From Leucobacter sp. OLIS6 (lineage in GTDB: Bacteria > Actinomycetota > Actinomycetes > Actinomycetales > Microbacteriaceae), in the NCBI RefSeq assembly GCF_002752355.1, contig NZ_MRAV01000014.1, forward strand, positions 434,001 through 498,000: a stretch of 64,000 nt of DNA, given 5' to 3'. The position numbers and the translations under genes were made by a program. The notes beneath the pieces were generated by a model, which made no database searches, was not told the DNA's origin, and was given only the letters and a program-made list of their open reading frames with translations. Of the stretch, positions 1 through 64,000 are shown piece by piece (the stretch's first letter is position 1; each line of letters starts with the position of its first letter).

Positions 1-587
1 AGCACGACCGCGTACGGCCGCTCAGGAGTCACGGTCAGTCGCTCGAGCACGCGCAGCTCGGCCTCGACCAGGCGGCCCGCGGCGCTCGGGAGCGCCTCGG
101 CCAGCTCGGTCACGCTGGCCTGACGGCGGTGCACGACGCCGAACCCGTCGGACACGAACGCGTCGCCGAACTCGGCGAGGCGCGCGGCGAACGCTCGGCG
201 CTCCTCCGCGTCCTTGCTGGTCTCGCCCGGGTTGAATCGCAGGTTCTCGAGGAGCACCACATCGCCGTCGCCGAGCGCCGAGACCGCGGCCGAGGCCTCG
301 GTCCCGACGGTCTCGCCGACGAACGCGACGGGGGCCCCGAGCAGTTCCGCCATGCGCACCGCGACCGGACGCAGCGAGTAGCGCTCCTCAGGTGCACCGG
401 CCGGACGGCCGAGGTGGCTGATGAGCACGATCCGAGCACCGGCCTCGCGGAGCTCGCGGATCGTGGTGAGCGAAGCGCGGATCCGTCCGTCGTCGGTGAT
501 CTCGCCGTCGGCGAGCGGAACGTTCAGATCGCAGCGGACGATCACCGTCTTCGACCGGAGCTGGCCGAGGGATTCGATGGTGCGCAT
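1..587 (-). CDS. pgk: phosphoglycerate kinase (3' part outside window)
   Basis: Glycolytic kinase that moves phosphate between 1,3-bisphosphoglycerate and ADP in the cytoplasm. Only about 195 N-terminal codons of a family that is normally near 400 aa are present; the gene runs off the left edge. Visible family motifs on the minus strand are RCDLNVPL near the N-terminus, SHLGRP, LLENLRF and VSDGFGVVHR, all from the substrate-binding N-domain. The ATG at 587 has an AGGAGG about 12 nt upstream. It follows gap by 71 bp on the same strand, the usual gap-pgk glycolytic operon order. Confidence 0.95.
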   Translation of the reverse strand, partial: MRTIESLGQLRSKTVIVRCDLNVPLADGEITDDGRIRASLTTIRELREAGARIVLISHLGRPAGAPEERYSLRPVAVRMAELLGAPVAFVGETVGTEASAAVSALGDGDVVLLENLRFNPGETSKDAEERRAFAARLAEFGDAFVSDGFGVVHRRQASVTELAEALPSAAGRLVEAELRVLERLTVTPERPYAVV

Positions 588-658
588 GGCGGCTTGGGTC
601 CTCCTTCAGGGGGATGTGGGTGCCGGGGGCTGGAGTCGGCCGGCGTCCGACTTCGCGC

Positions 659-1666
<1,008 letters not shown>

Positions 1667-1785
1667 TCACGTGCCTTTCAACTGTTGAGATGGCCGAGAC
1701 GGACTCCCCGCCCCGGTGCGCGGACCGCTCGGGTGAGCGATCCGCACCACTCGACGGCGACCCGCGGGCCCCGCCGAGAGACGAA

Positions 1786-1813
1786 CGGGCCGATCCCCGA
1801 AGGGACCGGCCCG
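1786..1813 (-). terminator. sodA terminator hairpin
   Basis: Inverted repeat CGGGCC (1786-1791) / GGCCCG (1808-1813) with an inner TCCC/GGGA pair and a CGAA loop, 7 nt beyond the sodA stop on the minus strand. There is no strong T-run, as is common in high-GC actinobacteria. Confidence 0.6.
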
Positions 1814-1820
1814 AGCCGAC

Positions 1821-2450
1821 TCACTCGCCGAGCTGGATCAGCCCGCTGGTCTGCGTGCGCGCCGAATCGAAGCGCTTCGCCACGTCCTGCCAGTTCGCGA
1901 TGTTCCAGAACGCGGAGACGTAATCCGCTCGCACGTTCAGGTAGTCGAGGTAGTACGCGTGCTCCCAGACGTCGAGCATCAGCAGCGGGATCTGGCCGGC
2001 CGGCAGGTTGCCCTGCTGGTCGAACAGCTGCTGGATGTGCGGACGCTGGCCGAGCGTGTCCCACGCGAGGAGCGCCCAGCCGGAGCCCTGCACGCCCAGC
2101 GCGGTCGCGGTGAACTGCGCCTGGAACTTCTCGAACGAGCCGAAGTACTCGTCGATCGCCGCGGCGAGCTCGCCCTCGGGGCGATCTCCGCCTTCGGGCG
2201 ACAGGTTGTTCCAGAAGATGGTGTGGTTGACGTGACCGCCGAGGTTGAAGGCGAGGTCCTTCTCGAGCTTGTTGACCGTGGCCAGGTTGCCGCTCTCGCG
2301 AGCCTCAGCCAGCTGATCGACCGCGTTGTTCGCGCCGGTCACGTAGGCCTGGTGGTGCTTGTCGTGGTGCAGCTGCATGATCTTGCCGCTGATGTGCGGC
2401 TCGAGGGCGGCGTAATCGTAGGGAAGTTCGGGCAGGGTGTATGCGGCCAT
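1821..2450 (-). CDS. sodA: superoxide dismutase, Mn/Fe family
   Basis: Converts superoxide to peroxide and oxygen. The 209-aa protein has the N-terminal [10 protein letters not shown] signature, the metal ligand His in QLHHDKHH (about His28), HVNHTIFW for the second ligand region, and [11 protein letters not shown], which carries the last Asp and His ligands. Length is typical of cytosolic bacterial Mn/Fe SODs and there is no signal peptide. Start is supported by GAAGGAG 8-9 nt upstream. It is monocistronic by context: its own -10 lies at 2492-2487 and a hairpin follows the stop. Metal choice (Mn or Fe) cannot be settled from sequence alone. Confidence 0.96.
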
Positions 2451-2486
2451 GTGGCGCTCCTTCGAATTCTTCGTTGATGTGACTTC

Positions 2487-2492
2487 AGTCTA
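2487..2492 (-). promoter_or_regulatory. sodA -10 element
   Basis: TAGACT reading on the minus strand, in the 102-bp gap between whiA and sodA. Expected start of transcription near 2480 gives a leader of about 30 nt that contains the GAAGGAG ribosome binding site at 2465-2459. No convincing -35 was found. Confidence 0.5.
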
Positions 2493-2552
2493 TGCCGACA
2501 ACCGGACCCGACCGCGAGATATTCCGCGAGATGACCGGTGTTCGCAGCGGCT

Positions 2553-3533
2553 TCAGAGCGCGTCGAGCTCTTCGGGCAGGCTCGCCTCGGTGCCGGGGAT
2601 GCCGCGCGACTCGGCCTCCTTGTCGGCCATCGCGAGCAGTCGGCGGATCCGGCCGGCGATCGCGTCCTTGGTGAGGGGCGGATCGGCCCGGGCGCCGAGT
2701 TCGTCGAGGCTGGCCTCGCGGTGGCTCAGGCGGAGCGCGCCGGCGTAGCGCAGGTGCTCGGGGGTCTCGTCGCCGAGGATCTCGAGCGCGCGCTCGACGC
2801 GGGCGCACGCGGCCACGGAGGCCTGGGCGGAGCGGCGGAGGTTCGCATCGTCGAAGTTGACGAGGCGGTTCGCGGTGGCGCGGGTCTCGCGCGCCTTGCG
2901 CAGCTCGTCCCAGGCGGCGCGGGCATCGACGGCGCCCATGGCGCTCAGCATCTCGCCGATCGCCTCGCCGTCGCGCACGAGCACCTTGTGCTGACCGCGG
3001 ATGTCGCGGCTCTTGGCCGCGATGCCGAGGCGGCCCGCGGCGCCCACGAGCGCCATGGTGGTCTCGTTCGTCGGGCACACGACTTCGAGGCTCGCCGAGC
3101 GGCCGGGCGGGGTGACCGAGCCGCGCGCCAGGAACGCGCCGCGCCAGATGGCCGCGAGCTCGGGCTGCGAGCCGGTGGTCAGACGGTTGGGCAGGCCGCG
3201 GATGGGGCGGCGGCGGGGATCCATGAGACCCAGCTGGCGGGCGATGGTCTCGCCGTCGAGCACGCGGACGAGGAACTGCGGGGCGCCGGGGCGCGTGCTC
3301 GACGCGGGGAGCTGCATGGCGTCCGAGCGGACGCCGTAGATCTCGGCCAGATCCTTGCGGACGCGCTGCACGATCGCGGGGGTGTGCAGCTCGGCTTCGA
3401 GGGCGATCCGCCCCGAGATGGTGTGGAGTCCCCCGGAGAGCCGCAGGATCGTCGCCAGCTCCGATACACGCTCGCTGGTGCGCTGCGGGACAACGCGGAC
3501 GAGCTCGGTTTTGACGTCGGGGGTCGATGGCAC
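2553..3533 (-). CDS. whiA: DNA-binding protein WhiA
   Basis: WhiA-family regulator: an N-terminal LAGLIDADG-homing-endonuclease-like fold without nuclease function, followed by a C-terminal helix-turn-helix. In Streptomyces it works with WhiB in sporulation and division control; in non-sporulating actinobacteria its role is less clear. The 326-aa length and the FLARGSVTPPGRSASLEV segment match the family. The start is GTG at 3533 with GAGAGGA upstream. It is the last gene of uvrA-uvrC-rapZ-whiA, 65 bp after rapZ, which is the conserved actinobacterial order. Confidence 0.95.
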   Translation of the reverse strand: MPSTPDVKTELVRVVPQRTSERVSELATILRLSGGLHTISGRIALEAELHTPAIVQRVRKDLAEIYGVRSDAMQLPASSTRPGAPQFLVRVLDGETIARQLGLMDPRRRPIRGLPNRLTTGSQPELAAIWRGAFLARGSVTPPGRSASLEVVCPTNETTMALVGAAGRLGIAAKSRDIRGQHKVLVRDGEAIGEMLSAMGAVDARAAWDELRKARETRATANRLVNFDDANLRRSAQASVAACARVERALEILGDETPEHLRYAGALRLSHREASLDELGARADPPLTKDAIAGRIRRLLAMADKEAESRGIPGTEASLPEELDAL

Positions 3534-3598
3534 GAAAAGGATCCTCTCGAAGGGATGCGGATGAGATGACAGACTGCTGGCCGGGAACGGCCGGCGGA

Positions 3599-4474
3599 CT
3601 ACTCGCGACCGAGGTCGCGGTGGCGCAGACTCACGCTCACGCCGGGCACCCCGGCGAGGCGGTCTGCGAGCTCGCGGGCCATGGCGACCGAGCGGTGCTT
3701 ACCGCCCGTGCAGCCGACCGCGAGCGACACATGTCGCTTGTTCTCGCGCTGGAATCCGGCGAGGACCGGTTGCAGCGCGGCGACGTAGTGCTCGAGGAAC
3801 TCGGCCGCCCCCTCGCGGCTGAGTACGTAGTCCTTCACCTCGGCATCGACGCCGGTGAGGGGGCGGAGCTCGGGCTCCCAGAACGGATTGGGGATGAAGC
3901 GCATGTCGACCATCAGGTCGACGTCGGTCGGGGCTCCGTACTTGAAGCCGAAGCTCTGCACCGATAGTTGCAGACCGGGAGTGTCCTCCGCCGAGAACAT
4001 CTCTCGGGTGGCGGTCGACAGGTCGTGCACGTTGTAGCGCGAGGTGTCGATGACGACGTCGCTGGACGCGCGCAGCTCTTGCAGCCGCTCGCGCTCGAGC
4101 CGGATGCCGTCGAGCAGGCTGCCTTCGGCCTGGAGCGGGTGCGGGCGCCGCACGGCCTCGTAGCGGCGCACCAGGATGTCGTCCGTGGCATCGAGGAACA
4201 CGACCCGGACGGTCGCGTGCCCGCGCAGCTCGGCGACGGTCTGCTGGATGTCGTCGAACAGGTCGCGCCCGCGCACGTCGATCACGGCGACGATCTTGGG
4301 CAGCGCGCCGCCCGACCGATCGGCCATGTCGGCCAGCGTCTTGAGCATGGGGAGCGGAAGATTGTCGACCACGTACCAGCCGAGGTCTTCGAGGGCGTTC
4401 GCGACCGTGGACCGGCCGGCCCCCGACATTCCGGTGACGATGAGGATCTCTTGTCCGGGTGCGTGCTCGCTCAC
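3599..4474 (-). CDS. rapZ: RapZ/YvcJ-family nucleotide-binding protein
   Basis: P-loop protein of the RapZ (YvcJ) family, which binds GTP/ATP. In E. coli it delivers a small RNA to RNase E, but in Gram-positives the partner is not established. The 291-aa protein has Walker A GMSGAGRST near residue 15; the lysine usual in P-loops is Arg here, which I recall as common in actinobacterial homologues. The C-terminal half ends in the conserved CTGGKHRSV. The GTG start at 4474 overlaps the uvrC stop in a GTGA, so translation is probably coupled. Confidence 0.93.
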   Translation of the reverse strand: MSEHAPGQEILIVTGMSGAGRSTVANALEDLGWYVVDNLPLPMLKTLADMADRSGGALPKIVAVIDVRGRDLFDDIQQTVAELRGHATVRVVFLDATDDILVRRYEAVRRPHPLQAEGSLLDGIRLERERLQELRASSDVVIDTSRYNVHDLSTATREMFSAEDTPGLQLSVQSFGFKYGAPTDVDLMVDMRFIPNPFWEPELRPLTGVDAEVKDYVLSREGAAEFLEHYVAALQPVLAGFQRENKRHVSLAVGCTGGKHRSVAMARELADRLAGVPGVSVSLRHRDLGRE

Positions 4475-6392
4475 TCGCCGTCCTCCTCCGATGTCTCAGC
4501 CGATTCTCCGCCCACCAGCTTACCGGCTGCTGGAGCATGCACGTGCCGATGGATCTGCTCGGCGAGCTGATCGCCCACTCCGGGGGCGCTCGCGATCTCC
4601 TCCGGGCTCGCGGCGCGGAGCCGTGCGACCGATCCGAAATGCTTGAGCAGCGCCTGCACGCGCTTGGGTCCGAGCCCCGGGATCTCGCTGAGCTGGCTGC
4701 TGATGGCGGTGCTGCGCCGCTGCCGCTGGAAAGTGATCGCGAAGCGGTGGGCCTCGTCTCTGATGCGCTGCACGAGGAAGAGGGACTCGCTCGTGCGGGG
4801 CAGGATCACGGGGAACGGATCGTCGGGCAGCCACAGCTCCTCGAGCCGCTTGGCGACGCCGCAGAGCGCCACGTCGGTGATGCCGGCCTCGCGCAGGGCG
4901 CGCTGCGCGGCCGCGACCTGCGGCTGGCCGCCGTCGACGATCAGGAGCTGGGGCCGATCGCGGTACCTCCCGCTGGGCGGCTCCCCCGCCTCGACCGCGG
5001 CGTTGAGCTGCGCGGCCCGACGCGACACGACCTGATAGATCGAGTCGGTGTCGTCGGTCGTCTGCTCGATGCGGTACTTGCGGTAGGCGCCCTTCGCGGG
5101 CAGGCCGTCCTCGAACACCACGAGGGAAGCGACGACGCCCGTGCCCTGCAGGTGCGAGACGTCGATGCACTCGATGCGCAGCGGGGCCTCGCCCATGTCG
5201 AGCCCCTCCTGCAGCTCGGCGAGCGCATCGGTGCGCGCGGTGATGTCGGCCGCGCGCTTGAGCTTGTGGCGCAGCAGGTTCTCGCCCGCGTTCAGCAGTG
5301 CGCGGTTCATGAGCTGCGCCTTGTCGCCGCGCTCGGGCACCTGGATCCGCACCTTGCCGCGGCGGGGCCGGTTCGCCCGGAGCGCTTCCTCGAGCGCGGG
5401 CAGGTCGGCGGGCATGGTCGACACGAGGATCTTCGCCGGCGCCTCGTGGCCATCGTCGTACGCGGACTGGATCACCTGCTCGAGGAGCGTCCCGGGCGAG
5501 TCGTCCAGTTCGACGTCGACGATCCAGCTCCGCTCGCCGCGGATGCGCCCGCCGCGGATGATGAACTGGTGCGCCGCGGCCGAGAGCTCGTCGGACTTGA
5601 GCCCGAAGACGTCGAGCTCGACGTCGAGCCCGAGCACGATCGCGTTCTTCTCGAGCACGTGCTCGACCGCCTGCACCTGGTCGCGCAGACGGGCGGCGTC
5701 CTCGTAGCGCTGCTCGGCGGCCGCGTCGCGCATGGCGTGCTGCAGCTGCTTGAGATGGCTGGTGTCGCCGCCGGCGAGGAACGCGACGAGTTCGTCGACG
5801 CGCTCGCGGTGGGCCTCCAACGAGATCTTGCCGGAGCATGGTCCGTTGCAGCGGCCGATCTGCCCCGCGAGGCAGGGCCGGCCCGAGTCCATCGCCCGCT
5901 TGTAGTCGGCATCGTTGCAGGTGCGGATCGGGAACGCCTGCTGCAGCAGGTTCGTGGTCTCGCGGAGCGCCCAGACCTTCGGGTAGGGACCGAAGTACCG
6001 GGCGCCGCGGATCTTCTCGTTGCGCGTGATGATCAAGCGCGGAGCGTCCTCGCGCAGCGTGACCGCGAGGTAGGGGTAGGTCTTGTCGTCCTTGAACTGG
6101 ACGTTGAACGGCGGCTTGTACTCGGTGATCCAGGTGTGCTCGAGCACGAGCGACTCGGTATCGGTCGCGACGACCGTCCAGTCGAGCTGCGCCGCGAGGG
6201 TGAGCATGCGCTGGGTGCGCGGCATGAGCGCGTGCATCGGCTGGAAGTAGTTCGCGAGCCGGGCTCGCAGGTTCTTCGCCTTGCCGATGTAGAGCACGCG
6301 CCCGTGCCGGTCCGAGAACCGGTAGACGCCGGGCGTGGTGGGGATCTCGCCCTGCGCCGGTCGGAACGCCGCGCGGTGATCGCCCTCGTTCA

Positions 6393-6393
<1 letters not shown>
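4471..6393 (-). CDS. uvrC: excinuclease ABC subunit C
   Basis: Makes the two incisions around bulky DNA lesions in nucleotide excision repair with UvrA and UvrB. The 640-aa protein has an N-terminal GIY-YIG nuclease (PGVY...VLYIGKAKNLR), a UVR motif near the middle that contacts UvrB, an RNase-H-like 5' nuclease (ECIDVSHLQG, IVDGGQPQ) and C-terminal helix-hairpin-helix motifs (IPGLGPKRVQALL). I chose the ATG at 6393 because it overlaps the uvrA stop by one base (TGATG) and the protein then starts at the normal point; the longer open frame upstream is antisense-like noise inside uvrA. It is coupled to rapZ downstream. Confidence 0.97.
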
Positions 6394-9287
<2,894 letters not shown>

Positions 9288-9293
9288 CCGACC

Positions 9294-9334
9294 ATCCTAT
9301 CGAATCCGAGCCGGATATTCGAATACATGTACGA
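9294..9334 (-). promoter_or_regulatory. uvrA promoter with LexA-like SOS box
   Basis: A 16-bp site at 9319-9334 reads TCGAATACATGTACGA; its 14-bp core matches the actinobacterial LexA core CGAACRNRYGTTCG at all but two positions. On the minus strand the -10 TAGGAT lies at 9299-9294, six bases before the GTG start of uvrA, and a TTCGAA -35 at 9323-9318 falls inside the box with an 18-bp spacer. LexA bound here would block RNA polymerase. That uvrA belongs to the SOS regulon is well established in other bacteria; binding here is inferred. Confidence 0.72.
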
Positions 9335-9404
9335 ACGGAAGCGTGCTCCCCCGCGCGTCCGACGCGTGTCCGATTCGTTCAAGACGGGACCGGGTCGACG
9401 CTCG

Positions 9405-9410
9405 TAGGCT
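9405..9410 (+). promoter_or_regulatory. leaderless promoter -10 of the VOC gene
   Basis: TAGGCT followed by six bases and then the ATG at 9417. No ribosome binding site is present between, which fits a leaderless message. The same hexamer and spacing precede the murG-like gene at 21547. Confidence 0.5.
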
Positions 9411-9416
9411 GAGCGC

Positions 9417-9827
9417 ATGACACTCGCATTCGACTTCATCGGCATCGTGACGGCCGACCTCTCGGCGTCCCTCAGCTTCTACCGCGCGCTCGGCCTCGAC
9501 ATCCCGGAGGGGCAGGACGAGGCGCCCCACGTCGAGACGGTGCTACCCGGCGGCATGACGCTCGCCTGGGATCCAGTCTCGACCGTCCGCGGGTTCATTC
9601 CCGATTTCGAACTGCCGACCGGTGAGAACCGGATCGGCTTCGCGTTCAGCGCGGCCACACCGGCCGAGGTGGATCGAGTCTATGCCGAGATCGTAGACCG
9701 GTTCCCCGCCGCGGCGTCGATGGCGCCGTGGGATGCCCCGTGGGGGCAGCGCTACTCGACGGTGCTCGATCCCGACGGCAATTCGATCGACATCTACGCG
9801 CCGCTCGCCGCCGAGCCCGCGGCCTGA
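9417..9827 (+). CDS. VOC-superfamily (glyoxalase/bleomycin-resistance-like) protein
   Basis: Small 136-aa protein of the vicinal oxygen chelate superfamily: a paired beta-alpha-beta-beta-beta module beginning FDFIGIVTADLSASLSFYRALGLDI and ending in the conserved LDPDGNSIDIYAP. Members act as metal-dependent lyases or dioxygenases, or bind antibiotics; the substrate cannot be told here. It is transcribed divergently from uvrA across 129 bp. Its last 34 bp overlap the end of the AraC-type regulator gene in convergent orientation, which may be a sign that the two respond to the same compound, but that is inference. Confidence 0.85.
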   Translation: MTLAFDFIGIVTADLSASLSFYRALGLDIPEGQDEAPHVETVLPGGMTLAWDPVSTVRGFIPDFELPTGENRIGFAFSAATPAEVDRVYAEIVDRFPAAASMAPWDAPWGQRYSTVLDPDGNSIDIYAPLAAEPAA

Positions 9828-10576
9828 GCCCCGTCGGTGCGGTTCCGGGACGGAGCCGCACCGACGTTCGCCGCGACGAATCGGGCCGGCGTGGTTCCGA
9901 CGATGCGGCCGAACTCGCGCGTGAGGTGGGCCTGATCGCTGTAGCCGGTGCTGAGCGCCGCGGCCTCGACGGAGGATCCGGAGCCGAGCAGCCCTCTCGC
10001 ACGCTCCGCGCGCAGCACTCTGCGCAGCGCGGTGTACCCGTAGCCGAAGTGCTGCAGCATGCGGCGCTGCAGCTGCCGTTCGGAGTATCCGAGCACCGCA
10101 GCGGCCCGTGCGGCGGTCGCGCCTCGCCGAGCCAGGCGGAGCGCCTCAGCGGTCCAGCCGGGTGCGCCGATGTCGAACGGTTCGGCGGATCGGGCGCGGA
10201 GCGCCGACGTGGACGGCTCCCCCGCGGCGACGCCGAAGGACTCACCGAGCACGCGCAGCAGTCGTTCGCCGCGGCGCCGCACCTCGGGCGCCAGCACGTC
10301 GGTCGCGGGCACCAGGCTGTCTCGCAGCTCGGACGCGTCGAGCTCGAGCGCCCGACCGGCGTGCCCGGGCGTGAAGCGGAGCCCGATCGTGGCGCCGTGG
10401 ATGCTGCCGCTGCCGAGGAGCCAGCGCGTCGAGGGGCCGGCGACCACGAGTTCGTCGTCGCGCAGGATGATGTCGGCGCTGCCGTCGGCCGGGATCACCG
10501 CGGGCGCACCTGCGCCGACCGAGCGCTCGGAGCGCCAGAGCACTCCGAGGCCGGGGAGCTCGATCTCGCGATACAC
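9794..10576 (-). CDS. AraC-family transcriptional regulator
   Basis: 260-aa regulator with a C-terminal double helix-turn-helix: ATAARAAAVLGYSERQLQRR and AALSTGYSDQAHLTREF (residues about 155-240), the latter being the diagnostic AraC/XylS signature. The N-terminal part reads like the AraC ligand-sensing domain but does not identify a ligand. Start is GTG at 10576, only 15 bp after the uvrB stop on the same strand, so it may be read through from uvrB. Its 3' end overlaps the VOC gene convergently by 34 bp. Confidence 0.88.
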   Translation of the reverse strand: MYREIELPGLGVLWRSERSVGAGAPAVIPADGSADIILRDDELVVAGPSTRWLLGSGSIHGATIGLRFTPGHAGRALELDASELRDSLVPATDVLAPEVRRRGERLLRVLGESFGVAAGEPSTSALRARSAEPFDIGAPGWTAEALRLARRGATAARAAAVLGYSERQLQRRMLQHFGYGYTALRRVLRAERARGLLGSGSSVEAAALSTGYSDQAHLTREFGRIVGTTPARFVAANVGAAPSRNRTDGAQAAGSAASGA

Positions 10577-10591
10577 GGCGGTGCCCGCGCT

Positions 10592-12682
10592 CTAGCGGTG
10601 CCCGGCCTGGTCCATGCTGCGCAGCTCGCGCTTGAGCTCGGATACCTCGTCGCGGAGGCGTGCCGCGAGCTCGAACTTGAGTTCCTCTGCGGCGGTGAGC
10701 ATCTGCTGGGTGAGGTCCGCGATGAGCTCTTCGAGCTGGGCCGCGCCCTCGCCTGCGATCGCTCCGGCGCGTGCCGCGGCTTTGCCCTTCGCCCGCTGCG
10801 GCGAGACCGCCTTGCGCTGCGCGTGGGCGCCGGTGCGCGAGAGCACGTCCTCGGTGTCCGCCGCCTCGCGTGCGAGGAGCTCGGTGATGTCGCCGATCTT
10901 CTTGCGCAGCGGGGTCGGATCGATGCCGTGCTCGGCGTTGTAGGCGAGCTGCTTCTCGCGGCGGCGGTCGGTCTCGTCGATGGCCTCGCGCATGGAGCGG
11001 GTGATCTTGTCGGCGTACATGTGCACCTCGCCCGACACGTTTCGGGCAGCGCGGCCGATGGTCTGGATGAGCGAGGTCGAGGATCGGAGGAAGCCCTCCT
11101 TGTCGGCGTCGAGGATCGAGACGAGCGACACCTCGGGCAGGTCGAGGCCCTCGCGCAGCAGGTTGATGCCGACGAGCACGTCGAAGATGCCCGCGCGCAG
11201 TTCGGTGAGCAGCTCGACGCGCCGGAGCGTGTCGACGTCGGAATGCAGGTAGCGGACGCGGATGCCGGCCTCTTCCATGAAGGTGGTCAGCTGCTCGGCC
11301 ATCTTCTTGGTGAGGGTCGTGACGAGCACGCGCTCGTCGCGCTCGGCACGGATGCGGACCTGCTCCAGCAGGTCGTCGATCTGGCCCTCGCTCGGCTTCA
11401 CGACGATGCGCGGGTCGATGAGCCCGGTCGGGCGGATGATCTGCTCGACGACGCCGTCCGCGCGCTCCATCTCATACTTGCCGGGCGTCGCCGAGAGGTA
11501 GACGACCTGGCCGACCCGTTCCTGGAACTCGGAGAACTTGAGCGGCCGGTTGTCGAGCGCGCTCGGCAGGCGGAACCCGTGCTCGACCAGTGTCCGCTTG
11601 CGCGACGCGTCGCCCTCGTACATGGCGCCGATCTGCGGCACCGTCACGTGCGACTCGTCGATGACGACGAGGAAGTCGTCGGGGAAGTAGTCGAGCAGGC
11701 AGTGCGGGGCCTCGCCGGGCTGCCGGCCGTCGATGTGCCGCGAGTAGTTCTCGATGCCGGAGCAGAAGCCGATCTGTTCCATCATCTCGAGGTCGAAGGT
11801 GGTGCGCATGCGCAGGCGTTGCTCCTCGACGAGCTTCGTCTGCTCTTTCAGCTCGCGGGTGCGCCAGTCGAGCTCCTCGGCGATGGTGCCCATGGCGCGG
11901 TTCATGACCTGGCGGCTGGCGACGTAGTGGGATCCCGGGAACACCGACACGGCGTCGACCTGGCGGATGACCTCGCCCGTGAGCGGATGCAGGTAGTAGA
12001 GCGCCTCGATCTCGTCGCCGAAGAACTCGATGCGGATCGCGTTCTCCTCGTACATGGGGATGATCTCGACCGTGTCGCCGCGCACCCGGAAGTTGCCGCG
12101 CACGAACTCGATGTCGTTGCGCTGGTACTGCATATCGACGAAGCGCCGCAGCAGCACGTCCCGGTCGAGGCGGTCGCCCACGACCAGCGGGACCATCGCC
12201 TCGTAGTATTCCTCGGGCTTGCCGAGGCCGTAGATGCACGAGACGGTGGAGACCACGACCACATCGCGCCGGCTCAGCAGCGCGTTGGTGGTCGAGTGCC
12301 GCAGACGCTCGACCTCGGCGTTGACCGACGAGTCCTTCTCGATGAAGGTGTCGGTCTGCGGAACGTAGGCCTCGGGCTGGTAGTAGTCGTAGTAGCTGAC
12401 GAAGTACTCGACCGCGTTGTTGGGCAGCAGGCTGCGGAACTCGTTCGCGAGCTGCGCCGCGAGCGTCTTGTTGTGCGCGAGCACCAGCGTGGGACGCTGC
12501 ACCTCTTCGATGAGCCACGCCGTGGTCGCCGACTTGCCCGTGCCCGTCGCGCCGAGCAGTACGACGTCGGTCTCGCCGGCGTTGATGCGCTGCGCCAGCT
12601 CGGCGATCGCCTGCGGCTGATCGCCGCTCGGCTCGTATTCGCTGATGACCTCGAACGGGCGCACACTACGTGTCGGTTCCAT
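10592..12682 (-). CDS. uvrB: excinuclease ABC subunit B
   Basis: Helicase-like damage-verification subunit of nucleotide excision repair. The 696-aa protein has Walker [10 protein letters not shown] near residue 40, the beta-hairpin [12 protein letters not shown] that probes DNA, helicase motifs including a DESH box (VIDESHVT), and a C-terminal UVR motif ([17 protein letters not shown]) that binds UvrC. I chose ATG 12682 ([12 protein letters not shown]) as the family start; the longer frame upstream is the antisense of the AfsR-like gene. It is away from uvrA, as usual in actinobacteria. No full LexA site was found at its start. Confidence 0.97.
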
Positions 12683-12724
12683 GCGTTCGAGGCTACTCCG
12701 TACCACTGACATCGATGCCCTGGA

Positions 12725-12730
12725 TACACT
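12725..12730 (+). promoter_or_regulatory. leaderless promoter -10 of the AfsR-like gene
   Basis: TACACT (within GATACACT) followed by seven bases and the ATG at 12738. No ribosome binding site precedes the ATG. The region lies between the divergent uvrB and AfsR-like starts, which are only 55 bp apart. Confidence 0.45.
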
Positions 12731-12737
12731 CGACCCC

Positions 12738-15700
12738 ATGCGTTCCGAGTCTCCCCGTCTCGCGGTGCTCGGTCCCGTCCGCCTCGACGGCCGGGATCCC
12801 GGCGGCCCGATGCTCCGGGCGCTCCTCGTCGCCCTCGCCCTCGAACCTAGCGGCGCACCGCGTTCGGTCGATGCGCTCTCCGCCGACCTCTGGGGGGACG
12901 ACCTCCCCCAGAATCCGAAGGCCTCGCTGCAGAGCCTCGTCTCCCGGGCACGGGCCGCCGGCGACGGAGGCATCATCACGACCCTCCCGGGCGGGTACGC
13001 CCTCGAACGTCCACGGGGCGAGAACCACCGGGAGATCACCGATGCGCGCAGCGACCTCGACCTCGCCCGCGAGGTCGCAGACCGCCCGGTGGGCGGAGAT
13101 CGACGTGAACGCGAACCGGCCGACCGGGTGCAGGCCCTCGACGCGGCGCTGATGCTCTGGACCGGGGAACCCGGCCGGGACCTCGGCGACTCCCCCGTCG
13201 CGGAGGACCTCCGGGTCGCGGCCGCCGGTCTGCACGACCGCCTGCGCACCGAGCGGGCGCGAGCGCTCGCGACGACCGGGCGAGCCGACGACCTCGACGC
13301 GGCCGCACGCGAGCTCCGCTCGCTGCTCACGGCGCACCCGCTCGACGAGCGGCGGCACGTCGAACTCATGGAGCTGCTCGCCCACGCCGGACGCGCCGCC
13401 GACGCCCTCGCGGTCTACGCGGAGTTCCGCACTCGCCTTCGCGACGAGCTCGGCGCCTCGCCGAGCACCGCGATCACCGAGCTCAACGCCCGGATCCTGC
13501 GCGGCGATGGTGGGCTCGACACGCCTCGCGACCGTCCCGGGAGCACCCCCGCCCCCGCCGCAGCCGCGGGCGGTGCGGCGAGCGGCACCACCCGCAGGGC
13601 CCTCGTCAGGATCGGGCTCCCCGTCGCTCTGAGCCCGCTCATCGGCCGCGACTCCGATATCGACGAGACCTCCGCGCTGCTCCGCACCCACCGGCTCGTC
13701 ACCGTCCTCGGAGCCGGCGGCCTCGGCAAGACACGCCTCGCCGCAGCCGTCGCCACGGCCTCCGACGCTCCGTCCGTCGTCTTCGTGCCGCTCGCCGGCG
13801 CACGCGAATCCGCGGATGTACTCCCCGCCATCGGCGGAGCGCTCGGCATCAGCGAGACCACCACGAGCACGCGGCTCGCCGACGCCCGCGCGCAACCGGA
13901 CCTCCGCCAGCGCGTGCTCTCCGCGCTCGGTGAACGCGACACCCTGCTCGTGCTCGACAACTGCGAGCAAGTCGTCTCGGGTGTCGCGTCGTGGGCGGCC
14001 GAGGCGCTCGCTTCGGTGCCCGGCCTGCGGATCCTCACGACGAGCCGCACCCCGCTCGCGCTCGCAGCCGAGGTCTGCCGCCCCCTCGATCCGCTCGCCT
14101 ACGACGAGGTCACCGGGTCCGCGGTCCGCCTCTTCGTCGAGCGCGCGCGGGCCGTCAGGCCGGGCGCGGATCTCCCGCTCGAGGTCGTCGCCCGCCTGTG
14201 CGCGCGCCTCGACGGCCTCCCGCTCGCGATCGAACTGGCGGCCGCGCGGATCAGGACGATGAGCCCCGCGCAGATCGAGGCCCGGCTCGAGGACCGCTTC
14301 GCGCTGCTCACCGTCGGGGACCGCGCGGCACCCGAGCGGCACCGGACCCTCCAGGCCGTCATCGAGTGGAGCTGGGAGCTGCTCGAACCCGTCGACCGCC
14401 GCGCTCTGGCGATGCTCTCGGTGCTGCCGGGCGGCCTCTCGCTCGAGACCGCGAACGGCGTCCTGCGCTCCGATGGCGTGTGCGCGAGCGAGACCGAGGT
14501 CGACGAGGTCCTCGACCGGCTCGTCTCGCAATCGCTGCTCGTGGTGTTCGAGGACGCGGGATCCGGCACGATCCGCTTCCGCATGCTCGAAACGGTCCGG
14601 GAGTTCGGTCTCGCCCGGCTCCGGCTCGACGGTATCGAGGACGCGGCCTGGGACGCGGTGCTCGCTTGGGGGCGAGGTTTCGCGGACGCACGATCCCCGG
14701 GGATCTTCGCGCTGCCCGGCTCGCTCGGAGCTCCGGCCTACCGGATCATCCGAGCCGAGCAGGACAACCTGCTCGCAGCCCTGCGCCGCGCGGTGCTCGA
14801 CGACCGCCGCAGCGAGGCGGTGCTGCTGCTCGGCGTGCTGGCCCAGTCGTGGACGGTTCGCGGCGCGTTCACCGAGTTCACCCGCACCGCGTCCGAAGTC
14901 TTCGACACCGTCGCTCGCGCCGCACGTCGGACGGACGGCGCCGAGGTCCCGAGCGACGCGCTCGCGCTCTGCCTGGCCACCTGCGCGGTCGGGCTCGGCG
15001 GCACCGATCCCGGCCGCGCGGTCCGCGCCATCGCGCTCCTGCGCCGGCTGCGCCGCAGCGATCCCGCGCTGAGCCCGCTGTGGCAGGGCGTCTCGCACAT
15101 GCTCGAGTCCGGGCTCGATGCCGACGCCACCCGGGCCGAGCTCGAGACGCTGCGGTCCGGCCCCGACGCCGACGCACGGCTCTTCGCCGAGATGCTCGTC
15201 GCCCAGCTCGCCGAGAACGACGGCGAGCCGGAGACCGCGCGCATCGCCGCCGAACGCACCTGGCGGCTCGCGACCTCCGCCGACGAGCCGTGGATCGCGG
15301 CCATGGCCGCGCACTCGCTCGCGCAGCTCGCCAGCCAGTCCGCACGGCCGGCCGAGGCGCTGCACTGGCTCGACATCGGCACCGCCGGCTTCGAGGATTT
15401 CGGGGCCGAGGACGAGATGGGCGAGCGCGGCTGGCTCCGCGGCCTCGCGCTGATCTCGCTCGGACGCGCGGACGAGGCCGAAGCGATGTTCCGCGACCTC
15501 ACCGGCGCCGTCGATCGCACCGACGACGGGATGGGCCTCGCGTCGATCGGCTGGTTCGGCATCGCCGAGATCGAGCGATCCCGCGGACGGTTCGACGACG
15601 CGATCCTGAGCTTCGGTCGCGCCATCTCCGAGTTCCGCGAGAGCGATCAGCGCGCATCTCCCTGGTACCTGATTGCCCTGGCCGGCTACGTCTCGGCCGC

Positions 15701-16100
15701 CTGCATCGACGACTCGCTGCCGCCCGCCGAGCAGGCCCGGCTCGCCGCGAAGCTGCGCTCCCGGACCATCGCGGTACAGCGGCTCCTCGTGCTGCAGCGG
15801 CTGCGGTCGGTCTACGTCGATCGCCCCGTGCTCGGCACCGCGCTCACCGGTTGGTCGTCCTGGGCCATCGGGATCCCCGAGCTGCAGGATCGCGGTCTTG
15901 AAGCGCTCGCCCTCGCCGAACTGCTGGGCGCGCGCCAGGATCAGCCCTGCCTCGCGCTCGAACTGCACCGCGTGCGTGCCGCGCGCCTCGTCGGAGCCGA
16001 TGCGGTCGAGCGGGCGCGCACCCGGGCGCGCGCGCTGAGCGCGGACGAACGGGTGCCTCGAGCATTCACCGTGCTCGGGGCACCCGTTCCGCCGGTCTGA
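12738..16100 (+). CDS. AfsR/SARP-like regulator with BTAD and STAND ATPase domains
   Basis: Large 1120-aa regulator. Residues 1-95 form an OmpR/PhoB-like winged helix ([12 protein letters not shown] ... LPGGYAL), residues about 100-255 the BTAD bacterial transcriptional activation domain, followed by a Pro/Ala linker. A NB-ARC/STAND ATPase follows with Walker [10 protein letters not shown] near 325 and Walker B LLVLDNCE near 402, and then a long helical, TPR-like C-terminal region. Proteins of this build switch on secondary metabolite or transporter genes in actinobacteria. It converges on a two-gene ABC-2 exporter and is the natural candidate regulator of it, but no target site was identified. 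The start ATG is supported by the leaderless -10. Confidence 0.88.
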
Positions 16101-16144
16101 TCCGGCACCCGGATCCGGAGCGTCGGACCCCGGAATGCCGGATC
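16099..16144. terminator. bidirectional terminator hairpin
   Basis: GATCCGGCA (16099-16107) pairs with TGCCGGATC (16136-16144), with further inner CCGGA/TCCGG pairing. It sits between the convergent AfsR-like gene and the ABC permease gene and begins at the stop codon of the former. Confidence 0.6.
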
Positions 16145-16149
16145 CCGGC

Positions 16150-16974
16150 TCAGGCCTTGCGCATGTAGGCCCTGACCGTGAGCGGGGCAAAGATCACGAC
16201 GATCACCGCGGCTCCCAGCAGCGACACCCAGAGGTCCGCGCCGACCGTGCCGGAGTTCGCGAGATCGCGCACCGCGGTGACGAGGTGCGACACCGGGTTG
16301 ATGTCGGCGAACCAGCGCAGCCAGGCGGGCAGGGTGTTCGCCGGTACGAAGGCGTTCGACAGGAACGTCAGCGGGAACAGGATCAGCATCGAGATGCCCT
16401 GCACGCTCGATGCGGTGCGTGCGATCACCCCGAAGAAGGCGAAGATCCAGCTGATCGCCCACGAGCAGGCGATCACGAGCAGGCCGGCGAGCACGACCCC
16501 GCCGAGTCCGCCGCCGGGTCGGTAGCCCATGAGGAAGCCGACGAAGAAGGTCATCGTGGTCGCGATCGTATACCGGACCGTGTCCGCGAGCAGCGCTCCC
16601 GAGAGCGGTGCGATGCGGGCGATCGGCAGTGAACGGAACCGGTCGAACACGCCCTTGTCCATGTCCTCGCGCAGTTGGGTGCCGGTGACGACCGAACCGG
16701 TGATCACGGTCTGCACCAGGATCCCGGGGATCAGCAACGGCAGGTACTTCTGCACGTCGCCGGAGATCGCGCCGCCGAAGATGTACGCGAACATCAGCGT
16801 GAAGATGATCGGCTGGACCGTGACGTCGACGAGCTGTTCCGGCGTGCGCCGGATCTTGACGAGCCCGCGATAGGCCATCGTGAACGTGTTCGCGATGGAC
16901 TGGCTCAGGCTGGTGTGGTTCTTGAGGTCCCGCTCGGCGGCGGGGACGATGCGTTCGAGAGTAGCGGTGCTCAT
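16150..16974 (-). CDS. ABC-2 type exporter permease (DrrB-like)
   Basis: 274-aa inner-membrane permease with about six hydrophobic segments. The motif QLREDMDKGVFDRFRSLPI between the second and third segments is diagnostic of the DrrB/ABC-2 family, which exports drugs or lipids with a separate ATPase. Its ATG overlaps the stop of the ATPase gene in an ATGA, so the two are translationally coupled subunits of one exporter. Substrate is unknown; the neighbouring cell-wall genes and AfsR-like regulator make an antibiotic or cell-envelope role plausible. Confidence 0.9.
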   Translation of the reverse strand: MSTATLERIVPAAERDLKNHTSLSQSIANTFTMAYRGLVKIRRTPEQLVDVTVQPIIFTLMFAYIFGGAISGDVQKYLPLLIPGILVQTVITGSVVTGTQLREDMDKGVFDRFRSLPIARIAPLSGALLADTVRYTIATTMTFFVGFLMGYRPGGGLGGVVLAGLLVIACSWAISWIFAFFGVIARTASSVQGISMLILFPLTFLSNAFVPANTLPAWLRWFADINPVSHLVTAVRDLANSGTVGADLWVSLLGAAVIVVIFAPLTVRAYMRKA

Positions 16975-17990
16975 GCTCGGACCTCCTGGAGTTCGGCGTC
17001 GGCCGATTCCGCCTGGTCGGCGGCGTCGTGCCCGGTGATGGCGAGGAAGACCTCGTCGAGGGTCGGCTTCTGCACGCTCATCTCGACGAGTGGGATCCCC
17101 TCTTCGCGGAGGGTGATCAGCAGATCGGCGACGCGGTCAGCGTCGGCCATGGGCGCCGTGAGCCGGGTTCCCTCGGGCGACGGTGCCGCGGTGACACCGA
17201 GCACTCGCTGGATCGCGCGCGAGGCGGTCTCCAGATCGGAACCGAGCACGGCTCCCCCGTCGCGTCCGCCGATACGCAGCTGGAGCGACGAAGTACCGAC
17301 CGAGCTCTTCAGCTCGTCCGGCGTGCCCTCGGCCACGACGCGTCCGCGGTCGATCACGGCGATGCGGTCGGCCAGCTGATCGGCCTCGTCGAGGTACTGC
17401 GTCGTGAGCAGCACGGTCGATCCGGTCGCGACGAGCTCGCGGATCGTGTCCCACATCTGCCCGCGGGTGCGCGGGTCGAGCCCGGTGGTGGGCTCGTCGA
17501 GGAAGATGAGCGGGGGCTGCGCGATGAGCGACGCGGCGAGGTCGAGCCTGCGGCGCATGCCGCCGGAGAACTTCTTCAGGGGACGCTTCGCCGCCTCGGT
17601 CAGGCCGAAGCGCTCGAGCAGATCGACGGCCTTCGCGCGGGCCTCGATCCGCGAGAGACCGAGCAGGCGCCCGAAGATGATCAGGTTCTCGGTGGCCGAG
17701 AGCGTCTCGTCGACCGACGCGTACTGGCCGGTCACGCCGATCAGCTGCCGCACGACCTGCGGCTCGCGGACGACGTCGTGCCCGAACACCCGGGCGCTGC
17801 CGCCGTCCGGGCGAAGCAGGGTCGCGAGCATGCTGATGGTGGTGGTCTTGCCTGCGCCGTTCGGGCCGAGCACGCCGTAGATGGATCCCGCGGCCACGCG
17901 GAGGTCGACGCCGTCGACCGCCCGGTTGTCGCCGAACACCTTGACGAGCCCGTCGGCCTCGACGGCCCATTCGTTCAGTGGTGATGTCAT
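16971..17990 (-). CDS. ABC exporter ATP-binding protein (DrrA-like)
   Basis: 339-aa ATPase of the daunorubicin-resistance type. It has Walker A GPNGAGKTTT near residue 38, the family-typical signature FSGGMRRRLDLA, Walker [13 protein letters not shown], and the DrrA C-terminal domain of about 100 residues. I took ATG 17990 (MTSPLNEWAVEADGLVKVFG) as the start, since the open frame upstream shows no family similarity. It powers the permease encoded directly downstream with a 4-bp overlap. It is divergent from the lipoprotein gene at 18142, leaving 151 bp for both promoters. Confidence 0.93.
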   Translation of the reverse strand: MTSPLNEWAVEADGLVKVFGDNRAVDGVDLRVAAGSIYGVLGPNGAGKTTTISMLATLLRPDGGSARVFGHDVVREPQVVRQLIGVTGQYASVDETLSATENLIIFGRLLGLSRIEARAKAVDLLERFGLTEAAKRPLKKFSGGMRRRLDLAASLIAQPPLIFLDEPTTGLDPRTRGQMWDTIRELVATGSTVLLTTQYLDEADQLADRIAVIDRGRVVAEGTPDELKSSVGTSSLQLRIGGRDGGAVLGSDLETASRAIQRVLGVTAAPSPEGTRLTAPMADADRVADLLITLREEGIPLVEMSVQKPTLDEVFLAITGHDAADQAESADAELQEVRA

Positions 17991-18141
17991 GCGGCAAGCC
18001 TCGCGGGGGCCGCTGTCACCGCGCTGCCGCGACGCTGTCACGGGCTGTCGCGCGGTCATTCCCGGGCGCGCTCGGCTCCGGTCGACCGCTGCGGGAGAAC
18101 TCGGACTGGCGCGCGGGGCGCCGGGATGCTTCGATGAGCCC

Positions 18142-19269
18142 ATGACGTCGATCGCCTCGCGTCTCGGACGCGCCCCGCTGCTCGTGCTCGTCCTGCTGCT
18201 CGCCGCGTGCTCCGGCGCGCCGCCGGCCGATCCACCACCAGCGACCTCCGCGTCGGGCTCCGGAGTGCTGCCGAGCGAGGATGATCTGCGGACCGCGGTC
18301 GAGTCCGCGCTGGCCGGTTCGGGCGTGCCCGGCGGCGCGGTCGTCGTCTCCGATGCCGCGGGAGGCTCGACGACCGTGGTCTTCGGTGAACGCGCCCCCG
18401 GCGAACCGGTGACGGCGGACACGCGCTTCGCCTACCGGAGCATCACCAAGTCCTTCGTGGGCACGGTGATCCTGCAGCTCGCCGACGAGAAGCGGCTGTC
18501 GCTCGAGGATCCGGTGTCGAAGTACGTCGCCGGGGTGCCGAACGGCGACCGGATCACCATCGCCGAGCTCGGCGACATGCGATCCGGGCTCGCGAACTAC
18601 TCGGCGAGGCCCGGCCTCGGCGCGATGCTCGGCAAGGATCCGGCTCGCGACCCGCAGACCTCCGAGCTCCTTGCGCTCTCCTACGCCGTGAAGCCCGTCG
18701 CGCCCGGCACCGCCTACGAGTACTCGAACACGAACACCCTGCTGCTCGGCGAGGTGATCCGGAAGGTCACCGGGGACGATTGGGTCACGGCCGTCGATCA
18801 GCGACTGCTGCGACCGCTGAAGCTGGAGAGCGTGGGCAACGGATTCGTCTCGGGGAGCGAGAACGCGACGGGGTTCCAGCTCGCCGACGGCAAGATCGCC
18901 GAGCAGCTGCCGGTGGTCGCACCCGGCTGGTTCGGAGCGGCGGGCGGACTCACCGGCAACGCCGCGGACCTCGCCGTCTGGGGGCGTTCGCTGGGCTCGG
19001 GGTCGCTCGTCTCGCAGGGCGCCCAGCGGTGGCGACTGGATCAGTTCGGCTCGACCGCCGACGATCCCGCCAGCCCGCTCTACGACGCCTACGGCTTCGC
19101 GCTGGGCCGCACCGACGGGTGGCGCGGCCACACCGGCACGGGCCTCGGATTCCAGGGTCTCGTCATGTACGACCCCGCGACGGAGCACGTCATCGCGGTG
19201 CTGATCAACGGCACGGGCGAGAACCCGGATCTCCCCGCCACCGTGTTCGAGGCGGTCCGGAAGCTCTAG
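18142..19269 (+). CDS. serine beta-lactamase/D,D-peptidase-family lipoprotein
   Basis: 375-aa exported lipoprotein: a short basic N-terminus, a hydrophobic stretch and the lipobox LAAC with Cys23. The catalytic set of the penicillin-recognising serine hydrolases is intact: Ser100-x-x-Lys103 (SITK), Tyr194-Ser-Asn (YSN), and His330-Thr-Gly (HTG). Family members are D-alanyl-D-alanine carboxypeptidases, class C-like beta-lactamases or esterases; YSN and HTG fit the first two. It sits between the exporter genes and ddl/alr, so a role in trimming peptidoglycan stems or in beta-lactam tolerance is a fair inference. The true substrate is open. Confidence 0.87.
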   Translation: MTSIASRLGRAPLLVLVLLLAACSGAPPADPPPATSASGSGVLPSEDDLRTAVESALAGSGVPGGAVVVSDAAGGSTTVVFGERAPGEPVTADTRFAYRSITKSFVGTVILQLADEKRLSLEDPVSKYVAGVPNGDRITIAELGDMRSGLANYSARPGLGAMLGKDPARDPQTSELLALSYAVKPVAPGTAYEYSNTNTLLLGEVIRKVTGDDWVTAVDQRLLRPLKLESVGNGFVSGSENATGFQLADGKIAEQLPVVAPGWFGAAGGLTGNAADLAVWGRSLGSGSLVSQGAQRWRLDQFGSTADDPASPLYDAYGFALGRTDGWRGHTGTGLGFQGLVMYDPATEHVIAVLINGTGENPDLPATVFEAVRKL

Positions 19270-19336
19270 GCCGAGTGCCCGGCCGGAAGTCCGAGGGAGT
19301 TCCGGGCTCAGCAGGAAGGTGCCTCCCCGAGGCCTC

Positions 19337-20323
19337 CTACAGAGGCCGGATCCCCTCGCGAGCGGCTGCGATCAGCTCGCCCACAAGACCCGCGTAGTCG
19401 AGGCCGACCGCGGCGTACATTCGCGGCACCTGCGACTGCTCGGTCATGCCGGGCGAGGTGTTGATCTCGTTCAGCACCACACCGTCGTCGGTCGCGAAGA
19501 AGTCGAAGCGCGCGACGCCGGCGCAGCCGAGCGCCTCGTAGAGCAGCACGGCCGCCCGCCGGATCGCTCCCTCCTCGCGCGGGTCGAGCGATGCCGGGAT
19601 CGTGAATTCGGCGCTTCCGTCGTATTTCTCGGCCCGGTCGAACACCCCGCCGGGAACCACGCCGATCTCGAGGGTCGATCCGACTCGCAGTCCACCGGAC
19701 GCGTCCCGGAACACGGCGATGTCGACCTCGCGGCCGCGCACGTACTCCTCGACCAGCACCGTATCGCCGTAGGCGCGGGCCTGCTCGACGGTCGCGACGA
19801 GGTCGGAGCGGTCCGCGACGACGAAGACGCCGTTGCTCGATCCCCCGGCGGTGGGCTTCACCACGAGCGGCGGCCTGAGCTCCGAGGCGAACGCGGCCCC
19901 GACGGGCGCCGCCCATCCGCCGGCCAGCGCGCCGCGGGAGGTGGCGATGCCGAGATCGTCCGCGATGAGCTTCGTCGCCCACTTGTCCATCCCGAGCGCG
20001 CCCGCCCGCACCGGGGATCCGACGAAGGGGATCCCGGCCATGCGCAGCAGGCCGGCGATCGCCCCGTCCTCGCCGTCGACGCCGTGCAGCACCGGGAACG
20101 CGAGCTCGCAGTCCGCGATGCGCGCGAGCGCCTCGTGCGCCGGCAGCCGGTGCCCGTCATCGGCGAGCCAGCGCCCGTCCCGGGCGATCGTGATCGGTAC
20201 CGCTTCGAGTCCGAGGTCCGCGACGGCACGGACGACGGATGCCGCCGAAGCGATCGACACCTCGTGCTCGTCGCTGATCCCGCCTCCGATCACGGCGACT
20301 CGGGTGGTGGGGGTCTGCGTCAT
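19337..20323 (-). CDS. ddl: D-alanine--D-alanine ligase
   Basis: ATP-grasp ligase joining two D-Ala for the peptidoglycan stem. The 328-aa protein shows LHGVDGEDGA, MDKWATK, VKPTAGGSSNGV, the omega-loop EKYDGSAEF, and the Mg-binding NEINTSPGMT. The EKY omega-loop fits D-Ala-D-Ala (or D-Ala-D-Ser) ligases rather than the D-Ala-D-Lac type. ATG 20323 overlaps the alr stop in an ATGA, so it is coupled to alr. The longer frame upstream is a shadow of alr. Whether this is the only ddl in the genome cannot be told. Confidence 0.94.
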   Translation of the reverse strand: MTQTPTTRVAVIGGGISDEHEVSIASAASVVRAVADLGLEAVPITIARDGRWLADDGHRLPAHEALARIADCELAFPVLHGVDGEDGAIAGLLRMAGIPFVGSPVRAGALGMDKWATKLIADDLGIATSRGALAGGWAAPVGAAFASELRPPLVVKPTAGGSSNGVFVVADRSDLVATVEQARAYGDTVLVEEYVRGREVDIAVFRDASGGLRVGSTLEIGVVPGGVFDRAEKYDGSAEFTIPASLDPREEGAIRRAAVLLYEALGCAGVARFDFFATDDGVVLNEINTSPGMTEQSQVPRMYAAVGLDYAGLVGELIAAAREGIRPL

Positions 20324-21459
20324 GCTGCTGCTCCTTGCGCGTGGTTCGAGGGTTCGATGGTGCGGTGGATCCGCGGGATCCGGCTCCCGAGCCGGGTCAC
20401 GATCTCGTGCGGGATCGTGCGCGCCCAGGCGGCCCACTCGGCGACGGTGGGTTCGCCCTCCGCACCGGGGCCGAACACGGTCACCTGCTCGCCCGGCTGC
20501 AACAGGTCCTCGCCCGTGTCGACGACGACCATGTCCATCGAGAAGCGTCCGACGATCGGCCTCCGGCGTCCGCGCACGAGCACCTCCGCACGGCCCGACG
20601 CCTCGCGGGGCAGCCCGTCGCCGTAGCCGACCGGGAGCAGCGCGAGGTGGGTGCGGCCCGACGCGACGAAGTCGAGGCCGTAGCCGACACCCGTGCCGGC
20701 ACCCACCTCGCGCGAGGACACGACCCGTGAGGTGAGGGTGAGCGCGGGCTTCAGGAGGTCGGTGCTCGCGGACGGGTCGATCCCGAACAGTCCCGCGCCG
20801 ATCCGGTGCACGCCGAACCCGCCGCCCACGCCGGTGAGCGTCGCGGCCGTCGCCGCGAGGTGCGGCACGGCCGGCGTCAGCCCGCGCCGCGTCGCGGTGC
20901 GGATCGCGTTCGCGAACACCAGTCGCTCGCGCGCGTTCTGCGGGTCGGAGGGATCGTCGGCGCACGACATGTGTCCCATGATCCCGACCACCCGCACCGA
21001 GCCCGAGGCCTCCGCCTCCCGGGCGAGCGCGCAGAGCGGTGCCCAATCGGCTGCGGCGCAGCCGTCCCGGGCCATTCCGACGTCGATGTGCAGGTGGATC
21101 CGGGCGGGCGATCCGGCGCGCGCCGCGCCGCGAACGACCGCCACCAGCAGTTCGGTGCTCGGCACCGCCAGGTCGATGCGCCGCCGCACCGCCCCCTCGA
21201 AGTCCGCCTCGGGCGTGTTCAACCAGCTGAGGATCGGCGCATCGACGCCGCCCTCGCGCAGCGCGACCGCCTCCTCGATCGAGGTGACGCCGATCGATCT
21301 CGCACCGGCCTCGAGCACGGAGTGCGCGATCGCGCCGTGGCCGAACGCGTCGGCCTTCAGCACGGCCATGAGGCGATCGCCGGTGAGGCGCGCGAAGGCG
21401 GCGGTGTTCTCGCGGATCGCGTCATCGTGCACGATGAGTTCGGAGACGGTTGGCTGCAT
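20320..21459 (-). CDS. alr: alanine racemase, PLP-dependent (divergent)
   Basis: Makes D-alanine from L-alanine, feeding the ddl gene behind it. The 379-aa fold type III enzyme has the PLP lysine Lys35 in LKADAFGHG and the opposite catalytic base Tyr260 in GVGYGLDF. Two family positions differ from the textbook form: the KANAYGHG Tyr is Phe here, and the PLP-phosphate motif usually written NSAA reads ATAA at residues 203-206. It is likely still an amino-acid racemase, but it may be a specialised copy or use another substrate such as serine. Promoter is the shared divergent one at 21492. Confidence 0.88.
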   Translation of the reverse strand: MQPTVSELIVHDDAIRENTAAFARLTGDRLMAVLKADAFGHGAIAHSVLEAGARSIGVTSIEEAVALREGGVDAPILSWLNTPEADFEGAVRRRIDLAVPSTELLVAVVRGAARAGSPARIHLHIDVGMARDGCAAADWAPLCALAREAEASGSVRVVGIMGHMSCADDPSDPQNARERLVFANAIRTATRRGLTPAVPHLAATAATLTGVGGGFGVHRIGAGLFGIDPSASTDLLKPALTLTSRVVSSREVGAGTGVGYGLDFVASGRTHLALLPVGYGDGLPREASGRAEVLVRGRRRPIVGRFSMDMVVVDTGEDLLQPGEQVTVFGPGAEGEPTVAEWAAWARTIPHEIVTRLGSRIPRIHRTIEPSNHAQGAAA

Positions 21460-21491
21460 GTGCAGCAGTCAAGCGGGTCGGATGTTGCCGC

Positions 21492-21540
21492 AGCCTATGC
21501 CGCTTTCGATACGCGGACGGTACGCCTCGCTTCATAGGCT
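21492..21540. promoter_or_regulatory. symmetric divergent promoter alr-ddl / murG-like
   Basis: AGCCTATG at 21492-21499 and CATAGGCT at 21533-21540 form a perfect 8-bp inverted repeat. Each arm contains the -10 hexamer TAGGCT facing outward: on the plus strand at 21535-21540, six bases before the murG-like ATG (leaderless), and on the minus strand at 21497-21492, giving about a 25-nt leader for alr. Both promoters therefore share identical -10 boxes and the 33 bp between them. Confidence 0.6.
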
Positions 21541-21546
21541 GGCGCC

Positions 21547-22623
21547 ATGACCCGCTATCTGCTCGCCGGCGGCGGGACCGCCGGCCACGTCTCCCCGCTG
21601 CTCGCGGTCGCCGACCGGATCCTCGAACGCGATCCCGAGGCCTCGGTCCTCGTCCTCGGCACGGAGGAGGGGCTCGAGGCACGGCTGGTCCCGCAGCGCG
21701 GACACGAACTCAGTACGATCCCGCGGGTGCCGTTCCCGCGCAGGCCGGACCTGGACGCCGCGCGGTTCCCGGCGCGATTCCGACGCGCGGTCGCGCTCAC
21801 GCGCGAGATCCTGCGCGACCGGCGCATCGATCTGCTGATCGGTTTCGGCGGATACGTCTCGGCCCCGGCGTACGTCGCAGCTCGGCGGGAACACGTGCCA
21901 TACGCGGTGCATGAGGCGAACGTCCGGCCCGGCCTGGCCAACGTCTGGGGCGCCCGCCGGGCCGCGGCAGTCGGCACGGCGTTCCCCGGAACTCCGCTGC
22001 GCGGTGCCGAGGTCGTCGGCATGCCGCTGCGCGCCGAGATCGCGTCGCTCGATCGCGAGGCCTCCCGCTCGGAAGCCGCCGAGGTCTTCGGACTCGATCC
22101 GCACCGTCCCGTGCTGCTGGTGTTCGGCGGGTCGACCGGTGCGCGCCGGATCAACGACGCCTTCGCGGGGTCCTGGCCCGCGATCGCCGCTGCGGGGTGG
22201 CAGCTCCTGCACGTGACCGGCGAGCAGAAGATCGGCGAGGTGGAGGCGAGCAGCGCCGACGCCCGCACGGTGGTCCCCTACGTCGACCGGATGGACCTCG
22301 CCTACGCGCTCGCCGATCTGGTCGTGTGCCGTTCCGGCGCGGCGACCGTGAGCGAGATCAGCGCGCTCGGCATCCCGGCGGTCTACGTGCCCTATGCGGT
22401 CGGCAACGGCGAGCAGGCGCTCAACGCCCGCTCTGCGGTGGAGGCCGGCGGAGCCGTGCTGATCGCCGACGCGGACCTCACTCCGCACACGGTGTCCGAG
22501 CGGATCGTGCCGCTGCTGCACGACGCGGACCGGCGCCTACGCATGAGCACGGCCGCATCCGTGCTCGGCGCGCGGGATGCCGCCGGCCGTCTGCTCGCTC
22601 TCGCCGAGCGCACGCTCGGCTGA
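21547..22623 (+). CDS. murG: MurG-like UDP-GlcNAc:lipid I glycosyltransferase
   Basis: 358-aa GT-B glycosyltransferase of the MurG family, which adds GlcNAc to undecaprenyl-PP-MurNAc-pentapeptide at the inner face of the membrane to make lipid II. Seen: GGGTAGHVSPLLA at the N-terminus, GFGGYVSAPAY, FGGSTGARRIN, and the donor-binding RSGAATVSEI...VGNGEQALNA. The usual HEQN-x-x-PG loop reads HEANVRPG. MurG normally lies in the ftsW-murG-murC division cluster, so this isolated copy beside alr and ddl may be a second, specialised MurG. Leaderless start at 21547; it converges on ndk. Confidence 0.88.
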   Translation: MTRYLLAGGGTAGHVSPLLAVADRILERDPEASVLVLGTEEGLEARLVPQRGHELSTIPRVPFPRRPDLDAARFPARFRRAVALTREILRDRRIDLLIGFGGYVSAPAYVAARREHVPYAVHEANVRPGLANVWGARRAAAVGTAFPGTPLRGAEVVGMPLRAEIASLDREASRSEAAEVFGLDPHRPVLLVFGGSTGARRINDAFAGSWPAIAAAGWQLLHVTGEQKIGEVEASSADARTVVPYVDRMDLAYALADLVVCRSGAATVSEISALGIPAVYVPYAVGNGEQALNARSAVEAGGAVLIADADLTPHTVSERIVPLLHDADRRLRMSTAASVLGARDAAGRLLALAERTLG

Positions 22624-22642
22624 CCTCGGCCGGAGAACGACG

Positions 22643-22689
22643 GAGCGCGCCCGCCTCCGCCCCGCGTGCGGGGCAAGGCGGACGCGCTC
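22643..22689. terminator. bidirectional terminator, murG-like / ndk
   Basis: Long nested hairpin: GAGCGCG (22643-22649) pairs with CGCGCTC (22683-22689), with CGCC/GGCG and GCCCC/GGGGC pairing inside. It lies between the convergent murG-like and ndk genes and can serve both. Confidence 0.7.
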
Positions 22690-22711
22690 GACGTCCGGAA
22701 TCGCGGTCGGA

Positions 22712-23128
22712 TCAGGCGAACCAGAGCGCGAGCTCGCGCGCCGCCGACTCCGGCGAGTCGGATCCGTGCACCAGGTTCTGCTGCACCTTGAGGCCCCAGT
22801 CGCGACCGAGGTCGCCGCGGATCGTGCCGGGCGCCGCGGTCGTCGGGTCGGTCGTGCCCGCGAGCGAGCGGAAGCCCTCGATGACGCGGTGGCCCGCGGC
22901 TCGGATCGCGACGGTCGGACCCGAGCTCATGAACTCGATGAGCGGCTCGTAGAAGGGCTTGCCCTCGTGCTCGGCGTAGTGCGCGGCGAGCAGCTCGCGG
23001 TCGGCGTCCACCAGGCGGAGGTCGACCAGGCGGTATCCCTTCGCCTCGATGCGGCGCAGGATCTCACCGGTCAGGCCGCGGGCGACGCCGTCGGGCTTCA
23101 CCAGGATGAGGGTCTCTTCTGCGGACAT
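22712..23128 (-). CDS. ndk: nucleoside-diphosphate kinase
   Basis: Balances NTP pools by moving the gamma phosphate between nucleotides through a phospho-histidine. The 138-aa protein has ETLILVKPDGVARG at the start and the catalytic NLVHGSDSPESA with the active His. Start ATG 23128 has GAAGGAG with a 5-6 nt spacer, better than the upstream alternative at 23164. Last gene of ileS-folC-DUF4233-ndk, 55 bp after the DUF4233 gene. Confidence 0.96.
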   Translation of the reverse strand: MSAEETLILVKPDGVARGLTGEILRRIEAKGYRLVDLRLVDADRELLAAHYAEHEGKPFYEPLIEFMSSGPTVAIRAAGHRVIEGFRSLAGTTDPTTAAPGTIRGDLGRDWGLKVQQNLVHGSDSPESAARELALWFA

Positions 23129-23183
23129 GCGTCTCCTTCGATCAGAACGGAATACGGAAAACAAGTGTAGTGAGCGGACGCGG

Positions 23184-23660
23184 CTAGTTCTGGGCGTCCT
23201 GGGACGCCAGCCAGGCCTCGCGCCCGCGGTCGATCTGCGCGCCGCGGACCATGCAGAAGATCCACAGGGCCAGGAACACGATGCTCACGATCAGACTCAT
23301 CGGCATGATGACGGCGACCGCCAGCATGAGCGCGTGCACCCCCCAGCCGATCTTGATGCCGAGCCCGCCGCGCATGCAGGCCAGGGCGACGATGATCACG
23401 ACGCACAGCCCGATGCCGATGTAGATGCCGAGCTCCCGCGGCTCCAGCAGGGACAGTCCGAACACTGTCATCCCCATGAGGAAGACGATGATCAGCTCGA
23501 ATCCGAGCACGATGGACGCCAGCGCCCGCTGGGTCGACTGACGACCGCTGCGCGCGCCCGAGACGCGCATCGCGGAGTTGTGCGCGAGCGTCTCCGAAGG
23601 CGACAGCTGCAGTTCTTCGCCGTCCTCGGCGGAGGCGCCGCGGATCTTGCGCGGGCTCAT
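23184..23660 (-). CDS. DUF4233 membrane protein
   Basis: 158-aa protein with a polar N-terminus of about 45 residues followed by four hydrophobic segments, the last ending near residue 140. It matches the DUF4233 family that lies between folC and ndk in many actinobacteria; no function is known. The ATG overlaps the folC stop in an ATGA. The conserved position suggests a link to folate or nucleotide metabolism, but this is only positional evidence. Confidence 0.82.
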   Translation of the reverse strand: MSPRKIRGASAEDGEELQLSPSETLAHNSAMRVSGARSGRQSTQRALASIVLGFELIIVFLMGMTVFGLSLLEPRELGIYIGIGLCVVIIVALACMRGGLGIKIGWGVHALMLAVAVIMPMSLIVSIVFLALWIFCMVRGAQIDRGREAWLASQDAQN

Positions 23661-25006
23661 GCGATCCCCCAGCCCTCATCCCGCGAATACGCGATCGCTT
23701 CGCCGGCGAGCATGACCGATCCGGTCACGAGCACGCCGCGGGTCTCGCCCTCCTCGACCGTCGACGCCCAGGCGCGGGCCGCGTCGAGCGCGTCGGGCAG
23801 GCGCTCCTCGACCTCGACCGGCAGCCCGGGCAGCGCGGTCGCCGCCAGCTCGGCGAGCCGGTCGGCGTCGATGGCGCGGGGCGAATCCACCGTGGTGAGG
23901 ATCACGCGGGAGGCGAGCGGAGCCAGCGCGGCGAGCACGCCGGCGGCGTCCTTCTCACCGAGCACGCCGACGACCAGCGCCACCTCGGAGAACCGGAACG
24001 ACTCGACGAAGCCTCGCGCGAGCGCCTCCGCGCCGTGCGGGTTGTGCGCGGCGTCGACCACGACCGAGGGGTCGGTACCGATCAGCTGGAGGCGGCCGGG
24101 CGAGGTCAGCTGGCCGAGTCCCTCGTCGAGCACTTCCTCGGGCACCGGCCGTTCGCCGCCGAGGAAAGCCTCGACGGCGGCGATGGCGAGCGCCACGTTC
24201 TCGGCCTGGTGGCCGCCGAACAGCGGGACGAACGCGGGATCGTAGGCGTTGCCGGTCGCGCCGACCACGTCGATCTGGCGTCCGCCGACGGCGAGCCGGT
24301 CGTCGGCGAGGCGGAAATCGCGGCCCTGCACGAGCACGCGCGAACCGGTGCGCTCGGCGGCGGCTTCGATCGCGGTGAGCGCAGCCGGATCCTGCGCGGC
24401 CGACACGACCGTGCTGCCCGGTTTGATGATCCCGGCCTTCGTCTGCGCGATGGTCGCGATGTCCGGGCCCAGGATCGCGGTGTGGTCGAGCGCGATCGGT
24501 GTGAACACGGCGACCTGGGCGTCGACGATGTTGGTCGCATCCCACTCGCCGCCCATGCCGACCTCGATCACGGCGACATCGACGGGGGCATCGGCGAACG
24601 CGGTGAACGCGAGCACCGCGAGCGCCTCGAAGAACGTGATCGGTCCCTGGCCAGCGGCCTCGAGCTCGGCGTCGACGACCTCGAGCGGCAGCTGCAGTTC
24701 ACCCCAGGCCTCTGCGAGCCGCTCGCCGCCAATGGGCGATCCATCGACCTGGAAGCGCTCGGTGAAGTCCACGAGGTGCGGGCTCGTGAAGAGCCCCGTA
24801 CGCAGGCCGTGCGCGCGCAGCAGCGACTCCACCGCGCGGCTCGTCGAGGTCTTGCCGTTGGTGCCCGCGATCTGCACGACGGGGAACGAGAGCTGCGGCG
24901 AACCGGCCAGCTCGGCGAGCCGGCGCACCGGCTCGATGCGGGGGCGCGGGTTCGCCTCGCCCACGCGGCCGAGCAGCGCGTCGTAGACCTCTTCTGCGGC
25001 GCTCAT
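23657..25006 (-). CDS. folC: bifunctional folylpolyglutamate/dihydrofolate synthase
   Basis: Adds glutamates to folates (and makes dihydrofolate from dihydropteroate). The 449-aa Mur-ligase-fold protein has the P-loop [14 protein letters not shown] near residue 47, the helper motifs [10 protein letters not shown] and LDHTAILG, and the C-terminal Mur ligase domain with [12 protein letters not shown]. Length is normal for the family. Start overlaps the ileS stop by 4 bp and its stop overlaps the DUF4233 start, so the three are coupled and fall under the ileS T-box. Confidence 0.95.
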
Positions 25007-28000
25007 CGGGCGTCCTCCTCCTCGGGCGCGTCGAGCCCGGTCGTGTCGATCGTGATGATGAGCGGAGCCTTGTCCGTGCCGAGAGCCTTCGCGCCGGTCA
25101 CGAAGACGCCGTCGCCGGGAGACCGGATGTCGTCGACGATCGCGTCGATCCCGATCGCCTCCTGCACCGCGAAGCCGGCCGCGAGCGTCTCCGCCGCGAT
25201 CAGCCCACCGTGGGTCCGGAGCGCGTCCACGTGAGCGGGCTCCGCGTTCAGCGCGAGCACGATGCGATCGCTCACGTCGAGGCCGGCGTTCTTGCGCGCC
25301 TCCTGCACGGCGCGGATCGCGTCGCGGGCGATGCCCTCGGCCTCGAGCTCCGGCGTCGTGTCGGTGCGCAGCAGCACGAAGCCGCCGCCCTGGAGCAGCG
25401 CGAGCGCCGTCGACCCGTCGGCGCCATCGCCGGCGGAGAGCGTCAGTTCGTACTCCCCCGGCTCGAGCGCGATGCCGCCCGCGGTCACGACGCCGTCGGT
25501 CTCGGACCAGTCGCCCGACTTCGCACCGCGGATCGCCTGCTGCACGTTCTTGCCGATGCGCGGACCCGCCGCGCGGGCGTTGACGGCGAGCGTGTGCACG
25601 ATCCCGTGCTCGGCAGCGCTCTCGGCCGTCTGCTCGACGAGGGTCACCTGCTTGACGTTGAGCTCCTCGCGCAGGATCTCGGCGAACGGCTGCAGCGCCT
25701 CCGGCCGCGCGCTCACGACGGTGAGCTCCGAGAGCGGCAGGCGGACCCGCAGACGGCGGGCCTTGCGCAGTGCGAGCGCCTGCGAGGTGATCTGACGGAC
25801 CTCGTCCATCGCGACGATCAGCTCGTCGTCAGCGGGGAACTCCGCGGCGTCCGGCCAGTCCGCGAGGTGCACCGAGCGGCCGCCGGTGAGGCCGCGCCAG
25901 ATCTCCTCGGTGACGAGGGGCGCCATGGGCGCCGCGACGCGCGCGACGGTTTCGAGCACGGTGAACAGGGTGTCGAAGGCCTGACGGTTCGACTCCTTGC
26001 CGTTCTCCCCGTGCGTGCCCTCCCAGAAGCGGTCCCGCGAGCGGCGCACGTACCAGTTGGTCAGCGTCTCGGCGAAGTCGCGCAGGGTCTCGGCCGCGCT
26101 CGTCGTGTCGAGCCCGTCGAGGTGCGCCTCGACCTCGCGCACCAGGCGTCCGGTCTTGGCCAGGATGTAGCGGTCCAGCGGATCGCTCGAGTCGGTGCGG
26201 CGCTCCGCCTCGATCCCGTCCGCGTTCGCGTAGAGGCTGAAGAAGTAGTAGGAGTTCCAGAGCGGCAGGATGAACTGGCGAACGCCCTCGCGAATCCCTT
26301 CCTCGGTCACGACGAGGTTGCCGCCGCGGACCACCGGCGAGGCCATGAGGAACCAGCGCATCGCATCGGAGCCGTCGCGGTCGAACACCTCGTTCACGTC
26401 GGGGTAGTTGCGCAGCGACTTCGACATCTTGTTGCCGTCGGAGCCGAGCACGATGCCGTGGCTGATCACGTTCTTGAACGCGGGGCGATCGAAGAGCGCG
26501 GTCGCGAGCACGTGCTGCAGGTAGAACCAGCCGCGCGTCTGCCCGATGTACTCGACGATGAAGTCGGCGGGCTGGTGCGTGTCGAACCACTCGCGGTTCT
26601 CGAACGGGTAGTGCGCCTGCGCGAACGGCATCGAGCCCGAGTCGAACCAGACGTCGAACACGTCCTCGATCCGGCGCATGGTGCTCGCGCCGGAGGGATC
26701 GTCGGGGTTCGGCCGGGTCAGCGAGTCGATGTACGGGCGGTGCAGGTCGACCTCGCCCTGCTCGTTGCGCGGCAGCTCGCCGAAGTCGGCCTCGAGCTCG
26801 GCGAGCGAGCCGTAGACGTCGACGCGCGGGTGCTCGGGATCGTCGCTCTTCCACACCGGGATCGGGCTGCCCCAGTAGCGGTTGCGGCTGATCGACCAGT
26901 CCCGGGCGCCCTCGAGCCACTTGCCGAACTGGCCGTGCTTGACGTTCTCGGGGACCCAGGTGATCTGCTCGTTGACCTCGAGCATGCGCTGCTTGATGTC
27001 GGTGACGCGCACGAACCAGCTGGAGACCGCCTTGTAGATCAGCGGGTTCCGGCAGCGCCAGCAGTGCGGGTAGGAGTGCTCGTAGCTCGCCTCTCGCAGC
27101 AGGCGGCCGTTCTGCTTGAGCAGACGGATCAGCGGGCGGTTGGCATCCATCCAGAGCTCGCCGGCCACGTCGGTGACCGCCTTGATGAAGCGGCCGCCGT
27201 CGTCGACGGAGACGATGACGGGCATGCCGGCCTCGGCGGTGATGCGGTAGTCGTCCTCGCCGTACGCCGGCGCCTGGTGCACGATGCCGGTACCGTCGGT
27301 GGTCGAGACGTAGTCGTCGACGAGCACGCGCCAGTACCGCGCGGTGCCCCACACCTCGGAGTCGGCGAAGTAGTCGAAGAGCCGCGCGTACTCGATCTCG
27401 GCGAGCTCAGCGCCCGGCACCGTGCGCTCGACGGCCGCGTTCACGGCCTCGGCGGATTCGTAGCCGAGATCCTTCGCGTGGTTGCCGACGAGGTCGACCG
27501 CCAGCAGGTAGCGGGCCTCGCCCGCCGCCCCGCCGTCGGCGCCGCCCGCAGGGCCCGCGGGCACGACGGCGTAGGAGATCTCCGGTCCGACTGCGAGGGC
27601 CGCGTTCGTGGGCAGGGTCCAGGGCGTCGTGGTCCAGGCGAGCGCGCGCACGCCGTCGAGACCGAGCTCGGCCGCGCGCTCTCCCATGAAGGGGAAGGTC
27701 ACGGTCACCGAGGGGTCCTGGCGCATCTGGTAGACGTCGTCGTCCATGCGCAGCTCGTGGTTCGAGAGCGGGGTCTCGTCGCGCCAGCAGTAGGGCAGGA
27801 TCCGGGAGCCCTCGTAGGCGAGGCCCTTCTCGTGCAGCTGCTTGAACGCCCAGAGCACGCTCTCCATGTACCCGAGGTCGAGGGTCTTGTACCCATGCTC
27901 GAAGTCGACCCAGCGCGCCTGGCGGGTGACGTAGTCCTCCCACTCGCGCGTGTACTGCAGCACGGCATCGCGGGCCTTCGCGTTGAACGCGGCGATGCCC

Positions 28001-28383
28001 ATCTCCTCGATCTGGCGCTTCTCGGTGATGCCGAGCTGCTTCATCGCCTCGAGCTCGGCGGGCAGGCCGTGGGTGTCCCACCCGAAGCGGCGCTCCACCT
28101 TCTTGCCCCGCATGGTCTGGAAGCGGGGGAAGACGTCCTTGGCATAGCCGGTGAGCAGGTGGCCGTAGTGCGGCAGGCCGTTGGCGAAGGGCGGGCCGTC
28201 GTTGAAGACCCACTCGGCTTCGCCCTCACGGCGTCGGATCGACTCGCGGAAAGTGTCGTCGGCCTTCCAGAAGGCGAGCACGCGCTGCTCGACCTCGGGA
28301 AGTCGCGGGGATGGCGATACTTCGGCTGCTGCACCGTTCGGCTGCTGCGCGGCGTCGCCGGTCGACTGCTTCGGATACGTCAT
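25003..28383 (-). CDS. ileS: isoleucine--tRNA ligase (type 2, eukaryote-like)
   Basis: Charges tRNA-Ile. The 1126-aa class I synthetase has [12 protein letters not shown] (HIGH motif, near residue 65), the CP1 editing domain, and [12 protein letters not shown] (KMSKS). Its length and the GLPHYGHLL / [11 protein letters not shown] context point to the long IleRS2 form found in actinobacteria and eukaryotes rather than the roughly 930-aa E. coli type. IleRS2 enzymes are generally less sensitive to mupirocin, which is family knowledge. Expression is predicted to be set by the T-box leader directly upstream. It heads ileS-folC-DUF4233-ndk. Confidence 0.97.
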
Positions 28384-28642
28384 GTTCGGGGCCCTCGTGC
28401 GTGTCCGTGCGCGTACGGCTGCTGTCGCCTACGTGCACTGTTCCGACGCCGGGACGAGCGCTGCGCTTCGCAGCTCCCGCGGTACCACCCCGCTTGTCGA
28501 ACCGCGCTGCGAGCAGCGCGGTTCGGCCTCTTCGTTCGGCTGTGACGGGCCGTTCCCGTTCGGTTCTAGTGGACCTCGCGCGCCGAAGCGCTCTCGACCG
28601 TTCTTCCGAAGGCTCCCCGGTGATGGCCGGATCGACGCCTGT
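28384..28642 (-). ncRNA. T-box leader (riboswitch) of ileS, Ile specifier
   Basis: The roughly 260-nt leader of ileS on the minus strand contains the universal T-box sequence AAGCGGGGTGGTACCGCGG at 28495-28477, which pairs with the tRNA acceptor end. Nearer the 5' end, an ATC triplet at 28624-28622 in GGCCATCACCGGGGAGCC is the probable specifier codon matching the tRNA-Ile GAU anticodon. The short Stem I and the location directly before ileS are as in known actinobacterial ileS T-boxes, which act on translation. A strong hairpin with GCGCTGC repeats at 28503-28527 lies between the two parts. Uncharged tRNA-Ile would raise expression of the whole operon. Confidence 0.92.
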
Positions 28643-28649
28643 GCGCTCG

Positions 28650-28655
28650 ATTCTA
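28650..28655 (-). promoter_or_regulatory. ileS T-box operon -10 element
   Basis: TAGAAT on the minus strand, giving a predicted transcript start near 28642, just before the T-box Stem I. No clear -35 was seen. Confidence 0.55.
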
Positions 28656-28722
28656 CCGGATCGCGATGACCCGGGATAGCATCGCAGCATCCAGGTCGAT
28701 GCCGATTCCCAGGAGGCCGCCA

Positions 28723-29196
28723 GTGTCCGCACCCGCCGATCAGCCCGACGTCGTCGATCAGCCCGAGCAGCATCTCGCGGTCGTCCGGGATCGCGTCGCG
28801 TTCGCGGACATCCCCGCGCTCTACGATCGGGCGTATCCGGCGATCTTCGACGCCCTCGGCGCGGCGGGCATCGCCCCGAGCGCACCGCCGATGGGCGTCG
28901 TGCACGGTTCCCCTGACGGCGCCCTCGATCTCTCGGTCGCCGTGCCGGTCGCGGAGCCTTTCGCGGGCGACGGCGAAGTCGCCTCCGAGACCATCGCGGC
29001 CGGACGGGTCGCGACGCTGCTGGTGCGCGGCGACTATTCGCAGATCGGGTCGGCCTACCAGCGGCTGTTCGAGTGGGCCGTGGCCCAGGGACTCGAAGCG
29101 ACCGGCCTCGCGTGGGAGCAGTATCTGACGGAGCCGAAGCCGGGCGGGGACCCGGCCGAGAACGAGACCCTCGTCGCGATCCAGCTCGCCGGCTGA
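28723..29196 (+). CDS. GyrI-like small-molecule-binding domain protein
   Basis: 157-aa stand-alone GyrI/AraC-effector-binding-like domain: repeated beta-alpha-beta-beta units beginning VRDRVAFADIPALYDRAYPAIFDAL, with PMGVVHG, GRVATLLVRGDYSQIGSAYQRLFEW and a final acidic Glu-rich LTEPKPGGDPAENETLVAIQL. Such domains bind hydrophobic small molecules or hydrolyse them; the substrate is unknown. The GTG at 28723 is chosen over the ATG at 28666 because a perfect AGGAGG sits six bases before it. It is divergent from the ileS T-box transcript, 80 bp away, and upstream of a TetR regulator. Confidence 0.83.
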   Translation: MSAPADQPDVVDQPEQHLAVVRDRVAFADIPALYDRAYPAIFDALGAAGIAPSAPPMGVVHGSPDGALDLSVAVPVAEPFAGDGEVASETIAAGRVATLLVRGDYSQIGSAYQRLFEWAVAQGLEATGLAWEQYLTEPKPGGDPAENETLVAIQLAG

Positions 29197-29250
29197 GGCG
29201 CGCTCCACCCGTCGCGCTGCCGAACGGGTTCCGCACGGGATACTGGAGGG

Positions 29251-29856
29251 GTGAACGCCTCCCTCAGCACCCCCGCTCGCGGCCGGCCGCGAGCCTCCAG
29301 CCGCGCCGTCCTCGAAGAGGCGGCGTCCGAACTCTTCCTGGAGCAGGAGTACGCCCGCACGAGCGTCGATCAGATCGCGCGCCGCGCCGGGGTGAGCCGA
29401 GGCACCTTCTTCAACTACTTCGCGAGCAAGGCCGACGTGTTCTGGGGCGACGTCGACGCGCAGCTCGATCGGCTTCCCGGGCTGCTCGGCGCCTCCGATT
29501 CCGAGCCCGCCGACGCCATCGACGCCGCGTTCACCGAGATGGCACGGAACTTCGGCCCCGACCGTGTGCCCTGGATCCTCAACCATTTCGAGGCGATCGG
29601 TTCGCCCGACGAAGTCCTCGCCGCGGCGACGCGCCGCGTCACCCGAGCCGCGGAGGCACTGCGCGTCTTCGTCGCCGAACGCACGGACGCCCACCCGCAG
29701 GACCTCGGCGTCGCCCTGACCGTCAACACCGCGCTCGCGCTCATGCTCTCCGCGGTGCAGTCCTGGATCGCGGCGGGACCGAGCCGCGGAGGCCTGGACG
29801 GACACCTCGCGCTCGTTGCCGCGATGCGCCGGAAGGCCAGCGCAGACGCGTCCTGA
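29251..29856 (+). CDS. TetR-family transcriptional regulator
   Basis: 201-aa repressor. The N-terminal helix-turn-helix (residues about 15-60) reads VLEEAASELFLEQEYARTSVDQIARRAGVSRGT, split here by the classic turn, followed by FFNYFASKADVFWG, a textbook TetR recognition region. The C-terminal ligand domain is not assignable. Start is GTG at 29251, immediately after GGAGGG and six bases after GATACT, so the message is probably leaderless. It lies 54 bp after the GyrI-like gene and may control it, which is inference; no palindromic operator was found there. Confidence 0.86.
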   Translation: MNASLSTPARGRPRASSRAVLEEAASELFLEQEYARTSVDQIARRAGVSRGTFFNYFASKADVFWGDVDAQLDRLPGLLGASDSEPADAIDAAFTEMARNFGPDRVPWILNHFEAIGSPDEVLAAATRRVTRAAEALRVFVAERTDAHPQDLGVALTVNTALALMLSAVQSWIAAGPSRGGLDGHLALVAAMRRKASADAS

Positions 29857-29888
29857 CCCGGCACCTGGGGTGAGCGGGGCCCGCCTTG

Positions 29889-29955
29889 CGCCGGATTTCG
29901 GGCTTCCGCCGGATCCCTGCACCGCTCTCATCCGGCGGAAGCCCGATATCCGGCG
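29889..29955. repeat. 26-bp imperfect inverted repeat upstream of valS
   Basis: Arms 29889-29914 and 29930-29955 are complementary at 25 of 26 positions, around a 15-nt loop. CGCCGGAT occurs twice within each arm. The structure lies 33 bp after the TetR stop and 20 bp before the valS -10. It could end tetR transcription, although no T-run follows, or be a dispersed palindromic element. Confidence 0.8.
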
Positions 29956-29974
29956 GACGGGACGCGCCTTTCGA

Positions 29975-29980
29975 TAGACT
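29975..29980 (+). promoter_or_regulatory. valS -10 element
   Basis: TAGACT, with a predicted transcript start near 29987 and a leader of about 97 nt before the ATG at 30084. The leader has no T-box sequence. The -10 begins 20 bp after the long inverted repeat. Confidence 0.5.
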
Positions 29981-30083
29981 GAAGGCACACACCATCAGGC
30001 ACCAGCGCGGTCGCGTCGATCGCGCGCAGACACGGTGCCGCCCACATCGACCCCGACCTCGCGTCGAGACACGGAGCCACCGC

Positions 30084-32675
30084 ATGAGCGCGATCCCCGA
30101 CAAGCCGGCACTCGAAGGCCTCGAAACCAAGTGGGGCGCGAGCTGGGAGGCCGAGGGCACCTACCGCTTCCCGCGCGAGGGGGCCGAGCGCAGCGAGGTC
30201 TACAGCATCGACACCCCGCCGCCCACGGCATCGGGTTCGCTGCACGTCGGGCACGTCTTCTCGTACACGCACACCGACACCGTCGCGCGCTTCCAGCGCA
30301 TGCGCGGCAAGCGCGTCTTCTACCCGATGGGCTGGGACGACAACGGCCTGCCCACCGAGCGTCGCGTGCAGAACTACTACGGCGTGCGCTGCGATCCGTC
30401 CCTCCCCTACGTCGAGGACTTCGTGCCGCCGCACGAGGGCGGCGACGGCAAGAGCGTGAAGGCAGCCGACCAGCAGCCGATCTCGCGCCGCAACTTCATC
30501 GAGCTGTGCGAGCGCCTCACGGTCGAGGACGAGAAGCAGTTCGAGGACCTGTGGCGTACGCTCGGCCTCTCGGTCGACTGGACGCAGAGCTACCGCACCA
30601 TCGGCACCGACTCGATCCGCGCATCGCAGCTCGCCTTCCTCGGCAACATCGAGCGCGGCGAGGCCTACCAGGCCCAGGCCCCCACCCTCTGGGACGTCAC
30701 CTTCCGCACCGCGGTCGCGCAGGCCGAGCTCGAGGACCGCGAGCAGCCCAGCGCCTACCACACGCTCGCGTTCCACCGCACGGACGGCGAGGGCGACATC
30801 CTCATCGACACCACGCGCCCCGAACTGCTCGCCGCCTGCGTCGCGCTCGTCGCGCACCCCGACGACGAGCGCTACCAGCCGCTCTTCGGCACCACGGTGC
30901 GCACCCCGATCTTCGGCGTCGAGGTGCCGATCGTCGCGCACCACCTGGCACAGCAGGACAAGGGCACCGGCATCGCCATGATCTGCACCTTCGGCGACGT
31001 GACCGACGTCGTCTGGTGGCGCGAGCTCAATCTGCCGAACCGCGCGATCCTCGGCTTCGACGGCCGCGTGCTCGCGGAGGCCCCCGAGGCCATCACCAGC
31101 GAGGCCGGACTCGACGCCTACGCCCAGATCGCGGGCAAGACCGTGTTCAGCGCAAAGCAGACCATGGTCGAGCTGCTGCAGGCCTCCGGCGAGCTGCAGG
31201 GCGAGATCCGCAAGATCTCCCACCCCGTCAAGTTCTTCGAGAAGGGCGACAAGCCGCTCGAGATCGTCTCGACCCGCCAGTGGTACATCACGAACGGCGC
31301 GCGCGACGAGGGCCTGCGCGAGCGCCTGCTCGCCCACGGTCGCGAGCTCGAGTGGCACCCCGACTTCATGCGGGTGCGCTATGAGAACTGGGTCGAAGGC
31401 CTGTCGGGCGACTGGCTGATCTCGCGCCAGCGCTTCTTCGGCGTGCCGATCCCGGTCTGGTACCCGCTCGATGCCGAGGGCAACCCGGTGTTCGACCAGC
31501 CGATCGTCGCCACGAAGGAGCAGCTCCCCGTCGACCCGTCGAGCGACGTGCCCGCGGGCTACGACGCCACGCAGCGCGGCCAGGCCGGCGGCTTCGTCGG
31601 CGAGGTCGACGTCATGGACACCTGGGCGACCTCGTCGCTCACCCCGCAGCTCGCGGGCGGCTGGGAGCGCGATCCCGAGCTCTTCGACCTCGTCTTCCCG
31701 TTCAGCCTCCGCCCCCAGGGCCAGGACATCATCCGCACCTGGCTCTTCTCGACGCTGCTGCGTTCCGAGCTCGAGTCGGGGCAGCTCCCCTGGCAGCACG
31801 CCGGCATCTCGGGCTGGATCCTGGATCCCGACCGCAAGAAGATGTCGAAGTCGAAGGGCAACGTCGTCACCCCGCTCGGCATGCTCGAGCAGCACGGCGC
31901 CGACGCGGTCCGGTACTGGGCGTCGTCCGCGAAGCTCGGCACCGACGCGGCCTTCGATCCGCAGAATCCGACCCAGATCAAGATCGGCCGCCGCCTCGCG
32001 ATCAAGCTGCTCAACGCGGCGAAGTTCACGCTCTCGTTCGACGCCACCGGTGCCGGCACCGTGACCGAAGCGCTCGACCGCTCGATGCTCGCGTCGCTCG
32101 CGACCGTGATCGAGGACGCGACCCGCGCGTTCGAGGCGTACGACCACGCTCGCGCGCTCGAGATCACCGAGTCGTTCTTCTGGACCTTCTGCGACGACTA
32201 CCTCGAACTCGTCAAGGAGCGCGCGCACGCCGGCAGCGGCCAGCCGCAGGCTTCCGCGGTCACCGCGCTGCGCTTCGCCCTCTCGGCGTTCATCCGCCTG
32301 CTGGCGCCGTTCCTGCCCTACGCGACCGAAGAGACGTGGTCGTGGTTCAACGAGGGTTCGGTGCACGTCGCCGCGTGGCCGCAGGCCGCCGAAGCGTCGG
32401 AGCCCGCGGGCCCCGACGCCGACCCCGGCCTGCTCGGACTTGTCGGCTCGGCGCTCGTCGGTATCCGCGGCGCCAAGACGGCCGCGAAGGCATCGCAGAA
32501 GACGCCGGTCGAGCTCGCGGTCGTCCAGACGCCCGCGGCCGACCGCGACCGCTTGCAGCTCGCCGCCGACGACCTGAGCAAGGTCGGGCGCATCGCCGAG
32601 CTCCGCATCGAAGCGGCCGAGGTCGACGCTCCGACCGTCGCCGAGATCCGCCTCGAGGCTCCGGCCGAGGCCTGA
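30084..32675 (+). CDS. valS: valine--tRNA ligase, archaeal-type
   Basis: Charges tRNA-Val. The 863-aa class I enzyme has PPTASGSLHVGHVFSY (HIGH), the CP1 editing domain and KKMSKSKGN (KMSKS). The segment after HIGH reads GWDDNGLPTERRVQNYY, which is the archaeal/alphaproteobacterial ValRS form; the usual bacterial form reads PGTDHAGIATQ there. It also lacks the C-terminal coiled-coil arm of typical bacterial ValRS. I start it at ATG 30084 (MSAIPDKPALEGLETKWG), as the earlier in-frame codons include the inverted repeat. Horizontal replacement of ValRS in this lineage is a likely explanation. Confidence 0.96.
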   Translation: MSAIPDKPALEGLETKWGASWEAEGTYRFPREGAERSEVYSIDTPPPTASGSLHVGHVFSYTHTDTVARFQRMRGKRVFYPMGWDDNGLPTERRVQNYYGVRCDPSLPYVEDFVPPHEGGDGKSVKAADQQPISRRNFIELCERLTVEDEKQFEDLWRTLGLSVDWTQSYRTIGTDSIRASQLAFLGNIERGEAYQAQAPTLWDVTFRTAVAQAELEDREQPSAYHTLAFHRTDGEGDILIDTTRPELLAACVALVAHPDDERYQPLFGTTVRTPIFGVEVPIVAHHLAQQDKGTGIAMICTFGDVTDVVWWRELNLPNRAILGFDGRVLAEAPEAITSEAGLDAYAQIAGKTVFSAKQTMVELLQASGELQGEIRKISHPVKFFEKGDKPLEIVSTRQWYITNGARDEGLRERLLAHGRELEWHPDFMRVRYENWVEGLSGDWLISRQRFFGVPIPVWYPLDAEGNPVFDQPIVATKEQLPVDPSSDVPAGYDATQRGQAGGFVGEVDVMDTWATSSLTPQLAGGWERDPELFDLVFPFSLRPQGQDIIRTWLFSTLLRSELESGQLPWQHAGISGWILDPDRKKMSKSKGNVVTPLGMLEQHGADAVRYWASSAKLGTDAAFDPQNPTQIKIGRRLAIKLLNAAKFTLSFDATGAGTVTEALDRSMLASLATVIEDATRAFEAYDHARALEITESFFWTFCDDYLELVKERAHAGSGQPQASAVTALRFALSAFIRLLAPFLPYATEETWSWFNEGSVHVAAWPQAAEASEPAGPDADPGLLGLVGSALVGIRGAKTAAKASQKTPVELAVVQTPAADRDRLQLAADDLSKVGRIAELRIEAAEVDAPTVAEIRLEAPAEA

Positions 32676-32703
32676 GCCGGGACCGCACGGGAAGGTCGGC
32701 AGC

Positions 32704-32949
32704 ATGCAGCTCGGGACGCGTTGGCAGGTGGGGCAGCCCCCGCACGCCAGCGTCCCGAGCGCGCTGCTGCCCCTGATCGCCGCGGCCGAGCAGCAGCATC
32801 CCGAGGCGTCCGCGTGGACGCTGACCTGGCTCGAGGGGCGCCCTCGGTGCGCCCTCGACGACCTGCTGCTCGTCACCCTCGACGGCACCGAGTCGCTCGG
32901 TGCCGTCGAGGACGCGCACGACGAAGACGACGACGATTGGTTGAGCTGA
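32704..32949 (+). CDS. small conserved hypothetical protein
   Basis: 81-aa acidic protein without a signal or membrane segment. The core LGTRWQVGQPPHASVP ... WTLTWLEGRPRCALDDLLLVTLDG looks like a small beta-rich domain with an acidic tail (EDAHDEDDDDW). I recall similar small proteins next to valS in related Microbacteriaceae, but no function. It has AAGG about 8 nt upstream and lies 28 bp after valS, so it is probably in the valS transcript. Confidence 0.65.
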   Translation: MQLGTRWQVGQPPHASVPSALLPLIAAAEQQHPEASAWTLTWLEGRPRCALDDLLLVTLDGTESLGAVEDAHDEDDDDWLS

Positions 32950-32956
32950 GCATCGC

Positions 32957-33511
32957 ATGAGGCCTTCGACTCCCCCCGCAACGCGCCGTCCGGTCGGCGC
33001 CCGCCGCGTGGCCGCTGCGGCCATGGCAGTGCTGTGCCTATCGGTTCCGCTCGCGTTCACCGCGTGCGCACCCGAGCCCGGCGCGGGCGGGGCCTCGCAG
33101 GACAAGCCCGGCAACAGCAGCACGAAGGGCGGCGGCGACTCTTCGGGGTCGAGCTGGTCGAAGCCGAAGCACGAGCCCGACATCACCAAGCAGAAGACCC
33201 TGCCGAAGGGGTTCCCGACGGAAGCGTTCGCCGTGCCGAAGGGCGCGACGATCGACGATGCGGGTGAGCGCGGTCCCGGTGTCTGGTTCGTCGTCCTATC
33301 GACGAAGGACCGCGCCGCGGCGGATGCGCTGTGGGCCGAGGTGATCTCGACGAATGGCTTCGCTGAACAGGATGCGGCCGAAACGCCGGAGGGCGGCCGC
33401 TCAGCGACCCTGTCGAATACACGGTTGACCGTTCAGGCGCTGACCCTGCCGAGCGAGGGCGGCGCCGTGCTGCTCAGCTACGATCTCTCGACTCCGCCGC
33501 CGTCCGAATAG
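32957..33511 (+). CDS. putative secreted lipoprotein, unknown function
   Basis: 184-aa protein with an Arg-rich N-terminus, a hydrophobic segment and a lipobox-like AFTAC (Cys37; Phe at -3 is slightly unusual). A flexible Gly/Ser/Lys stretch (residues about 45-75) follows, then a small domain with VWFVVLSTKDRAAADALWAEVI. It is expected to be anchored on the outer face of the membrane. It begins 7 bp after the small hypothetical gene, with only a weak GAG upstream, so translation may depend on coupling. No family recognised. Confidence 0.7.
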   Translation: MRPSTPPATRRPVGARRVAAAAMAVLCLSVPLAFTACAPEPGAGGASQDKPGNSSTKGGGDSSGSSWSKPKHEPDITKQKTLPKGFPTEAFAVPKGATIDDAGERGPGVWFVVLSTKDRAAADALWAEVISTNGFAEQDAAETPEGGRSATLSNTRLTVQALTLPSEGGAVLLSYDLSTPPPSE

Positions 33512-33536
33512 GACCCCGGCCGCGGGAGGCAGGGCC

Positions 33537-34811
33537 TCAGGCCGTGCGCTCCCCGCCCGTCGCCGCGCGCAGCACTCGAGGTGCAGCTTCGCCCGTGACG
33601 GATTCCCGGGTGACGACGACCTTCGCGATCGATTCGTCGGAAGGTGCATCGAACATGACCGGCCCGAGGACGCCCTCGAGGATCGCGCGCAGGCCGCGCG
33701 CGCCCGTCTTGCGCTCGACCGCGAGCTCGGAGATCGCCTCGAGCGCGGCGTCCTCGAACTCGAGTCCGACCCCGTCGAGCTCGAACATGCGCTGATACTG
33801 CTTGACCAGGGCATTCTTCGGTTCCGTCAGGATGCGCGTGAGCGCGGAGACGTCGAGCGGATCGACGGTCGCGACGACCGGCAGACGACCGATGAACTCG
33901 GGGATGAGACCGAACTTGTGCAGGTCTTCGGGCAGGAGCTCGGCGAACAGCTCGGAGTCGTCACGCTTGCTCGACAGCGGTGCGCCGAAGCCGATGCCGC
34001 CCTTGCCGACGCGCGACGCCACGATCTCTTCGAGGCCGGCGAAGGCGCCCGCCACGATGAAGAGCACGTTGGTCGTGTCGATCTGGATGAATTCCTGGTT
34101 CGGGTGCTTGCGGCCGCCCTGCGGCGGCACCGACGCCACCGTGCCCTCCAGGATCTTGAGGAGCGCCTGCTGCACGCCCTCGCCCGACACATCGCGCGTG
34201 ATCGAGGGGTTCTCGGCCTTGCGGGCGATCTTGTCGATCTCGTCGATGTAGATGATGCCCGTCTCGGCGCGCTGCACGTCGAAATCCGCCGCCTGGAGCA
34301 GCTTGAGGAGGATGTTCTCGACGTCTTCGCCGACGTACCCCGCCTCGGTCAGCGCGGTGGCGTCGGCCACCGCGAACGGTACGCCGAGCTGGCGCGCGAG
34401 GGACTGCGCGAGATAGGTCTTACCGCAACCGGTGGGACCGACCATGAGGATGTTGGACTTGGCGATCTCGACCTGTTCGGCGGCGGCTTCGGCGCTCGTG
34501 AGCTTCTGCGCCGCGCGCACCCGCTTGTAGTGGTTGTAGACCGCAACCGCGAGCGACTGCTTGGCACGATCCTGACCGATCACGTACTGGTCGAGGAAGT
34601 CGGAGATCTCGCGCGGCTTGTGCAGCGTGAACTCGGGCGACTCGGGCGCGGCCGACTCGGCCATGCGCTCCTCGATGATCTCGTTGCAGAGACCGACGCA
34701 CTCGTCGCAGATATAGATCTGCGGACCCGCGATCAGCTGCTGGACCTGCTTCTGCGATTTCCCGCAGAAAGAGCACTTCAGCAGGTCGCTGCTCTCGCCG
34801 ATCTTCGCCAT
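33537..34811 (-). CDS. clpX: ATP-dependent Clp protease ATP-binding subunit ClpX
   Basis: AAA+ unfoldase that feeds substrates to ClpP. The 424-aa protein has the N-terminal zinc domain [10 protein letters not shown]...CDEC (residues about 13-40), Walker [13 protein letters not shown], Walker [12 protein letters not shown], and the IGF-like loop IGFGAP for ClpP docking. ATG 34811 ([13 protein letters not shown]) has AAAGGGGA upstream and gives the standard length; the longer frame is not supported. It follows clpP2 on the minus strand after a strong hairpin. Confidence 0.97.
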
Positions 34812-34890
34812 GCGACGTCCCCTTTCGGATCGGTGTGGTTCGATGTTCTCGAGCCTAACCCGCACTACCGACATTGCCGCCGGAGGCACG

Positions 34891-34923
34891 CCGCGGCCCG
34901 ACGCCGGTGGCGTCGGGCCGCGG
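34891..34923 (-). terminator. hairpin between clpP2 and clpX
   Basis: Perfect 15-bp stem: arm 34891-34905 pairs with 34909-34923 around GGT. It starts 6 bp after the clpP2 stop. It would end or attenuate clpP1-clpP2 transcription before clpX, so clpX probably has its own promoter in 34812-34890. Confidence 0.75.
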
Positions 34924-34928
34924 GACGG

Positions 34929-35609
34929 TCAGGAACCGAGCACTGCCTGCGGGTTCTTCCGGCTGGTGAGCACCTGGTCGACCAGACCGTACTCGAGTGC
35001 CTCGTCGGCGCTCAGGATCTTGTCGCGATCGATGTCCTGGTGCACCTGCTCGGGCGTGCGGTTGGAGTGCTTCGAGAGCGTCTCCTCCAGCCACTCACGC
35101 ATGCGCATGATCTCGCGCGCCTGGATCTCGATGTCCGAGGCCTGGCCGTGGCCGCCCTGGCCCGAGGAGGGCTGGTGGATCAGCACTCGTGCGTTCGGCA
35201 GCGCGAGCCGCTTGCCGGGCGTGCCGCCCGCGAGCAGGACCGCGGCAGCCGAGGCCGCCTGACCGAGGCAGACCGTCTGCACGTGCGGGCGGATGTACTG
35301 CATCGTGTCGTAGATCGCCGTCATCGCGGTGAACGAGCCACCGGGAGAGTTGATGTACATGGTGATGTCGCGCTCGGTGTCCTGGCTCTCGAGGACGAGC
35401 AGCTGGGCCATGACGTCATCGGCCGACGCGTCGTCCACCTGCACGCCGAGGAAGATGATGCGATCCTCGAACAGCTTGGCGTAGGGGTCCTGCCGCTTGT
35501 AGCCGTAGGCCGTGCGCTCCTCGAAGGAGGGCAGCACGTAGCGGGACTCGGGCATGAGCAGACCGGAGCCGCCGGCCTGCGGCAGAGAAGGCATCTGCGG
35601 GGTGTTCAT
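34929..35609 (-). CDS. clpP2: ATP-dependent Clp protease proteolytic subunit ClpP2
   Basis: 226-aa serine protease subunit. The catalytic Ser is in GQAASAAA and the His in [11 protein letters not shown]; the Asp is in QDIDRDKI. It has a longer N-terminal region ([15 protein letters not shown]) than ClpP1, as typical of the second actinobacterial ClpP. The actinobacterial protease is a mixed ClpP1/ClpP2 tetradecamer. It lies 25 bp after clpP1 and is co-transcribed with it. Confidence 0.95.
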
Positions 35610-35634
35610 TGAAGTTCTCTCCTGGTTCCGCTGG

Positions 35635-36219
35635 CTACTTGCTGGTTCCGCCGCCGCCGACCACGTCGGAGGCCGAATCGCGGATGAAGTCGACGAAGCC
35701 GTACTCGAGCGCCTCGTCGGCGGTGAACCAGCGGTCGCGGTCGCCGTCGGCGTTGATCTGCTCGACCGTCTTGCCGGTCTGGGAGGCGGTGATCTCGGCC
35801 AGGCGGTTCTTCATCGAGGTGATGAGCTGCGCCTGGGTCTGGATGTCGCTCGCCGTGCCTCCGAAGCCGCCGTGCGGCTGGTGCAGGAGCACGCGGGCGT
35901 TCGGCGTAATGTAGCGCTTGCCCTTGGTGCCGGCGGTCAGCAGGAACTGGCCCATCGACGCCGCCATGCCGATGCCGACGGTGACGATGTCGTTCGGCAC
36001 GAAGCTCATCGTGTCGTAGATCGCCATGCCGGCGGTGATCGAACCGCCGGGCGAGTTGATGTAGAGGTAGATGTCGGCCTCGGGATCCTCGGCGGCGAGC
36101 AGCAGGATCTTCGCGCAGATCTCGTTCGCGTTGTCGTCGCGGACCTCGGACCCCAGCCAGATGATCCGATCCTTGAGCAGGCGCTCGAACACGCTGTTCG
36201 GCGTCGTCTGTTCTGCCAT
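35635..36219 (-). CDS. clpP1: ATP-dependent Clp protease proteolytic subunit ClpP1
   Basis: 194-aa serine protease subunit. The catalytic Ser is in IGMAASMGQ, His in LLHQPHGG, and Asp in [12 protein letters not shown] chose the ATG at 36219 ([11 protein letters not shown]) because GGAG lies six bases upstream; the alternative at 36231 has no site. First gene of clpP1-clpP2, with a probable ClgR box in its promoter. Trigger factor lies upstream on the same strand but is separated by a terminator. Confidence 0.95.
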
Positions 36220-36249
36220 GCGTGGCTCCATTCGATCTCGTGTGATTCG

Positions 36250-36299
36250 AGGCTACCGACTCGCGGGCCCGTCGACGCCCATGTTCGCCCTGGGCACAC
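36250..36299 (-). promoter_or_regulatory. clpP1 promoter with probable ClgR box
   Basis: On the minus strand GTGTGCCCAGGGCGAAC at 36299-36283 has the GCGAAC half of the ClgR motif GTTCGC-N5-GCGAAC intact and the left half at four of six. A -10 TAGCCT lies at 36255-36250. The box is centred near -48 relative to the predicted start, where the activator ClgR binds upstream of clpP1P2 in other actinobacteria. Confidence 0.5.
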
Positions 36300-36312
36300 A
36301 GGTGGAAACGCA

Positions 36313-36344
36313 GAGGATCCCCGGTCCGCAGACCGGGGATCCTC
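36313..36344 (-). terminator. trigger factor terminator
   Basis: Perfect 14-bp stem, arms 36313-36326 and 36331-36344, loop CGCA, followed on the minus strand by TGCGTTTCC. It starts 20 bp after the tig stop and separates tig from the clpP operon. Confidence 0.85.
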
Positions 36345-36364
36345 GTAGCGTGCGGTGCGTCGCC

Positions 36365-37861
36365 TTACTCGGCGGCGGCCTCCGCAGCGGCCTTCTTCGC
36401 GGCGCGGGTCGCAGCGGCCTTCTTGGCGGCTGCCGAACGAGCGGCCTTCTTGGCCTCCTCGTCGTCATCGCCCGCGGCCTCGGCGGCCTTCTTGGCCGGA
36501 GCCTTCTTCGCCGGAGCCTTCTTGGCGGCCGGCTTCTTCTCCTCGGCGGGGGCCTCGGCCTCGTCAGCCGAGTCCTCGCCGTTGTCGACCGCGGTGAACT
36601 CGGTCAGATCCACGGCGTTGCCGTCCTGGTCGACGACCTCGGCCTTGGCGAGGGCGATCGCGAGCGCCTTGTTGCGGGTGACCTCGGCGACGATGATGCC
36701 CATCTGACCGCCCTGGCTGAGCGCCTGGATGAACTGACCGGGCTCCATGCCGTACTGCTGAGCCGACTGGAAGATGTACTGCGAGAGCTCGGCCTCGGTC
36801 GGGGTGACCTCTTCCGCCTCGACGATCGCGTCGAGCAGGAGCTGCAGCTGGAGCTGCTTCTCCGAGGACTCGCGGACCTCTGCGCGGTGCTCGTCGTCCT
36901 CGAGACGTCCTTCGCCCTCGAGGTGGCGGTGCACCTCGTCCTCGACGAGCTCCTCCGAGATCGGGATCCCGGCCTGCTCGATGAGGGTCTCGGTGAAGAG
37001 ATCGCGCGCCTGGCGGCCCTGCGCGAACACGGCGGCCTGGGCGACCTGCTCGGCGAGGCTCTCGCGGAGCTCCGCGACGGTGTCGAACTCGCTGGCGAGC
37101 TGCGCGAAATCGTCGTCCGCCTCGGCGAGCTTGCGCTCCTTGACGGCGGTGACGGTCACGGCGACCTCTGCGTCCTGGCCCTCGTACTCGCCGCCGAGCA
37201 GCTGCGAGGTGAAGGTGGTGGACTCACCGGCGGTGAGGGTGTCGATCGCCTCGTCGAGCCCGACGAGCATGTTGCCCGCGCCGACCTCGTAGGAGACGCC
37301 CTGGGCCTGGTCGACCTCGGTGCCGTCGATGGTGGCGGTCAGGTCGATCTCGACGAAGTCGCCCTTCGCGGCGGCGCGCTCGACGGTCTCGAGGGTGCCG
37401 AAGCGCTCGCGGAGCTTGTCCAGCTCGGCGTCGACCGCGTCGTCGCCGACCTCGGCGTTGTCGACGGTCAGCTTGAGGCCGTCGTACTTGGGGACGGTGA
37501 ACTCGGGCCGGACCTCGACCTCGAACGCGAGCACGACCTCGCTCTTCGGGTCCTTCAGGTCGATCCACTGCTCGACATCGGCGGTCGGGCGGCCCATGGG
37601 GCGCACGTCGGACTCGGCGACGGCGGCCTGGTAGAACTCGTCGAGCGACGAGTTGACGGCCTGCTCGACGACGGCCTCGCGGCCGACGCGCTGGTCGATG
37701 ATCGGCGCGGGGACCTTGCCCTTGCGGAAGCCGGGGATCGACACCTGCTCCGAGATGGTCTTGTAGGCGCCCTTGAGGTGCGGCTCGAGCTCGTCCATGG
37801 TGAGCGCGACCGTCAGCTTGACTCGGGTCGGCGTGAGCTTCTCAGCGTTCGTCTTCGGCAA
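36365..37861 (-). CDS. tig: trigger factor (ribosome-associated chaperone/PPIase)
   Basis: Chaperone that binds the ribosome exit tunnel and folds new chains. Residues about 35-55 hold the ribosome-docking GFRKGKVP loop, followed by the FKBP-type PPIase domain and the alpha-helical C-domain. The 498-aa protein ends in a 60-residue tail of Lys/Ala repeats ([13 protein letters not shown] and [13 protein letters not shown]) that resembles histone H1-like tails and is beyond the core fold. Start is TTG at 37861, with GAGAGG about six bases upstream. It lies 66 bp downstream of tRNA-Pro on the same strand. Confidence 0.94.
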
Positions 37862-37927
37862 TTTGGCCTCTCAGTGATCGGATTCGTACGCAGCTAGCGG
37901 CGTGGTCGGACTCTGTGCAGGTCCGAG

Positions 37928-38002
37928 TCGGGGCGACAGGATTCGAACCTGCGACCTCCCGCTCCCAAAGCGGGCGCTCTAGCCAAGCTGAGCTACGCCC
38001 CG
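37928..38002 (-). tRNA. tRNA-Pro (UGG)
   Basis: 75-nt cloverleaf without encoded CCA. The acceptor CGGGGCG pairs with CGCCCCG, the anticodon stem CCCGC/GCGGG holds a loop TTTGGGA with anticodon TGG, and the T-arm contains GGTTCGAATCC. Discriminator base is A. It precedes tig on the same strand. Confidence 0.96.
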
Positions 38003-38036
38003 AAACCCGCGGGTTCCGGGTGACCGCGGCCCAGTT

Positions 38037-38062
38037 CTCGCGCACGCGAGAGCGTGCGCGAG
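38037..38062. repeat. perfect 11-bp hairpin upstream of tRNA-Pro
   Basis: CTCGCGCACGC (38037-38047) and GCGTGCGCGAG (38052-38062) around GAGA, 34 bp before the tRNA-Pro 5' end. It lies where the tRNA promoter or 5' leader should be. Function unknown. Confidence 0.6.
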
Positions 38063-38125
38063 TACGGCTGTGCGGACAACCGCAGGCAAGTCTAGCCGAA
38101 AACACGTGCGGGATCGCCCGAAACG

Positions 38126-38155
38126 ACGAGAGCCCCGCTTTCGCGGGGCTCTCGT
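38126..38155 (-). terminator. tRNA-Gly terminator
   Basis: Perfect 13-bp stem, arms 38126-38138 and 38143-38155, loop TTTC, followed on the minus strand by TTTCGGG. It lies 27 nt beyond the tRNA-Gly 3' end. Confidence 0.85.
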
Positions 38156-38182
38156 GCGACCCGGATCGACCGGGCGGAACAG

Positions 38183-38253
38183 AGGGGATGACGGGAATCG
38201 AACCCGCGTAATCAGTTTGGAAGACTGAGGCTCTACCATTGAGCTACATCCCC
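38183..38253 (-). tRNA. tRNA-Gly (UCC)
   Basis: 71-nt cloverleaf without encoded CCA. The acceptor GGGGATG pairs with CATCCCC, the anticodon loop is CTTCCAA with anticodon TCC, and the T-arm is GGGTTCGATTCCC. Discriminator base is T. A strong terminator follows. Confidence 0.96.
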
Positions 38254-38342
38254 GTGGTCGGGGCGTTCACCGCGACCGAGGCGTGCCGAAGCACTCGACC
38301 GATACTAGTGCACTTCAGCCACCGATCGGAAACCGTGGCGTG

Positions 38343-38924
38343 TCATTCGGCTCGCGCAGCCGGATTCCCGGGCGCGGCGAGCAGCGCGGCGACCGCCTCC
38401 CGATGCGCAGCGGTGTGACCGATGTAGATCTCCGCGTTGCGTCGCACGCTCTCGCGCTCGGAGTCGGTGAGCTCCCGCACGACCCGAGCCGGGACCCCGG
38501 CGACGAGCGAGTTCGGCGGGATGATCCGGCCCTGCGGCACGAGCGCGCCGGCCGCGACCAGGGATCCCTCCCCCACGACCGCTCCGCTCAGCACCGTCGC
38601 GTTCATGCCGATGAGACAGCCGTCCTCCACCGTCGCGGCGTGCACGACCGCGTTGTGCCCCACCGAGACGCGATCCCCGATCACCGCGCCGTGCGCGGCC
38701 TCGGTGTGCACGGCCACGCCGTCCTGGAAGTTGCTGTCGCGTCCGACCGAGATCGAGTTGGAGTCGCCGCGGAGCACGGCGTTGTACCAGACGCTGCTGC
38801 CGGGCCCGAGGGTGACGGCTCCGACGACGACCGCGCCCGGCGCGATCCAGGCGGAATCGTGGATCCGCGGCGCGCGCTCGGGATCCAGGGCGATGACGGT
38901 TCCGGTGCGTTCGACACTGCTCAC
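38343..38924 (-). CDS. gamma-carbonic-anhydrase-family protein
   Basis: 193-aa left-handed beta-helix protein of the gamma-CA/PaaY/YrdA group. The hexapeptide repeats contain the metal-binding His pattern: AVHTEAAHG, VSVGHNAVVHAA. NSISVGRDSNFQDG is the family signature. Such proteins form trimers with Zn or Fe at subunit faces; some are carbonic anhydrases, but many have no proven activity. Start is GTG at 38924 with an AGAGG upstream; the longer open frame runs into tRNA-Asn and is not used. It stands alone between two tRNA genes. Confidence 0.88.
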   Translation of the reverse strand: MSSVERTGTVIALDPERAPRIHDSAWIAPGAVVVGAVTLGPGSSVWYNAVLRGDSNSISVGRDSNFQDGVAVHTEAAHGAVIGDRVSVGHNAVVHAATVEDGCLIGMNATVLSGAVVGEGSLVAAGALVPQGRIIPPNSLVAGVPARVVRELTDSERESVRRNAEIYIGHTAAHREAVAALLAAPGNPAARAE

Positions 38925-39037
38925 GGGTGATCCCTCTCTGCGCGGGTCGGCGGCGACGGCGCGACTCGATCCTACGGGCGCGCGGCGGGTATCGCGCGAA
39001 GAACCCGGCGAGGACATTGGCCGATCGCAGATACGAC

Positions 39038-39068
39038 GAAACCCCCACCCGGTGCGGGTGGGGGTTTC
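39038..39068 (-). terminator. tRNA-Asn terminator
   Basis: Perfect 13-bp stem, arms 39038-39050 and 39056-39068, loop GGTGC. It begins 5 nt after the tRNA-Asn 3' end on the minus strand. Confidence 0.88.
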
Positions 39069-39073
39069 TCTTG

Positions 39074-39146
39074 CTCCCCCGGCTGGGCTCGAACCAGCGA
39101 CATCCTGATTAACAGTCAAGCGCTCTGCCAACTGAGCTACAGGGGA
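39074..39146 (-). tRNA. tRNA-Asn (GUU)
   Basis: 73-nt cloverleaf without encoded CCA. The acceptor TCCCCTG pairs with CGGGGGA (one G-U), the anticodon loop is CTGTTAA with anticodon GTT, and the T-arm is CTGGTTCGAGCCCAG. Discriminator base is G. A strong terminator follows at once. Confidence 0.97.
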
Positions 39147-39237
39147 TCATTGCCGAAGCAACCCCTCTAGCTTACCCAGCGTCTCGCTCGCAGTGCAAAT
39201 CCTGGCCGCCTCCGCGCGCCGCCCGGGCGCGCCCGCC

Positions 39238-40086
39238 CTACTCGTCGGCGATCTCGTCGTAGGCGGTCGCACGGAGCGCCTGCGCGAGCTGCTGCACGTA
39301 GACGTGATCGGCCTGGCGGAAGATCGCATTGATGTCGTCGTGGCCGACCACTCGGCCCTGCTGCATGACGAGCACATCCTGCACGAGCGCCTCGAGCATG
39401 CCGATGTCGTGACTGATCAGCACGAGGGTCGCGCTGCTGCGCTCGCGATACCAGCGGAGCAGGTCCACGATCCGCGGTCGGCTGTTCGCGTCGACGCCGA
39501 GCGTCGGCTCGTCGGCGACGAGCACGGGCGGGTTCAGCATGAGCGACCGCATCACGGCCACGCGCTGCCGCTGCCCCTTCGAGAGCTCGTACGGGTACTC
39601 CTGCAGCTTGCTCAGCGGCAACCCGACGATGTCCATCATCTCGGCGACCACGGCGCCGAGCTCGTCGCGGTCGAAGTCCTTGGTGCGCTCGACGATCGGC
39701 CCGAAGAGGATGTCTCCGACGTTCAGCTCGGGCGGCAGGGTGGCGCCCGCATCCTGCGCGAGGTGGCCGACGTAGGCCGTCAGCCGGGCGGCACCGCGCC
39801 GGTTGAGCCGCCGCATCGAGGTGCCGAGCACGTGGGCGTCGCCGCCCGTCGCTCGGATCCGCGCCGATTTGTCCCCCGTGTCCTTCGCCCGCCCCGCGAG
39901 GAAGCGCGCGAGCGTGGACTTGCCCGATCCGCTCTCGCCGAGCAGCGCGAGCACCTCGCCGCGCCGCACGTCGAAGCTGACGCCCTCGACCGCGTGGAAC
40001 GAGCGGCCTCCGCCGTGAGCGGGATAGCTGAGCGAGAGATCGGAGACGTGGATCGCCGGATCCGCGTCGAGGTCGACGCCTGCCAC
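39238..40086 (-). CDS. orphan ABC transporter ATP-binding protein
   Basis: 282-aa ATPase of the oligopeptide/nickel (DppD/F-like) class: Walker A GESGSGKST near residue 50, signature LSKGQRQRVAV (Lys in place of the usual Gly-Gly), Walker B VLVADEPTLGVD and the switch His in LISHDIG. No permease or binding protein is encoded nearby, so it may serve a transporter elsewhere or have a non-transport role. Start is GTG at 40086 with AAGGAG upstream. It follows dnaG by 67 bp and could share its transcript. Confidence 0.85.
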   Translation of the reverse strand: MAGVDLDADPAIHVSDLSLSYPAHGGGRSFHAVEGVSFDVRRGEVLALLGESGSGKSTLARFLAGRAKDTGDKSARIRATGGDAHVLGTSMRRLNRRGAARLTAYVGHLAQDAGATLPPELNVGDILFGPIVERTKDFDRDELGAVVAEMMDIVGLPLSKLQEYPYELSKGQRQRVAVMRSLMLNPPVLVADEPTLGVDANSRPRIVDLLRWYRERSSATLVLISHDIGMLEALVQDVLVMQQGRVVGHDDINAIFRQADHVYVQQLAQALRATAYDEIADE

Positions 40087-40153
40087 GCAGGACTCCTTCC
40101 ACCGGTGGATGTCGGTACTCGCAGCAGCCTACGGCACGCTCGTGCCCGCCCGG

Positions 40154-42037
40154 TCATTCCACGCGGAGACTGCGCCGAGCCGCCTCGAGCGCGACGAGCT
40201 GCTCCTGGATCCTGCGGGATCCGGCGTCGGCCGAATCGCCGATGCGCTGCATGCGGGCGACCAGCTCGCCCTTGAGGTTCAGCAGGTCGCGATCCAGCAG
40301 CGAGACCACCACGTCCTTCGCGTACGCGGCCAGCTGCTCCGCCTTGCGCTGCGGCATCGGCGCGAGCGCGAGCTCCCGCGCCAGATCGCGCAGGGCCTCG
40401 GGCGTCTGCTCGAGCACCTCGGCGAGCCAGCGGTCGGTGCCGAGCGCGGGCAGCGCGGCAGCGATCGCATCGCGCACACCGCGCAGTCGCGGTTCGTCGA
40501 CCTGCGCGGTGACCGCCTGCGACAGCAGGTCGATGCCGACCGCCTCGCCCTGCTGCAGCATCGCCATGAGCGCGTCGCGCTCGAGCCAGACGCCCGGCGC
40601 GTTCGGCAGGCTCGCCAAGGAGATGCGGGGCGCCGCGGGCTCGGCCGGAGCACCGAAGCGATCGTTCGGATCCTGGCTCGCGCGCGGCTGCTCCTCGCGA
40701 TCGTTCCCGCGCGACGGCGGTCGTGACTCCGCCGTGCGCACCGCGCGCTGCACCTCGCCGAGGTCGGAGCCGAGCATGCGCGCCAGTTCGCGCGCGTAGC
40801 CCGGCCGCATCGCGGGATCCTTGATCTCCGCCACGATCGGCGCCGCGGCCCGGAGCGCCGATACCCGGCCCTCGACGCTGTTGAGGTCGAAGCGCGAGAC
40901 CGCCTGCCGCAGTGCGAACTCGAACAGCGGGGTCTTCCGGTCGAACAGCGAGACCACGGCCTCGTCGCCGCGATGCAGCCGCAGGTCGCAGGGGTCGAGC
41001 CCGTCGGGCGCGACCGCGACGTAGGTCTGCGCGGTGAAGCGCTTCTCCTCGCTGAAGGCGCGCAGCGCGGCCTTCTGCCCGGCCTCGTCGGGATCGAAGG
41101 TGAAGATCACCTCGGCCGCCGCATCATCGCCCATGACCCGGCGCAGCACCGAGATGTGCTCGCGTCCGAAGGCGGTGCCGCAGGTGGCGACCGCGGTCTC
41201 GATCCCGGCCAGGTGGCACGCCATCACGTCGGTGTAGCCCTCGACGACGACCGCGCGGTGCCCGCGCGAGATCGCGCGCTTGGCCAGGTCGAGACCGTAG
41301 AGCACCTGCGACTTGCGGTACACCGGGGTCTCGGGGGTGTTGAGGTACTTCGGGCCATTGTCGTCCTCGTAGAGCTTTCGGGCGCCGAAGCCGATCACCT
41401 GGCCGCTCGTGTCGCGGATCGGCCAGATGACCCGGCCGCGGAAGCGGTCGTAGACGCCGCGCTGCCCCTCGGAGACGAGCCCGGCCTGCGCGAGCTCCGC
41501 CGGGGTGTAGCCCTGCGCCTTCAGGTGGTCGGTCAGCCCGTCCCATCCGCGCGGCGCATAGCCGACGCCGAACCGGGTCGCGGCCTCGGCGTCGAATCCG
41601 CGCCCGTCGAGGAAGTCGCGCCCGGCCTTGCCCTCCTCGCTCGCCAGCTGCTCGACGAAGTACGCCGCGGCGGCCTGGTTGGCGGCGAGCAGGCGCGCCC
41701 GGTTCGGACCCTCCTCGCGGCGTCCACCGCCCTCCTCGTAGGTCAGCGCGTAGTGGATCCGCGCGGCCAGGCGTTCGACCGACTCGGTGAACGTCAGGTG
41801 GTCCATGCGCTGCAGGAACGTGATCGCGTCACCCGACTCGCCGCAGCCGAAGCAGTGGTAGTACCCGAGCGCCGGACGCACGTGGAAGCTGGGACTGCGC
41901 TCGTCGTGGAACGGGCAGAGCCCCTTCATCGAGTCGATGCCGCCGTTCTTCAGCGCGACGTAGTCGCCGACGAGGTCGGCCAGGTTCGTGCGGCGCTTCA
42001 CCTCTTCGATGTCGCTCGCGCGGATCCGGCCTGCCAT
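40154..42037 (-). CDS. dnaG: DNA primase
   Basis: Makes RNA primers for replication. The 627-aa protein has the N-terminal zinc finger CPFHDERSPSF...YHCFGCGESGD, the Toprim catalytic core VVVEGYTDVMA and TFDPDEAG with the acidic metal ligands, and a C-terminal DnaB-binding helical domain. Length is normal. Last gene of recO-uppS-dus-dgt-dnaG, 30 bp after dgt. Confidence 0.96.
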   Translation of the reverse strand: MAGRIRASDIEEVKRRTNLADLVGDYVALKNGGIDSMKGLCPFHDERSPSFHVRPALGYYHCFGCGESGDAITFLQRMDHLTFTESVERLAARIHYALTYEEGGGRREEGPNRARLLAANQAAAAYFVEQLASEEGKAGRDFLDGRGFDAEAATRFGVGYAPRGWDGLTDHLKAQGYTPAELAQAGLVSEGQRGVYDRFRGRVIWPIRDTSGQVIGFGARKLYEDDNGPKYLNTPETPVYRKSQVLYGLDLAKRAISRGHRAVVVEGYTDVMACHLAGIETAVATCGTAFGREHISVLRRVMGDDAAAEVIFTFDPDEAGQKAALRAFSEEKRFTAQTYVAVAPDGLDPCDLRLHRGDEAVVSLFDRKTPLFEFALRQAVSRFDLNSVEGRVSALRAAAPIVAEIKDPAMRPGYARELARMLGSDLGEVQRAVRTAESRPPSRGNDREEQPRASQDPNDRFGAPAEPAAPRISLASLPNAPGVWLERDALMAMLQQGEAVGIDLLSQAVTAQVDEPRLRGVRDAIAAALPALGTDRWLAEVLEQTPEALRDLARELALAPMPQRKAEQLAAYAKDVVVSLLDRDLLNLKGELVARMQRIGDSADAGSRRIQEQLVALEAARRSLRVE

Positions 42038-42067
42038 AGCTGCCCAGTCTAGTCGTCGTCCGCCGGG

Positions 42068-43321
42068 CTAGACGAGCGGCGCCGTGCAGAGCCGCTCGTA
42101 CCAGGCGATCGCCGACTGGTCGGTGAGCGATGCCACCTGATCCACGATCGCGCGACGGGCCGCGGACTCGTCCTCGGCGGCCCGGAAGTCGGCCGCGTAG
42201 GCGGGCTCCAGCTCGTGCGCGCCCGACTCCCACAGCGTGTGCAGCAGTTCGGTGAGCAGCGCCCGCTGGCGCCGATACGTCGGCTGGCGCCGCCCGCTCT
42301 GCATCACGTACGCGGCGACCACGCCCTTGAGCACGGCGATCTCGGCGCTCACCTCGCGCGGTACGACCATGCGCGCCCCGTAGCGGGCGAGCGATCGGCC
42401 GTCGGCCTCGTCGACCGTGTCGCGGATCGCGGCGCGCGCGAACCGGCCGATCATGTCGCTGGTGAAGTTCTTCAACCGGGCCTGGTCCCTGCGGGACCCG
42501 TCCCAGCTGCGCAGCCAGTTGCCGCTCTCGGCCATCCGGTCGAACGCCGCGCCGAGCTCGTCCGCCGAGAAGTCGCCGCCGGCCCACTCCGAGACGGTCC
42601 GGATCAGCGCATCGTGGCCCGAGCGGGCCGTGAGGAACTGGGGATCGATGTGCTCCGACACGATCGCGTCCTCGAAGTCGTGGACCGAGTATGCGACGTC
42701 GTCGGAGAAGTCCATGATCTGGGCTTCGACGCACTTGCGCCGCTCGGGTGCCCCGAGCCTGAGCCAGTCGAAGACCGGCGCGTCGTCGGTGAAGTACCCG
42801 AACTTGGCGCTGCCGGGCGCGGCCTCCTGCAGTGCCCAGGGGTACTTGCAGCTGGCATCGAGCGTGGCGCGCGTGAGGTTCAGACCGACGCTCGACCCGT
42901 CGGGCGCGAAGCGCTTCGGCTCGAGACGGGTGAGGATCCGGAGCGTCTGCGCGTTGCCCTCGAAACCGCCGAAACCGCGCATCCACTCGTTCAGCGCGAG
43001 CTCCCCGTTGTGCCCGAAGGGCGGGTGTCCGAGATCGTGGGCCAGGCAGGCGGTGTCGACCACGTCCTGCGAGACGCCGAGGGAGACCGCGAGCTCGCGA
43101 CCGATCTGGGCGACCTCGAGCGAGTGCGTCAGACGGTTGCGGGCGAAGTCGACGCCGGCCGTCGGGCTGAGCACCTGGGTCTTCGCGGCGAGCCGGCGCC
43201 AGCCGCTCGAGTGCAGCACGCGGGCACGGTCGCGAGCGAAGTCGCTGCGTCCGCCGCCGTGCTGCTCGGGGACGAAGCGCTCCTCGTCGAACTCGGAGTA
43301 CCCGTTCGCCCGCTCACCCAC
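42068..43321 (-). CDS. dgt: deoxyguanosinetriphosphate triphosphohydrolase-like protein
   Basis: 417-aa HD-domain dNTPase that removes triphosphate from dNTPs. The metal site H...HD is seen in RLTHSLEVAQ and CLAHDLGHPPFGHNGE, with a later Asp in YSVHDFEDA. It belongs to the Dgt-like group without the E. coli tail. Starts 8 bp inside the dus gene, so it is coupled, and precedes dnaG, the usual actinobacterial order. It may help keep dNTP pools in line with priming. Confidence 0.93.
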   Translation of the reverse strand: MGERANGYSEFDEERFVPEQHGGGRSDFARDRARVLHSSGWRRLAAKTQVLSPTAGVDFARNRLTHSLEVAQIGRELAVSLGVSQDVVDTACLAHDLGHPPFGHNGELALNEWMRGFGGFEGNAQTLRILTRLEPKRFAPDGSSVGLNLTRATLDASCKYPWALQEAAPGSAKFGYFTDDAPVFDWLRLGAPERRKCVEAQIMDFSDDVAYSVHDFEDAIVSEHIDPQFLTARSGHDALIRTVSEWAGGDFSADELGAAFDRMAESGNWLRSWDGSRRDQARLKNFTSDMIGRFARAAIRDTVDEADGRSLARYGARMVVPREVSAEIAVLKGVVAAYVMQSGRRQPTYRRQRALLTELLHTLWESGAHELEPAYAADFRAAEDESAARRAIVDQVASLTDQSAIAWYERLCTAPLV

Positions 43322-44504
43322 CGGAATCGTCCCGCTCGGCCTCGGCCAGTTCGGCGAAGTCGATGCCGTCGCTCGTGCGGCTCTCGAGCCAGCGGTCCGG
43401 CAGCACGACGCGCTTGGGACTGCCCGCCCGGCCGCGCTGCCCCTCGGCGCCCTCGCCGGGGTACGGCATGGAGTCGTCCATCGTCGCGAAGATCTCGTCC
43501 ATCTGCTCCAGCGATTCGACCGCCGCGAGCGCGCGGCGGGTATCGCCGCCGACGCCGTAGCCCTTGAAGTACCAGGCGACGTGCTTGCGGATATCGCGGC
43601 AGGCGCGATCCTCTTCGCCGTCGAAGAACTCGACGAGCAGCTCGGTGTGCCGGCGCATGGCCTGCATGACGAAACCGAGCGGCGGCTTCGCGATCGCAGC
43701 CTCCGCCGCCTCGCTCGAGATCTCGCCCTGCTCGGCGCGGAACGCGGCCGCCAGATCGCCGAACAGCCAGGGGCGACCGAGGCAGCCGCGGCCGACGACG
43801 ACGCCGTCGCAGCCGGTCTCGCGCACCATGCGGATCGCGTCCTCGGCGGACCAGATGTCGCCGTTGCCGAGCACGGGGACGCTCGTGATCGCCTGCTTCA
43901 GCTCGGCGATCGCCGACCAGTCGGCGTGCCCCGAGTAGAACTCGTTGGCCGTGCGTCCGTGCAGGGCGATCGCCGCGACGCCCGCGTCCTCGGCGGTGCG
44001 CGCGGCGTCGAGGAACGTGAGGTGGTCGGCGTCGATGCCCTTGCGCATCTTCACCGTGAGGGGGATGTCGCCGGCGGCCTTGACGGCGCCCTCGACGATC
44101 GCCTTGAACAGGTCCTGCTTCCACGGCAGCGCGGATCCGCCGCCCTTGCGGGTCACTTTCGGCACCGGGCAGCCGAAGTTCAGGTCGATGTGGTCGGCGC
44201 GGTCCTCGGCGACGAGGAACTTCACGGCCTCGGAGACGGTCTTCGGATCCACCCCGTAGAGCTGGATCGAACGCGGCGTCTCGCTCTCGTGGTGCTTGAT
44301 GAGGCGCATCGAGGCCGGGGTGCGTTCGACGAGCGCCCGGCTCGTGATCATCTCGCTCACGTAGAGCCCCGCACCGTACTCGCGGCAGAGCCGACGGAAC
44401 GCCGTGTTGGTGATCCCGGCCATGGGCGCGAGCACCACCGGGACGTCGAGCGCGATCGGGCCGATGCGCAGCCGTTGATCGGTTGCGAGAGAGGAGGAAG
44501 TCAT
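43314..44504 (-). CDS. dus: tRNA-dihydrouridine synthase (DusB-like)
   Basis: 396-aa FMN enzyme that reduces uridines in the tRNA D-loop. Seen: VLAPMAGITNTAFRRLCR at the N-terminus, the catalytic Cys in LNFGCPVPKVTRKGGGSAL, the FMN-phosphate site IPVLGNGDI-like segment VPVLGNGDIWS, and GVVVGRGCLGRPWL. C-terminal helical tRNA-binding domain follows. It overlaps dgt by 8 bp and lies 38 bp after uppS; a 16-bp palindrome at 44527-44542 is in that gap. Confidence 0.94.
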   Translation of the reverse strand: MTSSSLATDQRLRIGPIALDVPVVLAPMAGITNTAFRRLCREYGAGLYVSEMITSRALVERTPASMRLIKHHESETPRSIQLYGVDPKTVSEAVKFLVAEDRADHIDLNFGCPVPKVTRKGGGSALPWKQDLFKAIVEGAVKAAGDIPLTVKMRKGIDADHLTFLDAARTAEDAGVAAIALHGRTANEFYSGHADWSAIAELKQAITSVPVLGNGDIWSAEDAIRMVRETGCDGVVVGRGCLGRPWLFGDLAAAFRAEQGEISSEAAEAAIAKPPLGFVMQAMRRHTELLVEFFDGEEDRACRDIRKHVAWYFKGYGVGGDTRRALAAVESLEQMDEIFATMDDSMPYPGEGAEGQRGRAGSPKRVVLPDRWLESRTSDGIDFAELAEAERDDSGG

Positions 44505-44542
44505 ATCGGCTCCATTCTCTCACGACCCGCCCGGCCGGGCGG

Positions 44543-45328
44543 CTAGGTCCGTTTCGGGGCGTCCACCGCCCCGCCGAAGCGGCGATCCCGATCGTGGTAG
44601 ATCCCGATCGCCCGCCAGAGCTCGGACCGGTCGAAGTCGGGCCACAGGGTGTCGAGGAACACCATCTCGGCGTACGCGGACTGCCAGAGCATGAAGTTGC
44701 TGGTGCGCTGCTCCCCCGACGAGCGCAGGAACAGGTCGACGTCCGGCAGCTCGGGCACGTAGAGGTAGCGCCCGATGGTGCGCTCGCTGATCCCGTGGGG
44801 CGAGAGCCGCCCGGTGGCGACGTCCTCGCCGATGCGGCGCATCGCGTCCACGAGCTCGTTGCGTCCGCCGTAGTTCACGCACATCGTGAGCGTCAACCCG
44901 GTGTTGTGCGCGGTGACCCGCTCGGCGGTCTTCAGCTCGCTGAGCACGGACCCCCAGAGCCGCGGCCGGCGGCCGGCCCAGCGCATGCGCACGTTCCAGG
45001 AGTGCAACTGCTCGCGCCGACGCCGCAGCACGTCGCGGTTGAACCCCATGAGGAATCGGACCTCGTCGGGCGAACGCCGCCAGTTCTCGGTCGAGAACGC
45101 GTAGACGCTCAGGTGCTTGACACCGGCCTGGATCGCGCCGGCCACCACGTCGAGCAGCGCTTGCTCGCCCATGCGGTGCCCCTCGACGCGGGGCAGACCG
45201 CGCTGGTTGGCCCAGCGCCCGTTGCCGTCCATGACGATCGCGACGTGCTCGGGCACGGGGCCCGCGAACCGGGGCGGCTGCTCGCCGGTCCAATCGACCG
45301 GCACGATCTCGTCGGGCACTCGCGGCAT
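44543..45328 (-). CDS. uppS: isoprenyl (undecaprenyl) diphosphate synthase
   Basis: cis-Prenyltransferase that builds the long lipid carrier for cell-wall synthesis at the membrane. The 261-aa protein has the DGNGRWA active-site loop with the metal-binding Asp (near residue 34), [10 protein letters not shown], and the C-terminal [15 protein letters not shown]...E motif. Actinobacteria often carry two such synthases of different chain length; which one this is cannot be told. It follows recO by 21 bp. Confidence 0.95.
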
Positions 45329-45349
45329 AGCGTTCAGTGTATCGAGCGT

Positions 45350-46084
45350 TCAGGCGACGGGATGCGCCGCGGCGCCGCGCAACGAGCGCAGCCCGCGCTC
45401 CAGGTGCCATTGCGTGTACGCGGCGACGATTCCGGCCGCCTGCCCGCGCTCGCGCTCGGTCGACGCGGTCGCCGTGTCCCAGTCCCCCGCGAGCAGCGCG
45501 GCGAGCAGGCGGATGGATCCCGGATCGAGCCGCGGCGCGCCGGGCACGCGGCAGTCCTCGCACACCACGCCGCCCAGCTGCACGACGACGAGAGTGTGCG
45601 GTCCCGCCGCTCCGCAGCGCACGCACTCCTCGAAGCCCGGCGACCAGCCGGCGATCGCCATGGCGCGCAGCAGGTAGCCGTCGCGCACGAGCTCGGTGGG
45701 TACCGTGCCCTGGGCGAGCGTGCGCAGCGCGCCGACGAGCAGCCCGTACTGCTGCGGCGCGGGCCCGCCCTCGCTCAGGCGCTCGGCCGTCTCGACCATG
45801 ACGCTGCCCGCGCGGTACCGCTCGTAGTCGCTGCTGATCGGCGGCCCGTACGAGCCGAGCGTCTCGGCCTGGGTGATCGTGTCGAGGGTGCGGCCCTCGT
45901 AGCACTGCAGATCGGCGACCATGAAGGGCTCGAGCCGCGCCCCGAACTTCGACGAGGTGCGCCGGACCCCCTTCGCCACGGCGCGCAGCAGACCGCGTTC
46001 GCGCGTGAGCAGCGTCACGATCCGATCGGCTTCGCCGAGCTTGTGCGTGCGCAGCACGACGCCGACTTCGCGGTACAGGGGCAT
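45350..46084 (-). CDS. recO: DNA repair protein RecO
   Basis: 244-aa recombination mediator that helps RecA load onto SSB-coated DNA. It has the N-terminal OB-fold ([24 protein letters not shown]) and a zinc-binding Cys pair region [11 protein letters not shown]...CEDCR typical of Gram-positive RecO. First gene of recO-uppS-dus-dgt-dnaG, divergent from the TRIC gene with 47 bp between them. Confidence 0.94.
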
Positions 46085-46131
46085 GCCTCAAGTATCCCGG
46101 ATCCGGATGCGCGATCGGCGAGAATAGAGAC

Positions 46132-46881
46132 GTGCTCGACCAGACCTTCCACACCCCGCTCGCCGCAGACCTCGTCGCGGTCGGCGTCGGCAGCCTGCAG
46201 GGCGCCCTGTTCGCCGCGGGCTTCAAGCGGATCGACCTGCTCGGCGTCGCGATCATCGGCATCGCCTCGGGCATCGGCGGCGGCTTCCTCCGCGACATCC
46301 TCCTGGGCGTGACTCCGGCGGCGTTCTCGATCAACTGGTACCTGATCGTCGCGACGGGCGCCGCGTTCATCGGCATGCTCCTGCCGCGCCTCTTCGAGCG
46401 CGTCGACCCGGTCATCACCGTGCTCGACGCGCTCAGCATCGGCATGTTCGGCGCGATCGGCACGACCAAGGCGCTGTCGCTCGACATGCCCGTGGTCCCG
46501 GCCCTCTTCATCGGCACCGTGTCGGCGGTCGGCGGCGGCGTGCTCCGTGACCTCATGCTCAACATCCCCATCGCTCTCATGCACGTGGGATCCCTCTACG
46601 CGGTCGCGAGCCTCGTCGGCGTCGGCGTGCTGGTCGTGCTGCTCGCGTTCGGGGTCCCCGTCGTCATCGCGGGGGTCGCCTGCGTCGCCGTGACCGCGGT
46701 GCTCCGCCTGCTCGCCGTCCGGTTCGGCTGGAGCCTGCCCGAGCAGCGCGCGCTCAGTCGATTGCGGCTGCGGCGCCAGCGCGAGGTGGAGCAGACCATC
46801 GAGGCGCTCAAGACGGGCACGATCCCGCTGCCCGAGATCCCGCCGAACCCGGACGATCTGCGGGGTCCCAGCGCGCGCTGA
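46132..46881 (+). CDS. TRIC-type cation channel family (UPF0126) protein
   Basis: 249-aa membrane protein with about seven hydrophobic segments in two repeats. Each repeat carries the Gly-rich TRIC motif: SGIGGGFLRDILLG near residue 45 and SAVGGGVLRDLML near 130. The C-terminal 40 residues are basic and cytoplasmic. Family members form trimeric potassium-permeable channels. Start is GTG at 46132. It lies between the divergent recO and the amine oxidase gene with no obvious functional link. Confidence 0.9.
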   Translation: MLDQTFHTPLAADLVAVGVGSLQGALFAAGFKRIDLLGVAIIGIASGIGGGFLRDILLGVTPAAFSINWYLIVATGAAFIGMLLPRLFERVDPVITVLDALSIGMFGAIGTTKALSLDMPVVPALFIGTVSAVGGGVLRDLMLNIPIALMHVGSLYAVASLVGVGVLVVLLAFGVPVVIAGVACVAVTAVLRLLAVRFGWSLPEQRALSRLRLRRQREVEQTIEALKTGTIPLPEIPPNPDDLRGPSAR

Positions 46882-46941
46882 GCCGGGGTAGGCTGACGCG
46901 CAGGACGGCGCGACGGAGCGCCCGCCGAGAACGGAGCTGCG

Positions 46942-48882
46942 ATGCGCCCTCATCCCCTCGACTCCCTGTCCGCCGAAGAGATCGCCGCGACCTCCGAGCT
47001 GCTCGCCCGCGAGCACGGGATCGATGCGGGCTGGCGCTACGCCTCCATCGTGCTCCGCGAACCGCCCAAGACCGAGGTCCGCGCCTGGCGCGAGGGCGAT
47101 CCGATCGCGCGCCGCTCCTTCGCCGTGCTCTGGAACAAGGCGAGCAACGAGGTCTTCGAGGCGATCGTCGATCTCGGCGCCGGCATCGTCGAGAGCTGGG
47201 AGCACCGCCCGGGCGTCACGCCGAACTTCACCGTGGACGAGTACCACGACTGCGACGTCGCGCTGCGCGCCCACCCCGGCGTGCGCGCTGCGCTCGAGGG
47301 GCGCGGCATCGATCCCGAGCTCGTGCTCTTCGACCTCTGGACCTACGGTCACGAGGTCATGCCGCCGCAGTGGCGGGACCGACGGCTCGGCTGGGTCGAC
47401 ATCTGGAGGCGTGCAGCGACCGGCGGCAATCCCTACGCGCACCCCGTGAGCGGGCTCAAGGTGATCGTCGACGTGAACAGCATGGAGGTGCTGCAGATCG
47501 ACGAGGCGCACGACCGGGGGTTCCCCGAGGTCGACGCGGAGTACACCCCCGAGCTGCGCGGCGAGCCCGAACGCACCGATCTGAAGCCGCTCGACATCGT
47601 GCAGGCCGAGGGCGTCTCGTTCGCGCTCGACGGATCCCTGCTGCGCTGGCAGGACTGGGAGTTCCGCATCGGTTTCAACTACCGCGAGGGCCCCGTGCTG
47701 TACCAGGTGCGGTTCAAGGACGGCGACGAGTACCGCGACATCGCATACCGGATGTCGCTCGCCGAGATGATCGTGCCGTACCGCGACTCGAGCTTCGACC
47801 ACTACCGCCGCACGGCGTTCGACATCGGCGAGTGGGGCCTCGGCTACATGTGCACCTCGCTGGAGCTCGGATGCGACTGCCTCGGCGAGATCACGTACCT
47901 CGACGGTGTGCTGCCCGACACCGCAGGGCGTCCCCGGGTCACGAAGAACGCGATCTGTCTGCACGAGGAGGACGACGCCGTGCTGTGGAAGCACGTCGAT
48001 CCCGATGCCGGCACCGAGGTGCGCCGCATGCGCCGCTTCGTGGTCTCGGTGCACGCGACGGTCGCCAACTACGAGTACCTCGTCTACTGGCGCTTCTATC
48101 CGGACGGCAACATCGAGTGCGAGATCCGGGCGACCGGGATCATGGTCTCGACTCCCATGGAGGACGAGGCCGCGACGTTCCCCACCGGCACCGTGATCGA
48201 CCGTCGCAGTTACGCGCCCTTCCACCAGCACTTCCTGGTCGCGCGTCTCGACCTCGACATCGACGGCGAGGACAACACGGTCGTCGAGTCCGACTCGATG
48301 GCCGCGCCCATCGGCGACGCGAATCCGCTCGGCCTCGACCTGCACACGCGCGGCACGGTGATCACGTCGGAGGCCGAGGCCGGCCGCGACTACCGGTGGG
48401 AGACGCAGCGCTCCTGGAAGGTGCAGAACCCGAACCGCCTCAACGCCTGGGGCGCGCCCACCGCGTACAAGCTGGTGCCGTCGGCATCGTTCCCGGCGAT
48501 GTTCGACGAGTCGTCGCCGATCCTGCGCCGCAACCCGGTGATCGGCAGCACCCTCTGGGTGACGCGGCAGCACGACCTCGAGATGTGGCCCGCCGGCGAC
48601 TACCCGACGCAGTCGCACGATGACCTCGACAACGGCATGAGCGCCTGGATCGCCGACGACGAGAACCTCGTCGACGCCGACGTCGTGCTCTGGTACGTCT
48701 TCGGGATTCACCACATCACCCGCGCCGAGGACTGGCCGATCATGCCCGTCGACAAGGTCGCCTTCACGCTCAAGCCGTTCGGCTTCTTCGACCGGAACCC
48801 GTCGCTCGACGCGCCGCGATCACCGTCGAAGCACGGCGGCGGGAGCTGCTGCGCAGGCGGCGAATGCCACTGCGAGCACTGA
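46942..48882 (+). CDS. copper-containing primary-amine oxidase
   Basis: 646-aa enzyme that oxidises primary amines to aldehydes, releasing ammonia and peroxide. The topaquinone precursor Tyr is in VANYEYLVYW, the catalytic base Asp in AFDIGEWGLG, the copper ligands in HQHFLVARLD and GIHHITRAEDWP. No signal peptide is seen, so it is likely cytoplasmic like the Arthrobacter enzymes. The last 13 residues (GGGSCCAGGECHCEH region) are rich in Cys and His and lie outside the normal fold; they may bind or accept copper. GGAG at 46932 supports the start. Convergent with ruvC. Confidence 0.95.
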   Translation: MRPHPLDSLSAEEIAATSELLAREHGIDAGWRYASIVLREPPKTEVRAWREGDPIARRSFAVLWNKASNEVFEAIVDLGAGIVESWEHRPGVTPNFTVDEYHDCDVALRAHPGVRAALEGRGIDPELVLFDLWTYGHEVMPPQWRDRRLGWVDIWRRAATGGNPYAHPVSGLKVIVDVNSMEVLQIDEAHDRGFPEVDAEYTPELRGEPERTDLKPLDIVQAEGVSFALDGSLLRWQDWEFRIGFNYREGPVLYQVRFKDGDEYRDIAYRMSLAEMIVPYRDSSFDHYRRTAFDIGEWGLGYMCTSLELGCDCLGEITYLDGVLPDTAGRPRVTKNAICLHEEDDAVLWKHVDPDAGTEVRRMRRFVVSVHATVANYEYLVYWRFYPDGNIECEIRATGIMVSTPMEDEAATFPTGTVIDRRSYAPFHQHFLVARLDLDIDGEDNTVVESDSMAAPIGDANPLGLDLHTRGTVITSEAEAGRDYRWETQRSWKVQNPNRLNAWGAPTAYKLVPSASFPAMFDESSPILRRNPVIGSTLWVTRQHDLEMWPAGDYPTQSHDDLDNGMSAWIADDENLVDADVVLWYVFGIHHITRAEDWPIMPVDKVAFTLKPFGFFDRNPSLDAPRSPSKHGGGSCCAGGECHCEH

Positions 48883-48895
48883 GGTCCCGGCGGGT

Positions 48896-49492
48896 TCAGC
48901 CGCCGCGCGGGCCGCGACGGCGGCCCTGCCGGGACTCGGCCTCGCGCCAGGCGCGCTGCGCCGGTGTCTCGGCGGTTCCCGCGCCGGGCTGGCTCTCGGC
49001 GCGGCTCGCCGATCCGCCCCGCCCGAGGTGCCAGGCGTGCGTGATCGCGAGCGCCAGCGCATCGGCGGCGTCGGCGGGTTTCGGCGGCGCCTGCAGGCGC
49101 AGCAGCCGGGTGACCATCGTGGTGACCTGCGCCTTGTCGGCGCTGCCGTAGCCCGTCACCTGGGCCTTGACCTCGTTCGGCGTGTAGAGGGCGAGCGGGA
49201 TCCCCCGCTGCTCCGCCAGGTACATGACGACGCCGCTGATCTGCGCGACGCCCATGACGCTCGCCACATTGTCCTGCGCGAACACGCGCTCGAGGGCGAT
49301 CGCGTCGGGGCGCTCACCATCGAGCAGTCGCTCCAGGCTGGAGCCGAGCTTGTGCAGGCGTGCGGGCAACGGGTCGCCCGCGGCGCTCGTCAGCACCTCG
49401 ACGTGCTCGAACTCCACCCGGCGATTGCCGCCGGCGGTGACGATGCCCACGCCGCACCTGGTCAGGCCCGGGTCGATCCCGATGATCCGCAT
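48896..49492 (-). CDS. ruvC: Holliday junction resolvase RuvC
   Basis: Endonuclease that cuts Holliday junctions made during recombination. The 198-aa protein has the acidic active-site residues in IIGIDPGLTRCG (Asp7), ALERVFAQDN (Glu), and ADAADALALAI (Asp pair). It carries a basic, Arg/Gly-rich C-terminal tail of about 40 residues beyond the core. ATG 49492 with AGAGGAA upstream gives the standard start. Normally ruvA and ruvB follow; here the next gene is the convergent amine oxidase, 13 bp away. Confidence 0.95.
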   Translation of the reverse strand: MRIIGIDPGLTRCGVGIVTAGGNRRVEFEHVEVLTSAAGDPLPARLHKLGSSLERLLDGERPDAIALERVFAQDNVASVMGVAQISGVVMYLAEQRGIPLALYTPNEVKAQVTGYGSADKAQVTTMVTRLLRLQAPPKPADAADALALAITHAWHLGRGGSASRAESQPGAGTAETPAQRAWREAESRQGRRRGPRGG

Positions 49493-49528
49493 GCACGTTC
49501 CTCTGGGGCTGTTGACCACCCGGCGGTC

Positions 49529-49582
49529 GAGCGAGCTCGCGAGTCGAAACGAAGTCCGAGGTCTCGATTCGCAAGCTCGCTC
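49529..49582. repeat. REP-like intergenic palindrome, yebC-ruvC
   Basis: Arms 49529-49550 and 49561-49582 are complementary at 19 of 22 positions around a 10-nt spacer. The arm motif GAGCGAGC...GAGTCGAAAC resembles a dispersed palindrome I recall from Microbacteriaceae intergenic regions. It fills most of the 105 bp between yebC and ruvC and would form a strong hairpin in the mRNA. Confidence 0.72.
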
Positions 49583-49597
49583 AATCAGCGGATGGTG

Positions 49598-50362
49598 TCA
49601 GTCGTCCGCTTCGAGCTCGGCCTGGACCTCGGGGGTCAGGTCGAAGTTCGTGAAGACGTTCTGCACATCGTCGCTGTCCTCCAGCGCGTCGATGAGGCGG
49701 AACACCTTGCGGGCGGTGTCGGCGTCGATCTCGACCTTGAGGTTCGGCACGAACTCGGCGTCGGCCGAGTCGTAGTCGATCCCCGCGTCGACGAGCGCGG
49801 TGCGGGCGCCGACCAGGTCGGACGCCTCGGTGAGCACCTCGAAGGCCTCGCCGTTGGGGGTCGGGTTGACCTCCTCGGCGCCGGCCTCGAGCACGGCGGT
49901 CAGCACGTCGTCCTCGGTGGTGCCCTCGGCGGGGACCACGATGACGCCCTTGCGCGCGAAGTTGTACGCGACGCTGCCGGGGTCGGCGAGGGTGCCGCCG
50001 TTGCGGCTGAGCGCGGTGCGCACCTCTGCCGCGGCGCGGTTCTTGTTGTCGGTGAGGCACTCGATCATGAGGGCGACGCCGTTGGGGCCGTAGCCTTCGT
50101 ACATGATGGTCATGTACTCGACGGCCTCGCCGTCGAGACCGGCGCCGCGCTTGATCGCGCGATCGATGTTGTCGCCGGGGACCGAGTTCTTCTTCGCCTT
50201 CTGAACGGCGTCGACGAGGGTCGGGTTGCCCGAGAGGTCGGCGCCGCCGATGCGCGCGGCGACCTCGATGTTCTTGATGTACTTGGCGAACGCCTTTGCG
50301 CGCTTCGCGTCGATGACGGCCTTCTTGTGCTTGGTCGTCGCCCACTTGGAGTGTCCGGACAC
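49598..50362 (-). CDS. yebC: YebC/PmpR-family protein (probable translation or transcription factor)
   Basis: 254-aa YebC/TACO1-family protein. The N-terminal [24 protein letters not shown] and the central [14 protein letters not shown] signature are clear. The family was annotated as DNA-binding regulators; work on bacterial and mitochondrial members also indicates a role in translation of proline-rich or pausing sequences. Gene order HIT-yebC-ruvC is conserved in actinobacteria. It lies 63 bp after the HIT gene. Confidence 0.94.
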
Positions 50363-50425
50363 GGGAGCTCCTTCGATTCTCGATGTTTCAGGTTCTGGGG
50401 TGGCGGTCTCGCCGCCGTGGATCGG

Positions 50426-50989
50426 TCAGGCCTGAGCCTGTGGTCCAGGGTCCACTGGCCAGGCCGCGGCGACCCGCTCGCGCACGTCGCCGAGCAGCTG
50501 CGGCATGGCCTTGGTCTTCGCGATGATCGGGAAGAAGTTGGCGTCGGACGCCCACCGCGGCACGATGTGCTGGTGCAGGTGCGCGGCCACGCCGGCGCCC
50601 GCGATCGCGCCCTGGTTCATGCCGATGTTGAATCCGTCGCAGCCCATGACCTCGCGGGCGACCCGCATGGCGGTCTGCGTCAGCTCGCCGATCTCGGCGA
50701 CCTCCTCGGCCGTCGCCTCGTCGTAGCCCGACACGTGGCGGTACGGGCAGACCAGCATGTGGCCCGTGTTGTAGGGGAACAGGTTGAGCAGCACGTAGGC
50801 GGAGCGCCCGCGCGCCACGATCAGCGCGTCCTCGTCGCTGCGGGCGGGAGCCGCGCAGAACGGGCAGTCGGTGTGATCGGGCTGGCGATGATCGGCCACG
50901 TAGACCATACGGTGCGGGACCCAGAGCCGCTGCAGCTCGTCGGGCTCCCCGACCGCGGCGGTCGAGCTCAGGTCCTCTACTCGGTCCAC
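50426..50989 (-). CDS. HIT-domain nucleotide phosphorylase/hydrolase
   Basis: 187-aa histidine-triad protein. The triad [10 protein letters not shown] near residue 137 is the catalytic site, and CPFCAAP plus a downstream His suggest the zinc site of Ap4A phosphorylase-like HITs. [25 protein letters not shown] is the family core. It likely splits dinucleoside polyphosphates. GTG start at 50989 overlaps the thrS 3' end by 13 bp, and the two are commonly linked in actinobacteria, where Ap4A can arise as a side product of tRNA synthetases. Confidence 0.92.
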
Positions 50990-52974
50990 GCCGTCGACAC
51001 CTGCTCGTGGCTCCGGATCGCACCGGTGATCCGCTGGATCGCCTCGTCGACGGGGACGCCGTTCATCTGCGTGCCGTCACGGAAACGGAAGCTGACAGCG
51101 CCGGCGGCGCGATCCTCCTCGCCCGCGATGAGCTGGAACGGCACCTTCTCCTTGGTGTGGGTGCGGATCTTCTTCGGCATGCGATCGTCGCTGTGGTCGA
51201 CCTCGGCGCGCACGCCCTCCTCGCGGAGGCGCGCGATGATGCCGTCGAGGTACTCGCCGTACTGCTCGGCGACGGGGATGCCGACCACCTGCAGCGGAGC
51301 GAGCCACACCGGGAACGCGCCCGCGTAGTGCTCGAGCAGGATCGCGAAGAAGCGCTCGACCGAGCCCAGCAGCGCGCGGTGGATCATGATCGGCTGCTTG
51401 CGCGTGCCGTCGGCGGCCGTGTACTCGAGCTCGAACAGCTCGGGCTGGTTGAAGTCGAGCTGCACGGTCGAGAGCTGCCAGGTGCGGCCGATCGCGTCGC
51501 GCGCCTGCACCGAGATCTTGGGGCCGTAGAACGCGGCTCCGCCCGGGTCGGCGACGAGCTCGAGGCCCGATTCCTCGCCGACCTGGCGCAGAGTCTCGGT
51601 GGCGATCTCCCACTGCTCGTCGGAGCCCACGGACTTCTCGGGGTCGCGGGTCGAGAGCTCGAGGTAGAAGTCGTCGAGGCCGTAGGCGCGGAGGGTCTGG
51701 AACACGAACTCGAGCTGACGCTTGATCTCGTCCTTCACCTGCTCGTCGGTGACGTAGATGTGCGCGTCGTCCTGCGTGAGGCCGCGCACCCGGGTGAGGC
51801 CCGAGAGAGTGCCGCTCTTCTCGTAGCGGTAGACCGTGCCGAACTCCGCGAGACGCAGCGGCAGCTCGCGGTAGCTGCGCGCGCGGGCGCGGAAGATGAG
51901 GTTGTGGAACGGGCAGTTCATGGGCTTCAGGTAGTAGTCCTGACCCTGCTTGACCACGCGGCCCTCGTCGTCGACCACCTCGTCGAGGTGCATCGCCGGG
52001 AACATGCCGTCCTTGTACCAGTTGAGGTGCTGGCTGGTCTCGAACAGCGTGCCCTTGGTGATGTGCGGGGTGTTCACCACCTCGTAGCCGTTCTTCAGCA
52101 GCTCCGAGCGCATGAAGTTCTCGATCTCGTGCCGGATGATCCCGCCCTTGGGGTGGAACACGGCGAGACCCGATCCGATCTCGTCGGGGAAGCTGAACAG
52201 GTCGAGTTCGACGCCGAGCTTGCGGTGGTCGCGCTTCGCGGCCTCCTCGAGGCGGGTCTGGTACGCGCGCAGCTCGTCCTTGGTCGGCCAGGCGGTGCCG
52301 TAGATGCGCTGCAGCATCGGGTTCTTCTCGCTGCCGCGCCAGTAGGCGCCGGCCGAACGCATGAGGGCCCAGCCGTTACCGAGCATGCGGGTGTTCGGGA
52401 CGTGCGGTCCGCGGCAGAGGTCCTTCCAGCAGAGCTCGCCGGTCTTGGGATCGACGTTGTCGTAGATGGTGAGCTCGGCGCCGCCGACCTCGACACTTTC
52501 GCCGTTCTCGGCGGCGGAAGCATCAGTGCCGACGTTGTCGTCGCCGGTGGATCCGCCCTTGAGGCCGATGAGCTCGAGCTTGTAGGGCTCGTTCGCGAGC
52601 TCGGCCCGCGCCTCATCCTCGGTGACGACGCGGCGCACGAAGCGCTGCCCCTGCTTGACGATCTTCTGCATCTCGGACGAGATCGCCTTCAGATCCTCGG
52701 GGGTGAACGGCGTCTTCGGATCGAAGTCGTAGTAGAACCCGTCGGTGATGGGCGGGCCGATGCCCAGCGTGGTCTCGGGGTTGATGCGCTGCACGGCCTG
52801 CGCGAGCACGTGCGCGGCGGAGTGGCGGAGGATGTTCAGTCCGTCGGTGCTCTCGACGGTGATCGGCTCCACGGTGTCCGTCTCGGTGACCTCGGTCGCG
52901 AGGTCGCGGAGCTCGCCGTTGACGCGCATGGCGACGATCGAACGGTCGGTGAACAGGGAGAAGCCATCTGCCAC
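50977..52974 (-). CDS. thrS: threonine--tRNA ligase
   Basis: Charges tRNA-Thr. The 665-aa class II synthetase has a short N-terminal TGS-like stub (about 50 residues), the editing domain with [11 protein letters not shown] and CRGPHVPNT, the catalytic core ([21 protein letters not shown], motif 3 GSVERFF) and the C-terminal anticodon-binding domain. The GTG at 52974 gives [20 protein letters not shown]. The first TGS strand seems missing against E. coli ThrRS, a trait I recall in related genera. It starts the thrS-HIT-yebC-ruvC group. Confidence 0.96.
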
Positions 52975-53013
52975 TGGGGCACACTCCTTCGCAAGCGGGT
53001 GCGGATCGGGAAC

Positions 53014-53044
53014 GAACGGCGGTGCCGTTCACCCCACGATCCTA
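53014..53044 (-). promoter_or_regulatory. thrS promoter and leader hairpin
   Basis: A -10-like TAGGAT at 53044-53039 on the minus strand is followed by a short leader with a perfect 7-bp hairpin (GAACGGC 53014-53020 / GCCGTTC 53024-53030). No T-box sequence is present. AAGGAG about 12 nt before the GTG is the ribosome site. Confidence 0.4.
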
Positions 53045-53078
53045 CTGGGTCCGCCGCCGGGCACAGGCGAGCGCGGCG

Positions 53079-53363
53079 TCAGTCCCCCGTGCGCCGGGAT
53101 CCCACGGGCGCCGAGCCGGCCCGGCGCGATTCCTCCTCCGCAACCCGCTCCAATGCGGCGTCGGCCCGCTTCCGTCCCGCCCGCATCCAGACGATGCTGC
53201 CGACGAGCGGTACGAGCGCGATGAACGCGATCCAGAAGAACAGCTTGACGATGGAGATCACGGCGGTGCACTGACCGAGCGAGCGGATCGCGAACAGCGC
53301 GACGACGAAGTGCACGATCACGACCGTCCACCAGACCAGCTCGAAGACGAAGTCGGGATCCAT
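53079..53363 (-). CDS. small membrane protein (PLDc_N-like)
   Basis: 94-aa protein with two hydrophobic helices: one over residues about 5-27 (VFELVWWTVVIVHFVVALFAI, split here) and one over residues 36-56 with FWIAFIALVPLVGSIVW. This layout and the PLVGSIVW motif match the phospholipase D N-terminal-like two-helix domain found alone in many actinobacteria. The C-terminal 35 residues are charged. ATG 53363 is preceded by GGAGGGC. Function unknown. Confidence 0.72.
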   Translation of the reverse strand: MDPDFVFELVWWTVVIVHFVVALFAIRSLGQCTAVISIVKLFFWIAFIALVPLVGSIVWMRAGRKRADAALERVAEEESRRAGSAPVGSRRTGD

Positions 53364-53413
53364 GCCCTCCAGGCTACGGCACCCGTCGCCGCGCCCGGCT
53401 CCCGTACCAGACA

Positions 53414-53450
53414 TTGCTATGCATCGTAACTAGATGTTATGCTTCGTAAC
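53414..53450 (+). promoter_or_regulatory. leaderless promoter with twin TetR-type operators
   Basis: The -35 TTGCTA (53414-53419) and -10 TATGCT (53438-53443) are 18 bp apart, and seven bases after the -10 the ATG at 53451 begins, so the message is leaderless. Two copies of a 15-bp near-palindrome, GCTATGCATCGTAAC (53416-53430) and GTTATGCTTCGTAAC (53436-53450), cover the -35 and the -10. Centres are 20 bp apart, so both lie on the same DNA face. The TetR-type gene at the end of the operon is the likely repressor. Confidence 0.72.
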
Positions 53451-54266
53451 ATGAATGGATCTCTCATCGAAGTCGAGCGACCCGACGGACGCATCGCCGT
53501 CGAGGTCACCGGGCGCGGCCCGCTGGTGCTGTGCGTGCCCGGGATGGGCGAGAATCGCGCGTCGTTCCGCCACGTCGTCCCGCTGCTCGCGGATGCCGGG
53601 CACCGCGTCGCCGTCATGGACCTGCGCGGGCACGGCGACAGCTCCGCCGAGTTCTCGAGCTACGACGATCCCGCCACCGCGGGCGATCTGCTGGCGGTGG
53701 TCGACGCGCTCGATTCCGGCCCGGCGGCCGTCATCGGCAACTCCATGGGGGCTGCGGCCGCGGTCATCGCCGCCGCGGATCGCCCCGAGGCGATCGCGAA
53801 GCTGGTGCTCATCGGCCCGTTCGTGCGCGACCACGGCCCGGCCGGCCTGCGCACGCTCATGCGCCTGATGCTGTTGCGCCCCTGGGGCCCGACGGTGTGG
53901 CGCGGGTACGCGAGCTCGCTGTTCGGAGCGGTCCGCCCCGACGACCACGAAGAGCAGTTCGGTCGCACCATGGCGCTGCTGCGACGGCCGGGGCGCTGGC
54001 GCGCCTTCCAGGCCACCGTGCGCGAGGTCACCCACGCTCCGGCGGAGTCGGCGCTCCCCCACGTCGACGCGCCGACGCTCGTGATCATGGGCTCGCGCGA
54101 CCGCGACTTCCCCGATCCAGAGGCCGAAGCGCGCTGGATCGCCGACGCCCTCCACGGCGAGCACCGCATGATCCCGGGCGCCGGGCACTACCCGATGGCC
54201 GAGCAACCGGAGGCCGTCTTCGCCGAACTGCGCAGCTTCCTGAGCGCGGAGGCCTCGCATGGCTGA
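53451..54266 (+). CDS. alpha/beta-hydrolase
   Basis: 271-aa alpha/beta hydrolase fold protein. Nucleophile elbow GNSMGAA holds the Ser (near residue 100), the oxyanion region is VPGMGENRASF, the acid is in MGSRDRDFP, and the catalytic His in GAGHYPM. Possible roles are esterase, lactonase or C-C hydrolase. I prefer the ATG at 53451 because it sits seven bases after the -10; the in-frame ATG at 53439 would overlap the -10 box. It is the first gene of a two-gene operon with a TetR regulator, so its substrate may be the inducer. Confidence 0.88.
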   Translation: MNGSLIEVERPDGRIAVEVTGRGPLVLCVPGMGENRASFRHVVPLLADAGHRVAVMDLRGHGDSSAEFSSYDDPATAGDLLAVVDALDSGPAAVIGNSMGAAAAVIAAADRPEAIAKLVLIGPFVRDHGPAGLRTLMRLMLLRPWGPTVWRGYASSLFGAVRPDDHEEQFGRTMALLRRPGRWRAFQATVREVTHAPAESALPHVDAPTLVIMGSRDRDFPDPEAEARWIADALHGEHRMIPGAGHYPMAEQPEAVFAELRSFLSAEASHG

Positions 54267-54825
54267 ACGTCTCAACCGCGGCGCCGTCGTCGCCCGCGCC
54301 TCGGAGCTCGTCGACGAGATCGGACTCGATTCGCTCACGATCACGAAGCTCGGGCGCGCCCTCGGCATCGCTCCCCCCGGCGTCTACCGCCACGTCGCGG
54401 ACCTCGACGATCTGCGCAGCGCGATCGCGCAGCAGGCCGCGCACGACCTCGCCGCCGTGCTCACCACGGCCGGTTCCGGGCGCTCCGGCTCGGCCGCCCT
54501 GCACGGGATCGCCGACGGGCTGCGCCGCTGGGCCGAGCAGCATCCCGGGCGCCACGCCGCGCTGCAGATCGCGCCCGAACCGGGCGATGCGGACGGCCAG
54601 GCGGCCGCGGAACGACTGATCCGCGCGATCGCCGACGCGCTGCGCGAGTACGCGCTCGCGGGCGACGACCTGACCGACGCGATCCGCTTCGTCCGCAGCA
54701 CCGTGCACGGCTTCGTCGCGCTGGAGCTCGGCGGAGGGTTCAAGCAGGCCCGCGATCTCGACGCCACCTTCGATCGCATCGTGGACGCGCTCGACGGCGC
54801 GCTGAGCTCGTGGGGCGGCCGCTGA
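54259..54825 (+). CDS. TetR-family regulator (TetR_C group), probable autoregulator
   Basis: 188-aa regulator starting 8 bp inside the hydrolase gene. The N-terminal helix-turn-helix holds LDSLTITKLGRALGIAPPGVYRHV, split here as LDSLTITKLGRALG and IAPPGVYRHVADLDDL, the pattern of the TetR(C) class with WHG-like C-terminal domain. The C-terminal region has FVRSTVHGFVALELGGGF, typical of that group. Coupled translation with the hydrolase and the paired operators at the operon promoter make autorepression likely. Confidence 0.88.
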   Translation: MAERLNRGAVVARASELVDEIGLDSLTITKLGRALGIAPPGVYRHVADLDDLRSAIAQQAAHDLAAVLTTAGSGRSGSAALHGIADGLRRWAEQHPGRHAALQIAPEPGDADGQAAAERLIRAIADALREYALAGDDLTDAIRFVRSTVHGFVALELGGGFKQARDLDATFDRIVDALDGALSSWGGR

Positions 54826-54849
54826 TCCCGGCTCGCGCCGCCGCGCGCC

Positions 54850-55317
54850 TCAGCCGTAGATCATGCAGGTCTCCGTGCCGTGCGCCACGATGCGACCCCG
54901 CTCGTCGGTGATCGTGCCCTCCGCGAGCGCGGTGGAGCGACCGAGGTGGACCACGGTGCCGGTCGCGCGGAGCACACTGCCATCGGTGGGGACGGTTCTG
55001 AGGAAGTTGATCTTCATCTCCAGCGTCCCGTAGCGGACCCCGGCGCCGAGCCGGGAATGCACGGCGCACGCCATCGCCGAGTCGAGGACCGTCGCGTAGA
55101 TGCCGCCGTGCAGGGAGCCCAGGGGGTTCGCGTACTCGGGGCGCGCGGCGATCACGAACGTCGCCCGCCCCTCCTCGACCTCCTCGAGCTCCATGCCGAG
55201 GAACCGGCCGATGCTGGGACCGTGCTCCGGCGAATCGCGGACCGCGCGCAGCACCTCCAGACCGGTCATGGTCGTGGGATCGGGCGGGGTCGATCCCGCG
55301 TCGGTGCGGTGCGTCAT
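54850..55317 (-). CDS. PaaI-family hot-dog thioesterase
   Basis: 155-aa acyl-CoA thioesterase-like protein. The hot-dog active site is in NPLGSLHGGIYATVLDSAMA, with the catalytic region HGG and Asp, followed by LEMKINFLRTVPTDG. Members cleave acyl-CoA thioesters, often to free trapped CoA; the acyl group is unknown. Stand-alone, convergent with the TetR gene and divergent from the cyclophilin gene. Confidence 0.9.
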   Translation of the reverse strand: MTHRTDAGSTPPDPTTMTGLEVLRAVRDSPEHGPSIGRFLGMELEEVEEGRATFVIAARPEYANPLGSLHGGIYATVLDSAMACAVHSRLGAGVRYGTLEMKINFLRTVPTDGSVLRATGTVVHLGRSTALAEGTITDERGRIVAHGTETCMIYG

Positions 55318-55482
55318 CCTGAGCCTGCTCTCTGCGTCGAGGGTCCCGATCCGGCCACCCTATCCGCACCCCGCGACGCACCCGCATCGCGCCCACCACG
55401 CGAATCGGCCAGACTGGATCCCGCCCCACCGCGTCCCGAGCATCCGGCGCGCGGCCCCGTTCCCTCCCCCGAAGGACATCGC

Positions 55483-56157
55483 ATGCGTCTCCGTCTCGCC
55501 GCCCTGCCCGCGATCGCGGCCCTGCTCATCGGCCTCGCCGCCTGCAGCGCAGGCCCCGACGAATCGGCGCCCGCCGCTTCGCAGTCGGCCACGCCGACCA
55601 CCGCGTCCGCCTGCACCTACCCGAAGGACGGTTCGGCCGCGAAGCCGGTGACGCCGCCGCCCGCGGACCCGAAGACGGCGAAGGCCGCAACGCTCAAGAC
55701 CTCCGCCGGCGACCTGACCATCGCGCTCGACGGCGAGCAGGCTCCCTGCACGGTGAGCAGCTTCGTCTCGCTGATCTCGCAGCAGTACTTCGACCAGACC
55801 GCCTGCCACCGACTCACCACGAGCGGCATCTACGTGCTCCAGTGCGGCGACCCGACCGGCACCGGACGCGGCGGCCCCGGCTACACCTTCGCCGACGAGA
55901 CCGCACCCGGCATGAGCTACCCCGCGGGAACCGTCGCCATGGCGAACGCCGGACCCGACACCAACGGGTCGCAGTTCTTCCTCGTGTACGACGACAGCAC
56001 GAGCCTCCCGCCGAACTACACCGTGTTCGGGCACCTCGACGACGCGAGCCTCGCGGCGGTCAGAGCCGTCGCGAAGAAGGGCGTCGAGGGCGGCGGACCT
56101 GACGGGGCTCCCGCGCAGAAGGTCACGATCCTGTCGGCCTCCACGGCCGGAGCGTAG
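55483..56157 (+). CDS. cyclophilin-type peptidyl-prolyl isomerase lipoprotein
   Basis: 224-aa exported lipoprotein: N-terminal Arg, hydrophobic run, lipobox GLAAC (Cys21), a Ser/Thr/Pro-rich linker, then a cyclophilin domain with FVSLISQQYFDQTACHRL, GDPTGTGRGGPGYTF and MANAGPDTNGSQFFL. It should fold secreted proteins at the outer face of the membrane. ATG 55483 has GAAGGA 7 nt before it. It is followed 19 bp later by an unrecognised gene on the same strand. Confidence 0.94.
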   Translation: MRLRLAALPAIAALLIGLAACSAGPDESAPAASQSATPTTASACTYPKDGSAAKPVTPPPADPKTAKAATLKTSAGDLTIALDGEQAPCTVSSFVSLISQQYFDQTACHRLTTSGIYVLQCGDPTGTGRGGPGYTFADETAPGMSYPAGTVAMANAGPDTNGSQFFLVYDDSTSLPPNYTVFGHLDDASLAAVRAVAKKGVEGGGPDGAPAQKVTILSASTAGA

Positions 56158-56176
56158 CGGGCGCGAAACCGAGCCG

Positions 56177-57328
56177 ATGACCAGCCCCGCGCTTCCGACC
56201 CGCCTCTTCGATGCGCTCGCGCGCGGCGAACAGGATCCGATCGTCCGCGATCTCGCCTCGGCACTGGGTGAAGAACCGGTCGAGGCGCTGGAACGCTCGA
56301 TCGGCGTTCCCCCGATCCGCTCGAAGCACCTGCGATTCGCCTCGGGCGGCGAGCTCGTGTTCCACGACGGTGCGCTCGCCGCCGTGCTCCTCCACCTCGT
56401 GCCGACTCCGTTCGCGCCCCGGGGCCTCCGCCTGCAGGATTGGTTCCCCGATCTCGACAAGGATTCCGATCTCGACCGATTCAAGGCGGTCTTCGGCCCG
56501 AGCTGGCGGTTCGCGGGCGGTGGTTCCCGATACTTCCCCGTCACCGACGGCTTCGTTCGGCTCACGGTGCGCTCCGGGATCCTCGTCGGCGTGGTGGTAT
56601 CCGCGGAGGACCCGAAACTGATCTGCCGCCCCGAGGACGAGACCTGCGAGACCTGCGCGGATCTCCCGGTGCTCCGGCCCGACGACTCCCTCGACGTCAC
56701 GGCCACGATCGAGGTGCTCCGTGCCGCGGTCGCCGACGGGAGACTCAGGGAGGACTCCTCCCGGATCCCGCTCGCGGACCTGGCGCTGCTGCACGATTCC
56801 GGGCTCGGCGCCCCCGCGGAAGGCCAGGTCTCCTGCCGGAGCTGCGAGCGCGCGCTCTGCCTGGGCCTGCGACGGGATGCGGAGCCGATCCTCGCGTACC
56901 TGCCGTTCGACGTCGCGTGGCGGCGCCCGGCCCCGGAGATCCCACCCGTCGCTCTGTGGGGAGATGCAGCGCGGATCGCCGCGGAACGCGATGCGATGCG
57001 CTACGTCGACCACGAACCGGGACGCTGGTTCCTCGTCGCCCGGAACGGCGAGACCTTCCTCGACGTCCGCACGAGCGCCGGCCCGGTCGGCGACACCTCG
57101 GTGCTGATCCGGCTCGACGCGGACGAACTCGCCGCGTACGCGTCGGGCGAGCACGAGGCCCTCTCGGAGCTCGCCGAGCGCATCGATCGGAGTGCTCCGA
57201 CCGCGGAAGGGTCGCCCTACCGGGTCAGGGACCTGTACCGCGGGCCGGAAGCTCCGGGGCTCCGCGCCGCCGTCTCCGCCGCGATCGTCGATCGCACGTG
57301 GATCGCGGAGCAGCGCCGGGCGCGCTGA
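56177..57328 (+). CDS. unrecognised protein with two Cys clusters
   Basis: 383-aa cytosolic protein (no signal peptide or membrane segment). Residues about 50-140 read as beta-rich, with LRFASGGELVFHDGALAAVLL, SWRFAGGGSRYFPVTDG and VRLTVRSGILVGVVV; this pattern of short beta units resembles immunity-type or substrate-binding domains, but I assign no family. Two Cys groups, CRPEDETCETC (C-x6-C-x2-C) and CRSCERALC, are 65 residues apart and could bind one zinc. It lies 19 bp after the cyclophilin gene and converges on the three-gene operon at 57347-60040, with 18 bp between. Confidence 0.6.
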   Translation: MTSPALPTRLFDALARGEQDPIVRDLASALGEEPVEALERSIGVPPIRSKHLRFASGGELVFHDGALAAVLLHLVPTPFAPRGLRLQDWFPDLDKDSDLDRFKAVFGPSWRFAGGGSRYFPVTDGFVRLTVRSGILVGVVVSAEDPKLICRPEDETCETCADLPVLRPDDSLDVTATIEVLRAAVADGRLREDSSRIPLADLALLHDSGLGAPAEGQVSCRSCERALCLGLRRDAEPILAYLPFDVAWRRPAPEIPPVALWGDAARIAAERDAMRYVDHEPGRWFLVARNGETFLDVRTSAGPVGDTSVLIRLDADELAAYASGEHEALSELAERIDRSAPTAEGSPYRVRDLYRGPEAPGLRAAVSAAIVDRTWIAEQRRAR

Positions 57329-57346
57329 GACGCTCGAACGGTGCGC

Positions 57347-57943
57347 TCAGGCCTTCGCGCCGAAGCCCGCCGCGTCGATCGGCCACGCCCAGCTCGCGTC
57401 CGCGGTCTCCTGCTCGCGGAGCATGCTGCGTGCTCGGGACATCTCGCGCTTGGTGGTCGGCGCCAAGACCGACTGCGGGAACCACTCCCCGGGCAGGGCG
57501 TGCAGCGCGAGCGTCTCGATCGTGCCTCCGGGATCGATCGAGCGGATCACCAATACGACGAGCCCGCCGATCCGCCACCACGGCGGTCTCACTGCGGCCG
57601 GCAGCAGGGGCCCCGCCGCACGGAGTCTGCGCCCGTACCCCGCGTCGAGGTCGAGCTGCGGCTCGGCGTGGAAGAAGTCGCCGCCGTACCGGTGGACGCA
57701 GTACCTCCGCAGCCGATCGGCGTCCTCGGCCAGAATCCCCGGCTCTCCGGGCATCGTGCCCGCCCCGACCGGCGCTCCCGCGAGCGGGAAGATCGCATGC
57801 CGTCCGCGGTCAATGACCGGGAAACCGAGATCCGCCCAGTTCGGAGTCCGCCACTCGGGCTCGCCCTCGAGCGCTCGCAGGACCGCCGTCGCGTCCGAGA
57901 CGCGCAACACCGGCCGGGGCTCCGCGCCCTCCTCCTGACTCAT
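57347..57943 (-). CDS. unrecognised protein, paralogue of the frameshifted neighbour
   Basis: 198-aa protein with no known family. Its segment LALHALPGEWFPQS...TTKREMSR followed by SWAW matches the neighbour's LALHIVPASWVSG...VSKRRSRDW followed by RWAW, so the two are related. Its ATG overlaps the neighbour's stop in an ATGA, marking coupled translation. Aromatic-rich and without membrane segments. Last gene of a three-gene operon. Confidence 0.6.
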   Translation of the reverse strand: MSQEEGAEPRPVLRVSDATAVLRALEGEPEWRTPNWADLGFPVIDRGRHAIFPLAGAPVGAGTMPGEPGILAEDADRLRRYCVHRYGGDFFHAEPQLDLDAGYGRRLRAAGPLLPAAVRPPWWRIGGLVVLVIRSIDPGGTIETLALHALPGEWFPQSVLAPTTKREMSRARSMLREQETADASWAWPIDAAGFGAKA

Positions 57944-58832
57944 CGCCCCGCCGCCGCGACGAAACGCGTGAAGTACCGCCCGAGCCGTTCCCGTGCCTCG
58001 CTCGACAGCTCGGGGTGCCGATCGCCCATCACCGCCGCGACCTCGGCACCGATACCGTCGAGCGGCCGGGTCCAGTCCGGCTGGATCCGCATCGTCTCGA
58101 GCAGGAGCGCACGCACCGCGATCCGACCGGCTCCGCACGCGGCCTCGGAAGCGAAACCCGCCCGGGACTCTGCTTCGGCGGAGGCCGGGTCCTTCGCGAG
58201 GAACCGGACGACGGCATCGCTGAGGTCGATCCCGTCGAGCAGGCGCATTCGTTCCTCGTGCAGTGCGACCACCTCGGACCACGCCCAGCGGAGGTCGATC
58301 CCCTCGACCGCGACCCAGTCCCGAGACCGCCGCTTCGAGACTCCGATTGGCACACCAGACACCCAGCTCGCGGGCACGATGTGCAGCGCGAGCGACGTCG
58401 TCTGCCCGGCTTCGCCGTCGACGCGGACCAGTGCGAGGCCCGTCGTCTCGGAGTACTTCCAGACGTTGGCGCGCGTCGCCCCCGCGGTGCGGAGCGCAGC
58501 AAGGTACGAGGCGATACTCCGGTGTCCGGCCCCGCCCGAGCCCTCGCGTTCGCGTTCGGCGAGCTCGTCGAGCTCGTCGAGCGTGCGCCAGTTCCCCGCC
58601 CAGTGCAGCCCCGCTGACTGCAGCGCGGACCAGAGCGCATCGAAGCTCGGACGAGCACCGGGACATCGGCCTCCGCCCAGCCGTCGCCCACCGCGTCGAA
58701 CACGGCCGGAGGGGGTCCGCCCGCACGGGTCAGCGCGGTCCGTCCTTCCTCGGGGAGCATCGCGCCCGTCGCCGGAGTGCCCGCCGCGAACGCCGGGATC
58801 GGGTCGAGCATCAGCGAGCCGTGCGGCGTCAT
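57940..58832 (-). pseudogene. unrecognised protein with frameshift
   Basis: The coding signal changes frame near 58640-58665. The N-terminal part from ATG 58832 (MTPHGSLMLDPIPAF... to ADVPVLVRA) reads like a normal protein; after that, the natural sequence continues one frame over (FDALWSALQSAGLHWAGNW ... RYFTRFVAAAGR) to the stop at 57940. One missing base would restore about 297 aa. The start is trustworthy because it overlaps the upstream stop in an ATGA. Either a recent inactivating deletion or a sequence error. C-terminal half is related to the downstream gene. Confidence 0.7.
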
Positions 58833-60040
58833 CCGGCGTTCTGCGCCGGCCGGAGCCGGACGAATCCGTTGGCTTCGTCGACGATGACGTCGCCGGGCGC
58901 ATTCGCGACGAGCTCCGGCACCCAGCGCTCGTGGCGGTAGAGCACGACCGTCACGCCGTTCCGGGCGAGACCGATCACCGTCTCCGCGAGCCCGGCGTGC
59001 GGTTCGTCCCCGCCGCTGAGCTTCACCCCCGCGAGGCTCGGTATTTCACGCAGGAAGGAGCCGTCCGCACCGTCGAGCGCCAGATACAGCTGCTCGACCG
59101 GCGTCCGCGTCAGCAGGGTCAGGTCGGCCCCGCGCGTGCTTCCGATGAGTTCCAGGTGCACCAGCCGGGGAAGGTCCGCGATCGCGTCGATGCTGGCGAG
59201 CCCCGCGTCGTCGAGCGCGAGCACCCGGAGCCGTTCGAGGCCGCGGCACTCCGCGAGCGGCGAGAGATCGGCGGGCTTCGCGAGGATCACGTCGAGCGCG
59301 AGCAACCCGTCGACGGCGCCGATGCCCTCGAGATCGGCGCAGACGTCGAGCCGCAGACCGCGCGCGGCGGGACCGAACATCGTCGCGGCGAACGCACGAC
59401 GGTCGAAACGGCCCCAGGCCCGGTGCAGTTCCGCGAGGTCCGCATCCGAGTACTCGGCCGTCGCATACTGCCCGAGGACGTCGAACGCCTCGGACGAGGC
59501 GATGGATCCGAGTGCGCGCAACGCGCTTCGCCGAGCCGCCGCGCGCTGCCCCGGGTGTGGGGCGAACACCTTCGGGTCGACGTCGGGGTGCGCGGCGATC
59601 CACTTCGCGACCTCCGAGACCTTCGCCGGGAGCTGCGAGGCTCCCGCTGCGGCGTCCGCCGGCCCGGGAACGGGTGCGGCGTCCGCCGCGGCGAGCAGCT
59701 TGGTGTGCTTCGCGGTCGCGCGACGAATGCTCGCGATCTTCTGCGCCTGGTTGGAGATCGTGTCGGCGGGCACGCGGTCGAGTACCGAGATGTCGGATCG
59801 CGCCGCCAGGGTGAGCAGCGCCCAGAACACCCGGATGTCCGTCTCCACGGTGGCCGAGTACTCCTCGACGAAGCACCGCAGGGCCGCCTGCTCGAGCGCC
59901 GGATCGCTCGGCGTCTTCGCGGCGCCCGAGATCGCGTTGGGGACGTTCGAATAGCTCCCGAGCTTCGCGAGCAGCTGCTCGGCGGCAGCCGTTCCGAGCG
60001 CTTCGGCGAGCGCCTGCGGCGGGGGTGAGGTGTCGGGCAT
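58829..60040 (-). CDS. HEAT/LRR-like repeat protein without ATPase domain
   Basis: 403-aa protein. Residues about 1-110 are helical. A Pro/Ala linker follows, then a HEAT-like part (SALRALGSIASSEAFDVLG and HRAWGRFDRRAF), and residues about 240-345 show leucine-rich units (LECRGLERLRVLALDDAGL-type, SIDAIADLPRLVHLELIG). This order resembles the C-terminal sensor half of actinobacterial NACHT/STAND proteins, but no P-loop is present. ATG 60040 has GGAG six bases upstream. First gene of an operon with two paralogous small proteins. Function unknown. Confidence 0.62.
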   Translation of the reverse strand: MPDTSPPPQALAEALGTAAAEQLLAKLGSYSNVPNAISGAAKTPSDPALEQAALRCFVEEYSATVETDIRVFWALLTLAARSDISVLDRVPADTISNQAQKIASIRRATAKHTKLLAAADAAPVPGPADAAAGASQLPAKVSEVAKWIAAHPDVDPKVFAPHPGQRAAARRSALRALGSIASSEAFDVLGQYATAEYSDADLAELHRAWGRFDRRAFAATMFGPAARGLRLDVCADLEGIGAVDGLLALDVILAKPADLSPLAECRGLERLRVLALDDAGLASIDAIADLPRLVHLELIGSTRGADLTLLTRTPVEQLYLALDGADGSFLREIPSLAGVKLSGGDEPHAGLAETVIGLARNGVTVVLYRHERWVPELVANAPGDVIVDEANGFVRLRPAQNAG

Positions 60041-60110
60041 GCGGTTCTCCGGTCCAAGGTGGCGGCTGCATCCGCTGCCGACGACCGTCCGCGGCGACGC
60101 TCGCGCACTC

Positions 60111-60116
60111 ATCCTA
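60111..60116 (-). promoter_or_regulatory. probable -10 of the three-gene unknown operon
   Basis: CATAGGAT on the minus strand, giving a predicted start near 60104 and a leader of about 64 nt before the ATG at 60040. No -35 was placed. Confidence 0.4.
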
Positions 60117-60189
60117 TGCGGGCCGGATCAGCACCCCGCGGCACGATCGGGCACGATGCGGCTCCGGTCTCGGAGCACCCGTCGAGCCC

Positions 60190-60606
60190 CTACCCGCCCA
60201 CGGCCTCGCGCGGCGGATTGTGCACGAACTCGATCCGGATGCCGTTGTCATCCTCGACGAACGAGGCGTAGTAGCGGTCCGAGAAGCGCGGGAAGATCTT
60301 CGGGTCCCGCACCGGGCTCCACCCGGCGTCGAGCGCGATCCGGTGCAGTCGTTCGACCTCCGCGCGCGAATCGACCGCGAACGCGAGATGCTGCCACCCG
60401 ATCCGCCCGTACCGATGGGGCTCCCCGCACGTCTCAGGCGCGCGGTACAGGATCAGCTCGGTCTCGTCCTCGCGCGACCAAGCCATGCCGCCCTCCATCT
60501 CGCTGCCGTCGGACACGCAGCCCAGCGCGGTGAGCACCGGATCCCACTGCGCGAAGGCGCGGTCGAGGTCGGCGACGGTGAGCCCGAGGTGATCGAAGAG
60601 CGGCAT
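60190..60606 (-). CDS. VOC-family protein
   Basis: 138-aa single VOC (glyoxalase/dioxygenase fold) protein: LFDHLGLTVADLDRAFAQW at the start, GWQHLAFAVDSRAEVERL and DDNGIRIEFVHNPP at the end. Metal-ligand positions (His5, His in QHLAF, Glu in IEFV) are intact, so an enzymatic role is possible; the substrate is unknown. ATG 60606 lies six bases after CAGACT, so the message may be leaderless. It lies upstream of the unrecognised operon on the same strand, 149 bp away. Confidence 0.85.
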   Translation of the reverse strand: MPLFDHLGLTVADLDRAFAQWDPVLTALGCVSDGSEMEGGMAWSREDETELILYRAPETCGEPHRYGRIGWQHLAFAVDSRAEVERLHRIALDAGWSPVRDPKIFPRFSDRYYASFVEDDNGIRIEFVHNPPREAVGG

Positions 60607-60711
60607 GGGGGCAGTCTGGCAGACGGATTCGCCGACGGCACCGCACCGTGCGATCCGCGCTCGGAAAACATGTACGGGCTCACGGGGTTCCGGTGGCCGA
60701 GCCCCGCTGCT

Positions 60712-60717
60712 TAGAGT
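60712..60717 (+). promoter_or_regulatory. leaderless promoter -10 of the SDR gene
   Basis: TAGAGT followed by six bases and the ATG at 60724. No ribosome site is present between them. Confidence 0.45.
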
Positions 60718-60723
60718 GAGTGC

Positions 60724-61485
60724 ATGACGACTCCCGCAGAGGTTCCCGCCCGTCCGCAAGCCGTGATCAGCGGAGGAGGGAGCGGGATCGGCCTGGCGTC
60801 CGCGCTCAGGCTCGCGCGCGACGGATTCGACATCGTCGTCCTCGGCCGCCGCGAGGAGGTGCTCCGGGAGGCCGCGGACCGGATCCGCGAGCAGACTCCC
60901 GACGCTCGGGTGCAGATCGTCGCCGCCGATCTGCAGGACCCCGCGCAGGTGTCTCGAGCCGCGTCGGAGATCGACGGAGCGATCGACGTGCTGCTGAACA
61001 ACGCCGGCGGCAACGTGCTCGACCGCGGCGACGGGCTGGCGGGGGTCGCCGAGAACTTCGAGGCGAACTTCCGGTTGAACGTGCTGACCGCTGTGCTGCT
61101 GACCGAGGAGCTGCTCCCCCGCATCGCCCGACCGGGCGGACGCATCATCTCGATCAGCTCCATCGCCGCGCTGCGAGGTGCGAACGGCTACGGCGCTGCG
61201 AAGGCGGCGATCCACGGCTGGATGATGGGCCTGGCCGAACAGCTGGCGCCGGAGGGCATCACCGTCAACTCGATCGCCCCGGGGTTCGTGCCGGACACCG
61301 GCTTCTGGGACAGCCGTCGCACCCCCGAGACGATCGCGTCGCGGCTCGCGCAGATCCCGATGAACCGACCGGGCACCCCCGACGAGGTCGCCGGGGCCGT
61401 CGCCTACCTCGCGGGTCCCGAAGGCGGCTGGACCACCGGTCAGATCCTGCAGGTCAACGGCGGAGCGCTGCTCGGTCGGGGCTGA
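60724..61485 (+). CDS. SDR-family oxidoreductase
   Basis: 253-aa short-chain dehydrogenase/reductase. Cofactor motif SGGGSGIGLA (TGxxxGxG type) near residue 16, LLNNAGGN, catalytic Ser in SISSIAAL and the YxxxK as YGAAKAA, then the PGFVPDTGF substrate loop. The Arg after strand 2 (LGRREE) suggests NADP(H). Substrate unknown. Divergent from the VOC gene and convergent with the WYL regulator. Confidence 0.93.
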   Translation: MTTPAEVPARPQAVISGGGSGIGLASALRLARDGFDIVVLGRREEVLREAADRIREQTPDARVQIVAADLQDPAQVSRAASEIDGAIDVLLNNAGGNVLDRGDGLAGVAENFEANFRLNVLTAVLLTEELLPRIARPGGRIISISSIAALRGANGYGAAKAAIHGWMMGLAEQLAPEGITVNSIAPGFVPDTGFWDSRRTPETIASRLAQIPMNRPGTPDEVAGAVAYLAGPEGGWTTGQILQVNGGALLGRG

Positions 61486-61531
61486 GCGGAGGCCGAAGGT
61501 CCACGCTCGCCGACGATTCTCCGCGGCGGCT

Positions 61532-62485
61532 TCACCGGGACCCGACCGCGCGCTGCACCCGCGCGCCGAGCCGGTCGAGCGCGGCGATGAGACCATCCCC
61601 CTCGATCACCTCGAAGTCGACGCCGATCTGCGTCACCCACAGGGCGAGGTGGTCCGGGTCGCCGGATCCGAGCTCGACGCGGCACGAGGCCGTATCGACG
61701 GCTTCGATCCGGACCGGAACGACGATCTTGGAAGCGACGACGTCCGCGGGAGCGTGCACGAGGATCCGGGCGCGGTGCGCCCATCCCGTGTGGAGCACGC
61801 GATCGACGACGAAGTCGACCTCGTCGCGCTCGGGGATCGCACGGGGCCGGAACCGCTTCCCGGTCGGGGTGCGGGGGCGCATCCGGTCGACGCGGAACAC
61901 ACGCCAGTCGTCGCGGTCGAGATCCCACGCGAGGAGGTACCAGAGCGACCCCCACCCGACCAGGCGCTGCGGTTCCACGTGACGGGATTCCTCCGCGCCC
62001 TTCGGTTTGACGTAGCCGAAGCGCAACCGCTCGTGCCCGTGGATCGCTGCGGCGACGCCGCTGACGACAGCGAGGTCGAGCGCCGGCCCGGCACCGGGGA
62101 CCACGGCGGCCGCTCGGCGCACCGCTTCGACGCGATGCCGGAGGCGGGACGGCATCACCTCCTCGAGCTTCGCGAGAACCGCGATCGAGGTCTCCTCGAC
62201 GCCGAGACGGCCGCCCGCGGCTGCGCTGAGGCCCACCGCAACGGCGACGGCTTCGTCATCGTTGAGCAGCAGCGGAGGCATCGTCGCGCCGGCGCTCAGC
62301 CGATACCCGCCCGCGACTCCCGGGCGCGCATCCACCGGGTACCCGAGGGAGCGCAGCTTGCCGATGTCGGCGCGCACCGTGCGGGTGCTCACCCCGAGGC
62401 GTTCGGCGAGGGCGCTGCTCGTCCAGTCGCGACGCTGTTGGAGCAGCACCAGCAACTCGAGCAATCGCGCCGACGTTCCCAACAT
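61532..62485 (-). CDS. WYL-domain (YafY-type) transcriptional regulator
   Basis: 317-aa regulator with an N-terminal HTH_11 winged helix (RLLELLVLLQQRRDWTSSALAERL and VSTRTVRADIGKLRSLGYPVDA) and a WYL domain (residues about 150-225, LWYLLAWDLDRDDWRVFRVDRM) plus C-terminal WCX-like extension. WYL domains sense small ligands or nucleic acids. ATG 62485 lies seven bases after AATACT (leaderless). It is divergent from the epoxide hydrolase gene with 62 bp between the starts, so it is the probable regulator of that gene. Confidence 0.9.
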   Translation of the reverse strand: MLGTSARLLELLVLLQQRRDWTSSALAERLGVSTRTVRADIGKLRSLGYPVDARPGVAGGYRLSAGATMPPLLLNDDEAVAVAVGLSAAAGGRLGVEETSIAVLAKLEEVMPSRLRHRVEAVRRAAAVVPGAGPALDLAVVSGVAAAIHGHERLRFGYVKPKGAEESRHVEPQRLVGWGSLWYLLAWDLDRDDWRVFRVDRMRPRTPTGKRFRPRAIPERDEVDFVVDRVLHTGWAHRARILVHAPADVVASKIVVPVRIEAVDTASCRVELGSGDPDHLALWVTQIGVDFEVIEGDGLIAALDRLGARVQRAVGSR

Positions 62486-62547
62486 GCTTCCGAGTATTTC
62501 AGGGATCGCGGAACGAAACCTTCCGCATTGCCCGGGAGAGTGGAGGC

Positions 62548-63687
62548 ATGAACGCACACACCACCATCACCCCGTTCCGCATCGATATCCCGCAGAACGC
62601 CCTCGACGATCTCGACGCACGGCTCTCACGCACGCGATGGGCGGCCACCCCGCCCGGACGCGCCGATCGCGCCGACTTTAGCCGCGGCATCCCGCAGCCC
62701 TATCTCCGCGAACTCGTCGAGCACTGGCGCGACGGTTTCGACTGGCGGGCCCAGGAGGCCGCGCTCAACGCCTTCCCGCAGCTGCTGACGGAGATCGACG
62801 GGCAGACCTTCCACGCCGTGCACGTCACGTCGTCGAACCCGGATGCGACGCCGCTGCTGCTGTGCCACGGCTGGCCCGGATCGTTCGTCGAGTACCGGCA
62901 CCTGCTCCCGCTGCTGACCGAGGACTTCCACGTCGTCGTCCCGTCTCCGCCGGGCTTCGGGTTCTCGACCCCGCTGTCGTCGACCGGCTGGGAGGTCGGT
63001 CGCACCGCGGAGGCGTACGGCGAGATCATGACCCGCCTCGGCTACGACCGCTTCGTGGCCCACGGCAGCGACCTCGGCTCGGGGATCGTCTCGCAACTGG
63101 GCACCGCGCATCCCGAGCGCGTGATCGCCACCCACCTCGCGTGCGAGCAACGCCTGCTCGGCCTGGTCGGGGTGATCTTCCCGATGCCCGACGGGCTCAC
63201 GCCCGAAGAGCAGTCCGAACTGCACCCGCTGAGCGCGGAGGCGGCAGCCGAACGCGGATACCTCGAGATGCAGAACCACAAGCCCGACACCATCGGAGCC
63301 GCCCTCGCGGACTCCCCCCTCGGCCAGCTCGCCTGGATCGCAGAGAAGTTCAAGACCCGCGGCGATCGTCACCCCACGCCGAGCGACTCGGTCGACCGCG
63401 ACGACCTGCTCGCGAACGTGAGCCTCACCTGGTTCACCAACAGCGGTGCATCGAGCGCGCAGTTCTACTACGAGGCGGCGCACTCCGACACGCCGCCCGC
63501 GATGGGCGCACCGGTGCCCGCGGGCTGGGCCGTGTTCGACGCGCACCCGCTCGTGCGCCGGGTCATGGATCCGCTTCAGATGATCGGCCACTGGACGGAG
63601 TTCGCCGAGGGCGGCCACTTCCCCGGCCTGGAGGCGCCCGAACTCCTCGCACGGGACATCCGCGATTTCGTGCGCAGCCTCGCCTGA
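62548..63687 (+). CDS. epoxide hydrolase (EHN-domain alpha/beta hydrolase)
   Basis: 379-aa enzyme opening epoxides to diols. The N-terminal EHN segment (FRIDIPQNALDDLDARLSRTRW) is followed by the hydrolase core: oxyanion HGWPGS, nucleophile Asp in HGSDLGSG, ring-opening Tyr region and the catalytic His in EGGHFPGLEAPE. It resembles microsomal-type and juvenile-hormone-type epoxide hydrolases. Start has a GGAG-type site 4-10 nt upstream (GGAGAGTGGAGG). The divergent WYL regulator probably controls it. Confidence 0.93.
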   Translation: MNAHTTITPFRIDIPQNALDDLDARLSRTRWAATPPGRADRADFSRGIPQPYLRELVEHWRDGFDWRAQEAALNAFPQLLTEIDGQTFHAVHVTSSNPDATPLLLCHGWPGSFVEYRHLLPLLTEDFHVVVPSPPGFGFSTPLSSTGWEVGRTAEAYGEIMTRLGYDRFVAHGSDLGSGIVSQLGTAHPERVIATHLACEQRLLGLVGVIFPMPDGLTPEEQSELHPLSAEAAAERGYLEMQNHKPDTIGAALADSPLGQLAWIAEKFKTRGDRHPTPSDSVDRDDLLANVSLTWFTNSGASSAQFYYEAAHSDTPPAMGAPVPAGWAVFDAHPLVRRVMDPLQMIGHWTEFAEGGHFPGLEAPELLARDIRDFVRSLA

Positions 63688-63696
63688 CCCGCTCGC

Positions 63697-63752
63697 CGAG
63701 GTGCCCCGTGCTCGGGTTTTCGGTCATCGAAACCGCGGCGCGGGGCGCCTCG
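63697..63752. terminator. bidirectional terminator after epoxide hydrolase
   Basis: Outer arms 63697-63708 and 63741-63752 pair at 11 of 12 positions, with an inner GGTTT/AAACC hairpin, 10 bp after the epoxide hydrolase stop and 34 bp before the end of the convergent partial gene. Confidence 0.7.
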
Positions 63753-63785
63753 TTGCGTATCCGGCGCGCGGGATCGAGCGCCGGG

Positions 63786-64000
63786 CTACTCCACCGCGCG
63801 GCAGGTGTGCCGGACGGGTTGGCCGCGAGGATGATCCGTCGCGAGGCAGACGGTGCCGTCGATGATCCGGCCCGCGGCGGTGGCGCGCGCGTCGACCGTG
63901 TCGTCCGTGCCCCGGTTCAGGGCGTACACGCGGATCACGGGGGCGTCGCCCTGTCGCTGCACGGTCAGCGCGGCCTGGGTGACGCCGTGCGGCATCGTGG
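63786..64000 (-). CDS. partial gene, unknown function
   Basis: Only the last 70 or so codons are in the window; the frame stays open to the right edge. The fragment has a beta-rich look (ALTVQRQGDAPVIRVYALNRG) and ends with Cys-x16-Cys (DGTVCLATDHPRGQPVRHTCRAVE, shown in part), a spacing seen in secreted disulfide-bonded domains. The ATG at 63995 may be internal. No family assigned. Confidence 0.5.
   Translation of the reverse strand, partial: TMPHGVTQAALTVQRQGDAPVIRVYALNRGTDDTVDARATAAGRIIDGTVCLATDHPRGQPVRHTCRAVE

Follow-up and report, generated by a model that had tools for sequence, protein, structure and literature searches.

Closest described systems and how the locus compares

Two kinds of described glycopeptide-resistance system stand closest to the locus reported here. 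In the VanO-type systems of actinobacteria, vanHAX lies behind a VanR-O promoter, and the VanA/B/O-clade ligases of D-Ala-D-Lac systems have lost the Lys-Tyr (KY) motif of D-Ala-D-Ala ligases; VanK, VanY and VanZ also have jobs in glycopeptide resistance. The D-Ala-D-Ser resistance systems VanC/E/G/L/N of enterococci and clostridia pair a ligase with a membrane-bound serine racemase, VanT, alongside a D,D-peptidase and a two-component system.

The alr2-ddl2 locus of Leucobacter sp. OLIS6, found in the 64,000-nucleotide stretch of DNA analysed here (the window), is like the VanO type in that its nearest regulator family is VanR-O/VanS-O, in that VanY and VanZ genes are present, and in that the same 43-nt box lies 64/65 nt upstream of target genes. 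It differs in that the unit lacks VanH, VanX and a VanA/B/O-clade ligase (neither VanH nor VanX was among the scanned cassette genes), having a racemase paralogue and a ligase of another clade instead, and in that this ligase, Ddl2, keeps the KY motif in 75/75 sequences. With VanC/E/G/L/N it shares the ligase-racemase combination (with, in many loci, a D,D-peptidase and two-component system), a Phe in Ddl2 at the column of DdlB Y210 with Tyr216 kept, an alteration in Alr2 at the racemase Tyr354 column, and the frequent proximity of an acyltransferase-3 model, a domain found at the VanT N-terminus. However, our trees, which included a single VanG and a single VanT, place Ddl2 and Alr2 apart from these; the Arg of VanG at the 282 column is Gln in Ddl2, and the Asn of VanT at the 354 column is His in Alr2; the regulators are VanO-type; and Alr2 has racemase domains only in a domain scan, with no membrane domain. 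Housekeeping alr, ddl and murG products are of the same fold and family, but Alr2 and Ddl2 form separate clades, are second copies, have a box-bearing promoter and are altered at specificity columns.

We consider it likely that alr2-ddl2, with murG2 divergent from it, is the target-remodelling operon of a glycopeptide-response regulon of VanR-O/VanS-O type, and that it would make D-Ala-D-X, probably D-Ala-D-Ser. On balance we also favour the idea that a glycopeptide-resistance pair for D-Ala-D-Ser (or another polar D-amino acid) evolved in actinobacteria out of paralogues of the resident alr and ddl, independently of enterococcal VanC/VanG, with new signatures in the ligase (F210/Q282, DdlB numbering) and the racemase (F43/H354, Bst numbering), and that it came to occupy the position behind the VanR-O promoter that vanHAX has in other actinobacteria.

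Gene order and second copies

The initial annotation described four peptidoglycan genes lying together, and all four are present as open frames with profile-model matches to their own families; the functional unit, however, is best read as alr2-ddl2 with divergent murG2, and its conservation does not extend to the D,D-peptidase. Genes alr2 (20320..21459, minus strand; an alanine-racemase paralogue of 379 aa; TIGR00492, 235.5 bits) and ddl2 (19337..20323, minus strand; a D-Ala-D-X ligase paralogue of 328 aa; TIGR01205, 262 bits, above cut-off) form an operon (19337-21459) with alr2 first and a 4-bp overlap. The second MurG gene, murG2 (21547..22623, plus strand; TIGR01133, 260.6 bits), diverges from alr2, and the gene for an S12 D,D-peptidase-like lipoprotein (18142..19269, plus strand; PF00144, 184 bits) is convergent with ddl2; this lipoprotein matches the structures of a D-alanyl-D-alanine carboxypeptidase (1cef, 101.7 bits) and an alkaline D-peptidase (4y7p, 102.7 bits). 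An AfsR-like regulator and a DrrAB exporter, recognised by domain and family models, adjoin the cassette. Scans of the locus for sigma-70 and terminator consensus sequences gave no useful result.

It had been suggested that these are specialised copies, which would not stand if they were the only ones in the genome. Each has a second copy: Alr1 at C1:3020 (41% identical to Alr2), Ddl1 at C17:269922 (35% to Ddl2) and MurG1 at C11:706262 (56% to MurG2), the last adjoining an ORF that by eye resembles FtsW. Together with altered residues at specificity positions and the VanR-O-type promoter (both below), this supports the suggestion, but the HEAN motif of MurG2, also taken as a sign of specialisation, occurs in MurG1 of the same genome and loses that meaning. 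The window's genome is alone among 199 Microbacteriaceae (four of its own genus) in having more than one MurG at E<=1e-110. MurG2 lies near Alr2 in just 8/73 loci (one of the eight being a 132-aa fragment), and we rejected it as a general part of the unit.

Altered residues in the ligase and the racemase

Ddl2 has Phe at the column of E. coli DdlB Y210 and VanG F252 (F228; codon 19640..19642, minus strand) and Gln at that of DdlB L282 and VanG R324 (Q298; codon 19430..19432, minus strand), each in 75/75 sequences (the window plus 74 loci, including L064 and also L063, which falls outside the Ddl2 clade in our tree). Housekeeping Ddl proteins have Tyr at the first column (29/29) and Met (25/29) or Leu (4/29) at the second; VanG has F and R. 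The Phe is thus the residue of VanG, and also that of VanA/B/O. In Alr2, the Bst Alr Y354 column is His (H351; codon 20407..20409, minus strand) in 70/71 sequences (counted without the truncated L120, L122 and L123, and without L062, L063 and L065), whereas 11/15 other Alr have Tyr (two of these 15, L034 and L035, themselves neighbour Ddl2-like genes), and the sampled VanT and 4ecl have Asn. The Gln of Ddl2 and the His of Alr2 are therefore neither the housekeeping residues nor those of VanG/VanT.

The initial annotation saw two departures in Alr2 from family motifs. Phe for Tyr in KADAFGHG is a real one (68/71 Alr2 versus 1/15 other Alr). ATAA for NSAA stands in part: Thr for Ser occurs in 67/71 Alr2, yet also in 7/15 others, while Ala for Asn is found in Alr1 of the same genome and 6/15 other Alr. 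We take Y43, S204 and Y354 of Bst Alr to be contact residues, and Alr2 F39, T204 and H351 presumably sit at the PLP/substrate-pocket columns; likewise we take VanG D243/F252/R324 and VanT N696 to have specificity roles (VanG and Bst residue numbers being counted off our alignments).

In quick trees (26 of the 75 Ddl2, and 25 Alr2-type rows), Ddl2 forms a clade of its own, apart from the one sampled VanG, and Alr2 is a clade separate from housekeeping Alr, the one sampled VanT lying on a long branch. Scores against the NCBIfam VanG model (Ddl2 227 bits, Ddl1 261.5, cut-off 495) and vanT-G model (Alr2 189 bits, cut-off 460, with Alr1 above Alr2) were rejected as support for D-Ser, because the housekeeping proteins score higher.

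These residues bear on an alternative that we regard as rather unlikely: that within the same VanR-O regulon Ddl2 still makes D-Ala-D-Ala, and that Alr2, Ddl2 and MurG2 boost the supply of precursors with the terminus unchanged, either as a decoy or to compensate flux as VanY takes D-Ala away. The invariant Lys-Tyr of Ddl2 would suit this, as would its AlphaFold2 model (mean pLDDT 89), which is nearest to M. tuberculosis Ddl, its passing of the TIGR01205 cut-off, a murG2 fitted to a flux role, and a genome without VanX (zero PF01427 matches across the window's genome). It leaves unaccounted for the invariant Phe and Gln at the two columns separating housekeeping Ddl from VanG. It also sits poorly with the VanX-type dipeptidase model that matches directly upstream of the pair in 16/73 loci, since beside such a dipeptidase a ligase making D-Ala-D-Ala would be futile; as the models for neighbouring genes derive from clusters within these same loci, with few matches checked against Pfam, this count and those for VanY-N type (near 12/73) and acyltransferase-3 type genes (near 31/73; the domain of the sampled VanT N-terminus) show position and not independent discovery.

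A VanR-O-type promoter box upstream of alr2

Our reading of alr2-ddl2 as a target-remodelling operon draws most on its promoter. A 43-nt box (21482..21524, minus strand) has its first base 65 nt 5′ of the alr2 start and contains the core CGTACCG-TCCG-CGTATCG (21507-21524, minus strand); the start codon of murG2 is 23 nt from it on the other side. This box, the most important element of the locus, did not feature in the initial annotation. The matrix was trained solely on alr2 promoters (n=19, the window's included); the window box scores 52.3 (45.7 when left out) and is a single site, the next best in the window being -7.0. A reversed-sequence control on the 73 loci gave a maximum of 8.3, with zero above 10.

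The same matrix finds nine sites (scores 51.0-61.6; next best -0.7) in five Embleya/Streptomyces plasmid VanR-O loci, one of which (Embleya NBC_00896) was known to carry the box before it was selected by its VanR. The VanR proteins of these loci are 88-91% identical to that of the window's genome; in 5/5 a site lies 23-24 nt upstream of vanR, and at 5/9 sites a frame of more than 120 aa begins at 64/65 nt, encoding VanH (2), a FemAB-family VanK-like protein (1) or VanY (2). In a sixth locus, from Actinomyces oris, whose regulator is less closely related (61.5%), the matrix finds no site (best score 0.3).

Elsewhere in the window's genome are encoded a VanR-O-like response regulator and VanS-O-like kinase, followed by VanZ. 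The regulator scores highest against VanR-O (469 bits, the runner-up family reaching 171) and the kinase against VanS-O (458 bits, runner-up 171). Neither reaches its curated NCBIfam cut-off (505 and 720, respectively), nor does an Embleya VanR near vanH-vanI-vanX (455.5). The genome's VanY has its ATG 64 nt past the first base of a box scoring 28.7, and upstream of its vanR there is the tandem-repeat core only (1 mismatch), with no full promoter by the matrix (-9.3); both sites were found in genome stretches extracted around these genes. With 0-2 mismatches, the core lies 23-24 nt before the response regulator in 8/8 same-genus genomes having a regulator at least 79% identical (9 searched). 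OmpR-family regulators bind 11-bp repeats, and VanR may well do so here.

The box is found at a score above 10 in just 26/73 alr2-ddl2 loci. Genome G003 has a VanR-O orthologue with the box core, but its alr2 lacks the box, and no box above 10 is present at the Leifsonia aquatica loci L095 and L097. The window's genome contains a second exact core, starting 74 nt upstream of the gene for a class A PBP with PASTA domains (G000:C11:215114, L209), where the matrix detects no full promoter.

The initial idea of cell-wall antibiotic tolerance is strengthened by this promoter, common to vanH, a vanK-like gene and vanY, and is sharpened to a glycopeptide response. A box shared with these genes would not be expected if the operon instead conferred D-cycloserine resistance through an insensitive spare Alr and Ddl, nor would the VanX- and VanY-type neighbours of many loci, and we give this explanation only a small chance, even though D-cycloserine has Alr and Ddl as its two targets, a single operon encodes both here, each altered at its active site, and the top solved-structure match of Alr2 is the alanine racemase 1vfh (which we take to be from the cycloserine producer S. 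lavendulae).

Distribution and neighbouring genes

Alr2 and Ddl2 co-occur in 73/73 filtered loci, from Microbacteriaceae, Nocardioides and a few others, Cellulomonas and Acaricomes among them (the set drops L048, L049, L050 and L052, duplicates of L066, L069, L070 and L080, and also L062, L063 and L065, of which L062 and L065 have alr without Ddl2). Two-component systems are often near the pair, the Nocardioides loci adjoining NarL-type regulators. The 'vanT' that RGI reports on a Tsukamurella plasmid (31.7% identity) is an alr near tsaE, and was set aside.

Apart from the window's genome, only Leucobacter sp. Ag1 was found to have the D,D-peptidase lipoprotein, AfsR and a 99-100% identical DrrAB in the vicinity of Alr2; in L057 a less similar DrrAB-like pair (55/48%) lies some 5 kb away from ddl2. 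With co-occurrence so sparse, and the single box of the window at alr2, none of the three is supported as a core member. The AfsR/DrrAB association proposed initially does not hold up for the same reasons, and it is very unlikely that the pair is the self-protection part of a secondary-metabolite locus, which the adjacency of regulator and exporter, and the L057 pair, might otherwise have suggested. Another early proposal, that the genes serve the B-type peptidoglycan found in Microbacteriaceae, is scarcely credible: many carriers do belong to this family, but Ddl2-like genes (E<=1e-55) are in only 18/199 of its genomes and Alr2 (at least 50% identity) in 13/54 same-genus genomes, and the pair also occurs in Cellulomonas and Acaricomes and in Nocardioides, a genus whose peptidoglycan is of a different type.

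A proposed glycopeptide-response regulon and its significance

We propose that the VanR-O/VanS-O-type two-component system, encoded elsewhere, senses a glycopeptide or related cell-wall damage, and that VanR would bind the 11-bp tandem repeat starting 65 nt before alr2, switching on racemase and ligase. Alr2 and Ddl2 would then supply D-Ala-D-X, most likely D-Ala-D-Ser, which MurF could put into lipid II instead of D-Ala-D-Ala, weakening glycopeptide binding. VanY, under the same box, may trim leftover D-Ala-terminated precursors, with help from VanZ, while MurG2 may sustain lipid II flux. The locus may thus be an undescribed route by which Leucobacter sp. OLIS6 evades vancomycin-like antibiotics; in the titles and abstract beginnings of the open-licence PMC literature, we found no description of the pair.

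The DSM 20146 genome of L. aquatica carries alr2-ddl2 (L097), and we take this strain to be the same as ATCC 14665. The vancomycin MIC tabulated for ATCC 14665 is 12 (PMC6321868, Table 1). For a clinical Leifsonia sp., which may or may not be a carrier, an MIC of 1 is reported (PMC8442807).

If our proposal is true, the promoter box could be used to map VanR regulons, and the altered residues would provide sequence signatures for resistance-gene catalogues, because the pair scores best as ordinary alr and ddl in the family models used. The operon might explain some of the low-level vancomycin non-susceptibility in Microbacteriaceae, such as that of L. aquatica ATCC 14665, and would represent another chemical means by which environmental actinobacteria resist glycopeptides, with other parents than VanO but the same switch.

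A conserved racemase-ligase pair

The initial annotation read the cell-wall genes of this cassette as possibly specialised extra copies, and we found other copies of alr, ddl and murG elsewhere in the 3.33 Mb OLIS6 genome (where the window is positions 434001-498000 of contig C11): alr1 at C1:3020, ddl1 at C17:269922 and murG1 at C11:706262, the last adjoining an ORF that resembles FtsW by eye. The two Alr copies are 41% identical, the two Ddl copies 35% and the two MurG copies 56%. Within the cassette, ddl2 (19337..20323) and alr2 (20320..21459) lie on the minus strand with a 4-bp overlap; murG2 (21547..22623, plus strand) is divergent to alr2, and the S12 D,D-peptidase-like lipoprotein gene (18142..19269, plus strand) is convergent with ddl2. 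Among solved structures, this lipoprotein best matches the alkaline D-peptidase 4y7p (102.7 bits), closely followed by the D-alanyl-D-alanine carboxypeptidase 1cef (101.7 bits).

The alr2-ddl2 pair is a conserved unit. An Alr2 query against named genomes gave 62 loci, the nearest match being Leucobacter sp. Ag1 (96%); with relatives' loci added, and 4 duplicates and 3 others removed, the set comprised 73. Ddl2 was present in all 73; the two genes are adjacent, on the same strand and mostly overlapping in 69, and in the remaining four ddl2 lies nearby on the opposite strand (as at L051 of genome G027, and L088, L090 and L092 of Agromyces). MurG2 is close to Alr2 at 8/73 loci, one of these being a fragment: the open frame beside alr2-ddl2 in Acaricomes phytoseiuli (L119:6989-7387) is just 132 aa. 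The D,D-peptidase and AfsR-like regulator accompany Alr2 only in OLIS6 and Leucobacter sp. Ag1, and locus L057 has a DrrAB-like pair (55/48%) some 5 kb from ddl2. Among same-genus genomes 13 of 54 have an Alr2 at 50% identity or more, and a Ddl2-like gene (E<=1e-55) occurs in 18 of the 199 Microbacteriaceae genomes searched, which marks the unit as accessory.

The surrounding genes suggest a link to glycopeptide resistance. Looking up to 3.5 kb away at the 73 loci, we counted a VanX-type match directly upstream on the same strand (16), a VanY-N-type match (12), a histidine kinase with response regulator (36) and an acyltransferase-3 type membrane protein (31), counts which describe position, since these loci also supplied the sequences for the models. 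Pfam checks of representatives found PF01427 in two of the VanX type, PF02557 in several of the VanY type and PF01757 in two acyltransferases. The one VanT sampled carries an acyltransferase-3 domain at its N-terminus. On a Tsukamurella plasmid (L133), RGI called an alr near tsaE vanT at 31.7% identity, which looks like an over-call.

A VanR-O-type promoter box

The alr2/murG2 intergenic region is conserved across the loci aligned, and contains a tandem repeat of 11 bp, CRTAYCG-NNNN-CGTATCG; in loci that have the repeat, its first base lies 64 or 65 nt 5′ of the alr2 start codon. We trained a 43-nt matrix on 19 alr2 promoters (the window, where the box occupies 21482..21524 on the minus strand, and 18 other loci). 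Across 2,816,900 scanned positions in the 73 loci, 30 sites, distributed over 26 loci, scored above 10; in the reversed-sequence control none passed that level (maximum 8.3). Leave-out scores, computed after removing every training row with 80% identity or more, ranged from 37 to 54. In the 64-kb window the alr2 site alone stands out (52.3; runner-up -7.0). Twenty-two sites lie at 64/65 nt before alr2 and six near VanY genes. Another, at L051:12352 (42.1), lies between murG2 and the separated ddl2 (12491-13519), 139 nt 5′ of the ddl2 start used, as if the pair needed co-regulation. The last precedes by 64 nt the ATG of a DUF418 membrane protein gene in Leifsonia sp. ALI-44-B (L073:10153-11458; score 38.4), a possible new regulon member. 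A perfect box core is also found in Leifsonia shinshuensis (L087:20355), about 10 kb from an alr2 lacking the box.

Elsewhere in the OLIS6 genome, contig C6 encodes a response regulator best matched by VanR-O (469 bits; next family 171) and a kinase best matched by VanS-O (458 bits; next 171), followed by a VanZ-family gene. The box core lies 23 nt upstream of the regulator with one mismatch; the full promoter is absent there (matrix -9.3). On contig C16 a VanY lipoprotein gene has a box 64 nt 5′ of its ATG (core 2 mismatches, matrix 28.7). When the exact core was searched in seven genomes, with the reversed pattern as control (found in 0/7), OLIS6 had it once at alr2 and once upstream of a PBP gene, and it lay 5′ of the regulator orthologue in 4/6 other genomes. 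The PBP site (C11:215114; L209:6115-6132) begins 74 nt 5′ of a class A penicillin-binding protein gene with PASTA domains and lacks the remainder of the promoter. A regulator at least 79% identical occurs in 8/9 genomes searched, with the core 23-24 nt upstream, at 0 to 2 mismatches, in all eight; one of these (G003) has an alr2 of another type, without the box. The ninth (G035; best regulator 60%) carries this other type too, with its own adjoining two-component system.

The same box was found in five Embleya/Streptomyces plasmid loci, chosen for a VanR 88-91% identical to that of OLIS6. They hold nine sites scoring 51.0 to 61.6, none included in matrix training; the next best anywhere in them is -0.7. 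The box before vanH of Embleya NBC_00896 had been seen earlier, so the test was blind for four of the five loci. A site lies 23-24 nt 5′ of vanR in 5/5; at five of the nine sites a reading frame above 120 aa starts at 64/65 nt (vanH, two; FemAB-family vanK-like, one; VanY-family, two), and the other four are without one. In L211, L212 and L214, all sparsely annotated, the box lies in VanR-O loci whose fetched stretch has no annotated vanH or ligase. A sixth fetched locus, from Actinomyces oris (more distant regulator, 61.5%), had no site (best 0.3). Ten box-bearing genes, drawn from carriers, same-genus genomes and these plasmids, were tested for VanY: nine score above the Pfam cut-off, and the tenth (L205) falls just under it. 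Our strongest result is that alr2-ddl2 very probably belongs to a VanR-O-type regulon.

In the window the distance from box core to murG2 start (21507-21547) is 23 nt, equal to the box-to-vanR distance; it is also 23 in L053, and 38 in L067 and L069. murG2 may stand in vanR's usual position, with the promoter acting in both directions.

Specificity of Ddl2 and Alr2

In a quick Ddl tree with few Van references, a branch with SH-aLRT 99 set 25/26 Ddl2 rows apart from housekeeping Ddl and from VanA/B/O/G. The exception was L063 (genome G074), where the alr-ddl pair is more distant and the ligase likewise has F and Q at the columns below. At the DdlB Y210 and L282 columns Ddl2 has F and Q (75/75 each); housekeeping actinobacterial Ddl has Y (29/29) at the first and M (25) or L (4) at the second. 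VanG (4fu0) has F252 and R324 there, and VanA, VanB and VanO likewise F and R; a Lys-Tyr is kept in Ddl2 and VanG but missing from VanA/B/O. The product of Ddl2 is probably something other than D-Ala-D-Ala.

We lean slightly towards D-Ser as the second residue of that product. Two observations speak against D-Ser: Ddl1 and Alr1 score higher than Ddl2 and Alr2 with the VanG and VanT models, and the Ddl2 Q and Alr2 H differ from the VanG/VanT residues. At the column of Bst Alr Tyr354, Alr2 has His (70/71), VanT Asn and other Alr mostly Tyr (11/15). At the Tyr43 column Alr2 has Phe (68/71). Alr2 was placed within actinobacterial alanine racemases, apart from VanT, whose branch is long. The confidently predicted fold of Ddl2 (AlphaFold2, pLDDT 89), closest to ordinary Ddl and also matching VanA, LmDdl2 and VanG, is not decisive for specificity.

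Phenotype and classification

Leifsonia aquatica DSM 20146, which we take to be the same strain as ATCC 14665, carries alr2-ddl2 (L097); the matrix scan found no box above 10 at this locus, so regulation there must differ. For ATCC 14665, Table 1 of PMC6321868 gives a vancomycin MIC of 12 (susceptible, <=2). This single genotype-phenotype match is suggestive only. Phenotype reports without a matched genotype give an MIC of 1 for a Leifsonia sp. isolate (PMC8442807) and describe Leucobacter holotrichiae strains as susceptible; Leucobacter sp. HNU-1 is listed as intermediate.

Membership in VanC/VanG or VanO was rejected and alr2-ddl2 placed outside both, because tests for defining features of each came out negative. 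We instead file alr2-ddl2 as a putative new variant of inducible glycopeptide resistance, which would act by target remodelling.
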